Positions 1 to 64,000 of a stretch of DNA of 64,000 nucleotides are shown in pieces (position 1 is the first letter of the stretch; each line of letters starts with the position of its first letter). The notes under the pieces were generated by a model. It was not told the DNA's origin. It saw nothing but the letters and a program-made list of their open reading frames with translations, and searched no databases. The stretch comes from Lobosporangium transversale. Taxonomy: Eukaryota > Mortierellomycota > Mortierellomycetes > Mortierellales > Mortierellaceae. Where the stretch lies: positions 372,001 through 436,000 of the forward strand of contig NW_019028988.1 in NCBI RefSeq assembly GCF_002105155.1, read 5' to 3'. Position numbers and translations under genes: made by a program.

Positions 1-1327
1 CTTCCTCCAGCGTGTCATTGGATTCGACTCTGTGGATGATGAGTCCAAGGCAGAGCGCCGCATTTATAAGAAGTACCCATACCCGCGGGTCTGGAATACG
101 TCTATGAACCCACCTTACAGCTATTATATCTACTACATGTTTGCCAACATGACGAGCCTCAATCGCTTCCGTCAACAGCGAGGATTCAGTAAGTTATCTT
201 TTTTTTTTTTATTTATTTTTATTTTTATTTTTTTTTTAAGCTCCTGCATGTGGAGATCAACAACCCATTTTTTTTTTTTTTTACTTTTTAAAAGGCACTT
301 TCGTATTTAGACCTCACTGTGGCGAGGCTGGCGATACGGACCACCTTACTTCTGCATTCCTGACATCGTTTGGTATTTCTCACGGAATCCTTCTTCGCAA
401 AGTTCCTGCTCTCCAATACATGTATTACCTGACTCAAATGGGTATTGCGATGTCGCCCCTATCTAATAACGCTCTATTCTTGGATTATGAGCGCAACCCC
501 TTCCCGGTCTTCTTCCATCGCGGACTAAATGTCAGTCTGAGCACTGATGACCCACTGCAATTTCACTTCACTAAGGAGCCTCTTATTGAGGAGTACAGTG
601 TTGCTGCACAGGTATTTTTTTTTTTTTTTTTTTTTTTTTTCAATCACGATTAAAACTAGGGAACTTACTTTTCTCTATGTTTCTATGTTGCTAGATTTGG
701 AAGTTATCTGGAGCAGACATGTGTGAAATCTCTCGCAATTCGGTCCTCCAATCTGGATTCGAAAACAAGATCAAGAAGCATTGGATTGGCAAGAAATGGT
801 ATCTCCCGGGCGTCCAAGGCAATGACATGGAGAAGACTAATGTGCCCAATATCCGTGTCTCCTTCCGTCATGAAACATTGCGTGAAGAGCTGGATATGCT
901 TCAGCGTTACTCTCAGTTGGCGCATCCCTCCATGTTCACGAACTTGCATCATGATTTGAGTAAGCGTATGGCTTCGAGCACAGCTTCGCCCGCCATCTTT
1001 GCTCACGGTAGTGGTATTGGCAATAGTGGAACGGGCCAATCGCTTGTTTTAGAATCGCCTTTTGCACTTAACCCCCAGAGTCCTCCGATCGGATGTGGAC
1101 CATTCGAGACGAGTGACATCGGTTTGCTGCAAATGCATCCTCACCTACCAAGAGCTTCTATAGAAACTAGCCGTGAAACTAGTGGTCATACCAACGTGAT
1201 GACGGTCGCACACCAATTGGGAATGATTTCAGTAGTATCAGGCGTCTCGGAGATGGCTGAGCGTGCTGCCGCCAAGAAGAGAGAGAGAAAGCGCCTTGCT
1301 GCAGAACAGAAAGTGGAATTAGAGTAG
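1..1327 (+). CDS. AMD1: AMP deaminase, 3' part (exons 2-188, 295-611, 695-1327)
   Basis: AMP deaminase converts AMP to IMP plus ammonia in the purine nucleotide cycle in the cytosol. The gene enters from the left edge, so the N-terminal half is missing. Reading across two GT-AG introns (189-294 and 612-694, both T-rich) gives an uninterrupted C-terminal catalytic barrel. Seen in order: [33 protein letters not shown] with metal-site and catalytic candidates, [18 protein letters not shown], and the family signature [11 protein letters not shown] followed by [13 protein letters not shown]. After the conserved [12 protein letters not shown] segment the protein carries a non-conserved tail of about 140 residues ending in a lysine/arginine-rich stretch, longer than the yeast enzyme's end as I remember it. 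Identification is very secure; only the 5' part is unknown. It converges on the next gene, with 95 bases between stop codons. Confidence 0.96.
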
Positions 1328-1422
1328 ATGTAACGCAACTAATTGAGCTATTCTCTTGCGAATTTGAAGTACCAAAATAAATTTTATTATACACACGTAA
1401 CATAGCTACTGATTTTTATGCT

Positions 1423-2352
1423 CTATGCCTTGGTCTTTTGTTTCTTGTTTGGAGGTTTTCTCCTCTTGTCATTACTGCTGGTATTACTACTACCAAAAGA
1501 ATCCGATCGTCCATTTCCTCTGAGCTCATTAGTAACTTCTTTGGTCCCCATTTTCCCTGCCTTCACGATGTTGCCAACAGTCTCCTCCGGCCCGATGATC
1601 TGCCTCTCTGGGTTGTTCTTGGCCTTACTATTAGATCTTTCAATCAATTTTTCCTCTTTCTTCTCCTTAATTGAAGGTGACCCAGAGATAGCACTGCCAG
1701 TAGTGGCCATGCTGGCCATTTTCCTCTCCCATTGTCTTTTCTTCTTCTCCTTGAGCTTCTGTTTCTGAGCAGCCTTGCGCTCCTCCTTCTTTTTGAGCGA
1801 CTTTTCGCGTTTCTTTTGATTCTTGGCTTTCAGCTTTTCGATCTCCTCCTTTGTTCGCTCCTCCTTCAATGCTCTCTTGTACAATCGGAGGTTGGTTTTG
1901 TGTTCGTGTCCCTTGAGATGTACTTCTACCATGGTCTTGTTCTTAAGGATCTTTTTAGGACAAACTTTGCAGCGAAAATGGGTGTCTTCCTCCTGGTCCT
2001 GCTCTTCTTCTTCTTCTTCTTCTTCTACTTCTCCCTCTCCATCTACCTCGTCGTCGTCGTCTGATGATCCGCTTTTCTCATCACTCCCTGATCCATTTCC
2101 GGCACTTGCTTTTCCCTTCGTCTTTGTCTTCTCGTCCTTCAGAGATCTCTCATACTTCATAATATAATCTTCTAGCTTAGCATCCTCTTCGCTACTGATA
2201 TCATCGTCGGACGAAGAGCTGTCAGAGTCAGACCCTGAGTCACTGAACTGTGCCAGAGCCTCTATTTCTGCCATGTCATCATCATCGCCTGTAGGCATAA
2301 CATCAGTGTAAATGGCGTTTTTGGCTAATTCTTTATGAGCACGTTTAAACAT
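1423..2352 (-). CDS. U1-type C2H2 zinc-finger protein, acidic/basic
   Basis: Single-exon protein of 309 residues. The N-terminal 110 residues are acidic and serine-rich (DSGSDSDSSSSDDD, then a Glu/Asp run). In the middle is one zinc finger, FRCKVCPKKILKN...HLKGHEH: Cys-x2-Cys and His-x5-His spacing, the U1/double-strand-RNA type rather than the classical C2H2 type. It is followed by a long Lys/Glu-rich predicted helix (KEERTKEEIEKLKAKNQKKR...) and a basic tail NKKQKTKA that looks like a nuclear or nucleolar signal. This layout is common in ribosome-biogenesis and RNA-binding factors, so a nucleolar RNA-related role is likely; I cannot name the orthologue. The ATG at 2352 faces the FAM32A start 175 bases away. 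Confidence 0.85.
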   Translation of the reverse strand: MFKRAHKELAKNAIYTDVMPTGDDDDMAEIEALAQFSDSGSDSDSSSSDDDISSEEDAKLEDYIMKYERSLKDEKTKTKGKASAGNGSGSDEKSGSSDDDDEVDGEGEVEEEEEEEEQDQEEDTHFRCKVCPKKILKNKTMVEVHLKGHEHKTNLRLYKRALKEERTKEEIEKLKAKNQKKREKSLKKKEERKAAQKQKLKEKKKRQWERKMASMATTGSAISGSPSIKEKKEEKLIERSNSKAKNNPERQIIGPEETVGNIVKAGKMGTKEVTNELRGNGRSDSFGSSNTSSNDKRRKPPNKKQKTKA

Positions 2353-2526
2353 GATGGTGGTGCGTGTGGGTTTTAGAAACGATATTTGAAAAGGAGGTTT
2401 TTTTTTTTGTTGTTGTTGTTTACCTCCTCCAAAAATGGAAGCGGTGGCTTACTAACCTCGCAACAATCTCACAAAGACAGTCTCTTTACAACGACTTGAA
2501 TCCTTATTCATCCATTTTAAACAAGG
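2353..2526. promoter_or_regulatory. Divergent intergenic promoter region
   Basis: 174 bases between two ATGs pointing outwards (zinc-finger protein on minus, FAM32A on plus). It contains a T-rich run with TTG repeats near 2400-2419. No TATA box is evident. Position alone supports a shared bidirectional promoter. Confidence 0.5.
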
Positions 2527-3184
2527 ATGGGCGACTACGAGACAACGGGGGGTTCCCTCAGATTCAAAGGTGGCGGAGGAATCACCAAAAAGTAATGTAG
2601 ATGATAGCTTATTTGCTCCTAATCGTTTCATTTACTATTAAAAAAAAAACTTGCTTGCTGACTCAGTGGACATATATTGCCATCATCATTGTTTTATGTT
2701 ATAATGGCTGCACTTACAGAAAAAAGAAAAAATCAGAAAAATTGGATCCATCCAAAGTAAAGGCAACATTAGAAGCCAAAGAATCCACGCCACCGCCATC
2801 AAAGCCTATTAAAGTAATCGAAAAAACCGCTGCAGAGCTCAGGTTTGAGGAAATCCAGAAGAAACGCGTATGTTTTTTTTTTTTTTTTTTTTTTTTTTAA
2901 CTTTCTTTATTAAAACCTATTCGGATAATGTGTTGAAGTATGAAGATTAATTTTTTTTTTTTTTTTTGCTAAAGCAAGAGGAAAAGGTTCTCAAGTCTGC
3001 CATGAAGTCGCACAAGGAAAAGGTCGCCGTAAGTAAACAATACCTACTAAACATGCTTTTAGGCGCTAATCACTTGATTAATGGCTTTTGTCAATCATTG
3101 TTTTTAACAATCAACTAGGAGCTGAATCGAAAGCTAGAAGAGATGACTGAGCACTACGATATCCCCAAGGTCGGACCTGGATAG
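2527..3184 (+). CDS. FAM32A family spliceosomal protein (exons 2527-2591, 2720-2867, 2975-3028, 3119-3184)
   Basis: Splicing four small exons gives 110 residues. The start MGDYETTGGSLRFKGGG is followed by a lysine-rich block (KKKKKSEKLDPSKVK), then a helix with AAELRFEEIQKKRQEEK, KSAMKSHKEKVAELNRKLEE, and the diagnostic end MTEHYDIPKVGPG. This matches the FAM32A layout (basic N-terminus, helical middle, HYDIPKV C-terminus). In human spliceosomes FAM32A is an exon-ligation factor whose C-terminal tail reaches the active site; that role here is by homology. All introns are GT-AG and the first three phases join cleanly. Exon 2 ends before a 20+ T run. The gene is easily missed because no exon exceeds 50 codons. 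Confidence 0.9.
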
Positions 3185-3542
3185 ATTTTTTCTCTTATTA
3201 TTTTCAGCAAAAACTACATAATGATCCCTCTATCACCAATCTGTCAGATTTCATATCCTTTTATACAACAAAATAAATATACACGTTGCTATAGGAAAAG
3301 CTTCAGTCTTTATTGATAATGGTTTTCTTTTGAGGAACATGTGCACAAGTAAGCATGAAGACAATGGTCATCATCTGATAAGACGAACTAAAGATATAAG
3401 AGATAAAATTGTTTCCGCATCCTAGACGGTGATACGAAAGATAAAGCAAAAGTGGAAAACTACCATTCCTGAGTCGTACAAAACCATCGAATTTGCCAGA
3501 GTTTTTTATTTTTTATTTTTCTGGTTCATCGAGAACCTTATT
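3185..3542. other. Convergent intergenic spacer
   Basis: About 360 bases between the FAM32A stop and the 3' end of the Stf2-like gene. It holds two AATAAA-like stretches (near 3269-3275) that could serve as 3'-processing signals. No coding potential recognised. Confidence 0.5.
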
Positions 3543-3878
3543 TTATGCGGATGCAGCATCAGTGTTGACGTTGGCCATTGGCTGTGCGTCGATGTTGTTT
3601 GTATTGTTGTTTTGCAGACGGCTGAAAGTCTCAGCATCGATCACCTGCCGTGAAAGGGTGATATGGTACAAAATGATTCCATTAATACGTACATTTCAAA
3701 TGCATGATCGCGTGAGAAAAGTATATTTTATTCATGCGTATTGTGGACCATGCAAAAGTCTTTCGTCACTTTACTCTGAACTTACCATAATCTTGTTCTC
3801 AGGAGGAGAAGTGGCCGTAGCTCTGTACAATCAATCCCCAAAGCGCCCATTATAACGATGTAGTCATCGCGAGCATTT

Positions 3879-3913
<35 letters not shown>

Positions 3914-4326
3914 ATAAAACATGGTAAAGACGGTGTTAGAATAGTTTTCTATCGAGGACTGCTTTGTGGAGGAAATTGGAGCTCTCACTGTTGGTGTACA
4001 AGCTCAATGAAGCAATAAACATTTTTTTTTTCTTTTTTTTTTTTTTTTTTTTTTGTTTATTCGACATACCCTAATGCATTTTGCTCCTGCCGATCCAGTT
4101 CACATCCTGGCACGCCCCAGTTGCCGTTTCCAGCACCCGACTTCTTTGAAATAGCCCTGGGATCTGCGCCATTCCTATTATTGGAGAAGAATGAAAAAAG
4201 GGGTTAGAATGCAACAGGATGAAGAGACAACCGGCAAAGAAAACATGAGGTGTTTTACCTCGACTGGTGGCGATCTTTTTGGGCAGCAGCGGGACCCTTG
4301 TATTCACCAGTGCGGGTACGAGTCAT
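3543..4326 (-). CDS. Stf2/Tma10-like small protein (exons 4259-4326, 4070-4174, 3786-3822, 3543-3644)
   Basis: Four small exons with consistent phases give 103 residues. The start MTRTRTGEYKGPAAAQKDRH and the core NGADPRAISKKSGAGNGNWG-VPG-CELD match the yeast Stf2/Tma10 pattern (MTRT start, GNWGKPGDE core), which falls in the HABP4/PAI-RBP1 N-terminal-like family. In yeast these proteins are linked to stabilising the inhibited F1Fo-ATPase, to ribosome association and to desiccation stress; function here is by homology. After the core the tail reads SPPENKIMVIDAETF and ends NVNTDAASA. If exon 2 were not spliced at the GTATGT donor (4069-4068) it would stop at 4057, giving a 61-residue form. 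The intron 3823-4069 holds a T10-A26 palindrome and long T runs. Confidence 0.82.
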
Positions 4327-7300
4327 TGTTATAATTCTTTTTTTGAGTGAGTGCAAGAAGCGTTATTAGGCTATGTGAGTTAAGAATCAAATGAATTCAG
4401 GAAGGGATAGATGTATTGCATAAAGATGAAGGAAGGAAAGAAAGAAAAAGAAAGAGAACGAAAGAAGAGGCAAAAAATAGACTCAGACCTTTTCTCTCAT
4501 TCATCACACGCATTGGACTCTTGAAACGAAACAGTGCGCGCCTTCCGCTTCCACAAATTACTACCAAATGCGGTACTAGTGGTGAATAAGTGTGTCACTC
4601 CAAACCAAACCAAACGCAATTCACCTCTGTTGTGTTGTCATTTATTCTCGTAAATGTGCATTGATGCAAATGTTAATAATAATAAAAGAATCGGTCTTCC
4701 TCACGGTCGAGAGGCTTAGTCCTCTCTACAGAAGAGGCATTGAGCGCGCTTGGTTATTCACTTGTAAAGCTTGAGAATGAACAGTTCCTTTTCCCTTCTT
4801 TTGGTTTATTGAGAGTAGGAGCAACAAACACACCTGTGGGCCCAAGGTAATGGCGGATGGAGCTATAGACAGCGTTCTCACGTCATCCATTGCCTGTGGA
4901 AGTAACTCAACCCTAGAATCTATAACACTGTTTATGCAATGCTGTGTTTCAAAGGAATGTTAACGAAGTAAGGCACCATGCAGCCTGTGCTTTATGGATA
5001 CCTTTTGCCTACATCAGATGCAGTAGGCGATTCGCCTTTGCACCCTTGATATGACTCATCGTTCTTCTCGTTAATAAACTCGCTCTTCGGGGTGCAATAA
5101 AAGGCTATATCAAGCCCACAAGGATGTCGACTTGATCGTCAATCTTACACACCAATCAAAATTTTGACGAATCGTTTCAAGCGTAATTGCCGCAGGCGGT
5201 ATGGCACTTGGTCCCGAGATTCATTTCTTCGAGTCAGAGACCATCGAAGAGATATCGCATCCACTCTTAATTATCCTACTCTTTGAAGCCGTAAGGCCCT
5301 TTTATTTCTTGATAAGCTGTGTGAACAATCCTCGTGGAATAACTATGTCTCCTTGCTAGTAAAGAAAACATCCATAAATACTGTCAATGGTAGCTTATCC
5401 TCTGTCTTAGCAGAGAGGGAGATGGGATTTACCACTGCTTTTATCAGTAAGGATTGATCTTAGTGGAGCTGCTTCAGCAGGAACCAGTGTAACCGGGTTG
5501 AAAAAACGTATTGCAGAATAAAGGTGAAAATTGACTTTGGAAGCAGATCGTTTTAATGTCATACGTTGATCATTTCAGTCATCAGTGATATCGTTATTTT
5601 CTGACATTGATGAAATACGCTAAAATCACAAAATATAAAAGACCTCTCATCGTTGCTTGTCCTGCCAGAAACGCCTTGTCTGTTGAACTCCGATATATAT
5701 TATTTATTTTGCATTCGTAGCGCCTATACAAAGTAGAAAAGAAGTGTAAGTTTTGTAAATCTGAGTTGATGAAGCACAAATCAGATAATTATTCTCAACT
5801 TTCCACAGTAGTCAGGAGGCGTGAGGTTGATATTTTTATCGTGGCGAGCTCATGTAATTTAGAAGCCCTTCTACAAGTAATGTTACCATAGGATAATCCA
5901 TTACGTCAAAGGCTATGTTCTATTTATGTTGGGTGTGACACCCTCACAATGATCCCAATCATTGATTTTAGTGATCAATTTAGGTGATAGAGGTAGCTTC
6001 TGGGCTTGCGAGCAATTGCAATCCCTCGCTGTGCTTCGTCGATAGCCTTGAGGGCAGTGCGTTGTCATCTAATATATTCTAATTAATATTTTTCTGACAG
6101 GTGCCTCAATTATTCCTGAACTCTGGACTGACTTTCTGGCATCCTAAGAGTTCTTGTAAAATAGCAGCATCTAAAACGGTCGTACTTGGAAAAAGCCAAT
6201 AGAGTAAAAGGGAAGCTTGATCTAATGAACTTTGAAGTAAACAAAGGTTCCCATTCACATTTCATAATTACTACCTCACTGCTTTGACTATGCTACCTAG
6301 TTTCCTTGGTTTTCTCTATACCTTTCGCCTCGGGTTGAACCGAATTCATTTCTGCTGTCATACTTCGACTCCCTAGCAATGTGAATAAAAAGAACCTTTC
6401 GGTTGCACATCCATGTATCTTTAACAAAATAATCGTTGCTAAAGTACTTGATTCTATTTCGGCTGTGGAACATGTAATAAATGTATGCATATCATACACG
6501 CTGGACGGTGTGTCCTGTGAGTCGAAATCTGCGAGGATTCATCTGAGAGGTACTCAAAGCATAGCCATTCAAGCTTAAATTGTGGCGGAGCCAAGTTTAT
6601 ACCTATTCCCAATACAAGGGGGCAACCTTCATGTCATCACAGTCGATGAACATCAGCACAGTCGACATAGAGTACATGTATGAAGCAATTGTTCAAGTTA
6701 TTCATAAAAACAAAAAAGGTTATACCTTACAAGTTGTACAAAAGATCCTTTTCTTTTTTTTTGGTCAACAGATTTTTCCAAACAAGAGGCGGTGCTTTCT
6801 GTTTTGTCTTCTGCACATTGCCACCAAGTCATCAAATATACTGATTGAAGAACTGGTATCAGCTATTATTGAAAGGCTCATTTGATTTGATCTTTTTTCT
6901 TTTTGGAGATGAGAAGTCTACTTGGAGTGAATGAATATTTATAAATGACATTTATGATGATATGATGCGTCTTTATAAACTCGGCAATAAAAAATTGGTT
7001 TTTAATGGCACTGCCACGACGGAGGGAAAAAAACATTTTTTTGTAAAAGGGAAAGGCGGTCCAAGCTTTCGCTAATCCTTTTTCGCGGCCTAGATCATTC
7101 TGGGCATCTGTCATAGCAATTTGCCGCAGCGGCATTCAAGAAGCGAAAAGAAAAGTGGATGGGCTCTTGACTTTGTTATTGAGCATGTACCTTTTAAGTT
7201 TTCCTTCATCCCATCAGCATGCATGTAGCATTATAGGAGTCGACGTCCACTGGATTAGTGTATAAGTATAACAAGGACGACAACAGCAAACAGCAAGGGA

Positions 7301-7393
7301 CTTGCGAACAAGAAGATGAGGCATTATGTAACGAATCAACATGTTTTCTTGATCCTTGTATAAAAGGAAATTTCTTCTGTAGAGAGGAATACA

Positions 7394-7428
<35 letters not shown>

Positions 7429-7588
7429 GCTTTAACTTTTATTGTAACTAGTATTCACTCCATCCTTGCCACTTTCTCGTGTTACATTATTGATGGAGAA
7501 CAATTGCTTTTAGTCCCTCATTTAACTCATATCACTTTTTGCTTTTTTTGTACTTTTATTACACCCTGCAATCTCTTACACAGCTTGG
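4327..7588. other. Long gene-poor region
   Basis: Over 3.2 kb with frequent stops in all frames. A pyrimidine/purine-rich 5' flank of the Stf2-like gene lies at 4420-4520 (GAAAGAAAGAAA-type). Around 5200-5310 the plus strand is open for about 35 codons (GMALGPEIHFFESETIEE), perhaps a remnant of an old gene, but I recognise no family. A T31 run sits at 7397-7427 just upstream of the next gene. No RNA gene or repeat boundary is evident. Confidence 0.4.
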
Positions 7589-9487
7589 ATGGCCGTTGTT
7601 ATTCCTCCTCCTGTCACCACTTCAACCAACCCTCCTTCTACAACAACTACTACTACAACCACTACAACTACAATGTCTGAATGGCCAATTACCAATACAA
7701 CAACTTGGACACCGACCACTACCACTACCACTACAACTACTACTACAACAACCACATGGACAACTACAACAACATCGACTACTACTACACGCTCACCTAT
7801 CCGAACAACTGATCCTCCTATCCGAACAACCCCTTCACGGCCTAGCACTTCTCAACCGCCTTCTCGTACACTGTCGCTGTCACCTTACCCACCCTCACCT
7901 TCATTTACAAACACTACGGGATACAACACTACATCCTCAATCACTTTAAGCCCTAGTCCGACGTCTCTTACGGACTCTGGACCGGGTTTACCAAAAGTTG
8001 CAATCATTGGCATCTCAGTTGCCGGCGTTGTCATCATTGGCTTCATATCCACTGTCCTGATCATGAAGAACAGAGGAAAGAAACTCAACCGTCACAAGGC
8101 ACTAAGACAAGATGATTTATTCGACCATCTTCCTATAGAGCCCAATTCTCCTGCACCACTTATGACCATAGCAGGTCACCATCCTCATCATCACTATAAG
8201 GGTGGTAGTCATGACCAGGGTGGAACGCAACAGCATGAGCTTGAGCCAATGTATTACTACAATGGCGATGAATACAATCAAATGCAACAGATGTCTTATC
8301 AAGGTGGCGAAAATGGCCACCATGACTATCAACGTCACCACAATTCAGATTACCAACATGATCCAAATCAGGGCCAAGCATATCAGGGGGGGCCAGACTA
8401 TCAGACCTTTTCCGATCAGGGACAAGCGCAATACAGTGGTCAGGAGCATCAAGGCTTTGGTGACCAAAGCCAAGTCCATCAAAGTGGTCATGGCGACGGT
8501 CATGGCTCTCAAGGTAGTCAGGGTGGTCAAGGACTGAATCAAGGTTTTTCTGATCATGGTCCCGCGCATCAACATCATTTCCAGCCTGATCATCAAGGAA
8601 TCACTGACCAGGGCGGCGCCAGCCAGGGGGGAGGGGGAAGTCAAGGTCAAGGACTCTATGATTCTACTACACAAGGGCCTTACCAGCAAATTCCTCAGAA
8701 TACTTCAACTCCTGGGCAAGGTATCACGAACCAAGCACCTGGCTCTACTGGCCACGGATTCCCGCATCAAACACCAGTTCAGCCCGTTGGTGGAGGCCAC
8801 GCACCTCCTCCTGCAGTAGTGCAAGGTGTGCCCCCAACTAACTTCAATCCTCCTTTGGGTATACCCATTCCCCCGCCTCTCGTCAACCGGCCCAAAACTA
8901 GTTCAATCATTCGACCAGAGTCCTCATCCCAATACTCAATGCTTTTGCCAGCATCACCCACTAATACAAACTTTAGCGCAGATCTTGGATCCACGGATGA
9001 AAGTTCATTGTCAGGACGAGGATCCGTGGTTGCACCGTTGCCACTTTCAATCGATCGCGTCCCTTCCACGACATCATCACATGGATCCGGCGGCTATAGG
9101 AACCAGGCTGTCTCAGCCGATTGGAGTGATAACAGTAGTCATATAGGACAGCAAGATTATGGATACTCACCTGTCAATAAGCAAGCGTTATTGAATCAGG
9201 CTCGCTATCATGACGCTATCTCATCGCAACATACATCTACAAGGGTTCTCCCAGCGGCTTCACCGAGGGTTGCAACGATTCCAACGCATCAAAGTCCCAC
9301 CGTACGTTCACCCCAAGATGATAGCCAAGCTGATGTGGTTGGCTCAATCGTAACAACAGGAAACGTGTCGAGTTTGAATACATTTGATCGCAGACACCCT
9401 CAGGTGCATAATGGATCTGAGGGTAGCGACAGCTTGTTTACTGCAATCCCAGCGCCAATGAGTCGCAACCCACAGGATCGACATTAA
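7589..9487 (+). CDS. Mucin-like single-pass membrane protein, Thr-rich ectodomain, Gln/Gly/His-rich tail
   Basis: Intronless, 632 residues. Residues 1-130 are Thr/Pro/Ser-rich with long threonine runs (MAVVIPPPVTTSTNPPSTTT start), a likely O-mannosylated outer stalk. One hydrophobic span, VAIIGISVAGVVIIGFISTV at about 137-159, is followed by basic residues (KNRGKKLNRHK), giving an Nout-Cin orientation. The rest (about 470 residues) is a low-complexity cytoplasmic part: Gln/Gly/His/Asp repeats with YQGG, DQGQ and HQGF units, then Ser/Pro-rich. There is no cleavable signal peptide, so this would be a type III (reverse-anchor) protein. The build recalls fungal cell-wall stress sensors (Wsc/Mid2), but there is no WSC domain. 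A second protein with the same plan lies at 30682-31839. Confidence 0.82.
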   Translation: MAVVIPPPVTTSTNPPSTTTTTTTTTTTMSEWPITNTTTWTPTTTTTTTTTTTTTTWTTTTTSTTTTRSPIRTTDPPIRTTPSRPSTSQPPSRTLSLSPYPPSPSFTNTTGYNTTSSITLSPSPTSLTDSGPGLPKVAIIGISVAGVVIIGFISTVLIMKNRGKKLNRHKALRQDDLFDHLPIEPNSPAPLMTIAGHHPHHHYKGGSHDQGGTQQHELEPMYYYNGDEYNQMQQMSYQGGENGHHDYQRHHNSDYQHDPNQGQAYQGGPDYQTFSDQGQAQYSGQEHQGFGDQSQVHQSGHGDGHGSQGSQGGQGLNQGFSDHGPAHQHHFQPDHQGITDQGGASQGGGGSQGQGLYDSTTQGPYQQIPQNTSTPGQGITNQAPGSTGHGFPHQTPVQPVGGGHAPPPAVVQGVPPTNFNPPLGIPIPPPLVNRPKTSSIIRPESSSQYSMLLPASPTNTNFSADLGSTDESSLSGRGSVVAPLPLSIDRVPSTTSSHGSGGYRNQAVSADWSDNSSHIGQQDYGYSPVNKQALLNQARYHDAISSQHTSTRVLPAASPRVATIPTHQSPTVRSPQDDSQADVVGSIVTTGNVSSLNTFDRRHPQVHNGSEGSDSLFTAIPAPMSRNPQDRH

Positions 9488-9990
9488 AGCCTCCATTTTT
9501 CCTTTAGTTCATTTTATTATCCATACACATCATACACATGTAATAGAAAAAAAAAAGAAAAAAAAGCTATTTGTAGAGGAATGAAGTATTGAAAGTGGTT
9601 TGGCGTAAACTATTCTGAGGATGTTAAGCCCCATGTCGAATAGACAAAGATTAGACGGGCCATCGATTCGGTTTGAGTTTAAGGGAAAAGGGATATTGAA
9701 AAGCAAATATTAAGTATAGACAGAAAAAAGAAAATGGGGCTAGAGTCCTATTACACCTTCATTATTAGCTTACTGCAAAACTTCATACATGAGTAAAATA
9801 CTCGACCCAGTGCTGTTACCCTTTGATGTCTTTGCATGCGATGTGTGTAGATGATGTGCAAAGGTGCAATGTGACGTGATATGTCTGTGACACAAACATG
9901 GTGCAAATATCGGAAATGGAATAGAAACTCAATATGCTCTCGCCTTCTCACATCATTGCTGGTTCTCATCCTGAATATTCCATTCACATC
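9488..9990. other. Intergenic spacer
   Basis: About 500 bases with A-rich stretches just after the mucin-like gene and no recognisable gene. An in-frame upstream ATG at 9934 would add 19 residues to the dehydrogenase, but the Rossmann start after MSNP fits family length better. Confidence 0.5.
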
Positions 9991-11140
9991 ATGTCCAACC
10001 CAACTCTCATTGTCACTGGCGCTTCTCGTGGCATTGGCCGTAGTATTGTATTAGCTGCCCTTCAAAACTTCAATGCCAATGTTATTGGCGTTGCCCGTTC
10101 GAAGGATGCGCTCCAAACCCTATCGCAACACATTGAGAATGATCTTCAGCTCCACAATCGTTTCAAGTTTGTCGTTGGAGATGTCACTGCAGAGTCTACA
10201 TCTAAAGAAGCCGTTGAGCTTGCTAAAAATTCATGGAGTGGTCGTCTTGATGGTGTCGCTCTCAACGCAGGGTAAGAACCGTATAAAACATCAAGGCTCT
10301 AACTAACTGTGATCTTAACCAATTAATAACTTTTTTTTTTACCCTTCCTAACTATAGTGTTATTGATCCTCTGGGATCAATTGCCACTACGACTTTGCAA
10401 GAATGGAAACAGTATGTGAAATGGATCTCCTTTTATTTTTTTTAGGAATTAGTAGATGACGCCCTACTGAGTTAATCCAACATTTATGTATACCCCTTGT
10501 TAGATGCTTTGATATTAACTTTTTCTCGATCATGACTTTTGTCCAGCATGCTGCCCCTGCCCTTCGCGAGTCTAAGGGCCGTGTCATCTTCGTGAGCTCT
10601 GGCGCTGCAGCTAGCCCATACTATGGATGGGGAGCATATTGCACGTACGTATTTGTGCTTTCTCACGCATGTATTCGCGCTTTCACCGTTTCAAGAATAG
10701 AACTGATAAATCGTTTCTTTTTGAATTTGAACTTGTATTTGCACTTGCCAGATCTAAGGCTGCTCTCAAGATGTTTGGTGAAGTACTTGCTAAGGAGGAG
10801 CCGGAGCTTACTTCCATCTCGATTCGTCCAGGAGTCGTTGACACTGAGATGCAGTCATCCATTCGTACTAAAGGTATTGCCCCCCTCTTTTTTTTTATTT
10901 TTTATTTTTTATTTTTTTTCATAAAATCTAAGTTCTTCCTCATATCTACTATTATTAGGTGCTGATACTATGGTTCCTGAGCAGCATGCGCGGTTCGTTG
11001 AACTGCATACTTCCAAGACCTTACTCCATCCTGATGAACCTGGTCATGTTATTGCTAGCTTGGCTGTCAAGGCTCCTCATTCACTCAGTGGTCAATTCTA
11101 TTCTTGGGATGATGAGGAGTTGAAGGCTTACCGCAAATAA
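9991..11140 (+). CDS. Short-chain dehydrogenase/reductase (exons 9991-10271, 10358-10411, 10504-10644, 10752-10873, 10959-11140)
   Basis: Classical SDR of 259 residues on five exons. Seen: the nucleotide-binding motif TGASRGIG at residues 9-16, VVGDVT, the NAG motif (ALNAG) split by intron 1, the catalytic serine region VIFVSSGAAASPYYGWG, and the catalytic pair Y-x3-K in AYCTSKAA. The end LSGQFYSWDDEELKAYRK is polar and soluble. The family reduces carbonyls with NAD(P)H. The sequence resembles fungal cytosolic SDRs of the Irc24/YIR036C (benzil reductase-like) group, but the substrate cannot be read from sequence. Intron 4 carries T-rich (TTTTTATTTTTTA) tracts. Start at 9991 chosen because it places the glycine motif at the usual distance from the N-terminus. 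Confidence 0.9.
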
Positions 11141-11503
11141 AAAGAAAAAAATGCTATACGCTGACTGACTCGTATCAATAGAAAAAAAAAAAAAGATTTC
11201 GCGTAGAATTTTATGAAATAAACTAACAAAAAGACGCAACCTTAGCATCTGATTAGCAATTGAATCAAAAGAGCTTCGGTCATCGACGCATTAGCTTTTA
11301 AACAATCGACTTCGTGCCTTTCATATGAGCCACTATTACCTCTTGATTGCGCGATCGACATGAAATGAGGCATAGAAGATGCATACAGAGTTCCTGAGAA
11401 GAACTAATTGGACACAATTTGACAATTTAGGATTATCACAAATGGTACAAAGGAGAAAGGGTGTAACAAAATAATGGCGCAATTGTCCTGCCTACTATAT
11501 TTC

Positions 11504-11534
<31 letters not shown>

Positions 11535-11876
11535 AAAGAAAGTAAGGTGAACAGCTTTTCAATATTTCTGAACCATATTCTTACATTTAAGAAGCACTCA
11601 TAGGGGAATTCTACTTTGTAATCACGATAGTAATCAGCAGCTGAACCAAGGCAGGCAAATCAGGCACTGTCTGTCCATGTGTGAACTTTATGCTCGAAGA
11701 TGGAGATGCGCAGACTTGTAAATGCGAGCAAATGAGCAGTTGTATTATTCAGCAAGGCGCATTTGTTTTTAACTTGGAATTGATTGTACGCTCCTACACG
11801 CATGCAGATACCTTCTCTGCAAGCGTATGAGTTCATCGCGCCAACTGACGACGCCAGACTATGAAAAAAAAAAAAG
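11141..11876. other. Intergenic spacer
   Basis: Over 700 bases without a supportable ORF. Contains an A29-type run at about 11503-11532. Nothing else recognised until the TATA box of the glutathione transferase gene. Confidence 0.5.
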
Positions 11877-11885
11877 TATAAAAGG
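11877..11885 (+). promoter_or_regulatory. TATA box of the glutathione transferase gene
   Basis: TATAAAAGG immediately after a 12-A run, 102 bases upstream of the ATG at 11987. The spacing fits a TATA box with a short 5' leader. Confidence 0.6.
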
Positions 11886-11986
11886 AGACTCTTCCCTCTG
11901 TCTATAATATCTTCATTCTCATCATCGCTAGTTCAATCCCACAAGCCCATAATAAAAAAGAACTTAATCTCATTAAAACACGCACA

Positions 11987-12827
11987 ATGACAGCTTCTAC
12001 CACCATCGCTTCTCTTCCTACTCCAACCCAGGCAGACAGCGAGACTCTCAGCCGTGCTGCCCAGTCTGGAGACTCGACCTTCAAGTATCTCTATTTCGGC
12101 CTCCATGGTCGAGGCGAATTGACTCGCCGCATCCTTGCCTTCGCCGGTGCCAAATGGGAAGAACTCCCAGTGGTATGTCTCGTAAAAGAGTAATGCTTCC
12201 TTATCTCGTTTCTAAATAGGTCTTGATTTTAACCATATTTACATCAATTATGATTAGGATTGGCCTAGCCAAAAGGAGAGCGTGCCATTCAAGGTCCTGC
12301 CCGTTGTCTACGAAGTTACGTCCGATGGCACAGTTATCGAACTTGCAGAATCTCAAGCCATTGAGCGCTATCTTGCCCAAAAATTCAACCTTTATGGCAA
12401 GAACGTATATGAACACCATAAGGTGGAGCAGTACCTGAGCTCAATCGATGGTGTCTTGATCCCCTTTGGCACCAAGGTCCTCAACTCTGCTGAGAACCGT
12501 GTTGAGGAAGCTAACAAGATCTATAGCAACATCTTGGACAAGTTCATTGCCATTCATGAAGAACATCTTAAAAAGAATGGATCGAACGGACACTATGTTG
12601 GCAACACCACTACTCTTGCAGATCTCAAGTTAGCATTATTGGTCGATCGTTTGTTCTTGTTAAAGCCAAAGGGCGCAAATGAGGTCCCTCTTTCGGCTGA
12701 AAAGAGCCCCAACATCTGGAAGGTTTATGAGACTGTAAACAGCGCTCCTCATTTTGCTGCTTGGAGAAACTCGGATAAGTACCGCGAACTCGACGATGGC
12801 ACTAAGAAGCTCTTCAAGTTCGACTAA
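11987..12827 (+). CDS. Glutathione S-transferase, sigma-like (exons 11987-12172, 12258-12827)
   Basis: 251 residues on two exons. The N-terminal thioredoxin-like domain shows FKYLYFGLHGRGELTRRILA, where the Tyr of YLYFGLHGRGE is the usual glutathione-activating tyrosine of the alpha/mu/pi/sigma type, then DWPSQKESVPFKVLPVV with the cis-Pro, and IELAESQAIERYLAQKF, the conserved ESxAI glutathione-binding turn. The C-terminal helical domain has YVGNTTTLADLKLALLVDRL, with the conserved N-capping region. A non-conserved leader of about 30 residues precedes the domain. The enzyme conjugates glutathione to electrophiles or acts in prostaglandin-like isomerisation; detoxification is the likely role. 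A TATA box lies 102 bases upstream, consistent with stress-inducible expression (inference). Confidence 0.92.
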
Positions 12828-13314
12828 GCGTTGTGCCTGTACACATTATATCATTTAGCCAATTCATTAGCTTTTATATCTGAATAAAATCGATCAATAT
12901 AACAAACTTGTTCTACTAGGAATGCTGGCATCAGCTCAGTTATCAAACCTGTTTATCAGCCGATCAGTGATTAATATCGTCACTCAAAACAAAATTAAGT
13001 AGACCCCCTGGCATAGCATAACCAACAGTGACAAGAATATGAGCCAAATTGGTAAATGGATGTGGATCACAACAGCAAATTGGTATCAATCATTTCACGA
13101 GTCATGCTCACTTTATTTCATATTGAGGATTCATTCATAAAAGTGATGAGCTTCGAAGAAAAAAAAAAAGAAAAAATGGTTGCAAATAACGGAAATAAGA
13201 GTAAAAGTACACAGGTCCCAGCGGGTGTTCTGTACATGTAGTAAAAAAAATAAACTAATGTACATCTTCGTGAATGCTTGGTCCCAGGCCGCAACCCGGA
13301 AATCCTCCTCGGAG
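12828..13314. other. Convergent intergenic spacer
   Basis: About 490 bases between the stop codons of the glutathione transferase (plus) and the HECT ligase (minus). It contains AATAAAAT at about 12882, a likely 3'-processing signal. No gene seen. Confidence 0.5.
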
Positions 13315-13529
13315 CTAAGATAAATGGAAGCTACCTTGCCCTTCTTCATAAGCCATCTTGAACTTGGCTAGTGTTACCTCTTTGCATGAGTAATCCGGCA
13401 TCTTGAGATAGTTCGCACACGTCATCACTGATGGTAAATAGTCATCTGCTTTCAGAGGCGCTTCGAACGGCTTGCAAACAACTGTGAAAGGTGGATGGAG
13501 ATTCTTGAAACCTGTGAAGCAAATGGAGT

Positions 13530-13587
<58 letters not shown>

Positions 13588-16500
13588 AAACATATAAATG
13601 TTGAAATTGAAATACAGTCAGCCATACCTCCAATAGGCAGTTTGGGACTACCGGTAATAAATTGCAGGAACTGCCTTCTCTCTTGATTATTGAACTCGCT
13701 CATGATTGTAAGCAGATTCTTGAAAGCACGGCTTTCGCTTCGGAAGCCATGATCAGCCTTTACTGTATCCACGAGCGCTAGATACCATAATTTTAACAAC
13801 AAATTCATCAACCACACTACAATAACATCACTTTACAACCTTAGGCCACTTGAACGAAAGCTATTTCTTCTGCATTTTCGAATAAAGTACTTACTCTCGT
13901 ACGACCAGTCTTCTTCACCCAAGCCAAACAAATTGACCAACTCTTCTGATGTAAACCCTGCCAAATCTTGAATGGAAAAGACGCTGTTGAATCCTGCACG
14001 AAATGCGGATAATTGAGCCTCGACACCACGACCTACAGTCATATCTACGGTCAACCTGATATATTCCTCGACATTGTAAATAGTTACTGGAACGCTAGCT
14101 CCACCAGTCTAAACAGCATCGACGCATAAAAAAAAAAAAAGAATGGTTCAATTACGATGTTCATGCGAGCATAGTGCCTTTCATAGAATGAATTGCCAAG
14201 CCTTTGATCGAACCTTGAGTTCAATATGAGGATAACCTGCAAGTGTAAAGTCAAGACTCATATCCTCCAATTTCGTTCCATGCAGCTTGATATTTTTTAG
14301 GGCAACTTCACGTTCTTTACTAGGAAGCTTCATCCCGTATATACGCTTCTTTTCGGTCACAAAGGCATGAAGACTCTCTAGCGATCGTGCAAGGACAGGG
14401 TCAATGAGAGAAACTAGCTGAAGGTGTGTCTTTAGATTATGACCAAGTAGCTGGTTGACAAACAATGGTGAGAGCGGCACGTCGATAATTCGAGAATCCA
14501 GCATAGCCTTGGCAATGAACTGGCCAAGAGATCTAAATAACTTCAGAATTTTTCTACAAATAAAAAAAAAAGAAAAAAGATTTAGGTGTCTGTCTACTTC
14601 TACAAGGTCATGATACATCGTACTGCTTACATACTTTTCATCGTCAGAATCGGTCCTATGATACGCCATCGGTCTGGGGAACAATCCTTGTGGAGCCGAG
14701 ACATACTCAGTCAGAGATTCAGAATCCGCATCGCGCCAGAGTTTCAGTGACTTTTTACAGAACTCCTTAGAAACTAACGAATAAAACTCGAGCGTAGGAC
14801 CTAATCCTGTTCCAACTTCATCAAAGAACTCAACTTCTAGCATGGCCTGACTCGCTCCATAGAGATCCATGACGCGAACTGCTGATTCGAGTGCCTTTTG
14901 TCTGGAAATACGGACTTTTTGTCGTTGAATTCTACCTAAGAACGTCTGAGAATCATCACGATGATCTGTATGCCCATTGCGCTGCTGTTGCGTCTGCCAA
15001 CGCATGATTGATCGTGAGAAACCAAATGCAGTTGACTGAAGATATGTGTATCGGGTCTCAAAAGGGAACAAGAACGGGAAACCTTTTACGAGCCCAACAG
15101 TCCAATCAGGCAAACATGAACTAGCAACAATCAATGGCTCTTCTAGCTGACGATTCACTTTGGCAGTGATTTTGCTGTTAACGAATTCACGGTTTGGTAG
15201 CCTTTGAACAGGAGTAATGGGTAACTGATCATCAGATCCAAAGAACCGCCTCCAATCATTGTTGAGCCCATGAAGAATGCGCAAGAGTCCAAGGATAGGA
15301 CCATATTCTGCTTGCTGTGGCAATTCTTTGGGCATCTGCGCAGTAAAAGTCAAATCGGTGTCTTCCGGACTTTGAGTGTTTGCAGCCAAGGCGAGCTGCT
15401 CTGGAGGGGAAGAATCGACGCGCCTGTATTTGATAGGGTACATCGAGGACCACATGCTACGCTGCGATGCATTCCGGCCATTCTTGCGCTCGTATTCGTG
15501 GATGGCTCCATAAACTGTCATATCTGTGTTAATTGGATTTCCGTAAAGAGAAAATTGGATATACCATGGCGAAGACGATTCTTGGGATGAGTTGTGGGAG
15601 CTCTTTTCCTTTTTCGGCAAATTTGCATTCTCTGTTTTTTGCAGACAGTTGTCAGTTTCGCTTGCTCCGCTGGATATGTTAGTTTTGGACATGTCTGCCA
15701 TCTTGACATCCGACTCAAAGTCGATGGTGGAGGATTCAACACCTTTACTGCTCTGAACACTGCCTCTGCGCTCAAGATCATATTCCATCTCTTCGACATC
15801 GCCCTCGCTGTCCTCATAAGAGTCATCTGGACTACTTCCACCAGCATCCACCGGCCTCTTGACAGGTGACGGTTGAGCATCGGTATTATCAGTAACTTTC
15901 TCCTCTGAGCCTTTGCTAGCAAGCTTTTGCAGCCGGCTGCTCCTCCTCGGTGTAGACTCTTTTGGGTTAATGCCCGTAACACGACTCTGTGATGATCCAT
16001 TTTTGCTACCGTCATTATATTTAGTATCTGTTGAAGAAAGTCTTGGTTTCAAGCGAGGTCGAAGATATTCATCTAGTGTTCTGAATGTAGCAATGGCGTG
16101 GATCGATACAACCAAATTTTGATAACCAGACGGCACCTCAGTGCCCTCATCAGGAGATAGTTTGAGTCGAACCTGTGTAGCAAGGCTGGACGATGAATTA
16201 TTTCTCACCTCGCCTAATGACGATTGCGCCACCTCAACCTCAAACGTCTCCATGCGAGTCAATGCCTCCTGCATCTTTTTCACAAGTAGGATGAAGGGTG
16301 AAGTTGCAGCTGATGTACCTGTTTCCTTGCAAGGAGTATTCATGAAATGTTCAACAAAGTTGCGCATCTTTTCATCCTGACTAGAGAATCCTGCCCTCTT
16401 GGGGTTAGCAAGGTAGCTTAAAAGAGCCTGGGGCAACCCACTGTTCAAAAACTCAAATGATGATATGCCTGTTGAGCCTAATCTAACAAAGTACTTCGAA

Positions 16501-19500
16501 AGCTCCTTGATTGTATTTGAAGCTAGACCGCGCGATTCTCGAAGTTCAGTTGCCATCCGCTTGAGATCGCTTAAAACAGACGTTCCCTTATAAATCCCAT
16601 CATCTGGTAAGGAGCCGGTTCTTTGGAACAATTCAATGAAAATTCTAGCCCGTTCAAAGATCCATTCCTTCGCTTTGCCTGACCCTAATCCCTTTTCCTC
16701 CTTCTGAGCTGTTATCACAGAGCGAGATCCACCTGTAATCAAGCGTTGAAGAGTACGAACATGCTCAAGAGCAGACAATCGAGAATCAGGTCCTTGCGCT
16801 CCATTTTCACCATCACTTGGTCTCGAGAGCATATATTGGCCCCATGCTGCTTCAAGTTCTCTTCCAATAGCATCTAACTGCTCGTCTATTGTCCCCTTCT
16901 GATCCTGTTGAGTACGCATGCCACGCAGTTCGGTAATTAGATCTATCAATCGCTGATTATTGGTCGAGGCTATCGTGTGTGATTCATGCGAATTTGCATC
17001 CGATCTCTCGTCTATTCCTGAATTCGAAGCACCGTTGAATATATTATCTTTGGCTAGTATATTCTGGTCTGTCTCCGTAGTAGTTGCCTTAACTATTTCT
17101 TGATTATCGCTGTTGGTAATCTTTGTACTATCTTCTACCATCGTATTGGTGCATTTAGCTTCCTTAGCTAGGCTTAACTCTGCTCCTAGATATGCCAACT
17201 TCGAAATCTCGAATGTCACGCCCTCCCGCTCAAAGAAAAATCGGTAGACCGATGGAAGCTTCATCATAAGGAGAGTAGATATTTGGAGCGTTGCAGCTAC
17301 CAAAGACTGATGCTCTTGTTGAGAAAGTACAATTGCTAAAAAGCTGGCAAGTTCCACATTCTAATACAGGGACGGCAATATAATTGAGTTTCCTTCTTTT
17401 TCATCCAAACTGAAGAATATAAGGCTTATGGTCAAATAAATGTGATGGCGACAAGAGTAACTTTTTTCCTACCTTAAGAACTCCTTTCAGAACATCATCG
17501 GGTGTATAGTATATCAACTTCACAAGCGCATGAATGGCTCTCTGTCGGACTCTCAGGTGAACTGTGGACGAATAAACCTCGATTAAAGTTGGGATCATGA
17601 CCTTGCCCATCCTTCGTATACGCTCAGGATGTGATTTTAAGAGCTCTTCCCTTTTATCGATCTCAATACTGGCTGAAGTATTTGCCATATCGACGTCATC
17701 CTCTTGCACATCTTGATTCTCTTTGTTTTTTTCATCTTTTTTCAGCGCAAGATATCGGTACTCTGTATCAAAAAGTGCATCGTCTATAGATATTTGTGAC
17801 CAAGCAGTAAGTGTGCTTAGTGATATGCTCAAATATTACTTTTTTTTTTTTTTTTATCATTGGTCGAACTTTACCTTTCGGTAGAGAAGGAAGTAGCTCT
17901 GTAATAATACCAATGACCTCGGAGACTTGCTCCTTAGATCGGGATCCGATGTCCGGTACCAACAGTGGGTCCTCGTTCTCTGAATCAGTATTCGGAGCAT
18001 GAGTTCCTGTGAGTACAAGATATAATGTGTCGATGATATCCATTTCAAGCAATGCGAAACCGAGCGTTGGGGAGTGTTCGGCTACGGTGCTCAAAAAATG
18101 CAAGAGTAGGGTATAAACGTGAGGTCTGAAGAAAGTCATTAATACCTGTTACTTGTTTAATTTCGAATAACTTTGTAAGGCTCAGATATTGCCATTCTAA
18201 GTGGTCATTCATATCATCTACAATCTTACCCTACAACAACATTTGCATTGGGCGATAAAAGGGATAATACCGCTCTCAAGATACTCTCAGTGATGATAGT
18301 CTAAAATAAACAAGGAACAATGTCAGATACATTAATTCTTCAGATAGTAGTTGAACAATGGTCATTGACTAGAAGCAGGCTCATGGATTTATAGCCTTAA
18401 ATGGAAAATGAGCATTATAGATATTACCTGTAGATGTACAGCACTTGATTTGTAGCTGTCGGCAAGTCGAACAAAGCAAAGACACGCCTGTTCAACAATT
18501 TTTTGGTCCGAGTATTGCAGGATGCTCTCAAGGTTCGGCAATATGTCTTGTACCATGGAAACGCTGTCATGCTGGATTCCTCGGCAACAATTGGCAGCTG
18601 TTTTAACTGCAGTTCGTTGCACATTAGTCGAAAAAAAGTCAAGAAACATTAAAACAGCCGCTAGCCCCCCTTCTTTGACGACAGTGTGAGGGTATTCTGA
18701 AGAAATCTTTTCAAGGGTCTATAAAAGTTATCGACGTTGGCCTGGATTTAGCAAGCGTATTAACCATCACACAGTGATTGTTGATGCATATAACTATTAC
18801 TACTTACTGTCAAAGACTGCTCTGCGACATCAATGTATTGAATCTCAATGAGTTTTGCACAGAGAACAGGCACAGCTCCTCCATGAACGACGTTTCCAAG
18901 AGAGCCTGGCATTGCTTCCATCAGGTTTGACAAACAGCGGCATGCAAGGAGCATAATTTCAGGGTTATCGTCACCATCGCCATTTCCCCGCATCAACAGG
19001 ACCAGTTCTTTGACGAACGAATCGGTGCTGAAGTAGCCTTGTAGTGTCTCTTCTGTGGAAACAGAGAGAAGGACAGCCAAATCTTGGAGGGCGATTAGTT
19101 GAAGCGAAGGATCTTGATAAGCCCGAAGATTGCTCAATATGCCTTTCAGTCGTGATGATATTCCAGAGACCATGCCGCTCATGTTACCGCCCGAAGAAAA
19201 GAGCCCTTCCTCGTCGTCCTCATCCTCCTCATCTTCATCTTCATCCTCGTCTTCATCTTCTTCTCCATCATTTTCTTCTTGCTCCGCCATATCCTCATTT
19301 GTCTGCCGATCGGCCTGTGGTGGCACAACACTACTTGCACTATTTGCTTGCCTTTCAGCTGCGACGACTTCATTGTCCATGTGGCAATTTAGTGCATCTG
19401 GCTCAGCTACATCCTGATCATTCGTATTTGCGGGTTGACTACCGCCAGTGCACAAGTCCTGAGTGCTGGAGGAGCTCATGTCTTGAGCGGACTTTAAAGA

Positions 19501-20106
19501 AAGTTTTCTATTGTTTGAATAGGATCTCTTTTGGGAAGTGCTGTTTTTGGACTGTCGCATAAAGGACGGGATGCCCTGGATTTGCTTTTGATGCGGTCCA
19601 GACGCTTTAGTTTGAAATCGACTAGCTGCAGATGATGAAGATATCGTGGAGGATGACGAAGACTTCTTTACTACGGTTATCCGAGGCTGCTTAGATCGAG
19701 TGCGACTACTAGGGCTTTGAGCTTCGTCGTCGTTTAATCTCTGATTGTTACTGTTACCCTGGTATTCAGACGCAGTATCCTCACTAGCGCGTTTTTGGGA
19801 CGATGAAGTAATAGTAGTGGGGTTTGAAGCAGGAAGCGAGGAGGAAGAAGAAGTACTAACAGAAGAAATGGGAAGTGTTCCGTCGATGCCAGACGAGAAT
19901 GTAATAAAGTCAAGTCGTGCTTTCTTTGAGACTCTAGCTTGATGTCGAGTGATGGCGTGCGAAGTCAAAACTGTTGCCTTTGTGGGCAGGGAAGAAGATG
20001 CCGACGATAAAGATAACGACGGTGAAGACGTTGAGAATGTCGGTGATGCTGGGATCTGACTTGTCCTAGTGTTATGAGTACGAGGCGAATTCAATCGAGG
20101 AGGCAT
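13315..20106 (-). CDS. UFD4: HECT E3 ubiquitin ligase, Ufd4/TRIP12 type (10 exons)
   Basis: Exons on minus: 20106-18808, 18718-18428, 18300-18230, 18125-17875, 17783-17473, 17360-14635, 14553-14214, 14108-13895, 13777-13628, 13511-13315; total 1950 codons. The N-terminus (about 400 residues) is Ser/Thr-rich and disordered, ending in an acidic run (EEDEDEDEDEDEEDED). It is followed by an armadillo-like region (GISSRLKGILSNLRAYQDPS, LQLIALQDLAVLLSVSTEE) typical of TRIP12/Ufd4. The C-terminus is a complete HECT domain: MLEVEFFDEVGTGLGPTLEF, LGQFIAKAMLDSRIIDVPLS, and VMTCANYLKMPDYS with the catalytic Cys. Ufd4 builds ubiquitin chains in the ubiquitin-fusion and N-degron pathways; the role here is by homology. 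Start at 20106 is the first ATG. Intron 9 holds a T35A23 palindrome. Confidence 0.93.
13533..13590. repeat. Perfect T35-A23 palindrome inside a UFD4 intron
   Basis: T at 13533-13567 directly followed by A at 13568-13590. It lies in the intron between UFD4 exons 9 and 10 and can fold as a pure A-T hairpin. Confidence 0.95.
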
Positions 20107-20701
20107 GAAGAATGGTGGGCCCAGCAATTGAATGGCACAATATTAGGCCGAAATGCCGTAATAATGAAGCGACGAGCAGTTGTAATGCACAAGTTGCGGC
20201 GCGAGCGTAATGTTAATGTTGGAAAGAGTAACAATAAAGAAACAGAGAGAGGGTTAGCCAGTAAAAGACAAGAAAAGAAAAAAAAGGGAAGAATAGCTGC
20301 GGTACAGCTCAATGTAAAGAATGATATGACTTTGAAGTGGATAGACTTTTATACGAAGTAACGATGTGGGACAGGTAACATGAACTGAAAAACCAAGGAA
20401 AATAGATTAGAAAAGGAGCAGTAATCAGACGGACACAGGCAAGAAAATAAACTCAATGCTTTCGCAAGGAAAAAAGAATCGTCAAAAAAAAAAAAAAAAA
20501 AAAAAAGTGAGAGAGAGGGAGATAGAGAAAGCGTTTCTTGGAATGAATGGAGAATTACCAGTTGGTGGCGTGAATGTACGATTTCAATTTGCAATGACGA
20601 AGAAAAAAGTTGGGATAGGATGGAAGACAAAGTGAAGGAAGGAATATTGACGGAGACAACAATCAAATCTCATATCACCACAACCGCCATCACCAGCACT
20701 A
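20107..20701. other. Tandem intergenic region, 5' flank of UFD4
   Basis: About 600 bases, purine-rich on the plus strand (pyrimidine-rich on the UFD4 sense strand), with an A22 run near 20484-20506. This resembles the CT-rich leaders in front of other genes here. No gene seen. Confidence 0.5.
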
Positions 20702-21548
20702 TCAGGCGAGATAAACTTGATTTGTCCTTGTGCTCCCTCTTGTCACGCTTCTACAAGTAAAGACCCAAAGAAAGGGGAACAGAATACACACAAAACGCAG
20801 TCCCTTGGATCCTTCCCACACGGTTTCCCCACCTTGCACCTTCTCCAAACATGCCAGATTGGCGCCATTGCGGAGGGAAACGTTACCTTTTATGGTGTAA
20901 CAAGTTTCCATTGTCGTTACTGCCAATCGACACTGTCGATTTTATTCCATCTGGAAGAGTAAGAGATTCTGAGTCTGTTGGGCCTGTGTCTATACTTATA
21001 TCTGCATTTTGTCTTATGCAAGCTGTGCTACGATGCGATACGGTGCTGCTCTGGCTGGAACTAAAGCTTTCGTCCTGAACAGTGTGTGGGACCTGAACAG
21101 GTTGTGATGCAGTGAAGATTGTTTGGCCAAGATGGCACGGGAGAGATGCTTCATGATTATTGTGATGAGACATTGTTGTTGAATTTTTACACCTCGGGGA
21201 CAGTTTGGCTAGTGGCAAAGAAGACGATGTGATGACAGGTGATTTTATATCATGCACCATCATTCCATACTGATGTAAATGATGCTGCGAGATATTTCGA
21301 TCTGTTGACAGCTTTGAAGCCTTTGTTTGCTTCATGGGATTGCTCGAACGCAAAGGAGAAAGCCTTTGGGGAACTGATTGAACATGGATGTCTTTTGACG
21401 AGGTATCATGGCTTTCGTGGCCTCTTTTACGTAATTCGCTAGGAGGTGGTGACTCCAGTCGATTCCTTTGGCTCACATGCTTCTTATTTCCGGAAGTTGG
21501 TCTGCTTGACGACTGTGAAGTGGATCTGGTCGAAGGCAGACTCGTCAT
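20702..21548 (-). CDS. Ser/His/Gln-rich protein of unknown function (exons 21548-20887, 20750-20702)
   Basis: 236 residues. It begins MTSLPSTRSTSQSSSRPTSG and is rich in Ser, Pro, His and Gln, with no recognisable domain and no membrane span. The frame stays open for 55 codons upstream of the chosen ATG (21548), up to 21713, but without an ATG; a GTATTG...CTATAG segment there could be an intron, so an upstream coding exon is possible. The last exon is supported by a GTAACG donor at 20886 and a TTGTAG acceptor, ending SVTRGSTRTNQVYLA. Without that splice the protein stops at 20883 after HHKR. Probably a disordered regulatory protein; function unknown. Confidence 0.5.
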
Positions 21549-22782
21549 GGCATCGGTCAAAATATATATCCTATAGCCGCAATAATTACCACCGTTTTTC
21601 AAAAGTGGAAGAATATCTTTGAATCCAATACCTGCTCTTGTCTCTCTTATGCTATAAGCTGATGTGATCCTTTCGTCTTCAGGTCGTCCCTTAACAATGA
21701 ATGCGAAAAGCAATGAGAGAGATGGAGTTTATATAAGTCGGCTGTGGGACAATGAACTAAAAAAAAAAAAAAAAAAAGCAGTCTCCAGGAAGAACTTGCT
21801 CACTCGACAATCATGAACATCTTTATTATCAAATTAATTGCGCCAAATATGTACCTGAGTACTACAAGTATGGGTTAACGGTATTCTTTTACGCTCGTGA
21901 AGCGCAATGGATTGTCTCAATCTTGTCAGTAAAGCCAAGATTTAATTCCTCTTCCCCCGTCAACAAGAATAGAAAACATAAAGCTTTTTCGTTGTTAAAC
22001 GTTGGTCAAAGAGCGCAGTATACAGTGCAAATCAACACAGCCTGTATTTAGCTTTGGCGACTCGCCTCCAGATAGACACAACTCCCGGTCGGCTTTATAA
22101 GTCTTATGTCGTTACGCAAGGAGTATTTATACTCGTTGGCATGAACGGCGACATGCCTTGCAACAGTAAGATGTAGTAAGTATCAATAAAATTCTTTTGG
22201 GACAAGTCTGACCACAATTACTCATTCGACCTGGACGGCACGGTATATTATCTTTATGGTGTCAGTGGCATATCCTAGACTGTCATCAGAGCTTCGCCAA
22301 CAAAAACCTTTTACTGAAGGACGAAATCGCAGAGCTGGTATCTTATGCTATTGACCTGAGTCAGCTATTGCGCTGATAGAAAGCAGCTCCTCGTGAAAGA
22401 GCTAGAGCCAAGCTGAAGCTCCTATCGTTCGCATAAAATGCTACCCTTGTAATGCTTCGGCCAAAATCATCGCAAGTTGTTATCAAGATTGGATCTACAA
22501 GCATGTAGTCGCGGAGAAAGCTCGCCCAAAATTGGCTAAAATGTATTATTTCCTGAGGAATTTTCTTCCAATGAAGGGTTGGATCGTTATTTCCATAAAC
22601 ATACTACTAAAACGGTATCAGTTTATCTTTACAGAGGGTAAAAATAAAATATCTTGACGCCAGGAAATCCATTAGCTCACTGGTTCCTGTTCCTGAACCA
22701 TTGCGCCATTTTTATGGGCATAGTTATTACTTCATTCCTCACTCATTAACCAATTTTTAATATTTTTTCGAGTTACAACACT
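21549..22782. other. Intergenic stretch with faint coding remnants
   Basis: Over 1.2 kb. The plus strand is open for about 70 codons around 21840-22050 without an ATG (YVPEYYKYGLTVFFYAREAQ), and again at about 22500-22655 (KARPKLAKMYYFLRNFLPMK), in different frames with stops between. These look like remnants of a decayed gene; I recognise no family. The last 100 bases are the 5' flank of the KEN-box gene. Confidence 0.35.
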
Positions 22783-23290
22783 ATGTCCAGCCCTTCCGCT
22801 ACAGCTTTCACCATGCGGCTTCCCAGAGTAGTTGTTACTCCTTCAACTCCTCCCTGTTTAATTAACAACACATCGAAGGGTGGGTCGCGTGCTACTATTG
22901 GGGTACCTCAAAGGAACAAACTCAGCAACCGCCCTCTGCCGGCGAGGGGAAGGAGGAGGGCAGGCAGGAGTTCGGGGAGTAGACCTCAACGAAGAGGATT
23001 TTGTCGAAGATGATCTGGTGGATAAAGAGAATGTGCCCCCTGTCGTCCCCTTGGTGAGGAAAAGGAGGTCGAGACGGCCTCACAAAGAACGATCCCAGAA
23101 GGGGCGTTTCAATAGTCTTTTTGCTCAAGAAATGAGGCTGATGAGTCAAGAGCTACGTGAGCAGCAGCCACGTCGGGCCAATATGATGGGGTCAAACCAG
23201 GAATATGACAAGCTGGTACATAACGACCTGGCTTCCATGACGCTGCTAGAACAGGGCCCTGCTGTGACGCAAAAAATATTAGAACTCTAG
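22783..23290 (+). CDS. Small KEN-box protein, probably spliced
   Basis: Two overlapping frames must be joined to give a sensible product. The first starts MSSPSATAFTMRLPRVVVTP; the second carries DLNEEDFVEDDLVDKENVPP, a basic patch (RKRRSRRPHKERSQKGR) and a helical tail FAQEMRLMSQELREQQPRR to LEL at 23288. A GT-AG intron at 22903-22963 (61 bases) joins them in phase to a 148-residue protein; 22880-22925 (46 bases) is an alternative. DKENVPP is a KEN-box, the degron recognised by the anaphase-promoting complex with Cdh1, so a cell-cycle-controlled protein is plausible. No family recognised. A true frameshift instead of an intron cannot be excluded. Confidence 0.55.
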
Positions 23291-23506
23291 GCCACTCAAG
23301 AGAACAATAAAACTCATGGTTTTGTACAAAAGTTCGAAAATAGTTACTTTACAAATATTAGAAGCGTCATTGCTTGAACTAATATGATTTTTGACTTAAC
23401 GATTGATATCGTGCGCTTTAACTATAAAACCCTAACCGAAGATCACTCTATAATTCTAACTGTGAAGATTGTCATAATACTTATTCAAGGACGAAGATAC
23501 CAAGAG

Positions 23507-23726
23507 CTACTCAACTTCATTTAAAGCAGCTCTCTCTCGCTCACGCAAGTCACCTTCCATGGCGAGCATTCTATCGAGAATTGAATATATCACGTCTTTC
23601 TTAAACTTGTATCATCTAGCCGCCTGGTGATAAAAATGGACCTACGCAGTACTTACTATCAATCATTTTGCCGACCACACTGTCGCTATTCCGAGCACTC
23701 GAATTATTTTCATTATCTGTGTTCAT
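23507..23726 (-). CDS. Candidate small two-exon gene, 5' end uncertain (exons 23726-23646, 23599-23507)
   Basis: The minus strand reads MNTDNENNSSARNSDSVVGK then, across a GTAGGT...TTTAAG intron, KDVIYSILDRMLAMEGDLRE and ends LNEVE-stop at 23507; 57 residues from the ATG at 23726. The frame is open upstream of that ATG (VDEEVEEGCLSC), so one or more 5' exons probably lie at 23730-23960, but the splice sites are not clear. Predicted mostly helical and charged. No family recognised. It converges on the KEN-box gene and lies beside a dead transposon, so it may itself be a remnant. Confidence 0.35.
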
Positions 23727-24219
23727 GCAACTAAGGCAGCCTTCTTCTACTTCTTCATCCACTTACTTTTTGATACAAGAGCAGTTCCCTACACCATGAC
23801 AATAATTAGTGTTTAGCAGAACTGTTAGATTACAATAGCGACACTGATTAGCAATTTTTTAGTAGACCATAGGCCAACCTGTCCCTAGGAGCAAAGTCAT
23901 TAGGTCAAGAGTTGCAGCGCCTGAAAAAGTGTAGGCTCCATTACGGGTGCTTATTGCCGACCTGACCATCATACATGCTTAATGATAGCCGATACTACGT
24001 TCCATAATGCGCCTCTATCAATTCCATAAATATGTGGCGTCAAATTCGTGAGTTTTTTATTTGTTGAGATGCTCAGGTGTAGAAGCGACCCAAGAGTTCG
24101 CTTCTGTACTCCAGGGAAAAATCCCGGTTGGCCTGGCGGATCTACCCACAACAAATTTCGGATGCAGTGCTTAGAATGCTGTCATTGATGTGGCCTGTTA
24201 ATGTTTCCCGGCCATGAAG

Positions 24220-25023
24220 ATCTTAGCGTCGTACATGCATCTTGATCTTTCCAAAGACCCACTCGGCTGCATTTAGCTGAGGGGTATAGGAAGGCAGCCG
24301 CAGGTAAATGTGTTTACCACTGGTGACATTTTGTACATCGCCAACCTGTGAAAAGACGCGCTATCCATCATGATGACTCTTGGGATTGGGAGAGCGGGGA
24401 TGAGCTTGTCGACCAGGAAGACTTGGAAAGTCTGAGTGTTGAAGGTTCCCAAGCGTACTTACCAATAGCGACTACGACAGAAATGTTTTGTCCCTACTGA
24501 GTAGGACGAATTCTTAAAACCTTTTTTTCCTCGTGGTGCCCGACCAATCTACGCGTAAGATACAGGTTAAACCCGGCTTCGTCAACAAACACTGCGTCTG
24601 TCAGGTTTGTGCCATTTATGATCAGGTCCTGTCTTCATCGAACACGACCAGCAATCCTCTCTGGGCCATTGTGGTCCTCAGGTCCACAGCGCATTAGCTT
24701 GAACATGTAGCCTACTTGTTTACTAACCGCTCTGTTGACGGCAGATAAGAACACAGGCGAATCGAAGCGAAAAGTCTCATTGAGGGACTGTGTAGACTGG
24801 CAACAGTCAGGCCAGGGTTTTCATCAAGCTGACCTTTTAACCATGCAATATGCTTGTCCTGAAGTGCTGAACGGTGATTACCACGCCCCTCCTTTTCAAA
24901 CGTCTCAGTGATACTTTTTACTGTTGTGTACGAGAAGCTAAATCGACGGGCAGTCTCTGCGTATGTCATCCCTTCATCAAAAATGAATGCAATTATTTTT
25001 AGGCGAGCGAAAGTGAGGGTCAA
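24220..25023 (-). pseudogene. Decayed Tc1/mariner (IS630-like) transposase
   Basis: On the minus strand a helix-turn-helix start is readable (GMTYAETARRFSFSYTTVKS) followed by a second DNA-binding segment (DKHIAWLKGQLDENPGLTVA). After stops and frame changes come the three catalytic blocks of the DDE_3 type: AVFVDEAGFNLYL (24560-24610 region), RVIMMDSASFHR (about 24360-24400), and SYTPQLNAAEWVFGKIK (about 24235-24290). This order and wording fit fungal Tc1/mariner transposases. At least three in-frame stops or shifts make it inactive. I could not find matching terminal repeats. Confidence 0.85.
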
Positions 25024-25676
25024 TACGTTTGAACGTGGACAAATGGTGTTGTATTATAAAAAAAAGAGAATGTTTAGCGTACCACAAGGTCCTACTTGTT
25101 CTTTTATCTAGCTCTATCATTATATTTTACTATTTTTGCGAAATTGACACACATATTTATGATATTCCAGTTGTTGGGATGCGTTTCAGATCCATGTTTT
25201 ATTAATATATATTTAATATTCTCTCATGAACGTTTCATGAAATGGATACCTCGAGCGGAGTTTTATACCATGTGAATGCTATTTTTACATCGTGGTTTTT
25301 TTTTCTTCCTTCTTTCCAACATGCCATTGCTCTGCATTAGATTTTGTTATGTTGCTGCATGATGACACTTGCCAGCATATTCCCATGTTAACAGATGTAT
25401 CAATATGCTTGTATATTGTCTATATTGTCTATACATGCATCGAACATTTATACTTAAATAATCATAGTATTGCCTTTTGTGAAAAGCAATTCACCTTAAC
25501 GCACTGAAATGTATATGTGATAAATAGTATATATATGCTCGTAGGCAAGCATTATGCCACAATATATTACTGGTTTCATCTCTAAAGTGTAATATAGACG
25601 CCAGATGATCTTCATATGTCATCCTAAAGCAGTCAATGCTTACATCTTTTTTCTTTCGTTGTACTCACCTATAAGT

Positions 25677-25974
25677 TTAGTAGTTCACAGCGTAGTAATT
25701 CACAATCCCATTTTGGTCGAGCTGTAGGTTCTTTGCAGATTCGTGTATAATGTGAACAGATGACATGTCTGCAATCATGATAAAAAAAGCTGGTTTTCCC
25801 TCAGCTTGGACTGTACCTTTTGATTCCCCACGCTCGTTCATCTTGTATTATCGAATGACTGAGCTTCCTCGTTAGAGACTGCAGGCACATTGGCGGCCTC
25901 GTTGGAATTTCTGTAAACAATATCCATTGCCCTTTCGCTGCCACGTTTTTTGAAAAGTTCAAACTCATCTTTTT
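25677..25974 (-). pseudogene. Coding remnant of unknown family with one frame break
   Basis: The minus strand gives KDEFELFKKRGSERAMDIVY...NEEAQSFDN in one frame, and immediately afterwards a second frame gives NERGESKGTVQAEGKPAFFI then MSSVHIIHESAKNLQLDQNG and ends NYYAVNY-stop at 25677. A one-base shift near 25840 separates them. The residue use is protein-like, unlike the surrounding AT-rich spacer. No ATG or clear upstream exon is seen. Likely the tail of a broken gene; family unknown. Confidence 0.4.
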
Positions 25975-27328
25975 AACCGATTATAACAGGCTAATTATGT
26001 TTTTTAGTGTTTAGTGGAAATGCTATACAAATGTAACACAGCTGGCGGAGGAAAAAAAGTTGCGCCAAAGCAAACAAACGGAGTCCCAACAAAAGGTTAA
26101 AGGCAATATGGCCGCATTGCTCTCATGACCACTAAGACATGAAGTAGACCTCAGCCCAGACTCAGAACCTTTTTACTCGGCTCCACTCCAAACTCTATGC
26201 ATACAAAACAAAGTGGTTAGCAAAGCAACTTTTGAGTAGGCAGTATATTTATTGAAAAATATTATTATATATATATTTATATATTATATATATATCTATA
26301 TGTATTTATACTTACATGCCTCAAGTGTATCGGCAAGTTCATCGCAGTGGAATGTAAAAATTAGCCACCATTACAATTCAATCATCGTCTTTTGGTATGA
26401 ATCACACCAAGGAATGGGTATATGTATACATGTGGCGGGACATGCCTGTTCCAAGCAAAGTTCATCCTTTTTTTTTCTTCGGCGGTTTTAATCCCAATGT
26501 CATTTCATGTCTAGCCTGCATGTGCACGACCACATCTGAGCATGGTGATGCTTTTATTCAATGATGAGCCATATTTTTCCATCTCCTTCTCCGCGGAAAG
26601 GACAAAAACGATCAAACAAGCTGAGCAACAGGGTCAAAATGTATGCTATGCATATCATACTCTTGCGAAGCTCTTAACGTGGAGAAAAGGCTTCAGCCTC
26701 ACAAATCACACAGACGACTTCAATTAAATATCTAAATTCGTTCTACTTCTTCACATTCTTTTTGGTTTTGTATCTTGTCACGGACTGATGGATTCCAGAC
26801 TTTTCTCTCATACTTCTTCCTTTCTTTGCCTGGCCATGAACCTAACTGCGAGGCTCACTATTTCGTACGGTAGTATACAATAATACGTATTCAATATATA
26901 TATTTATATATATATATTATATATATATATATTTTTTATATTATGGGTATAAAAATATAATGTATATATTAGTCTGCGAAACCTTGGGGCTCATTTGTTT
27001 AGAATGGAAGTAGAGAAACATGCAAAGAAAACATTATGATGGCACCATGCGTCTTGCTAAACCTTTTTTTTTTTCTCCTGCTCAGAAAGAATCGTATAAG
27101 AAGAGAGGATCCCCTTTTTTTTTTCTTTTCTTTTTATTTTTTTAATCTATCTTCTAACACCAACCTTTGACTTCGTCTCAGTTTCGGATACTCCATTTCG
27201 TTCGAGATTACTATACCCTAATAATACTTCTTTATCCAACAGTCTCAGCAACTTTTATTCATTTTTTCCACCAGGCTCCTTAGCTCCTTAAAACTTCATA
27301 TACTACCACCTATAAACCATTTCTTGCT
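25975..27328. other. AT-rich gene-poor spacer with AT microsatellites
   Basis: Contains TA-rich simple repeats at about 26260-26300 and 26895-26960 (alternating TATATA), and T-rich, CT-rich sequence at 27060-27300 that forms the 5' flank of the next gene. No gene seen. Confidence 0.5.
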
Positions 27329-27730
27329 ATGACTCACACATCTTCTGCCACTGCTACCATGACCAACCCTTCCAATAACACCGGAAAGAACCGTCGTCTC
27401 TCTTTCATCCGTCTCTTTAATGGCAAGACAAAGGCCAGTGAGGGTGTTGAGTCCGTAAATGCCTCTGAGGTCCCTCCAGTACCAACATTGCCGGTCCATT
27501 ACCGCCATTCGATGGCTTCATCTATGAATACTTTACAGACTGAGATGATGCGTCAACGCCGCAAGTCTATTGCAGCCATGGCCGATGGAACCGGTCGCTC
27601 TGTCAGCCTCGACTTGAAGCACTCTACTGAAATGACAGACAAGATGCGTCAGTTCGATGAACTTCTCCAGAAGCGTCGCAGTAGCACGATTCGTATTTCA
27701 CTTACCCCAAGTCTACTTCAAGATTCTTAA
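27329..27730 (+). CDS. Small Ser/Arg-rich protein of unknown function
   Basis: Intronless, 133 residues, beginning MTHTSSATATMTNPSNNTGK. Contains repeated basic-Ser patches that look like basophilic kinase sites: KNRRLSFIRLF, RQRRKSIAAMA, LQKRRSSTIRISL. It also has a helical stretch HSTEMTDKMRQFDELLQKRR. No membrane span, no known domain. The first and the second methionine (residue 11) are both possible starts. The gene sits behind a long CT-rich leader typical of well-expressed genes here. Function unknown; the RRxS sites suggest PKA-type regulation (inference). Confidence 0.7.
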   Translation: MTHTSSATATMTNPSNNTGKNRRLSFIRLFNGKTKASEGVESVNASEVPPVPTLPVHYRHSMASSMNTLQTEMMRQRRKSIAAMADGTGRSVSLDLKHSTEMTDKMRQFDELLQKRRSSTIRISLTPSLLQDS

Positions 27731-28347
27731 GACAAACCTCGCTGTCGGAATTTTCATTCCCTACTTCAATTTGCTTTTTTTTGTATTACTCTTCTCATTG
27801 TTTATTGTTTTTTGTCCATTTCTGTTCTGTTCGCTTTCGAGATCTTCTTTATACTTCATAGTTATTTTTATTATTTGTTCGTCATTCTTGTAAAATCGCA
27901 TCCTTGTACAATAGCAATAGATTATTACACATATACTACAAAACATAATATCAATATTTCAATATATATATATCATTGCATTCACGCCACACCAATGACA
28001 AGTCTTGAATGAAATTGCAGTTCCTGTTACTAGCGAATAAGGTTCTTAGTCAAGATTAAAAGGCAACATTGCTGGGGCCAAAGATGAAATACCATTATAG
28101 TCCCACTGTGTGGGGTGGATAGCTTTGTCAATAATTGGGAAGATCGCGATATCCTTGTGCCACGATGGCATGCATGACATGGTGGCAACATTTGAAAAAA
28201 GAGACACAGACATGACAACAGTCACGTCCTTTTTTCAAGCAATACTCCCATGGTGCTTTTTTTTTTTTTTTTTTTTTTTTTTTTTCTTCACATCTCTCAA
28301 CACTCAGCATTCTTTTTTTTTTATACAAATCAATATTCTACGACCGA
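27731..28347. other. Intergenic spacer
   Basis: About 600 bases with a T27 run at about 28256-28285 and T-rich 3' flank of the previous gene. No gene seen. Confidence 0.5.
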
Positions 28348-30223
28348 ATGAACTTGTCAAAACCATCACCTTACTCTGCTGCAGACGTCCCAGGTTTACT
28401 CTACGCGTCCTTTAATCAGGGTGAGCATAGCTTTCATTCTGCTCCCATTACTTAACAATGCATTGCAATGCAACTCAATGTGATGCAATGTAACGTCTCT
28501 TTTGACTAGATATATACTGAATGATTAACTTGTCATTTTTGTCCACAACTGTCTATATTACATCCTAAGACTATGGATGCTTTTCCTGCGGGCTCGACAC
28601 TGGGTTCCGAATATATAACTGTGACCCATTGAAGGAAAAAATGCGCAAAGGTTTGTCTAAAAAGGGGCAAAGGTGAGCGATATTGTGCTCACATGGTCTG
28701 ATTTTTTTATTTTTTTATTTATTTTTTTTATAGAGTTTGAGGATGGAGGTATCTGCATTGTTGAAATGCTTTTCCGTTGCAATATTCTCGCTTTGGTTGG
28801 TGGTGGCAAAAACCCAAAGTATCCACCCAACAAGGTGATCATTTGGGACGATCAGAAGAATAGGGCTGTTATCGAATTAGAATTTAGGAGCGAAGTTAAG
28901 GCAGTGAAATTACGGCGCGAAAAGTATGTTATGACAGTTTTTTTTTTTTTTTTTTTTTTTTTCCTTCAACTTGAACCGGCATTTATTTCATGTTCATAAA
29001 ACTTCAAGCGTTCTGTCATTTAATTATTACTTTTAGATTTGTCGTAGCTTTGAATAATAAGGTCATTGTCTACAGCTTCGATCAAAATCCCACCAAATTA
29101 CATGTCTTTGAGACTGTCGATAATGACAGAGGTAAGTACTAAAAAAGAATAAAGAACTAAAATTCCTTGAAGTATAACCCTTTTAATCATCAGAATTTTA
29201 TTCTCAATAGGTCTCGTAGCATTATCCTCATCCGAGAAACACGCAATCTTAATTTTTCCGGGGCGGCAAAGTGGACACATACAGATCGTGGATCTCAATA
29301 ATATCGTACCTACAACAGCTGTATCAGCTTCTGCGGCGCTACCGTCATCTCAACCCAACCCATTCTCTTCCAACCCTCAACCGAAATATCCAATGGCTAG
29401 CACGCGACCTTCAGCCAACATTTCCATTATCCCTGCACACACAAGTCCACTATTTTGCTTGGTGACGAATGCCGATGGAACAAAGTGCGCCTCAGCATCT
29501 GACAAAGGGACGCTAATTAGAGTGTTTGATACTGGGTCCAGCAAACTTTTACATGAGTTCAGACGAGGCGTCGATAGAGCGGAGATTTACAGCATTGCGT
29601 TTAATAGCGACTCCACTAGGATCTGCGCAGGATCTGACAAAGGCACTGTTCATATTTTCAACCTTGAAGGTGTAAATGGATCCAGAGTTTATCAATCAGG
29701 AGTAGGATCACCATCTGCTGGGCCTCACTATGGCGAAGTCATTCAACCGCATCATACAACCCACATGGTGACTGGGAATAGACAATCAAGGTAATTAAAT
29801 AAAGCCTCAGTGCGGCATACTGACAACATTGGGCGAAGCATTTTGGTATAGAACTAGCTTCTGATGATTCGTTGATACGCATCTCTGCTCTCGGTCTTTG
29901 AAATATACAGCTTAGCGTTTATGAAGGATTTGTTGCCGAAATACTTCTCATCAGCATGGTCCTTTGCACAATTCAAAGTTGCTGCTGATTGTCGTTGCAT
30001 TTGTGCATTCGGCGGCGAGAAGAACACAGTGATTGGTAGGTCTTTTTTTTTTCACTTGCCGCAGCTGTTCCAGCGTAGTATATGTAATTAACTATTTTGA
30101 AACGGATGATTAGTGATTTGCGCCGATGGAAGTTTCTACCGATTTATGTTTGATCCACAGAAAGGCGGTGAATGCGTACGGGAGAGTTACAGAAAGTTCT
30201 TGAAGGACAGCGATGATGATTAG
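28348..30223 (+). CDS. HSV2: WIPI/PROPPIN beta-propeller, Hsv2/WDR45B-like (7 exons)
   Basis: Exons 28348-28420, 28570-28650, 28734-28923, 29037-29131, 29211-29790, 29911-30035, 30114-30223; 417 residues. Seen: [20 protein letters not shown] near the N-terminus, [38 protein letters not shown], and the hallmark [20 protein letters not shown], where FRRG is the PI3P/PI(3,5)P2-binding motif. Then [16 protein letters not shown] and the last blade [20 protein letters not shown]. PROPPINs bind phosphoinositides on autophagic and endosomal membranes. The short linkers and [14 protein letters not shown] favour the WDR45B/Hsv2 branch over Atg18. All introns are GT-AG; two carry 20+ T runs. Confidence 0.92.
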
Positions 30224-30681
30224 CACTTCTAAGCCTGAACCATGGACCCTACGATTGTTATTTAGTGGTGATATCTATTATAGCTCTTACACCATTATAC
30301 AGGCAGAATGCCTATTTAAATGCCTTTGAAATGCTAATAATCAGGAGTAGATAGAAAGTGTTTGGCTCCGCTCAGCAGATTACAAAAGAGTCCTGGTCGA
30401 GTCTAAGAAGGTGTATTTGAATTGTGCCATGTTTTAGTAATCCTCAATCACCCTTAATAACTACGGCTATGGTTAAAGTACCTTTTGGAATCTTTCGAGA
30501 CAAACTCTCTAAGTGAGACAGCAAAAAAAAAAAAAAAAAAAAAAAAAGAATAAAAAAAAAATAGCTTCCAAACCGCCAGACTGGCACCAGATCCATCTAG
30601 CTTGCCTATACTCCCAACGAAAGCTGACTAGCTTCCAATGGATAATATTTTCTACTTTTCTATCTCTTTCCTCTCTTACAA
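30224..30681. other. Intergenic spacer
   Basis: About 460 bases holding an A25 run near 30523-30547 and a CT-rich leader directly before the next ATG. No gene seen. Confidence 0.5.
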
Positions 30682-31839
30682 ATGTCGTATATTACCACGA
30701 ATACATCGCCTTTTGAGACAACCTCCTCGCTGGCACCAACTATAACTCCAAGTGAGCCGTCAACACCCTCGGGGACAACAACTATAACAATTACATTTAC
30801 ACCTGAACCAACAACAGCTACCACAACCGTAGAATTAACGACAATAACGGCCACTACAACCGTAGAGCCAACAATAACAACGACTACTACAGCCGTAGAG
30901 CCAACGATAACAACGACCACCACAACCGTTGAACCAACGATAACAACAATCATCAACACTACAGCTACCTCAGTATCTGACATTACATCGGTCACAAGCT
31001 ATACGCAAACGCAGTTGACACCACCTTTTTCCGGAACGAACGTCGTTACAAGCGTATATCCTAGTATTGTACCAACACCAGCGCCCAAAGATGATCACTC
31101 AAATAAACTCCCAATCGGAGGTATTGTTGGAATAGTCCTCGCTGCTGCAGTTGTCTTGATTGCCCTTGTACTGTGCATAGTCTTTGCAATGCATCGTCAA
31201 CGCCGCAGCGCGAAGCGCAATAGCAATGACATGGCTATGCATGGAGGTCGTCTTTCAAGTGGAGCAGACGTTGACTTTCAAGGAAGTCGATTTGGCGCTG
31301 AGAACATGGACACAGGGATATCACAAGGCCCTATGAATGCGACATCGTTTGAAGAAAGTGGTGTCTCCAATGTATCTTCTAACGGGATGTACCCTTTGGA
31401 AAATTTTGGGACTAGCGCTGCAGCGGCAACAACTGGGACAGATACTGGTATGCATGGCTACGGATCAGATGAATACTCATGGAGGCAGCAGCAACCGTAT
31501 TATCCTACATCAAGTTATGTAGAGCCGTATGGCAATCGACACGACCCTTACTACGCCGTACGGCAAGAGACAACGGCATCGTACATGCGACGCCATCACC
31601 AAAAACAACAGCAGCAGTTCCCACAGCAATTTCAAGAATACACAGACACAAATTCAATGCCCGAAGGATATTTTGCTGGACAACAAAGCCGCCCTTCTGG
31701 CCACGACAACTACTATGCCGATCGATACTATGCAGCCGATGACGGCCGTTATCATCTCCATCAGTTAAGGCATGGCTATGGGATGGATGCAAGATCAGGC
31801 CCAGATCCTGGAACGAATACCTCCAATCCTACCATCTAA
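30682..31839 (+). CDS. Mucin-like single-pass membrane protein, Thr-rich ectodomain
   Basis: Intronless, 385 residues. Residues 1-140 are Thr/Pro-rich with an approximate repeat TTTTTVEPTITT used four to five times, a likely glycosylated stalk. A span IGGIVGIVLAAAVVLIALVL at about 150-172 is followed by RQRRSAKR, a stop-transfer signal. The cytoplasmic tail (about 205 residues) is rich in Tyr, Gln, His and Gly (SYVEPYGNRHDPYY, QQQQFPQQFQEY). No signal peptide. Same plan as the protein at 7589-9487 but without clear sequence identity outside the low-complexity parts. Possible surface sensor or wall-linked protein; no enzymatic domain. Confidence 0.8.
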   Translation: MSYITTNTSPFETTSSLAPTITPSEPSTPSGTTTITITFTPEPTTATTTVELTTITATTTVEPTITTTTTAVEPTITTTTTTVEPTITTIINTTATSVSDITSVTSYTQTQLTPPFSGTNVVTSVYPSIVPTPAPKDDHSNKLPIGGIVGIVLAAAVVLIALVLCIVFAMHRQRRSAKRNSNDMAMHGGRLSSGADVDFQGSRFGAENMDTGISQGPMNATSFEESGVSNVSSNGMYPLENFGTSAAAATTGTDTGMHGYGSDEYSWRQQQPYYPTSSYVEPYGNRHDPYYAVRQETTASYMRRHHQKQQQQFPQQFQEYTDTNSMPEGYFAGQQSRPSGHDNYYADRYYAADDGRYHLHQLRHGYGMDARSGPDPGTNTSNPTI

Positions 31840-32450
31840 TGAGTATAGTGTAATGATTACTGGTCGCAATATTGTTTCGTCTGAGAATGTCGATCCTCGC
31901 AGCATGGCCCGCTCTATCGTGAGGATATCGTGGTCTAAGGACGCAGCAACAACACCATTAATGTCTTGCTATCAGTTTTAGAATGACAATAGGAAAAACT
32001 ACTACATTCTTCAGAACTTACTCTGAACTACAGAAGTTAGCAAGCTTTCCAGGCAGTCTGGTCAGGTACTGTCGCCATTATCGACCTCAAAAACTGCTTT
32101 ATGGTCAAAGTTACAGTAATCTCCTTGTGTAATGTGTACAGTTACTTTAAATACAATAAACATTATGACTGAAAAGAATGAGAGCCCCATGATAGACGCA
32201 AAAAGGATGAGCTAGATAGGCTATTAGAAATCTATTGAGAATCCATATTGAATTAGTGGGGCCAGTCACTGTTGCTCTCACCAACAGATCTGCCTTCATC
32301 TTTACGCTTATTGGTGCTGCATCATCAGTCTTCATTGTGTTCTCTTTTTCACTTTACTCATCATCAGCATCCTTTCTTTAATCGTCCTCACCCCTTTCTT
32401 TCCTTGCTTATTTATTTCTAACGCAACTCCAACCTAACCAATCAACTATC
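31840..32450. other. Intergenic spacer
   Basis: About 610 bases; CT-rich leader at 32340-32450 before the aminotransferase ATG. No gene seen. Confidence 0.5.
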
Positions 32451-34069
32451 ATGACTGCCTCTGCTGCCGATACACCTAACACCGTTTGGGATACAAAAAC
32501 CCAACAATTTCATGGAGGACAGGATTGGAAGTTTCTCAGCAATTTTGTTGAAGACTTCTCTGTTACCACCAACTGCCTTGGCACTCCTGTCAAGGCTCTT
32601 CAAGCAGCTCGTGATGCGGTATGAAGCTTTTATCAATAATCATTTTGTTGATCTTGTCTTGTTGCAAAGGAAGCTTAAATAACAGTGATTTCTACGATTG
32701 CTCGTCTTATTGTCACAGATCGCAACTTGTCACCATTATCCTCCTGCTAACCAAGAGCCCGCCAAGTCCTCTCTAGCTGAATGGATCTGGCCTGAGCACT
32801 GGGAGGCGAACAGAGAGCGTCTGTTGCTCGGTAATGGTGCCTCTGAGTTAATTGACCTCGTCATTCGTTCAGCGCCCCAAGGATCATGGAAAGCTGGCCC
32901 ATGGGATGTTCAGGTATGGAATGGCAACCAGTAAAGAGCATAAGGCGCTTTGGGGATGAAGATGATACGCCAAGGGACCATTACAGACATTTTTCCATGT
33001 GTTCTGCGCGTGATCAGTCTATACTCCACAAAGAATAGTCTTAATCCGCCAATCTGATCTGAGTGATGAAGCCCACATACTCCTTTCTTTTTTTTTTTTT
33101 TTTTTTTTTTTTCGTTTTTGCCTGGCAAAGTCAGTGTGAAAGTCCCGATGTTTAAGGGTCCATATACTAATAGAGAAAAAGAAAATATGTTGATAATGAA
33201 TATAGTACAAGGAATACCAGCGATCTGCTGAGACCAATGGCCGTGACATTCTCTCGCCTAAAGGCGAAGACAAGGCTAACGTCGTGTGCATTGTCAACCC
33301 TTGCAATCCTACTGGAGACTACAAATCGATTGAGGAGCTCAAGTCATGGATCTTGAACAATGTTCAGGACAATGGCGTTGTTGTTATTGGTATATGTCGA
33401 CTAAATACCCATTTGATGCATTGCTGACCACAGAGCGATGAAATAACATCTTCAACCCACATGACTCATCATATTTATTCATCAAAAATTTTATCGTGTT
33501 TAGATGAATCGATGCAAATTTGGGTCGGACCCAACTTCCGTGAAGATTCCATGACAGCTCAGACCGAGTTCTTAGAAAAAACTTTCAAGGAGCGTAACAT
33601 CTCCATCTATGTAATTCACTCTTGGACAAAGATTTGGTCATGCACTGGTCTTCGCCTAGGTTCTATTGTGTGTCCTACTGTGGCTCATTGTGTCGAGCTG
33701 AAGCGTATTCAGGTTCCCTGGAGCGTCAACAGTCCAGCACTGGCGTTTTTGGATGAGGTTGTCCGCGATACTGAATATTTGGAAGAGACATGGAGAGTGA
33801 CACCGATCTACCGTGCTCAGCTGATTGAGCGTCTTAAGTCGCTTGCTAACGGTCGTTCTTGGGAATATTTTGGCAAGCCTTACCTCAGCTGGGTGTGGGC
33901 TGATCTCAAGGATGTTCAAACGGCCGAGAAGGCCGTAGCTTTGGCAAAACAAGCCGGCGTTCCTGTCCGTAGTGGCAAGCCAGGATATGAACGTCCAACG
34001 TTTGTGCGTATTGCAGTTCGTGAGCCTAGTCAGGTCGATGTTCTCCTCACAGCTTGGAAAGATCTTTAA
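32451..34069 (+). CDS. Class I/II PLP aminotransferase (exons 32451-32618, 32719-32913, 33206-33389, 33504-34069)
   Basis: 370 residues on four exons. Fold-type I aminotransferase features in order: TTNCLGTPVKALQAARDA, LLLGNGASELIDLVIRS (cofactor phosphate loop), VCIVNPCNPTGDY with the conserved NPxNPTG, VVVIDESMQIWVGPN with the Asp that holds the pyridine nitrogen, YVIHSWTKIWSCTGLRLGS with the Schiff-base Lys and the phosphate-binding Arg, and the substrate-carboxylate region near KPGYERPTFVRIAVRE. The length and these blocks resemble histidinol-phosphate aminotransferase and CobD-like threonine-phosphate decarboxylase families; the substrate cannot be decided from sequence. Intron 2 (33 kb) is long at 292 bases and contains a T22 run. 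Confidence 0.88.
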
Positions 34070-34272
34070 AAAAAAAAAAAAAAAGATCCTCTTCAGGCAT
34101 ATAAAATACGCACCATAATGAGCATGAGTAGCCCTATATATTGATAATCACGTGTATTCGTAAACATTCAAAAAAAACCTTTGGTGGCAAAGCAAGATGG
34201 AACATCTAAGGATCATTGCACTTTTTTTTTTTTTTTTTTTTGAGTAATCTTACCTTCAGGATAATAAATCAA

Positions 34273-35053
34273 ATGGAGATCATCAATGCTGATTCAGCGA
34301 TGCTCAGCAATTATGAGGTCTTAACTTTGTTGAATGACCAGAAGGCACAACGTCAAGCAAATGAGGTTGCAGGCACACGTGAGGTCGCAGAAAACTTGCG
34401 AACAGTAGAGTTCGAGGTATTCAGTCAAGATATTAAGAATAATGATAGTTGTTTGCTACCTTGTCTTTTTTTTACTAAACTGAAATGGATAAATGGGCAG
34501 CACTAACAAATAGAACGTAAGTCATGGAGGATTAACAAGTAGATCGGTCGTGCTGTTTCCCAATTAGGTTCAAAAGTATCTAAGTGCTTCACCGTGCACA
34601 ACACAATCGCCAGAGCAGATCGTAGCACTAAAGAAAGCGCTTTCAGCATACGAGTTGATGAAGGTTGAACTGTTACAGATTCTTAATCTTCGACCAAAAT
34701 CCCCAGTTGAGTTGTTGCTGGTAATAATATTATAAAAACTGTGAAGAAAACATGTGAGAACTCAAGAGTGAGGCATGTTTGGGAAAGAGAATAGGCGAGG
34801 GGCTCCTCGCCCGGCCATATGCTTTTCAATAAGGCATATAGGGGGTTGCTTCTATTTCATGATCTTCAACTGACACTCTTTTTATTTCTTTTTATTGTGT
34901 ATTTAATGAAAATAGGTCATTGAAGAATTCGAAGAACGGTTTACGATGGAGGATTGTGAAGCTATGCTTCGGATCATTTTGGAGTCACTGCCAAGAGACG
35001 ACGACGAAGTTATGGCTGAGGCAGAGAATAATGTAGAAGACCAAGAGGCATGA
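34273..35053 (+). CDS. RPC17: RNA polymerase III subunit Rpc17/RPC9 (exons 34273-34416, 34568-34720, 34916-35053)
   Basis: 144 residues. Starts MEIINADSAMLSNYEVLTLL, very close to the family's ALLSNYEV start, and continues with TVEFEVQKYLSASPCTTQSP, AYELMKVELLQILNLRPKSP and VIEEFEERFTMEDCEAMLRI, ending in an acidic tail. This is the Rpb4/CGRP-receptor-component family, which with Rpc25 forms the stalk of RNA polymerase III. Length equals the usual 140-160. The frame is open upstream of the ATG through a T18 run, so 34273 is the sensible start. Introns are GT-AG with in-phase joins. Confidence 0.93.
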
Positions 35054-35942
35054 TGCAGGAGAAATTTAACCTATAAAAATAAATTTTTTTAAACAACATT
35101 CAGAATATTTATATTTGTATAAATATAACAAATTAAAGAACCCTAGGCTTAAAAACCTCCCAGATGCACTAAGGCGTGGGATGGGGTGCTCTTGAACTTC
35201 AGGAAATATACAACAACATATCCCTTCTAAAATACAACGCAGAAATGATGGTTCATAAATCTAACAGAAGCAGCAAAACAGGAGAGAGTGAGGCGGGAAA
35301 GCATTAGAATGATGAGCGGACAAGAGATTGACCCCTGTCAATTTGGGATTATGATGGAGGAAAGAAAACCTTGTCTCCAGAATCCTTGCCTTGTCCAACT
35401 TTTATTAAGTAGAGTTTTTTTTTGTATGTTTTCAGCCTTTGCTGTATTCTTGAGCCCCTGTCTCCATTATATACCCCATGCACTTTGGAATCGGTTCCAT
35501 TTATACTGGACGGGGAAAATATTATTTTACAGTACTGAGTTACCTTCTTGATGTTAGAGGGGGCTATTCAGGCTATAATTGTCCTTTACCTACATGTATT
35601 TTATTTTCCCTTTTCCTTTGGGATCGCAAAGAAACACCGACAACCCTAATTCTGCTGAATCGTTTACTTCCCAGTTCGTGTGCATTCTTTAGCCTCCCTA
35701 TGCGGCACACAGCTCGTCTGTCAACCCCTTTGCATTTGACTCTCAGCATTTCCTCCTTTTACCTTCCCCTTCCTTCGTTTCCTCTTTTTTCTCTTCTCTC
35801 TCTACCTTATCTTTACCCATTTTCAGCCATAACTTACTATTCTGCACTTTATCCCACAACATCATTGTCATTCACATCCAATAAATTGCTATCTAGTATT
35901 TTCTCCTCGCTACTAAGCTATCATTAATCTACAGAAAAAAAA
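35054..35942. other. Intergenic region and CT-rich leader
   Basis: Nearly 900 bases. 35640-35940 is strongly pyrimidine-rich (CTTTTACCTTCCCCTTCC type), the 5' leader of the next gene. The open plus-strand frames here are low-complexity and not gene-like. Confidence 0.5.
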
Positions 35943-37127
35943 ATGTCTACACGTCCTACGATTACCTGTCAAAGTCATTGGATCAGTCCCAAGGACTCCC
36001 ATAACCTTAAACGTCGCCATACCCGAGGCAACAGTTCATATTCGCGCTCTTCTCGAACTACCTTCTCATCTTCATTGTCGTCCAACATCTCATTGTCAGA
36101 CAGCACATATATCCATAGAGACCATCACCCTTACCAGGATGAGGAGCTTTGCTGTACCGATTCGCTTTGCACCAAGAATAACATTAGATACGGTGGATAC
36201 AATAATAATATCAATGATCTCGAGAAGCCAATGCAATCTTCGGATGTACCGAGTTGGTTTGGGTCTCTTAGGAGCTTTGCTATCTCTGCTAGTGCCACTT
36301 CAAGGGGGGTATTCACATCTCTGAACGCCTCCTTACCATCCCACTCATCTAAATCCAATCCTTCATCATCACCATGCCGAGGCAAGTCGTCCTCCATCTA
36401 TTACGCAGGCCTTCTAGACGATGACAGCGACAGTGGCTCTAGCAACAACTATGATGAACCTATCACAAGCAAAAACGGACTGAAGGAGAATCGTGTACGT
36501 GGGCCACGGATGAACTGGGCCAAGCTCGATCCTTCACTAGGGAGTATTTTTTCACAGCCATACAAGGCTATTCCTGAACCCGAACTTTCATCTCCTTCCT
36601 CTCCCTCAACTGCATCTGCGTCTTCACTTCAGTCACCGACTTTTTCGGATGTCGAGCATCTAGCCGTCTCAGAAGCGTGTCGCCATGACGATGATGCCAG
36701 CATCTACCACGCCGAGATTGACAGGGTTACGAGCAATGGTGACGACGAATGTCCTAAATTCTCCAGTTATCGCCACTATGGCCGTATGCTTAAAGAAGAT
36801 GCTGATCTTGGAAATGGGCCAACCTCAAACGCGTATGCGAATGCTTATCTTGGCTCGAAATCGACTCCTACAACCTCTGCTTTTTCATATATCAAATCCT
36901 ATGTTCCATCATTACCAGGTTTTAATAATGAAACAAAACGGACAGGAGCTAGGTCACCGACAACAGTATCATCGTCATTATCCTCCTCTTCTGGAACGGG
37001 ACTTTGGTCCATTCGAAAATTATCCATGACTCTATTGAGTAATGACCTATACGCGCCCATCGATCCCTCGTCCGACGAGGCTTTCATACCAACCGACAAT
37101 AGGAAGATGCATGGCCAACAACCTTGA
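35943..37127 (+). CDS. Ser-rich protein of unknown function
   Basis: Intronless, 394 residues, starting MSTRPTITCQSHWISPKDSH. Serine-rich and disordered throughout, with KRRHTRGNSSYSRSSRTTFS near the N-terminus, islands such as SSDVPSWFGSLRSFAISASA and NWAKLDPSLGSIFSQPYKAI that could be conserved short helices, and a charged end. No membrane span, no known domain. The CT-rich leader of about 300 bases suggests a properly transcribed gene. I do not recognise the family. Confidence 0.7.
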   Translation: MSTRPTITCQSHWISPKDSHNLKRRHTRGNSSYSRSSRTTFSSSLSSNISLSDSTYIHRDHHPYQDEELCCTDSLCTKNNIRYGGYNNNINDLEKPMQSSDVPSWFGSLRSFAISASATSRGVFTSLNASLPSHSSKSNPSSSPCRGKSSSIYYAGLLDDDSDSGSSNNYDEPITSKNGLKENRVRGPRMNWAKLDPSLGSIFSQPYKAIPEPELSSPSSPSTASASSLQSPTFSDVEHLAVSEACRHDDDASIYHAEIDRVTSNGDDECPKFSSYRHYGRMLKEDADLGNGPTSNAYANAYLGSKSTPTTSAFSYIKSYVPSLPGFNNETKRTGARSPTTVSSSLSSSSGTGLWSIRKLSMTLLSNDLYAPIDPSSDEAFIPTDNRKMHGQQP

Positions 37128-39764
37128 AGGAATGGTTATAAGGACCATAAGACTGCTACAACTGCTATAACACCTACTACTTGCTGTTACGACGAATGCA
37201 CTATCGATCTCTCCTATAGCTATTTCCTCCAAGGATCCTTGATATGTCTACACCAATACACTAGGCAATCCTAAACATCTTCCCATGTCCTTCTGCAGCA
37301 GGGGCATGCGGAAGATTATGTGGACTGATTGAGAAGCTATCACCAATATGTATTGTTATTTTGCAATTGTAATAAAATAAAGCGTAGAGATTTTATGCGC
37401 AAAAGTAAGAACGACGAGTTATACTCAATGCTTCGTATAGAATCTTCCCCAATAATCTCATATTTTGCAAACGCAGTGTTCCCATTTTAAATAATGCAAC
37501 GAGTAATGAGCCAATGATGCAGAGGGGAGAAATGTAGAGACTAGAAAGTAAAGCCTGCTAGATCATAGACAAGGAGTAAAACTTCAGAACGATTCGGCAT
37601 ATGGAACTCTTTGGTAAATGAATGGAATAATTGAGTAAACCTCGTCGGCTCTATGGCTTTTAGGAGAACCTCCCTTTGATTCCCAAAAGCTTAAATATAT
37701 TCTCATCATTTTCTTCTTCTATCGCTTCCACTCCCCTTTTATCATGATCATATCGACAGCGCCTCAATTGTTTGATGCCCTGTTTTATATCTGCAAATAT
37801 CTATTTATTAGATTCTCTGGTGTCAGGCTCTGCAGCCTACTCTGTCCTCGAGTACCGGAGTAAGTACTCAATGTTCGTAGTTTTGAATGATCTGCGCGTT
37901 TTTAAGAGCAAATCTAACTAACGAATATTCGATCGATAGATATAAAGACGAGCTGTAGGAATTTGTTCAACAAACGCCTTCGAAATGAATAGGGGCTCAA
38001 CGATGGTGATAAGGGTATTTACCCTCAGCCAAGAATTATTGAAAAATCCAGTCATTTAAAACATAATGTCTTTTGGGTCCTATTATCAACCACAAGACTT
38101 CGACGCCTGCTCCTCCGTTTGAGAAACCGCCAGGACGTCACGAGATCCTGGGGACCTCTACGTTTCAGACATTGAGACAGCTGGCAATCAAAAAAGTCTT
38201 GGTAGACTACTACGGCTTTGTCCTTCCTAAACAAAGTTCACGGTTTGCTCCGTAAGCTTGTTCTGGAGTACACGAAATAATAGACCCCAACATCCGTCGT
38301 TTGCTCTAGAGCTAACCTACATTTGGAAGAGTTTGCCATTATTGAGCAACGTTATGTCTCGATTAGGTTACCAACATCAACCCAAAGCTCCGTGCGCTCA
38401 TGTCTGCATGTGCTCCTCCTGATGGCTATGACGAATATGGGAAATTGGGGCTTACTTCATTGGGTCTGTATCCTTTTTATTGTTCTTTTGAAACCTTTCA
38501 CGACTACTGACCGAACCACTGATACGGGTTAAGGCCCATGAATAATCGGATGGCATTTGTGGATATACAATTCAACAATTTCACCCAGTCACTAAGAATA
38601 TAATCATCTCTTCACCGTCGCTAAAATACAATTCTCTTGGGAAATACAGCTGAGAAGAGTAGTTAACGTAGAAGACATCTTTTGGACGATCCGATTCTGC
38701 AGAGACAGAGACAGAAGATTCAGATGTCACCCAATTATTGCAGAGCGTCAGGTAGCAGCAAAGAAATCCAGAGTTGTGGTTTACCATGTGTCTATTCGTT
38801 AGCAGTTATGGATCCGCGAATATGGACTCTCACAGGAGCATAGGGGTTTACGGAGCAGGACCATGGCGTAGAGCGCATGCTGGGACTCAAAAAGCTGGAG
38901 AAGCTCTCGATTACCCCCCAGTCTGTGCTAACGCCCAAGTAACCATTTAATTTTACAAAGTGGATAGCGATGTATAAAAATATTTATACTCTGCATGCAT
39001 TTTAAGTTGATGCGTATGAATTTGGTTGGTTCGTTTCATTCAGATGTACTGACACTGTGCTACCTGATGATCATGTTTTTCTGTGGAAAGAACACTTGAA
39101 TTTTTCCGTATTTTCCGATCATTTGCTGGAGAGAGTCTCAGACGCTTTTGTTTGGCCAACTACGCATTTATAAAAACGTTGGAGTATATTGCGGGTCCGT
39201 TGAACCGAAGTATTACAATGTATTTGTTATTTATGTTCATGTAGTTGACAAAACAGCTCGAGAGCCCAGAGCTGTGATAGCTTTTGTATTTTTATAGCCT
39301 ATTCGAATGTGCTCTTCAAGTGGATGCAGAATAACTGGGGCTACTGTAGGCTCATAAAAGGTGGACATGTGTGGTGTAGAGTACATAAAAGAGAACAAGA
39401 GATACAATATGCAATTGGTACATGAACTCAATGAAAGTTTATGTCACGCCCAAGTTCAAATCGAGGGTGCTTGTCTGTTATCCTCTCAATAAAGTCAAGT
39501 CTTCAGCATGCACTTCACATTCATTCTCAGTCATTACTTTCCTTCTCTCATACTCTCACCTTCTGTTCCTCTTCTTTGACCATTCATTTATTCTCCCTCC
39601 ATCAAATCTCAATCACTACATTGCATGTAGCAACTCTCATTCCTCTAAGCTCTTTTTGGATTGGTCTTCACTTGCCTAACCTTTTGTAGCATTTCATATT
39701 ACAACAACAATACTGCAGTAAATACCTTTTCTTGTCCACCGAAAACTCTCTCTTACTTCCTGTT
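37128..39764. other. Gene-poor region with decayed coding remnants
   Basis: 2.6 kb. On plus, 38073-38255 reads PPFEKPPGRHEILGTSTFQT then LRQLAIKKVLVDYYGFVLPK, and 38360-38460 reads NPKLRALMSACAPPDGYDEY in another frame; stops and shifts intervene, so this looks like a broken gene of unknown family. On minus, 38581-38700 reads ESDRPKDVFYVNYSSQLYFP. The last 250 bases (39510-39760) are the CT-rich leader of the bZIP gene. Confidence 0.4.
38073..38470 (+). pseudogene. Possible decayed gene, family unknown
   Basis: Protein-like reading in successive frames: GRHEILGTSTFQTLRQLAIK to KQSSRFAP-stop (38255), then LTYIWKSLPLLSNVMSRL (38310-38366) and NPKLRALMSACAPPDGYDEY (about 38378-38440). The segments run in the same direction and are separated by stops or shifts. 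Splicing could explain part of it but I find no convincing donor/acceptor set. Confidence 0.3.
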
Positions 39765-41747
39765 ATGAACAACGCTCACTTTTCTCGGGATCTTTCCTAC
39801 TCGGAGGATGACGACGACCTGGTTTTCCAGGACCGTGACGATGACATGGATATGGCTTATAGTCAGTCAATGGATCATCATAGCATGGGCCTTCATTACA
39901 ATAACACCATTGGCACCTCTTCCCCTAATGCAAACTATCTGACTCCTTACAATTATGCTGATGGCAACAATCATATACACCACATTAACAACAACAACAG
40001 TAACAGCATCCATAGTTCTGGACAAAGCACCTATGCCAATCATAGCACTAATCTCAATAATAATGTTAGTATTAACGATCATAGTAATAATATTATCAAT
40101 GGCGTTCTCCATAACAACACCATTGGCAATCATGCTACCACCATTACAAATCAGTACGACAGCAATAATAACATTGATAGTAACAGCAACGAGTACTCCA
40201 ACAATAACACAAATCCTCCAGAAAAGATCCGTAAGAAACCAGGCCGAAAGCCCGGGCCAACTTGCCCTGCTTTACGCAAGGAGCAAAACAGAGCAGCTCA
40301 ACGGGCCTTCAGAGATAGGAAAGAGCGCCATTTGCATCAGCTTGAAAACATGATCAAGGATCTTAAGAACCAGCACTTTCTTGTTACGAGCGCCTATCAG
40401 CGCGAGATACGTCAGCTCAAGGCTGCTATTGAGTCGCTTCAGAGCGAAAACTATTACCTTCGCGAAGTTGTCTTTGCCTTCGAGTCAGCATTAAGCAAAA
40501 GTAATCATCTTGACATCCTCAAAGATGTTAAGCAGGAGTTATTCCGTCGTCATTATGAAAATCGCGCCGCAAACGCTGCTGCCAAATCCGCATTAAACGC
40601 ATCCCCAGTTCCAGTCACTCCAGCTACTCCGGGTACCCCCATTACTCCAGCCACACCAGTGACACCAGCGACTGGACCAACAACCCCCCCTGCAGCTTTG
40701 GTTGCTTCTTCTGATATCCCGAAAAGTACTGCACCAGCAACGCCTCACTCGCCTGCCGGTACTATGTCCCCAGGCGTTGCAGCTGCGGCTGTTTCTTCGC
40801 CTCACCATGCTTCATCCTCGTCTTCATATGCTGTCACGGCTCCAGCCCCAATTACATCCATCAGCGATGTTAATAATAATGACAATATGGATACAAGTGA
40901 AGACCATGGAGCAGGACAGAATCAATCGCAGATCCACACCGCTGAGGAAGGTATCTTATCGTTGGACGGAGATATTTTATATAAAGCTCCGCCACTCTTC
41001 ATCTCAGAGATTTCAGGTGATGGAAAAGCAGGCGTACCATCATCCCTCTATGTCCCGTTGTCTGTGCCACGACCCACATATCGCCCACCTGGTACGACTT
41101 TACCCAAGCATACGGATTACACAAAGCACCCAACCGTCTTTGATGAGTTGCAGTCATCGCTCTTTCCACCTGGAACATTGGAATCGTTTCATATTAGTAT
41201 GGCAACTCCACAGGAGGTCGTCAGTGATGATTCGTTGTTTGCAGATCCAACGCAAACGGGGGATGGGACTTCTACATCTCAATCTATTGGACACGATAAA
41301 GACGGTAGCGAGTCCCCGTTAGTGAATGTTAAGGAATTGGATGATGGCAGCGATGATGAACAGTTTTTCCACTGGGTTTCTTCAACATTGGGAATCAAAA
41401 AGGAAGTTGCACGGGAGCATCGGTTGCGAAAAGAGTTTAGGATCCTCGCGCAGGCTAAACCACAGGAGAATCCGAATATTGATCCACATATCTATGAATT
41501 ACCACACGATCCACGCATTGACTTTATCCCCTGTGCCAAGCTGCGCGCACAGATGATTGTACATCAGCATCGATACGATCCAGACGAATTATTCCAGCTG
41601 TTGATTGATGGAGCGATCTGTCATGGACCGCCACTCCATAAAGATAGCTGGCAGTTACCCGAGGCTTTCTTTGAGCGATTTGGTTTTCTGTTGGGTCTGG
41701 AGTTGGAGCGCATTAGAAACAAGAAATGGCCTCCCAAGAAGGACTAG
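39765..41747 (+). CDS. bZIP transcription factor, YAP/Pap1 class
   Basis: 660 residues, intronless. The N-terminal 150 residues are Asp-, Asn- and His-rich. A basic lead RKKPGRKPGP precedes the bZIP domain at about 155-220: KEQNRAAQRAFRDRKERHL has the N-x2-A-Q-x2-F-R signature of fungal YAP/Pap1 factors, followed by a heptad helix LENMIKDLKNQHFLVTSAYQ. The middle is Pro/Thr/Ala-rich (VTPATPGTPITPATPVTP). The C-terminal domain (PHDPRIDFIPCAKLRAQMIV, FERFGFLLGLELERIRNKKW) resembles the DUF3425-type tail seen in other fungal bZIPs. No cysteine-rich redox domain of Yap1 kind is present, so a stress role is less certain. Start at 39765 is the first ATG. Confidence 0.9.
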   Translation: MNNAHFSRDLSYSEDDDDLVFQDRDDDMDMAYSQSMDHHSMGLHYNNTIGTSSPNANYLTPYNYADGNNHIHHINNNNSNSIHSSGQSTYANHSTNLNNNVSINDHSNNIINGVLHNNTIGNHATTITNQYDSNNNIDSNSNEYSNNNTNPPEKIRKKPGRKPGPTCPALRKEQNRAAQRAFRDRKERHLHQLENMIKDLKNQHFLVTSAYQREIRQLKAAIESLQSENYYLREVVFAFESALSKSNHLDILKDVKQELFRRHYENRAANAAAKSALNASPVPVTPATPGTPITPATPVTPATGPTTPPAALVASSDIPKSTAPATPHSPAGTMSPGVAAAAVSSPHHASSSSSYAVTAPAPITSISDVNNNDNMDTSEDHGAGQNQSQIHTAEEGILSLDGDILYKAPPLFISEISGDGKAGVPSSLYVPLSVPRPTYRPPGTTLPKHTDYTKHPTVFDELQSSLFPPGTLESFHISMATPQEVVSDDSLFADPTQTGDGTSTSQSIGHDKDGSESPLVNVKELDDGSDDEQFFHWVSSTLGIKKEVAREHRLRKEFRILAQAKPQENPNIDPHIYELPHDPRIDFIPCAKLRAQMIVHQHRYDPDELFQLLIDGAICHGPPLHKDSWQLPEAFFERFGFLLGLELERIRNKKWPPKKD

Positions 41748-42116
41748 TTACAAGGATAACAACAACATCATTCAAGAGGCCTTCCAGCTACATCTACATG
41801 CATTCATATAATTGGATTTGTATGTTTGTGCGTATTTCTTCCTTTCAGCATCTCGTCTACATTATTCGCATATCTTTCATTCTTTTGTTTCATCAAACTT
41901 GTATCATAATCTTTTCTTGACAATCGAGGAAAGAAAGAAAAAAAGACAGATAATATATATGTTATAGTACTAAACCCATAACCTTCTAGAGCTTTTTCTA
42001 TTTGCACTCATTTTTTCGAAGAATAAAAAATTGGAAAAGAATAAAAAAAAAAAAAAAAAAAAAAAAAGGCAGATTAAGAACTTTATTTGTTTAGTAATGT
42101 ATATATCGTCACATTT
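41748..42116. other. Convergent intergenic spacer
   Basis: 370 bases between stop codons of the bZIP gene (plus) and DHFR (minus), with an A26 run near 42042-42067 and AT-rich sequence. No gene. Confidence 0.5.
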
Positions 42117-45380
<3,264 letters not shown>

Positions 45381-47414
45381 ATGGCTGCTTCAGTAGATAC
45401 CTTCAACGGCCCACAAACGCTTCAACAGAAGCATAATCAACGCTCTTCTCAATGGAGCAAGCGTACTGTCCCTAGTCCTGCATTAGCCCTAGCTTCTTTG
45501 CGGACGTCTTTCTCTCGAACATCTGAGAGCAAAAATAACAGCAAGAGCACCAGACATTCAACCTCCACCCCATCACCACCCTCCTCCGCATCCTCTATCG
45601 AGGAAGCTAAACACTACAGCAACAGAAAGAAAATCGACTCGGGTATTGACCTGCAGACCATCTCTCCCACTAAATTGCACACGATTAGAAATGGTCCCGC
45701 TGATGATTCAGAGGGTGGCTACTTCGATATCCTAGACAAGTACTGTCACTCGGATGAGGATCCAACCTCACCCTCTACTGCCTCACCAACCACGCCTTTT
45801 TCCTCCGGCCATGGATGGTCGGATATTCGTTCACCACAACCGCCAACACCTCCTGTCAGCTCTAATAAACATCAGCAACATCAACAGCAACAACCTCAGA
45901 AAACCTCTGTACCTGTTCCTCCTCCGAGGAGAACTCCTCTCAGAAGCTCATCGGCCCCAGTGCTTGATTCTACTTCAGGCGCGCAGAACTACAACAAACC
46001 CAGCTACAGCCCAATGCTCGCAGCCTCTGCACGGTTCAATGCTTATCTGCAATCAACCTCAAACAGGAACAGCCACGACTCATTACCTCTCAGCTATAGT
46101 TTTAATCATAACCTGCAGAACATTAATGCGTATTCGTCATCCAACCAATCATCGCCAACGACAAGTTTGCGCTCAAAAAGACCTATTCCTACACCAGGGA
46201 CGAGTATCACTACCCTTCCCACTTCTTCGCCCAGCCTTTCCGGAACCTCAAATCCCTCGTCTCAGGGTGTTGGTCGCGAATCTAGACCCGAGACCCCTGC
46301 CAAAGACAATTCCAGAGCTCTATTGAATGCACCAAACCAGTATGATATCGCCAACAGCAGTAACCCACAGTTACCTCTGCAAAGCCAACAGCAACCTTTG
46401 AACCATTTCTCGACCGTAGTCGAAGAAACTATGAGACGAAACAAAACTACTTCCGTATCCAGTTCCATGTCATCTTCAGGGGTGACAGAAGGACTAATGA
46501 CAGTCAATCCATATGCGGACAATGCAATGTCGACACCAACATCACAGCGTGGACGAAGCAATTCGGATCAGACTCAGAAAGGTTTCATATCAGGGCATCC
46601 AAGAGGGGATCGGTATTACATGAGCGATCCGCATTTTGGTCGTGGTCAGGGAGAGCAGTCCTACTTCAGATCGAGTCAGTCATGTCTCTCACCTTCATCC
46701 CCTGTGCCATCGGCTTCTTCGTCTGCTTCATCGCCAGTGACACCTTCCGAAATGCTATTTCGCCGATTCGATGATCGCACACGAACTCTCAGCCAGAGTT
46801 CATTGTTGACTCCGAAGTCAACAGCCTCAAAGTATGCTGCCGCTCTACCTCCGGGCACAAAGTCAGCACTGGTCAAGAAACCTCCATCACCCTTCGGTCG
46901 TCCACGGTCCAAAGATGGTGTTCTAGCCGCAGCCGCAGCCCTGAATCCTGATGGGTCTGTGCGAAAGGTCGTCTTTGGGGATATGATCACGATTGTAACT
47001 GTAGAGCGTGCAGAGGTCCCTCCACCAATGAATCCAGCATTGAGGAAGAAGAAAAAGGAGAAGCTCAAGTTGCGCAAGAAGAAGAAATCAACCAAGGCAG
47101 GGCCACACCCGGATCCGGAATACGACTCTGATTACTATAATGAGCCCTATACCCCAGAGCCGACCGAGGTGGTGGTAACTCAGGCGCCATGGATAGGAAA
47201 TCCAAATTACGACGAAGAAAAACAAAACTCGAGCTTTTATTATGATGACAGTGACGATTACGATGAAGATGATGGTTATGAGTACGAAGCCCCTGCTGAG
47301 TATAGTGACGATGAGGATGAGGATGAGGATGAAAGTGAAGAAGAGGTCTCGCCTAAGAAAAAAGGTGGAATCTTCAAGTTCAAACGTGCAGTCAACCGTC
47401 TTCTCCGTAATTGA
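45381..47414 (+). CDS. Large Ser/Pro-rich protein with conserved-looking basic/acidic C-terminus
   Basis: Intronless, 677 residues. The first 500 residues are Ser/Pro/Thr/Gln-rich and disordered, with scattered SP/TP sites (likely proline-directed kinase targets). From about 500 the sequence is less simple: RKVVFGDMITIVTVERAEVP, then a basic stretch MNPALRKKKKEKLKLRKKKK, acidic-Tyr stretches (DSDYYNEPYTPEPTEVVVTQ; DDSDDYDEDDGYEYEAPAEY) and a final basic helix GGIFKFKRAVNRLLRN that could bind membranes. No known domain recognised. The VVFGDMITIVTVERAE patch is the best candidate for a conserved core. Confidence 0.78.
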   Translation: MAASVDTFNGPQTLQQKHNQRSSQWSKRTVPSPALALASLRTSFSRTSESKNNSKSTRHSTSTPSPPSSASSIEEAKHYSNRKKIDSGIDLQTISPTKLHTIRNGPADDSEGGYFDILDKYCHSDEDPTSPSTASPTTPFSSGHGWSDIRSPQPPTPPVSSNKHQQHQQQQPQKTSVPVPPPRRTPLRSSSAPVLDSTSGAQNYNKPSYSPMLAASARFNAYLQSTSNRNSHDSLPLSYSFNHNLQNINAYSSSNQSSPTTSLRSKRPIPTPGTSITTLPTSSPSLSGTSNPSSQGVGRESRPETPAKDNSRALLNAPNQYDIANSSNPQLPLQSQQQPLNHFSTVVEETMRRNKTTSVSSSMSSSGVTEGLMTVNPYADNAMSTPTSQRGRSNSDQTQKGFISGHPRGDRYYMSDPHFGRGQGEQSYFRSSQSCLSPSSPVPSASSSASSPVTPSEMLFRRFDDRTRTLSQSSLLTPKSTASKYAAALPPGTKSALVKKPPSPFGRPRSKDGVLAAAAALNPDGSVRKVVFGDMITIVTVERAEVPPPMNPALRKKKKEKLKLRKKKKSTKAGPHPDPEYDSDYYNEPYTPEPTEVVVTQAPWIGNPNYDEEKQNSSFYYDDSDDYDEDDGYEYEAPAEYSDDEDEDEDESEEEVSPKKKGGIFKFKRAVNRLLRN

Positions 47415-47642
47415 ACATCAAATCATTGTTGAGAGCATTTTCGCTCTTTTTTCATGTGCGAGCCGCATTTTTATTATGTACAGTATATTTTTTTTTTGTA
47501 ATTATTATTATCGGTTATAGTCCATATTCCTTAATTAAAGATTATTCTTGAAGGAAAAAAGAGAAAAAAAATTCGATTACTTGTATATACAATCTCCTGC
47601 GTTTTTTTTTTTTTTTTTTTTTTTTTTTCTGCCTTGACTCCT

Positions 47643-48245
47643 TCATTCTGTCTTCTCTTCCTGTGATAATCCTTCGAGTAATTTCTTAAGAGCATCTTCA
47701 TTTGCGTTTTTGAGTTCTTTGTCCTTTTGTTCTTTGATCCGTTTCAGCTCCTCTAATGCTGCAGCTTGTTGTGCCTTTCGGACTGCAGCCTCTTCTGCAG
47801 ACGTAGCCGAGATCTTGGATAGTTTGTATTGTAAAGGAGGTGGGACATCTGGATCATCGCAGCTGGATGATAATGAGGACACGTCTCCTATTGCTGTTGC
47901 TGTTGTTGTCGAATACCGGGCGGCATTCAATGCTCGTCTTGGTGAAGTTGGGGATGTGATGGTAGCCCAGGAATGCTCACTGTCCTGATCATCATCACAG
48001 GAACAGATCTGTTCGAGTGATAGACCAGCAAGTGCTTGAGCAATATGAAGTCCACATCCTAAAAGCAAAAAGGAGTGAGATCCATGGTGTCAAAACATAA
48101 ATACTTCCGACGTCGATTGATGGCCATGGCGCCACACCAGTGGTTGCTGCTCTTGTTGTAAAAAAAAAAAAAAAAAAAAAAAAGCGCGCTTCTTACCTTC
48201 CCAGGTATACTTGCCACAGTCATGACAAATCACTCGGTGGCACAT
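47643..48245 (-). CDS. Small protein with Cys/His N-terminus and coiled coil (exons 48245-48197, 48058-47643)
   Basis: 154 residues on two exons (joined phase 1). The N-terminus MCHRVICHDCGKYTWEGCGL has Cys/His spacing suited to a small metal knuckle (CH-x4-CH-x-C), continuing HIAQALAGLSLEQICSCDDD with a further Cys pair. The middle is Ser/Thr-rich (PTSPRRALNAARYSTTTATA) and the end is a charged helix, AEEAAVRKAQQAAALEELKR to EKTE, probably a coiled coil. Similar short fungal proteins exist in which only the Cys-rich start is conserved, but I cannot name a function. The intron holds an A23 run (plus strand). Confidence 0.72.
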
Positions 48246-49216
48246 TGTTACAAATATCGACTGAGTGTGAATAGGGGATATGAAGCAACAATCAGTAGAT
48301 CGGATGAGGGGACACTGAAAAGTAAAAAGTCGTTCTTATTAATGGAAGGAATGAGTTGAATGAGCAAGAATCTGGTAGAATGAGAATCGAGTGAGAATGG
48401 GAAAAAAAGGTACAAACAAGGAGTGATATTGCGCAGAGGAGGAGAGAGAAAGAGAAGGAGGAAAAAAATATATGTATGTATACATATACGCCGAGCGGCC
48501 CTCTTGCTTTTTAGACGGGACAGAGTTACCTTATTCTGCTACAACAGCCAGAAGCCATTGTTTGTCCTTGTTCTGTTCGCGTCTGTGAGGATTGTAAACA
48601 GAATGTGAGCACAAAAAAGAAATTTCCCCACCATTTTCTTGTGCTCGGTCTTGTTAGTTATTTCCAAACAAAATCCGAGATTGTGTTCCTTTAATTCCCT
48701 ACAATGATACCCAGAATAGTTCCCAGCACTTCATATAGGAGAAATTGGTCCCTGAATGTGCCCGCAATGAGCAGCGAGTGTGTGCGCATGGGTATATGGA
48801 GTAAATGGTATTGGAGTAAAGGGCACTGGAGTTAGTCCTATTGCCGATATGAAGAAGGAAGTAAGGGAGAATAGATAGATTATTAAAAGAACAAAAAGAT
48901 ACAGACTTGCCTCCGTAACCTTTTCTACTGGTGTACTGTGTTGACAAGAAGACAATAATAGGCAATTCTCCAAGCGCAAGTATTCAACTGCTCTGTAGGG
49001 GACAAATGAGACGATCCTTGCATTTTATCACCATCACATCATACCAAATCGCTACCTATTGTACGAAAAGGCGGTGCAATCATTCCATTGGCTTGCAAAA
49101 GAAAAGAAAGTAAATCGGCTCAAAAAGCTTGAAGGCATTCACATCCGGACCCATGGAGTGGTGTCTTTATTGAAGGATTCTTTTTTGTATGCACAATACT
49201 GGTTTTTTTTTTTCTT

Positions 49217-49255
<39 letters not shown>

Positions 49256-49974
49256 AAGCAGACAGGATATATTATAAAAATGGTGGCAAAGGACACAAAG
49301 AAAACAGCTCACTTTAAAAAATATGTGTATTCTTCCCATGCTCAAAATTCCTCCGGACTATCCCGTCGTCCGAAAGATACGCCAATAGGCTATTTGTCAT
49401 CAACAGTCTCATGTCTCGATAAACACTCTAGACTTTACTGATCAAGCTGGAATAAAAATAACGCGTCCATCACAAGTGATTTTGAGGACTTTTTGATCAA
49501 TACAAGACCTTCTACATTGCTCTTTATCTGTCTCTATTCCTTTCTTCCTTTCTTTTTTTTTGTACATAAGAATATAAGGCAGACTAGACTTAGCAGACTA
49601 AGTCCCCTTGGAAGAGGTATCACTTGTAACGAACTTTCTTTTATATTCCTTTATTGTTCATTGCCTTTACACCTTAATATGTTCTTGTTATTATTCCAAT
49701 CTTTTTACTCAGCCACGCAAACATCCATACCATTTTATACAATTCATTTTATACAATTATTTTTCATACAAACACAATGTTGTGTTCGCTTAGATCTGAA
49801 GAAGTAGCAGAAGAAAAAGAGTTTGATCACGATGCCTGGTTGCTCACTATCAATGCACACATATATAGTCCGTCCCATTAAAAAACGAGACATTCCATCT
49901 ATTGTAAAAAGAAGAAATGTATTAGAACACAGAAATAAATAAATAAATAAATTAACCAAGAAAAAAAAGTATTA
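48246..49974. other. Gene-poor flank of the Fanzor element
   Basis: 1.7 kb. Contains purine-rich leader of the Cys-motif gene (48340-48470) and a T20/A30 palindrome at 49203-49253. AT-rich sequence at 49860-49974 shows patchy similarity to the inverted right flank (see findings). No gene supported. Confidence 0.5.
49203..49253. repeat. T-run/A-run palindrome
   Basis: T11-C-T9 (49203-49223) directly followed by A30 (49224-49253). It can fold as an A-T hairpin. Confidence 0.9.
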
Positions 49975-50039
49975 TCAAGCCAATACTTACAATTTTTTTA
50001 AGACGAAGGCCTTTCTGGACCTAGTCATGTTTGTAGTAG
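49975..50039 (+). repeat. Left terminal inverted repeat of the Fanzor element
   Basis: 65 bases starting TCAAGCCAATACTTAC and ending TTTGTAGTAG. Its reverse complement matches 53131-53195 at 60 of 65 positions with no gaps. The inner end lies 8 bases from the stop codon of the Fanzor gene. The unit contains a possible hairpin around GACTAGG/CCTTCGTC. In TnpB-type elements this side (3' of the nuclease) encodes the guide RNA scaffold, so the repeat may be part of it (inference). Confidence 0.93.
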
Positions 50040-50047
50040 ATTGTGTC

Positions 50048-52854
50048 CTACTGTTGTTGCCGGCTTGTCTCTCCCCCTCCTCCTGGACCCAGCAAAGGTC
50101 CTTTCGGTGGTCTTGATCCCTCTACTCCTCCTCCTCCTTCATCTGAAAATTTCCTTTTTGTGGATCTGCTACTACCACCACCACTGCCACCACTACCTCC
50201 ACCGCCGCCACTACCGCTAGAAGCTTGGCCTTGAGTTCCTCCGTCCGGCGGCATATATTTTGCAGGTCGTTTTTGCTCTCTTATCTGCGACTCACAGACC
50301 CTTGCGATGTTCTCAGCACCAACAGCATCTCGATCAAAGTATGCTTTACAATTTCGACAGTACTTGGATCGAAAAGGAACATTCTCCAATATACTGTCAC
50401 AGTGAGGCCGTGGACACTTGGCAGATGTGTAGTATTTATGACAACCTACAATGGGGTAGTCTAGAGATTTTGCCTGTTCGAGCCAGATTTAATACTCGTT
50501 AAAAAAAAGACTCAAAAATTAAATGTCATTGATCAAAGGATTTTTTTTTTACCTTTTCAACAAGCTTCTTCATCAATATCCCATGCTTCGATACTTGTCC
50601 TCGGTTTGTCTTGAATGATCCTAGTCCAATACAGATCACCGCATTCGTATTGGCATCTCTTCTTCTTCCATTGCTTCCGCCCGCAAGCTTCAGAATTGCC
50701 TTGATCACATAATCAACGCATCCGTTCTGTGCTTTTCTATTATCCCAGCTATTCCGAACAAACCACCCGTCATTATAGAAATCGACAAGCGCCCTATATA
50801 TAGTCTCCCTATTGTCGTCACTGGTCCTAGATCCACTGCTACTACTGGCCTCAACTCCACTGCTACTACCGGTCCCTGCTCCACTACCAGAGAAACTACC
50901 TCCAGTACTTGATGGAGCTTGATTTAGCGGCAAGCTCATATAAGCGAAATACTGTGTTAAAGTAGGCCTTGAGAATGTCGGAATATTGCTTTCAATCTCT
51001 GTAATTCCTCTTCTAAGCTTTCGCCTCTCTAGCTCGCCCTGAAACTTCTTGGATGGTTTGTAAAGGTACGCTCTAGAAATCCGGAGGATCTCACGTTCGT
51101 TAGGTTTCCTTGGATCCAACTTTGCAATTGTCATCGAGTACCTCTCGCCTGGATCGATCCCAATGATAATGGTACTTTCGGGGGGAGGGCATGCTGCCCG
51201 GGTGTCATATTTAACTTCTACATTCTCGAGGAGACGGGATCTCTGCTTCCAGTTGATCTCACGCCGGGGACTGGGACTCACCGGGGACAGTGGATTTGTG
51301 CTCGATGTACCTTCTTCAGCTGCTTCTTCTCCCTCGTCGCCTTCTAAGAATGGTTCATCAACTTCCAGCAAGTCAATATCGCTGATACCCAGCAAGATAT
51401 CGTCATCTTCATTTCCGTCGTCGTCTCCATCATCACCACCATCACCTGCACCATGGCCTGAAGACGAGGATCCCTGCTGAGCACTTGAAGAAGCCTGGAC
51501 TGCTTGAGATCTTTGAGTATCCGAAGGTTGGGCAGCTTGCGAACCTCTACCTCTTTTTGCTTCGATGTGTCATAGGCAAGAAGTGTTAGGGTAAGGCCGT
51601 TTGTAAAGAACGATGTCCGTAGTTTCCTTCTAGGTCCATCATCAGATTGCAGTCCAACGTCCTTGTATCCTTTCAAGGAAAACAGCTCCTGCAACAATAT
51701 CCCCTTGTGGTTAAGGATCTTGTCCTCTGCAGCCCCCTTGGTACTCATGTTTAGTTCCAACAATTGGACTATTTCCTCTCGAACTGTTGGGTTAGACCAT
51801 AATATATCCAGGAGGCAGGCTTCCGTTAGGCAGAGAGACTGAGGCGGGAAAGCAGACGTAGGGAAATCCAGATATTTTTTGGCAGTTTTTTGCTCAAAAA
51901 AGAATTGGATGGAACTTCTTCCATCGCCTGGAATATCTATGTCAAACTAGACATTATATTGAAGAAATGATTAGGAACATTTCTATAAACATATTATATT
52001 TACCTGCGCATTCCGATAGTGAGACCTTAGCGCTGCTTGAACAGGGACCATGACCATCCGAGGCGACTTGCCGATCACCAAATCGGGATAGATCTGGTTT
52101 AAAGGACCAAGCCCTGTCTTTGCATAGAAGTTTTCGTATGCTTTGAGCTGGGACGGCTTGGCTACGTTCCCTTCGCCTTTTTTCTTCACTTCCCTGCTAT
52201 CAAGAACTTCATCTAGGAGTTGTGGGAGATCAGCTGGATTGGATGGCCCAGTGGTAAGCAGGTTATCGATCCACAAGGCGCAGGCCCAGAAAGCTCGAAT
52301 CCGTGCCTCATTCAACATTTAATAAATGATTGAATGAGCCCTTGAATTGTTGCAGCAAGTTGCTCGGGATTGAGATTGGGATCGGAAGTAGAGTCCAGCT
52401 TGGCAACTACACATGTCTTTAACGTGCCCAGCGTTAATGCAACAGTGGGGTGGACCCTCTTCAACCGTCGGTCCTCGGCAGTAGCCTCCTTCACTTTCCT
52501 GGTCTTATCAGTCTTTCTGATATACTTGGCCTTCCCTTTGTTCTTCTTTTTTTTCTTCTTTTCCTCCTTAACCTCCTCTTCTTTCTCATCCTCTTTTTTT
52601 TCCTTTTCCTTTTTTTTGGGGGACTTTCTTTGATGGCTGGAGCTGACGGGACGGTCGTGTTGTTTGCGATTCGGCTTTGCGCGTTTAGGGATATAGAATC
52701 TAATTAGGAACAACAATGTCAAGTGTTAGATGACTTTTTTTTTTTTTTTTTTTTTTTTTTGTATATGCTTTGGAAAATGTTCATTTGAAGGAGCTTACCT
52801 GGGTTGAGGTTGATTATTTTTATTCTGGTACCTAGCAGATATCGCAGTCCTCAT
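50048..52854 (-). CDS. Fanzor (eukaryotic TnpB homologue), RNA-guided nuclease family; two frame breaks
   Basis: Exons on minus: about 52854-52799, 52699-52004, 51946-50553, 50473-50048, about 800 residues once breaks are ignored. In order: a Lys/Glu-rich nuclear-signal-like N-terminus; MLNEARIRAFWACALWIDNL; IPGDGRSSIQFFFEQKTAKK; RRKLRTSFFTNGLTLTLLAY, characteristic of Fanzor; an acidic/Ser-rich linker; RuvC-I IIIGIDPGERYSMTIA with the catalytic Asp; the RuvC-II region VICIGLGSFKTNRGQVSKHG; a zinc ribbon SAKCPRPHC...SKYCRNCKAYF; and RuvC-III FDRDAVGAENIARV with the last Asp. A Gly/Ser-rich tail follows. Frame breaks lie at 52318-52320 and 51554-51558. The start is unsure: the frame is open to a TAA near 52944, and an ATG in good context lies at 52989. 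The family cuts DNA guided by an RNA from the element's end. Confidence 0.92.
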
Positions 52855-53130
52855 TCTATCATGGTAATGAAGGAATCTTTCAGCGGTTGGTTGCTGCGAG
52901 GCCTGGGTTTGGATCCAGTTGCATATTTCACAGTACACGTGTTACATGAAAATTTATAATACAGACATACTAACAGTTCTATGTCCCATGGTGTGGTGCC
53001 CGAGACAAACTTGCAGTTTTATTTTGATACAAATTTGGATAAATGCCCCATGGATGTGATGTGTGAACCCACATCCTATTCTCACTTCTGCTCCCTGGTT
53101 ACTATTTGTCTGTCTAAAATTTTTCATGAG
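52855..53130. other. 5' flank of the Fanzor gene inside the element
   Basis: About 275 bases. On minus, the coding frame extends upstream without ATG through VYCEICNWIQTQASQQPTAE-RFLHYH, which has a C-x2-C...H-x-H look, until a TAA near 52944. An ATG at 52989 in a strong context (ACCATGGG) opens MGHRTV followed at once by a GTATGT donor, so a small first exon is possible, but no acceptor in the right phase was found. Confidence 0.45.
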
Positions 53131-53195
53131 CTACTACAAACATGACTAGGTCGGAAAAGGCCTTCGTCTTGAAAAAATTGTAAGTATTAGCTTGA
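53131..53195 (-). repeat. Right terminal inverted repeat of the Fanzor element
   Basis: 65 bases, inverted copy of 49975-50039 with five mismatches (one C/T, one T/C, and three adjacent). Lies 5' of the Fanzor gene. Confidence 0.93.
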
Positions 53196-53771
53196 CAGTG
53201 CTTTCTTGACTAAACTCTTTATTTCTATGCTTGGTCTAGATGGTGTTTTTTTATGGGGAGAACTATTTAGACAACATATAGACCCCACATATCTTAATCC
53301 TAATAAATTGACTTGGTGGCATTGTTGTAAAAAATATCTTTGCTTAAGGGACAGAAAGATAGACACAATCAGGAAAAGGTAGGACAAAGAGTGTCAACAA
53401 GATTGACAAGAGAAAATAGAGTCAAATAACCTTGACTACAAACAGCGCCATAGAATGTCAAAAGAAAAGATGGGAGCTTTATAGGTGAGCTCACAAACTG
53501 AGTTACCGGAAGACAAATGCTTGTTGTGAAAAGGGGAAAAAGATAAATGGCAAGATGAACTGCGGATGAAGAATAAGACATGTGGGGAAAACTGAAGACT
53601 TTATTAAGAAGGAAGTTTCTTTGGCTTTTATACTCGGTAGTTTCTAGGTGAGGCGGACCCGCCTATGACTACAAAGGCTTTGCGCAAAGATTCCTTTAAG
53701 CTGGTTCGACAGATTAGTGGATACAAGATAAACTGAAATTAATTTTAATGACCAGTTGACCAGTCACACCA

Positions 53772-53862
53772 CTTGCAATAACAAGCGAGTCAATTGGCTG
53801 CCAATACATTTAAGAGTATTCAAAAAATATAAGGGATCGCGACCAAATGGAACGGGCTATAC
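53772..53862 (+). repeat. Direct repeat copy A
   Basis: Shares with copy B the string AACAAGCGAG, then AATTGGCTGCCAATAC, AGTATTCAAAAAATATAAGG, ATCGCGACCAAATG and AACGGGCTATA, with few mismatches. Ends at GGGCTATACC. Confidence 0.88.
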
Positions 53863-53924
53863 CTTATATTTTTAATCTAAAAACGATGATTGAATTGTTC
53901 TGGTGGCATCTCACTACGTGACGG

Positions 53925-54024
53925 ACTTGCAACAATACTCGTAACAAGCGAGCTAATTGGCTGCCAATACACTCGAAAGTATTCAAAAAATATAAGGTAT
54001 CGCGACCAAATGAAACGGGCTATA
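53925..54024 (+). repeat. Direct repeat copy B with palindromic extension
   Basis: Second copy of the ~95-bp repeat, about 155 bases after copy A and with a short insertion near its start. It continues into TATCGTGACCAA-ATAAAA-TTGGCGATA (54022-54048), an imperfect hairpin. Confidence 0.88.
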
Positions 54025-54462
54025 TCGTGACCAAATAAAATTGGCGATACCAAACTTTTCGTGCCATTGATTTTATTGAACATTGCTGACCAAAAGTATT
54101 CCAAAATTAGACGAGGAGGTGAATTGTTCGGTTTCTGCATCATCAAAGTGTTGAAGAGAGAAGGACAGGGGAAAGAAAGTCCTTATTTTTCGACTTTGCA
54201 AATATCGTCGTTACACGAACTAAAATATGGAATTCTTCACATTCTTTCGTGGGCTTCGATCGTCATTTATTGGTGCGACCGTACCGCAGCTGCCAATAAA
54301 AGTGCAACTCAAAGCTGCAACAGCCCACTTTGATGAGAGAATATAGCCCACTCTTTAGTGTAAAAGTTTATGTCACTTAAACTTCCGCGGAAGCTTTTTC
54401 CGGTGCAAAAAAACGCCGTCTTATGCAGATCCTTCATGTTTAGATTTCTACTTTGAACATGT

Positions 54463-54470
54463 TATAAAAG
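54463..54470 (+). promoter_or_regulatory. TATA box of the four-span protein gene
   Basis: TATAAAAG, 93 bases upstream of the ATG at 54556, followed by an A-rich and CT-rich leader. Confidence 0.6.
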
Positions 54471-54555
54471 GGTTACTGTTCCCTCAACAGAAACCAAAAA
54501 AAAAAAAACCCCCCTCAGTCACTCATTTAGACTATCAGAAATCATACAGTGTACC

Positions 54556-55222
54556 ATGTCTCGTCCAAAAGAATATTGCTGCTGCTGCGTTCCTCTAGGC
54601 TTTGGAGTCATCATTATCTGCCTCCTTGCATTAGTTCATGGCATTTTCAACCTTGTGACCACCCAACAGGGAGAACCCATTTGTAAAATATTTGAAAAAA
54701 AAAATTTTTTTTTTGTTCTTGTTATCTGATCAATAGCTCCTAACTAACCTTTTTTATATCTATATATATTTAGCACTCACGTCTAATGTCCTTGCATTGA
54801 TATCTGGTGGTCTCTTCTTGCTGCTTGGACTGGGTGGTGGTTATTGCGCTCTCTCCAAGTCCTACAAGCGAGTCAAGGCTTTTTCAATACTCTGGTGGAT
54901 AGCGACTGCTGTCATTACAGCATTTAATATCGTGGACTTTTCTCTGGTATCCCGACATAAAGAAGATATCAAATTGGCTTGCCAAAAGGAATTAGGGGAT
55001 ATAACTTATTCTACTTCTTTGCCGGAAGATTGCTATGGAGCTGTAACGACGATGCTAGTCCTCTTTCTGGTCCTCGACATGATGCTCATGTTGTTTTTCG
55101 GACACGCTATCCACCTCTATGCTAATCAGCTCAAAGGCCCTGATGATAATGTTAATCAAGACCACCCCCTATCTGAGATTGAACCACAACATAAAGTAGA
55201 GTTGCCTGAATACAGGCCTTAA
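54556..55222 (+). CDS. Four-span small membrane protein, tetraspan-like (exons 54556-54682, 54774-55222)
   Basis: 191 residues. A cysteine cluster MSRPKEYCCCCVPLGFG (possible palmitoylation) precedes span 1 (VIIICLLALVHGIFNLV). Span 2 is NVLALISGGLFLLLGLGGGY, span 3 is FSILWWIATAVITAFNIVDF, then a soluble loop with LACQKELGD...PEDCYG (two Cys that may pair), and span 4 MLVLFLVLDMMLMLFFGHAI. The polar tail ends VELPEYRP, PEYRP being a possible PY-like sorting motif. The layout is like other small fungal four-span (tetraspan/MARVEL-like) proteins found as families in early-diverging fungi. No enzymatic motif. Function unknown, likely plasma or endosomal membrane. Confidence 0.85.
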
Positions 55223-55713
55223 GAAGAAATATACCAAGATAAATGAATATAATATGACTAGAATGTAAAACAAATTATATAATAAAAGATATAAGCACTA
55301 GAACGGCATTTATTAAGTTCATGTATTATTCATGACACTGAGTACGATGGGATCTCATTCTACACAAGACGATATTTGTACTGTATGTAGTATGATACTA
55401 TTCCATGCTTATTTAGACTATGAATTTAAGCCAATTGACCAAAAGCGGATTGGTCAATATCGCTTATTTGTTGCTACAAAAACGACTACTGCAGCTCGGA
55501 GGTGAAAAGGGTCAACGGTCAATTGTACAGGAGGTCAAAGATAATGCCAGTGCTTTTTTACATTTACCAAAATTCCACAAGACCAACACCTGACGCTTTT
55601 TTTTTTTTTTTTTTTTTTTTTTTGCAATTTATGCATGCAGACATTTTCATTCGCATTCTTCATTGGCCCATATACATTAAGCCTAATTCAAAACATTCAA
55701 ACTACTAATCCGA
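55223..55713. other. Intergenic spacer
   Basis: About 490 bases with a T27 run at about 55597-55623. No gene seen. Confidence 0.5.
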
Positions 55714-58193
55714 ATGGATTCCCTTCCACTCAGGAACATCACATCTTCTGCAATCCATGCTGCCCCCAATGCAGGTTCCTCCTCTCCTGGTTCTTGTTCT
55801 TCTTCGTCCATACCACACACGTCATATCCACCGCTTCAGCAGCAACTCGCAGAAATTCCTTCTGAAACAAAAGAAACACAAGCACGATTTCAGGTACAGA
55901 CAAATGCACAGCGTACACAGCCACAACCACAATCACAGCTTTCCACTCTGTCATATCAGGATCTTGCTCAGCCATCATCACGCTCGTTCTCCACACATTC
56001 TACCCCATTAAGGCCAGTACGCCCGAGGATGCTTTTTTCACGTCCATCGTCTGCTCGATTGTCTCGTTTTGGGGGGTTGCCTCAGGCCCGTTCGAGAAGT
56101 AACAGTCATGACTATAACAGCCCGGCTGAGGGTTCAGTCTATGATTCTAATTTGACTTGGGCACAGCGACTCAATATGATGGCTCAACACAAGGCAGCCG
56201 AGTCCCAGGGTTTTATCTGGGACTCTCTCGATAATAAGTAAAGCTATACACCTTTATTCAGTTCATTTTTCTGTTTAAATTTCACCTTAAACATGTTTAC
56301 TGATCAATCTATTTTGATTGCTGAGTATTGAAATAGCATGGAAGGGGTGCAGGAGGCAAGGCAGATGCGCAAGCATGGACTCTTACGGCATTTCACAAAC
56401 CGAAAAGACACATCATACAATGCCCTTCGGTCAGCCATTCGGCTTCAGAAGGCTGAGAAGAGGTAATGAAAATTAACCGATATGAATTGTCCTACCCTTA
56501 TGTCCTTATTCCTTTTCTTCGTTTCCACACAGTCAAAGGCCCGCTATATTTCTCCATCTACAGCTTATATGCGTCATTACCTGTCAAATGGCCTCTGTAA
56601 TATTAGTATCATTTTCATTTTAAAGGAAAAAAAAAAATCTAATCTCATTTCTACAAATGCTTTAGGAACAGTGACATTCGAAATCTTGTCAGCTCCATTC
56701 GTTTGGGTTTAGACTATGATCTATATAAAGCCAAGATGATGGCGCTTTTGAACTCAAAGGCTCGAACTATCTTCTTTGTAAGCATAAGAGGCGAATTGAA
56801 AACTCATAAAAGGGGGGAAGATTGATGTGATTATGAGCAATTTATTTTATTATGTGTCTGATGAAGCATGCGAGTATATATATGCTTGTGTAGATCATGA
56901 TGGATCTGGTAGTTGACGTCCTGTTCTGTGTACTATATCTGGTTGAAGTGCAGTACCTTGTCAACAAGGATATATCCGACACTGAATATGCAACAGAGCC
57001 GAGTTGGTTATTTGTGCCTCGACCTAAGGCTATCTGGCTCGTGGCTGTGGCCATGAGTAGCTGGAACGTGATGTCTGCCATGATCCGATTTATCTTTGCT
57101 GATAGCAAGTAAGCCATAGATTCATTCCAGATTCCAGTTTTTCCAGGAAACCCAGACGATTGCAATATTAATATAATATGGACTAATTTTTTTTTTTTTT
57201 TTTTTTTTTCTTACTCGAGGCGTGGGTTCATATTTTCATCACAAACCTTGTTGGATGTAGTCACCGCGACCCCTTTCTTACTCTCCGGGGCATTTTTACC
57301 CAAGGGCCAGTGGTTATATGTACCGTATTTCTTACGGAGCTGGAGTGTTATTTCGCGTCTACAACGGGCATTAAGCATTGGTGTTGATATCGGTATCTCG
57401 GGTAAGTATTCGTTTTTTTTCTTCAATTTTTTATTCTTTGAAATGCTACTTAAATTTTATTTACTTTTTATTAGATCAACCATTCGATCCTGTTAAAGCA
57501 AAGCTCATTGCGCTTGTCGCTTATTTTATTGCTATTATGTACAACGCAATGGCAGCCTTCCTCTACACGGAAACGATGTTTGCTCCCAAGACCGAGTCTC
57601 CACATACGATCGGTGATGCGTTTTATTTTATTCTTATCACAGCATCGACAGTCGGGTATGGTGATATCACTCCAAAATCGTTTGAAAGCAAGGTTGTGGT
57701 CATGTTTTTCATCATCATCACACTCTCGATTGTCCCAGGCCTAATTGCAGGGGTGATCGATACCCTCAAATCTTCAAGGGCTGGGGGAGGGTCATACATC
57801 CAGAGCCGAGGCATCGACGGAGTTGCTAAACAATACCTGGTAATGATCGGTAATTTCCAGGATGTTAAACGTATCTCTGACATGCTGAGCGGGTTCTTTA
57901 ATAAGGTAAAATAATATAAAATATAAAAAAATGCTTTAGCAAGATCTGCCTATAACTTCCCTTTTTTTTTTTTTTTTTTTTTTTTTTTGGAAATACTGCA
58001 GGAGTTCTCAGATAGTGATGTACGTGTCGTGTTCTTGTCTCGGAATAAGCCTCCGAGAGATGTCAAGACATTGCTGGGCATGCCAATGTATAAGAACAAG
58101 ACTACGATGCTAGTTGGTAATGGTTTAAACGAGGACGATCTTAAAAGATGTCAAGTTCGAGATGCTGGCGGCGTATTTATCATTCCAGGTCAG

Positions 58194-58228
<35 letters not shown>

Positions 58229-61200
58229 GCGAAGGAATAGGCCGTAATTTTTCCTAAATCGGGACCTCTAATAATTTTTTTATTTTAGATCGAATGAGTT
58301 TAGACATGGAGTCGCAAGATACAATGACGACACTTCTTGCGTGGTCTCTTCATCTTTATGCACCCGATACTCGCGTATTCACATATAATCTTCTTCCGGA
58401 AACTGAGTCTTTCCAGTGGGGTATCGTAGAGCAATCCATGTGTATTAACGATGTGAAACAGCTCCTATTAGCCTATAATTGCCGACACCGAGGTGCTGCC
58501 ACCTTGATCCTCAATTTACTCCATCCTTCCGAGCCCCTCGATAGTTATACAGAAGGTTGGCAGGCCCAATATGGCGATGGAACCGGTAATGAGCTCTATG
58601 TGAGTTCTGTGCCCGAGGTCTTTGTCGGATGGACATTTGCCCAGGCTTCATGGTTTATTTTTCAAGAGTTCCAAACGATTCTTATTGGAGTGGATATCTT
58701 TATGGAAACAGCAATAGAAGGAGATTATGATGGCTCTCATTTTCATGGCGCGCACAACATGCCCAATGCTAGATCAAGAGGATCGAGTCGTCGTAATAGT
58801 GGTGGCAGCGGGTTTGGCTTGAATGATATCGGAATCAGTCTGGGATTAACAGGACAGCGCCACCCACAAGACAATGGCTTGACTGGAGACTGTCCAAGTG
58901 GGCAGTACCATTTGAGTCTCAACCCTGGTAACAGTTACAGACTTGGTAAATTTGATCAACTCATTTTTATAGCTCAATCTCCTGAGGAATTGGAAGCCAT
59001 CAATGGCTTTACAAAAGAGCAGTATGAGAAGATGTTGAATGATGAGAAAGATCCCCTAGGAAATTCGCGAGTGGACTTCGCGAAAGCGATGAATATGTAC
59101 CATGATCTGAAGTTATCGAGATCGGATGCTCGTGCAGCTGCTATGAAAAGAGCTGAGCATCGAAATACCAAGAAGATTAGACTTGAGGAGTCCACGCGAC
59201 AGCAGCAACTTCAACATCAGCAGCAAAGAACGCGTCTTACTTCAACTTCCGGTAGGTCGGGTGATAGCTCCAACACCACTGCCTCCCCCGCGATATACCA
59301 ACCTATGATCAGTGAGAAGCCTGTACCTCGTAAGATCGTTAAATCACCTACTAGTGATCAGCTTAATATGAAAAAAACCAAGTTAGCGCGTCCTGCCTGG
59401 AACATAGCCTTGTATGATGATGATGACGATGATGATGACGACAATGATGACGATGATGATGACGACGATGATGACGATGATGGCGGCAATGGTAGCGTGC
59501 TGAGCGACAGTAGCAATCTGCAAAAATCAAAGAGCGCCCACGTTGATCAAGGTATACGTGCTCATGAGGCACGTCAGAACAGGCATAATATGCAGAATTA
59601 TCGAGGCGTTGTGACTACCGAGGAAAATAATTGCCTATTAAGGGACCCAGAGGATAGCTCTGGTGATATAGATCAATCCGTAGATACTCGCAGTCGACGA
59701 GACCTGTCTCGGCTCTCTTCGGAAGGAAAGTCCTCGGTAAAGGATCTCGAAAATCAAGCCAGATTACGAAAAAACCTAAATAACACGACTGTCAACAATA
59801 ATACATCTAATAGCGCCGATTTTTATTCGACCATTTTCGACCTCAATGCTGCCGCTGCTGCAGCCGAAGGCACCGATAGGACGATAATGGCTCGAGGTTT
59901 GGATGCTGAAGGAAACACGACTACCATTAAGGGTCCTAGAGCATCAAGCGCTGCAGAAATTTTATCCATGCCGACAGTTGATGACACAGTGCAAGGACTT
60001 GGTTTGCCTATAACTGTCACTGCACCAGAGATACACCCCCATAGTTTATCTCAAACTCTGAAGAAGCCTCTCTCTCGACGGATGTCAGGCAAAGATAGGC
60101 AACCCCCTCATCAAACAGAAACACGTAATGGACACTACTCCATCAAAGGCTCATTCCAGCCTCTGGATGACACGACCTACATTGGCCAGACATCTGTGAC
60201 TAGATCAGAGACAAAGGACTTGCCGCTCTGTCATCTGTTGCTTGATCCTCCAGCGTCTGTCAGGTCACTTATCCGAGAAGATCTCTCCGCATTAAAGGAT
60301 CACATTGTCGTCTGCGCTAATGCGGGAGAGGACCTCTACCGCTTCATATCTACGCTTCGACTAGCTCAGATCCCCAAACAGGATTTCAAGACGATCGTGG
60401 TCTTGACTACCAATCCACAAGAGAAGCCCCATTTCAATAACGTCCCCCTAGCGCGAGAAGCGTCTGATGAGCGAGGGGACGAAAAACTCGATGAGAACGC
60501 GATATCAGCCTTGATTGATGGCTTGGCTGTTGCTGATGGCACTGAGCGTGATCTTCCTTCTAGTTCGATAAAAGTGGGAGTGGGACCCTCCAAGAAACAA
60601 ATGAAATCTGAAAAATGCGGAGGCGGAACCTGGAACGCCATTTTGTCCTTTCCTCGTGTCTTTTGGGTTATTGTAAGTGCATAGTGCATTTTTTTTTTTT
60701 TTTTTTTGTGAAGAAAAACACTATTGCTGATTATATCGGAACTTTAGGGAAATTGTCGGCATCAACGCGACTTGGTCCGGGCAGGTATCCTTGGTGCTTC
60801 CAGTATTGTAGTTTTGTCACATATTGCCCACGGCCTTGATCGAGGCGAATTTGTGGATAGCACTGCAATTATGGCCCACCATATGATCCATAAAACACTA
60901 CAGCAACGCAATCTTTTAGGCAAGCAGCACATTGTTGTTGATATCCGTAAGTGGCTCTCTGTCGCTCACTGTTATGTTTACAGCTGTAGCTTTTCGTAAT
61001 CAATTAATTTCTTTTTTTTTTTTTTTTTTTTTTTTCCTTCTTCCCCGCTTCATATTTCCCATGTATACGTAGTGGAAAGAAGTAGTATCCGATTCTTAAA
61101 TATGCACGATCTAGCTTTGGTTCGATCTTACCAGACACGGGACCATATATCCAAAGCTCAACGTAGCGGACCCAGCGGGTTCTGGATGACACCCATCTTT

Positions 61201-61391
61201 GCTAGTGGTCATGTACTGGCGAGTAGTTTACTCGACAATGTTCTGTTTCAAGCCTATTCTAAGACCCATATCCTGGACCTCGTGAAGCTCTGTTGTGGTG
61301 TCCGGCTCAAGCAGGCCATTGAGCTGGACCAGATCTTGGGTATTGACTGCTCCAGTATCTGCTTGATTGAGACTCCCATACAATTTGTGGT

Positions 61392-61426
<35 letters not shown>

Positions 61427-61678
61427 ACCAACAATAATAATAATGAAAAAGTTTTCATAACCACCACTAATTACACATCCATCTATCTTCCGGCCTCATA
61501 GGGCAAGTCTTTCTTGGCTTTGTTCCAGACATTGGCCCTTCAATATGGCATTGTATCATTGGGTCTATATCGAGCACCAGACCGTGAGCTTAACAATGCG
61601 CTGCCTTTTATATTTACAAATCCATTGCCTGGCATCCTACTCAAAGATACAGATATGATATATGTCCTCAAATCTTAG
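55714..61678 (+). CDS. BK/SLO-type potassium channel with two RCK domains (12 exons)
   Basis: Exons 55714-56237, 56337-56462, 56564-56596, 56666-56777, 56894-57108, 57220-57401, 57475-57905, 58002-58188, 58289-60672, 60748-60946, 61073-61389, 61502-61678; 1628 residues. After a Ser-rich N-terminus come the spans (IMMDLVVDVLFCVLYLVEVQ; PFLLSGAFLPKGQW; S4-like YVPYFLRSWSVISRLQRALS; KAKLIALVAYFIAIMYNAMA), the filter TASTVGYGDITPKS, and S6 VVMFFIIITLSIVPGLIAGV. RCK1 follows: YLVMIGNFQDVKRISDMLSG to GGVFIIPDRM. A long insertion holds an Asp run (59420-59480) before RCK2: DLSALKDHIVVCANAGEDLY and GFWMTPIFASGHVLASSLLD. This is the KCNMA1 layout: a potassium channel gated by voltage and/or ions. No calcium bowl is seen before FWMTPIFASG. 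Exon 3 is only 33 bases. Confidence 0.93.
59410..59485 (+). repeat. GAT/GAC triplet tract coding for poly-Asp
   Basis: Mixed GAT and GAC triplets encode about 22 acidic residues with one Asn in the cytoplasmic linker of the potassium channel. Confidence 0.9.
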
Positions 61679-61860
61679 ACTTGTACAAGCCAGCATTAAG
61701 CATGTAGATAATTTAACCCAAATGAGAATTGGTCATAAAGTTACACAAAAAACGGAGTAAACCACGCTTCTTAGAAGACGAACTTGTTTCTTTCAAAGCT
61801 TTAATAGGCTATAAACTATAAATCTCGGTTATTGCTAAAACTCACAAGAAGAAATCTTGC

Positions 61861-63475
61861 TTACTGCCGGTGCCCCATCCTCTGCTTCTTCCGATCTCGT
61901 CTCTCATCTGCAATTCGATCCCACTCTAGACGGTCCGGTGTTAGCGGGAAATCTGTATCCCAAAAGCCTGGTGGAGTCATGGGTGATTCATGATGGACAC
62001 GGTGCCTTGAGATTTGTTGGATCCGATCTTGCAGCCGCTCTTCTGCTGTCTTCTCCCATACCTCTTTCTCACCAGGGCGAGGTGCAGGTGTAAAAAATGT
62101 ATTGTATCCATCCGGAAGTGGTAATGGCCCAGTCAATTCGTAAAATCGACGACAACATGCGCAATCGTGTCCATGCATTTGTTTCCTCTTATCTTTTCGC
62201 CGCTCAGTGTAGTTATATATCCTTTGTGCAGAGCTGCCACTACCGCTGGAAGCTGCTTGCTTGTGATGCGCGTCCCTGTCTATGTGTGAAGCGTCATCTT
62301 CTGGCTCCCCCTCCCGTGGCAGGTCCAGCGGCTGCTCATTTTCCTTATCCGCATCGTCACCCACAGCCTTGGCCTTTTCGGAAGCCACACCATGCATCTC
62401 GTCATCAAGGTCAATGGCAATAGTCTCTACTGCCGCTTTGTCCATAGTGGACTGCTCTGGTGTCCGTTGAGCCCTTATCATTGCAGCTAAAGATAGCTGA
62501 TGTGTAGCTGATTTATCCTTTTTTGGCGTGATGCCATGCTGTTCTAGTGGCGTTGCTGGAACAAAAACCGTTCGTTTCTCTCTTGAACTGCTATTATGTG
62601 GATGGTGAGACATAGGAGTTTTTGCACGAGCACTGCTCTTCACTTTCGGAATGCGAAGGCTCCTTGTATTTGCTAAAACTTCATCCTCAGTATCCGCAGA
62701 GATTTCAACTCTATGGCCCTTTTTGGAGAGTTGAGGCGGTGGCTGTTCCTTAATCGTCTGCTCAGTCTTTATCGAAACATTCTGTTGTGGAATTGCTGTA
62801 GGTCTAGTAGATATTTTCAAAAAATCGGTATCAAACATTGGAGGCGATGAACGATCGGATTCAATATTGGGTAGCGACATGCTTGTTTTGTCTGTTGAGG
62901 CACGTCGTCTTTCATAAGAGTGATTCCCAATTGCCGTAGCTGATGCTTCTTGCTCTCTTATCGGTGATACCCGAGCGGCTGGTGTGACGCTGTTGTATTC
63001 TTTCTGTTCCCCACGAACAACATGGTTTTCGTGATTATAATCTTCACTATCGTCACTATCCTCAAGGTCGGAGTGGCATTGACGTTGACGAAGCGCAAGG
63101 TCGGAGGGGAAAGTCAGCGATAGGGGTTGCTCTTTATACGCAATCGACGTGTCATTATCGTCAGAATGTGTGGCATGCAACGGTGACTTTGATCCTCTTT
63201 GTCCAAGACTAGTACTTTCATGTGTGCTCGAGGTGTCTTCATCATCAAAAATCACATGAGGCTCCTCCATGGAGCCAGGACGATTTGCATGCGTAGATTC
63301 CCTTGAGGATTCGAGCCTTACAGAATATCTTGTGTTGAACTGGTTGAAAATTGTATTTCTTTGCGTTACTTCTTGTCTTTGTTGCGAGGTATCGCTGCCT
63401 TCAGTCACAAAATCGCTTCGCTCAGTATCCTTTGTTTTAGGGTGGGATGGCATCGGCCTTGATAATATTTGCCGA

Positions 63476-63553
<78 letters not shown>

Positions 63554-63864
63554 CTACTGCTCGGAGGTCTGGGGGTATCAAGCGTCATGTATCGAATTGC
63601 CTGTGGGGACATATGCTCCTTCATCCTACGCTGGTACTGTTCCCATAAAACCCTTTCTTTCCATTGTGTCCATTTAGCCTTATAGGCCTCAAGAATCACA
63701 GTTGAACGCTCACAACGCAGCTCCAATAATGTGACTCGATTTTCAGCATAGTCACAGCGAGCCTTCCATGCCTTAAGCTCTTCCTGACATCCACATACGC
63801 AATATGACTTTTTGGAGGAGTTTGAAGACTTGAGTGCGGATTTTAGAGGATTGCTAGACTTCAT
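61861..63864 (-). CDS. CTP1: Ctp1/CtIP/Sae2-like DNA-end-resection factor, start uncertain
   Basis: 667 residues from the first ATG; the frame stays open upstream to about 63985, so the true N-terminus may lie beyond the right edge. The N-terminal part is helical (LKAWKARCDYAENRVTLLEL, a likely oligomerising coiled coil) with a Cys pair (YCVCGCQEE). Then a polyglutamine tract of about 27 residues and a long disordered Ser/Thr-rich middle with many kinase-like sites. The C-terminus is diagnostic: KDKRKQMHGHDCACCRRFYE (CxxC), then QISRHRVHHESPMTPPGFWD, the RHR motif and PPGFWD of Sae2/Ctp1/CtIP, followed by TDFPLTPD. These factors activate Mre11-Rad50 to cut DNA ends for homologous repair; the TPP sites are probable CDK targets by analogy. 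Confidence 0.9.
63474..63552 (-). repeat. CAACAG repeat coding for polyglutamine
   Basis: About thirteen TTGCTG units on plus, so CAG/CAA alternate on the coding strand. They encode about 27 Gln in the Ctp1-like protein. Confidence 0.92.
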
Positions 63865-64000
63865 AGATCCTCCTGCTCCGGCTCCTTCACGACTAGAAGG
63901 GTCCGTGCTTTTGAATGAGTAATTGCCTTTGCTTAATGGAGGTAGACGTGGCTCATGTGAGTTCTTGGAAGGTGCCCTGGGTCATTTTTATCAATATGGA
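63865..64000 (-). other. Upstream open frame of the Ctp1-like gene at the window edge
   Basis: The minus-strand frame of the Ctp1-like protein continues without stop to about 63985 (…NSHEPRLPPLSKGNYSFKST), ending at a TGA. An AG acceptor-like CCCAG lies nearby, so an earlier exon may be cut off by the window. Confidence 0.5.

Follow-up and report, generated by a model that had tools for sequence, protein, structure and literature searches.

A transposon family of Lobosporangium transversale predicted to encode a fusion of an EXO1/FEN1-like nuclease and a Fanzor1 protein

Fanzor-only Mariner elements, as well as a Mariner element with Fanzor1 and a separate GIY-YIG nuclease (PGv-1), are already known from the descriptions in PMC3627910. 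The Mariner elements PUl-4 and PGv-1 and the Spizellomyces element SPu-1/SpuFz1 have TA-flanked inverted repeats, a Fanzor1 with a DPG motif and a zinc ribbon, no transposase of their own, and one or more conserved bases by the 5' repeat (as described in PMC3627910 and PMC10432273). A DPG motif and an alternative glutamate are given as Fanzor signatures (PMC10711439), and Fanzor1 proteins usually have 600–700 aa, a usual property and not a definition (PMC11423790). The role of Fanzors is stated as unknown in PMC10432273, where TnpB is said to cut the sister site, which lets recombination copy the element back.

The family described here from the soil fungus L. transversale resembles these elements in its TA-flanked inverted repeats, its Fanzor1 with DPG motif and zinc ribbon, the lack of a detected transposase of its own, its ghost-like gene-less copies and a conserved base by the 5' repeat, but differs from PUl-4, PGv-1 and SPu-1 (PMC3627910, PMC10432273) in having an EXO1/FEN1-like nuclease predicted at the N-terminus of the Fanzor. 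The second nuclease of PGv-1 is by contrast a separate GIY-YIG protein (PMC3627910). PpFz1 of Parasitella parasitica is also a Fanzor1 of a zygomycete lineage with an extra domain, but there the domain is a RuvC insertion that binds cyclophilin (PMC11423790). The Cas9-EXO1 "exonuclease editor" likewise combines an RNA-guided nuclease with an EXO1-type exonuclease (PMC11107001); it is man-made and Cas9-based, whereas the protein predicted here is natural and Fanzor-based. No paper containing both "Fanzor" and "XPG" was found in the open-licence PMC literature, though a mention elsewhere may exist, and the main texts of PMC3627910, PMC10711439, PMC10432273 and PMC11423790 nowhere use "XPG".

In our view the locus is best explained as a transposon with IS630/Tc1-mariner-type ends that encodes a nuclease-Fanzor1 fusion and would use it in a repair-steering mechanism, a reading to which we give a probability of roughly 0.55. 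The architecture, in-frame splice sites, N-domain fold, catalytic acids, Fanzor signatures, ends, copy number and gene-5' G bias were obtained from sequence comparison and modelling.

Boundaries and copies of the element

The preliminary description of this locus had placed a compact, nuclease-only unit of 3.2 kb, taken as a Fanzor transposon, between two 65-bp inverted repeats in the window, i.e., the whole stretch of 64,000 nucleotides that was analysed. The two arms (49975..50039 on the plus strand and 53131..53195 on the minus strand) are identical at 60/65 positions on recount, as had been said, and a repeat search lengthens both to 77 nt (88%). A DNA-level search of the species' own genome (42.7 Mb) also returned the other copies that had been envisaged; there are many, mostly 93–99% identical. 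The sequence shared by the copies extends past both arms and ends at ~49864 (left) and ~53862 (right) in the window, with the inverted ends TATAGYCCGTYCCATT at both limits. This end pattern, TATAG[T/C]CCGT[C/T]CCATT, has 41 exact matches in the genome and none in the reversed control. Since homology and inverted ends were found farther out on both sides, the 65-bp repeats are subterminal, the left one just 3' of the Fanzor stop codon and inside the candidate wRNA region, the right one upstream of the fused gene. As element ends they were ruled out, because the copies carry on past them.

The whole transposon copy in the window spans 49864..53861 between TATAG...CTATA ends. The end-pattern search gave the left (gene-3') terminal inverted repeat TATAGTCCGTCCCATTAA at 49864..49881 on the plus strand and the right (gene-5') repeat, TATAGCCCGTTCCATTTGGTCGC on the minus strand, at 53839..53861. 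The TA at 49864-49865 (left) and the TA at 53860-53861 (right) probably represent the target-site duplication of this copy. It measures 4.0 kb against 6.1–6.7 kb in copies with the whole gene, which also encode the EXO1/FEN1-like nuclease; the window copy is shorter because ~2 kb was lost beside 52916. The compact 3.2-kb transposon is therefore hardly tenable: the Fanzor and the repeats are present, but homology runs past the repeats on both sides, the open nuclease exon lost here persists at 14 other places, and the multicopy comparison refutes it.

Twenty copies were fetched; 4 were unreadable and 16 could be read at both ends, and of these 12 have TA on the left as well as on the right. The exceptions are L013, with TA on neither side, L015 and L026 without the left one, and L027 without the right one. 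No empty site was seen when 13 joined flanks were searched in the genome and the best 40 of 132 candidates were scored. Copies L025 and L026 are 2.07 kb long and have kept both ends without Fanzor motifs or nuclease start; such gene-less copies resemble the ghost loci of S. punctatus (PMC10432273). Among viral contigs there were 15 pattern matches and no confirmed relative. A separate repeat at window positions 53859-54049 abuts the right end of the element and has at least 28 further matches; it ends (53942-54024) with a stretch that shares 90% identity with the last 83 bp of the element (53779-53861).

A predicted nuclease-Fanzor fusion

All Fanzor motifs previously reported for the minus strand could be recovered: GIDPGERYS within 51135-51167, CPRPHC at 50399-50416, DRDAVGAENI at 50306-50335 and the RRKLRTSFFTNGL block at 51593-51631. 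The zinc-ribbon frame of the window also matches PF07282 (Cas12f1-like_TNB; E 2e-6, 28.3 bits against a cut-off of 26.3), in line with the assignment to Fanzor/TnpB. In the family the ribbon is followed by RD, and the same profile matches P0003 (E 6e-8) and P0004 (E 1.8e-9). The window has IIGIDPGER, as do 14 of the 19 further copies that were fetched (one as IIRIDPGER), the remaining five having no such stretch or being unmatched, and the divergent P0004 has DLG in place of DPG. An alternative RuvC-II glutamate stands six residues ahead of the zinc finger (HEYYTSAKC); of the 15 copies with this stretch 14 have E, and the window copy has K. The first cysteine pair of the finger is CxxxxC, not CxxC. 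What stands of the earlier interpretation is a mobile element that carries a protein of Fanzor1 type and in which no transposase was detected, while compactness, boundaries and completeness do not. Fanzor-only elements with Mariner ends were known before (PMC3627910); the remarkable feature is the nuclease predicted to be fused to the Fanzor.

The fused gene lies on the minus strand and has four exons. The first, in the window a remnant of the EXO1/FEN1-like exon with its last 41 codons (52799..52920), has lost residues 1-300, with the deletion point near 52916. Intron 1 (52700..52798, GTAAGC...TTAG) contains in its donor the stop codon of the 341-aa nuclease frame, and its predicted splicing joins QPQPR in frame to FYIPKRAKP. 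Exon 2 (52004..52699) encodes the basic linker and the first part of the REC region of the Fanzor and is reduced by deletions in this copy. Introns 2 and 3 are predicted at 51947..52003 and 50474..50552. Between them exon 3 (50553..51946) carries the WED and RuvC parts with the DPG motif (51135-51167), and exon 4 (50048..50473) the zinc ribbon (TNB) and RuvC-III, with the alternative glutamate position (HxYYTS, 50414-50440) occupied by K. The protein encoded in the window would lack its start and ~300 residues, and its exon 3 frame is interrupted. With the nuclease lost, the frame broken and K in place of the glutamate, the window copy is, judged from its sequence, inactive, a dead remnant.

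Taken across the copies, the sequences make it highly probable that the gene encodes one spliced protein: an N-terminal 5' nuclease of the EXO1/FEN1 (XPG-superfamily) type, then a basic linker and, at the C-terminus, Fanzor1. The alternative is that two neighbouring proteins of one element are made separately and that the fusion is an artefact of gene models. The 341-aa exon is annotated on its own in P0014 (L. transversale) as a stand-alone "PIN domain-like" protein with 13 members, its frame is closed by its own stop codon, and PGv-1, a known Mariner, offers a precedent for a Fanzor1 beside a separate nuclease (PMC3627910). But that stop falls within the GTAAGC splice donor, and in both subfamilies it lies inside GTAAG. 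The stretch FYxxK...NxYRPxF after the stop is conserved between species, and no Met precedes it in exon 2 of L012 or the window. In L038 the nuclease and linker form one 512-aa frame without an intron, and gene models of other species span the junction. We consider separate proteins quite improbable.

Those gene models differ in extent. In P0003 (Podila verticillata) and P0004 (Mortierella alpina) a single protein contains both the nuclease and the zinc ribbon, and P0001 (Benniella) runs from the nuclease through to RuvC and stops short of the zinc ribbon. The models P0015 and P0026 (both Mortierella sp.) and P0018 (Entomortierella chlamydospora) end in or soon after the linker, and P0008 (L. 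transversale) begins within the last nuclease residues. The predicted splicing of intron 1 keeps the frame into the basic linker and then the Fanzor, and in 13 of the 14 copies scripted its sites are equally far from the start; in L024 a nested insertion has shifted them. All three introns could be located in 10 copies, of which L012 alone is open through all motifs and nine are interrupted; the C-terminal tail of L012 is out of the family frame. In L037 of subfamily 2, whose nuclease is 30% identical, the junction read by hand is also in frame. The fused protein of ~1135-1260 aa would exceed the usual size of a Fanzor1.

A nuclease match lies at most 4 kb upstream on the same strand at 34 of 42 subfamily-2 Fanzor loci and at 19 of the 26 loci of Fanzors that P0003 recovered; no such match was seen at the other 8/42 and 7/26. 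These counts used 82 of 105 nuclease rows and 42 of 149 and 26 of 88 Fanzor rows (about one per locus). Among 13 copies pN/pS was 0.35 for the nuclease, 0.41 for REC/WED and 0.55 for RuvC/TNB against 1.54 for the linker, so both halves have fewer amino-acid changes than the linker.

According to the models, the N-terminal domain has the XPG/FEN1/EXO1 superfamily fold, its nearest matches in fold being EXO1 and FEN1, which are DNA nucleases. Seven acidic residues (D36, D85, E171, D173, D190, D192 and D243) are invariant in 7 sequences; we take them to correspond to D34, D86, E158, E160, D179, D181 and D233 of FEN1. Among 15 sequences D173, D190 and D192 are invariant and D85, E171 and D243 reach at least 90%; D36 is not listed, and L011 carries G at position 36. 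The Pfam XPG models gave no match above cut-off in members of the nuclease family: XPG_I scored 14.8 bits against 24.9 in the first member, with a best E of 0.018 among four of seven members, and XPG_I_2 matched one of seven (best E 7.7e-4); in P0004 the score was 18.6 bits against 24.2. Identity to EXO1, FEN1 and XPG (RAD2) nucleases is 11–16% in the compared rows, and the nuclease here differs from them in being transposon-borne. The named matches of two nuclease searches all come from genera of the Mortierellomycota.

Ends and mobilisation

The sequences of the ends point to mobilisation of the IS630/Tc1-mariner type. As previously noted for the window, a transposase did not turn up in what the copies share, as judged from the listed frames of L010 and L013 (four L010 frames were profile-scanned); in L022 the four frames of at least 110 aa in 2000-9000 include none that looks transposase-like by eye. 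An 11-kb copy on contig C117 lies outside the fetched set. A possible source is the 7.0-kb element L048 (C44:174300-181480), which has perfect inverted repeats of 1358 bp and a 621-aa IS630-type transposase (NF033545 at 2e-11, below NCBI's cut-off; DDE_3 at 2.9e-4). Over its terminal 43 bp L048 shares 91% identity with the right end of the Fanzor element, and at least 5 further pairs of L048-type ends lie ~7 kb apart. We infer that the transposase is supplied in trans.

A Tc1-type frame at L024:4491-5507 (HTH_Tnp_Tc3_2 3.6e-15, DDE_3 2e-13) was considered as the family transposase and rejected: it interrupts the nuclease exon in that one copy, and we take it to be a nested insertion. In the partial gene model P0022 (Entomortierella lignicola) the end of a DDE_1 transposase (4.2e-6) lies directly upstream of the nuclease start, and by its sequence this element may carry its own transposase.

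Other sequence is found between or beside family ends. An 8-kb stretch bounded by such ends contains a 602-aa P-loop frame (L040:3586-5394) with a weak match to a retrotransposon-hot-spot protein (0.0018, below cut-off), possibly a gene capture. At L012:5164-5748 a piece of ~550 bp upstream of the fused gene, in opposite sense, is 85% identical to the subfamily-2 Fanzor and seems to have been captured; a similar piece occurs at many family-1 copies.

Candidate TAM, proposed role and candidate wRNA

The gene-5' end shows a bias towards G. G precedes TATA at 17/19 exact gene-5' ends against 3/22 at the gene-3' end (the exact end pattern excludes ends without TA), and among the fetched copies G was present in 17/17 readable gene-5' flanks, including L013, L015 and L027 with an altered end or flank. 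From this analysis we predict a TAM of 5'-GTA, perhaps AGTA, which in the window would be the gene-5' flank at 53860..53862 on the minus strand. The prediction follows the case of S. punctatus, in which the conserved CA adjoining the 5' repeat belongs to the tested TAM CATA (PMC10432273). The G might instead reflect a target preference of the transposase together with a fixed orientation, and some transposase preference is indicated by exact IS630-type ends, which at the same position also favour A or G (43 and 22 of 74). Yet G reaches only 22/74 there against 17/19 at the gene-5' end (Fisher p = 2.7e-6, an approximate value as the 74 include both element ends and related copies), the opposite end of the same elements has it in 3/22, and in S. 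punctatus the corresponding bases lie within a tested TAM (PMC10432273). We regard a transposase preference in place of a TAM as rather unlikely.

For the element as a whole we propose the following. An IS630-type transposase acting in trans would insert it at TA sites. RNA from the element 3' end would direct the Fanzor to this site whenever it is empty, on the sister chromatid or at the donor after excision, and the Fanzor would cut adjacent to the 5'-GTA TAM. The fused EXO1/FEN1-like domain would then trim 5' ends or flaps, so that the break would preferentially be repaired by copying the element through homology. Expression, splicing, RNA guidance, the TAM, resection and a benefit to the element are inferred. 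This repair-steering role of the nuclease seems to us slightly short of an even chance, and a little more tentative still is the wider idea of a natural RNA-guided "exonuclease editor", whose linked domain would resect the break made by the Fanzor, favour copying into empty GTA-flanked sites and leave a genome-wide TAM footprint.

The nuclease domain might alternatively mature the wRNA or act on transposition intermediates, such as hairpins or flaps left by the transposase, and not on breaks made by the Fanzor. Enzymes of the XPG superfamily are structure-specific, with flaps among their substrates, and base pairing would be possible between the two subterminal inverted repeats, one in the 5' leader and one in the 3' tail. 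Against this, the fold is nearest to the DNA nucleases EXO1 and FEN1, though a shared fold shows no substrate. We think such a role rather unlikely. For the repair-steering role, the fusion in several genera and the lesser change of both halves than of the linker point to break repair as the key step. Cas9 combined with human EXO1 increases homology-directed repair (PMC11107001), and the fusion would be the natural counterpart of such Cas9-EXO1 tools.

The candidate wRNA region runs from the Fanzor stop to the element end (49866..50047, minus strand), with the flank beyond 49864 as the presumptive guide. A hairpin is predicted for the final 35 nt in L012 (z -4.15), and they alone stand out, the 92-nt stretch 3' of the stop having a z of -0.23. 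The region is alignable in nine copies and relatives, with hardly any covariation (1 of 24 pairs). These sequence features hint weakly at a wRNA at the element 3' end. The Rfam search gave nothing beyond a sub-threshold match to snR42, located outside the element (49009-49287, minus strand; 22.5 bits against a gathering threshold of 61) over long A/T runs and probably due to chance. In L012 and L037, and thus in both subfamilies, GTAAGT occurs soon after the Fanzor stop and AG near the end of the element or of the homology, a pattern that would fit splicing of the 3' non-coding RNA.
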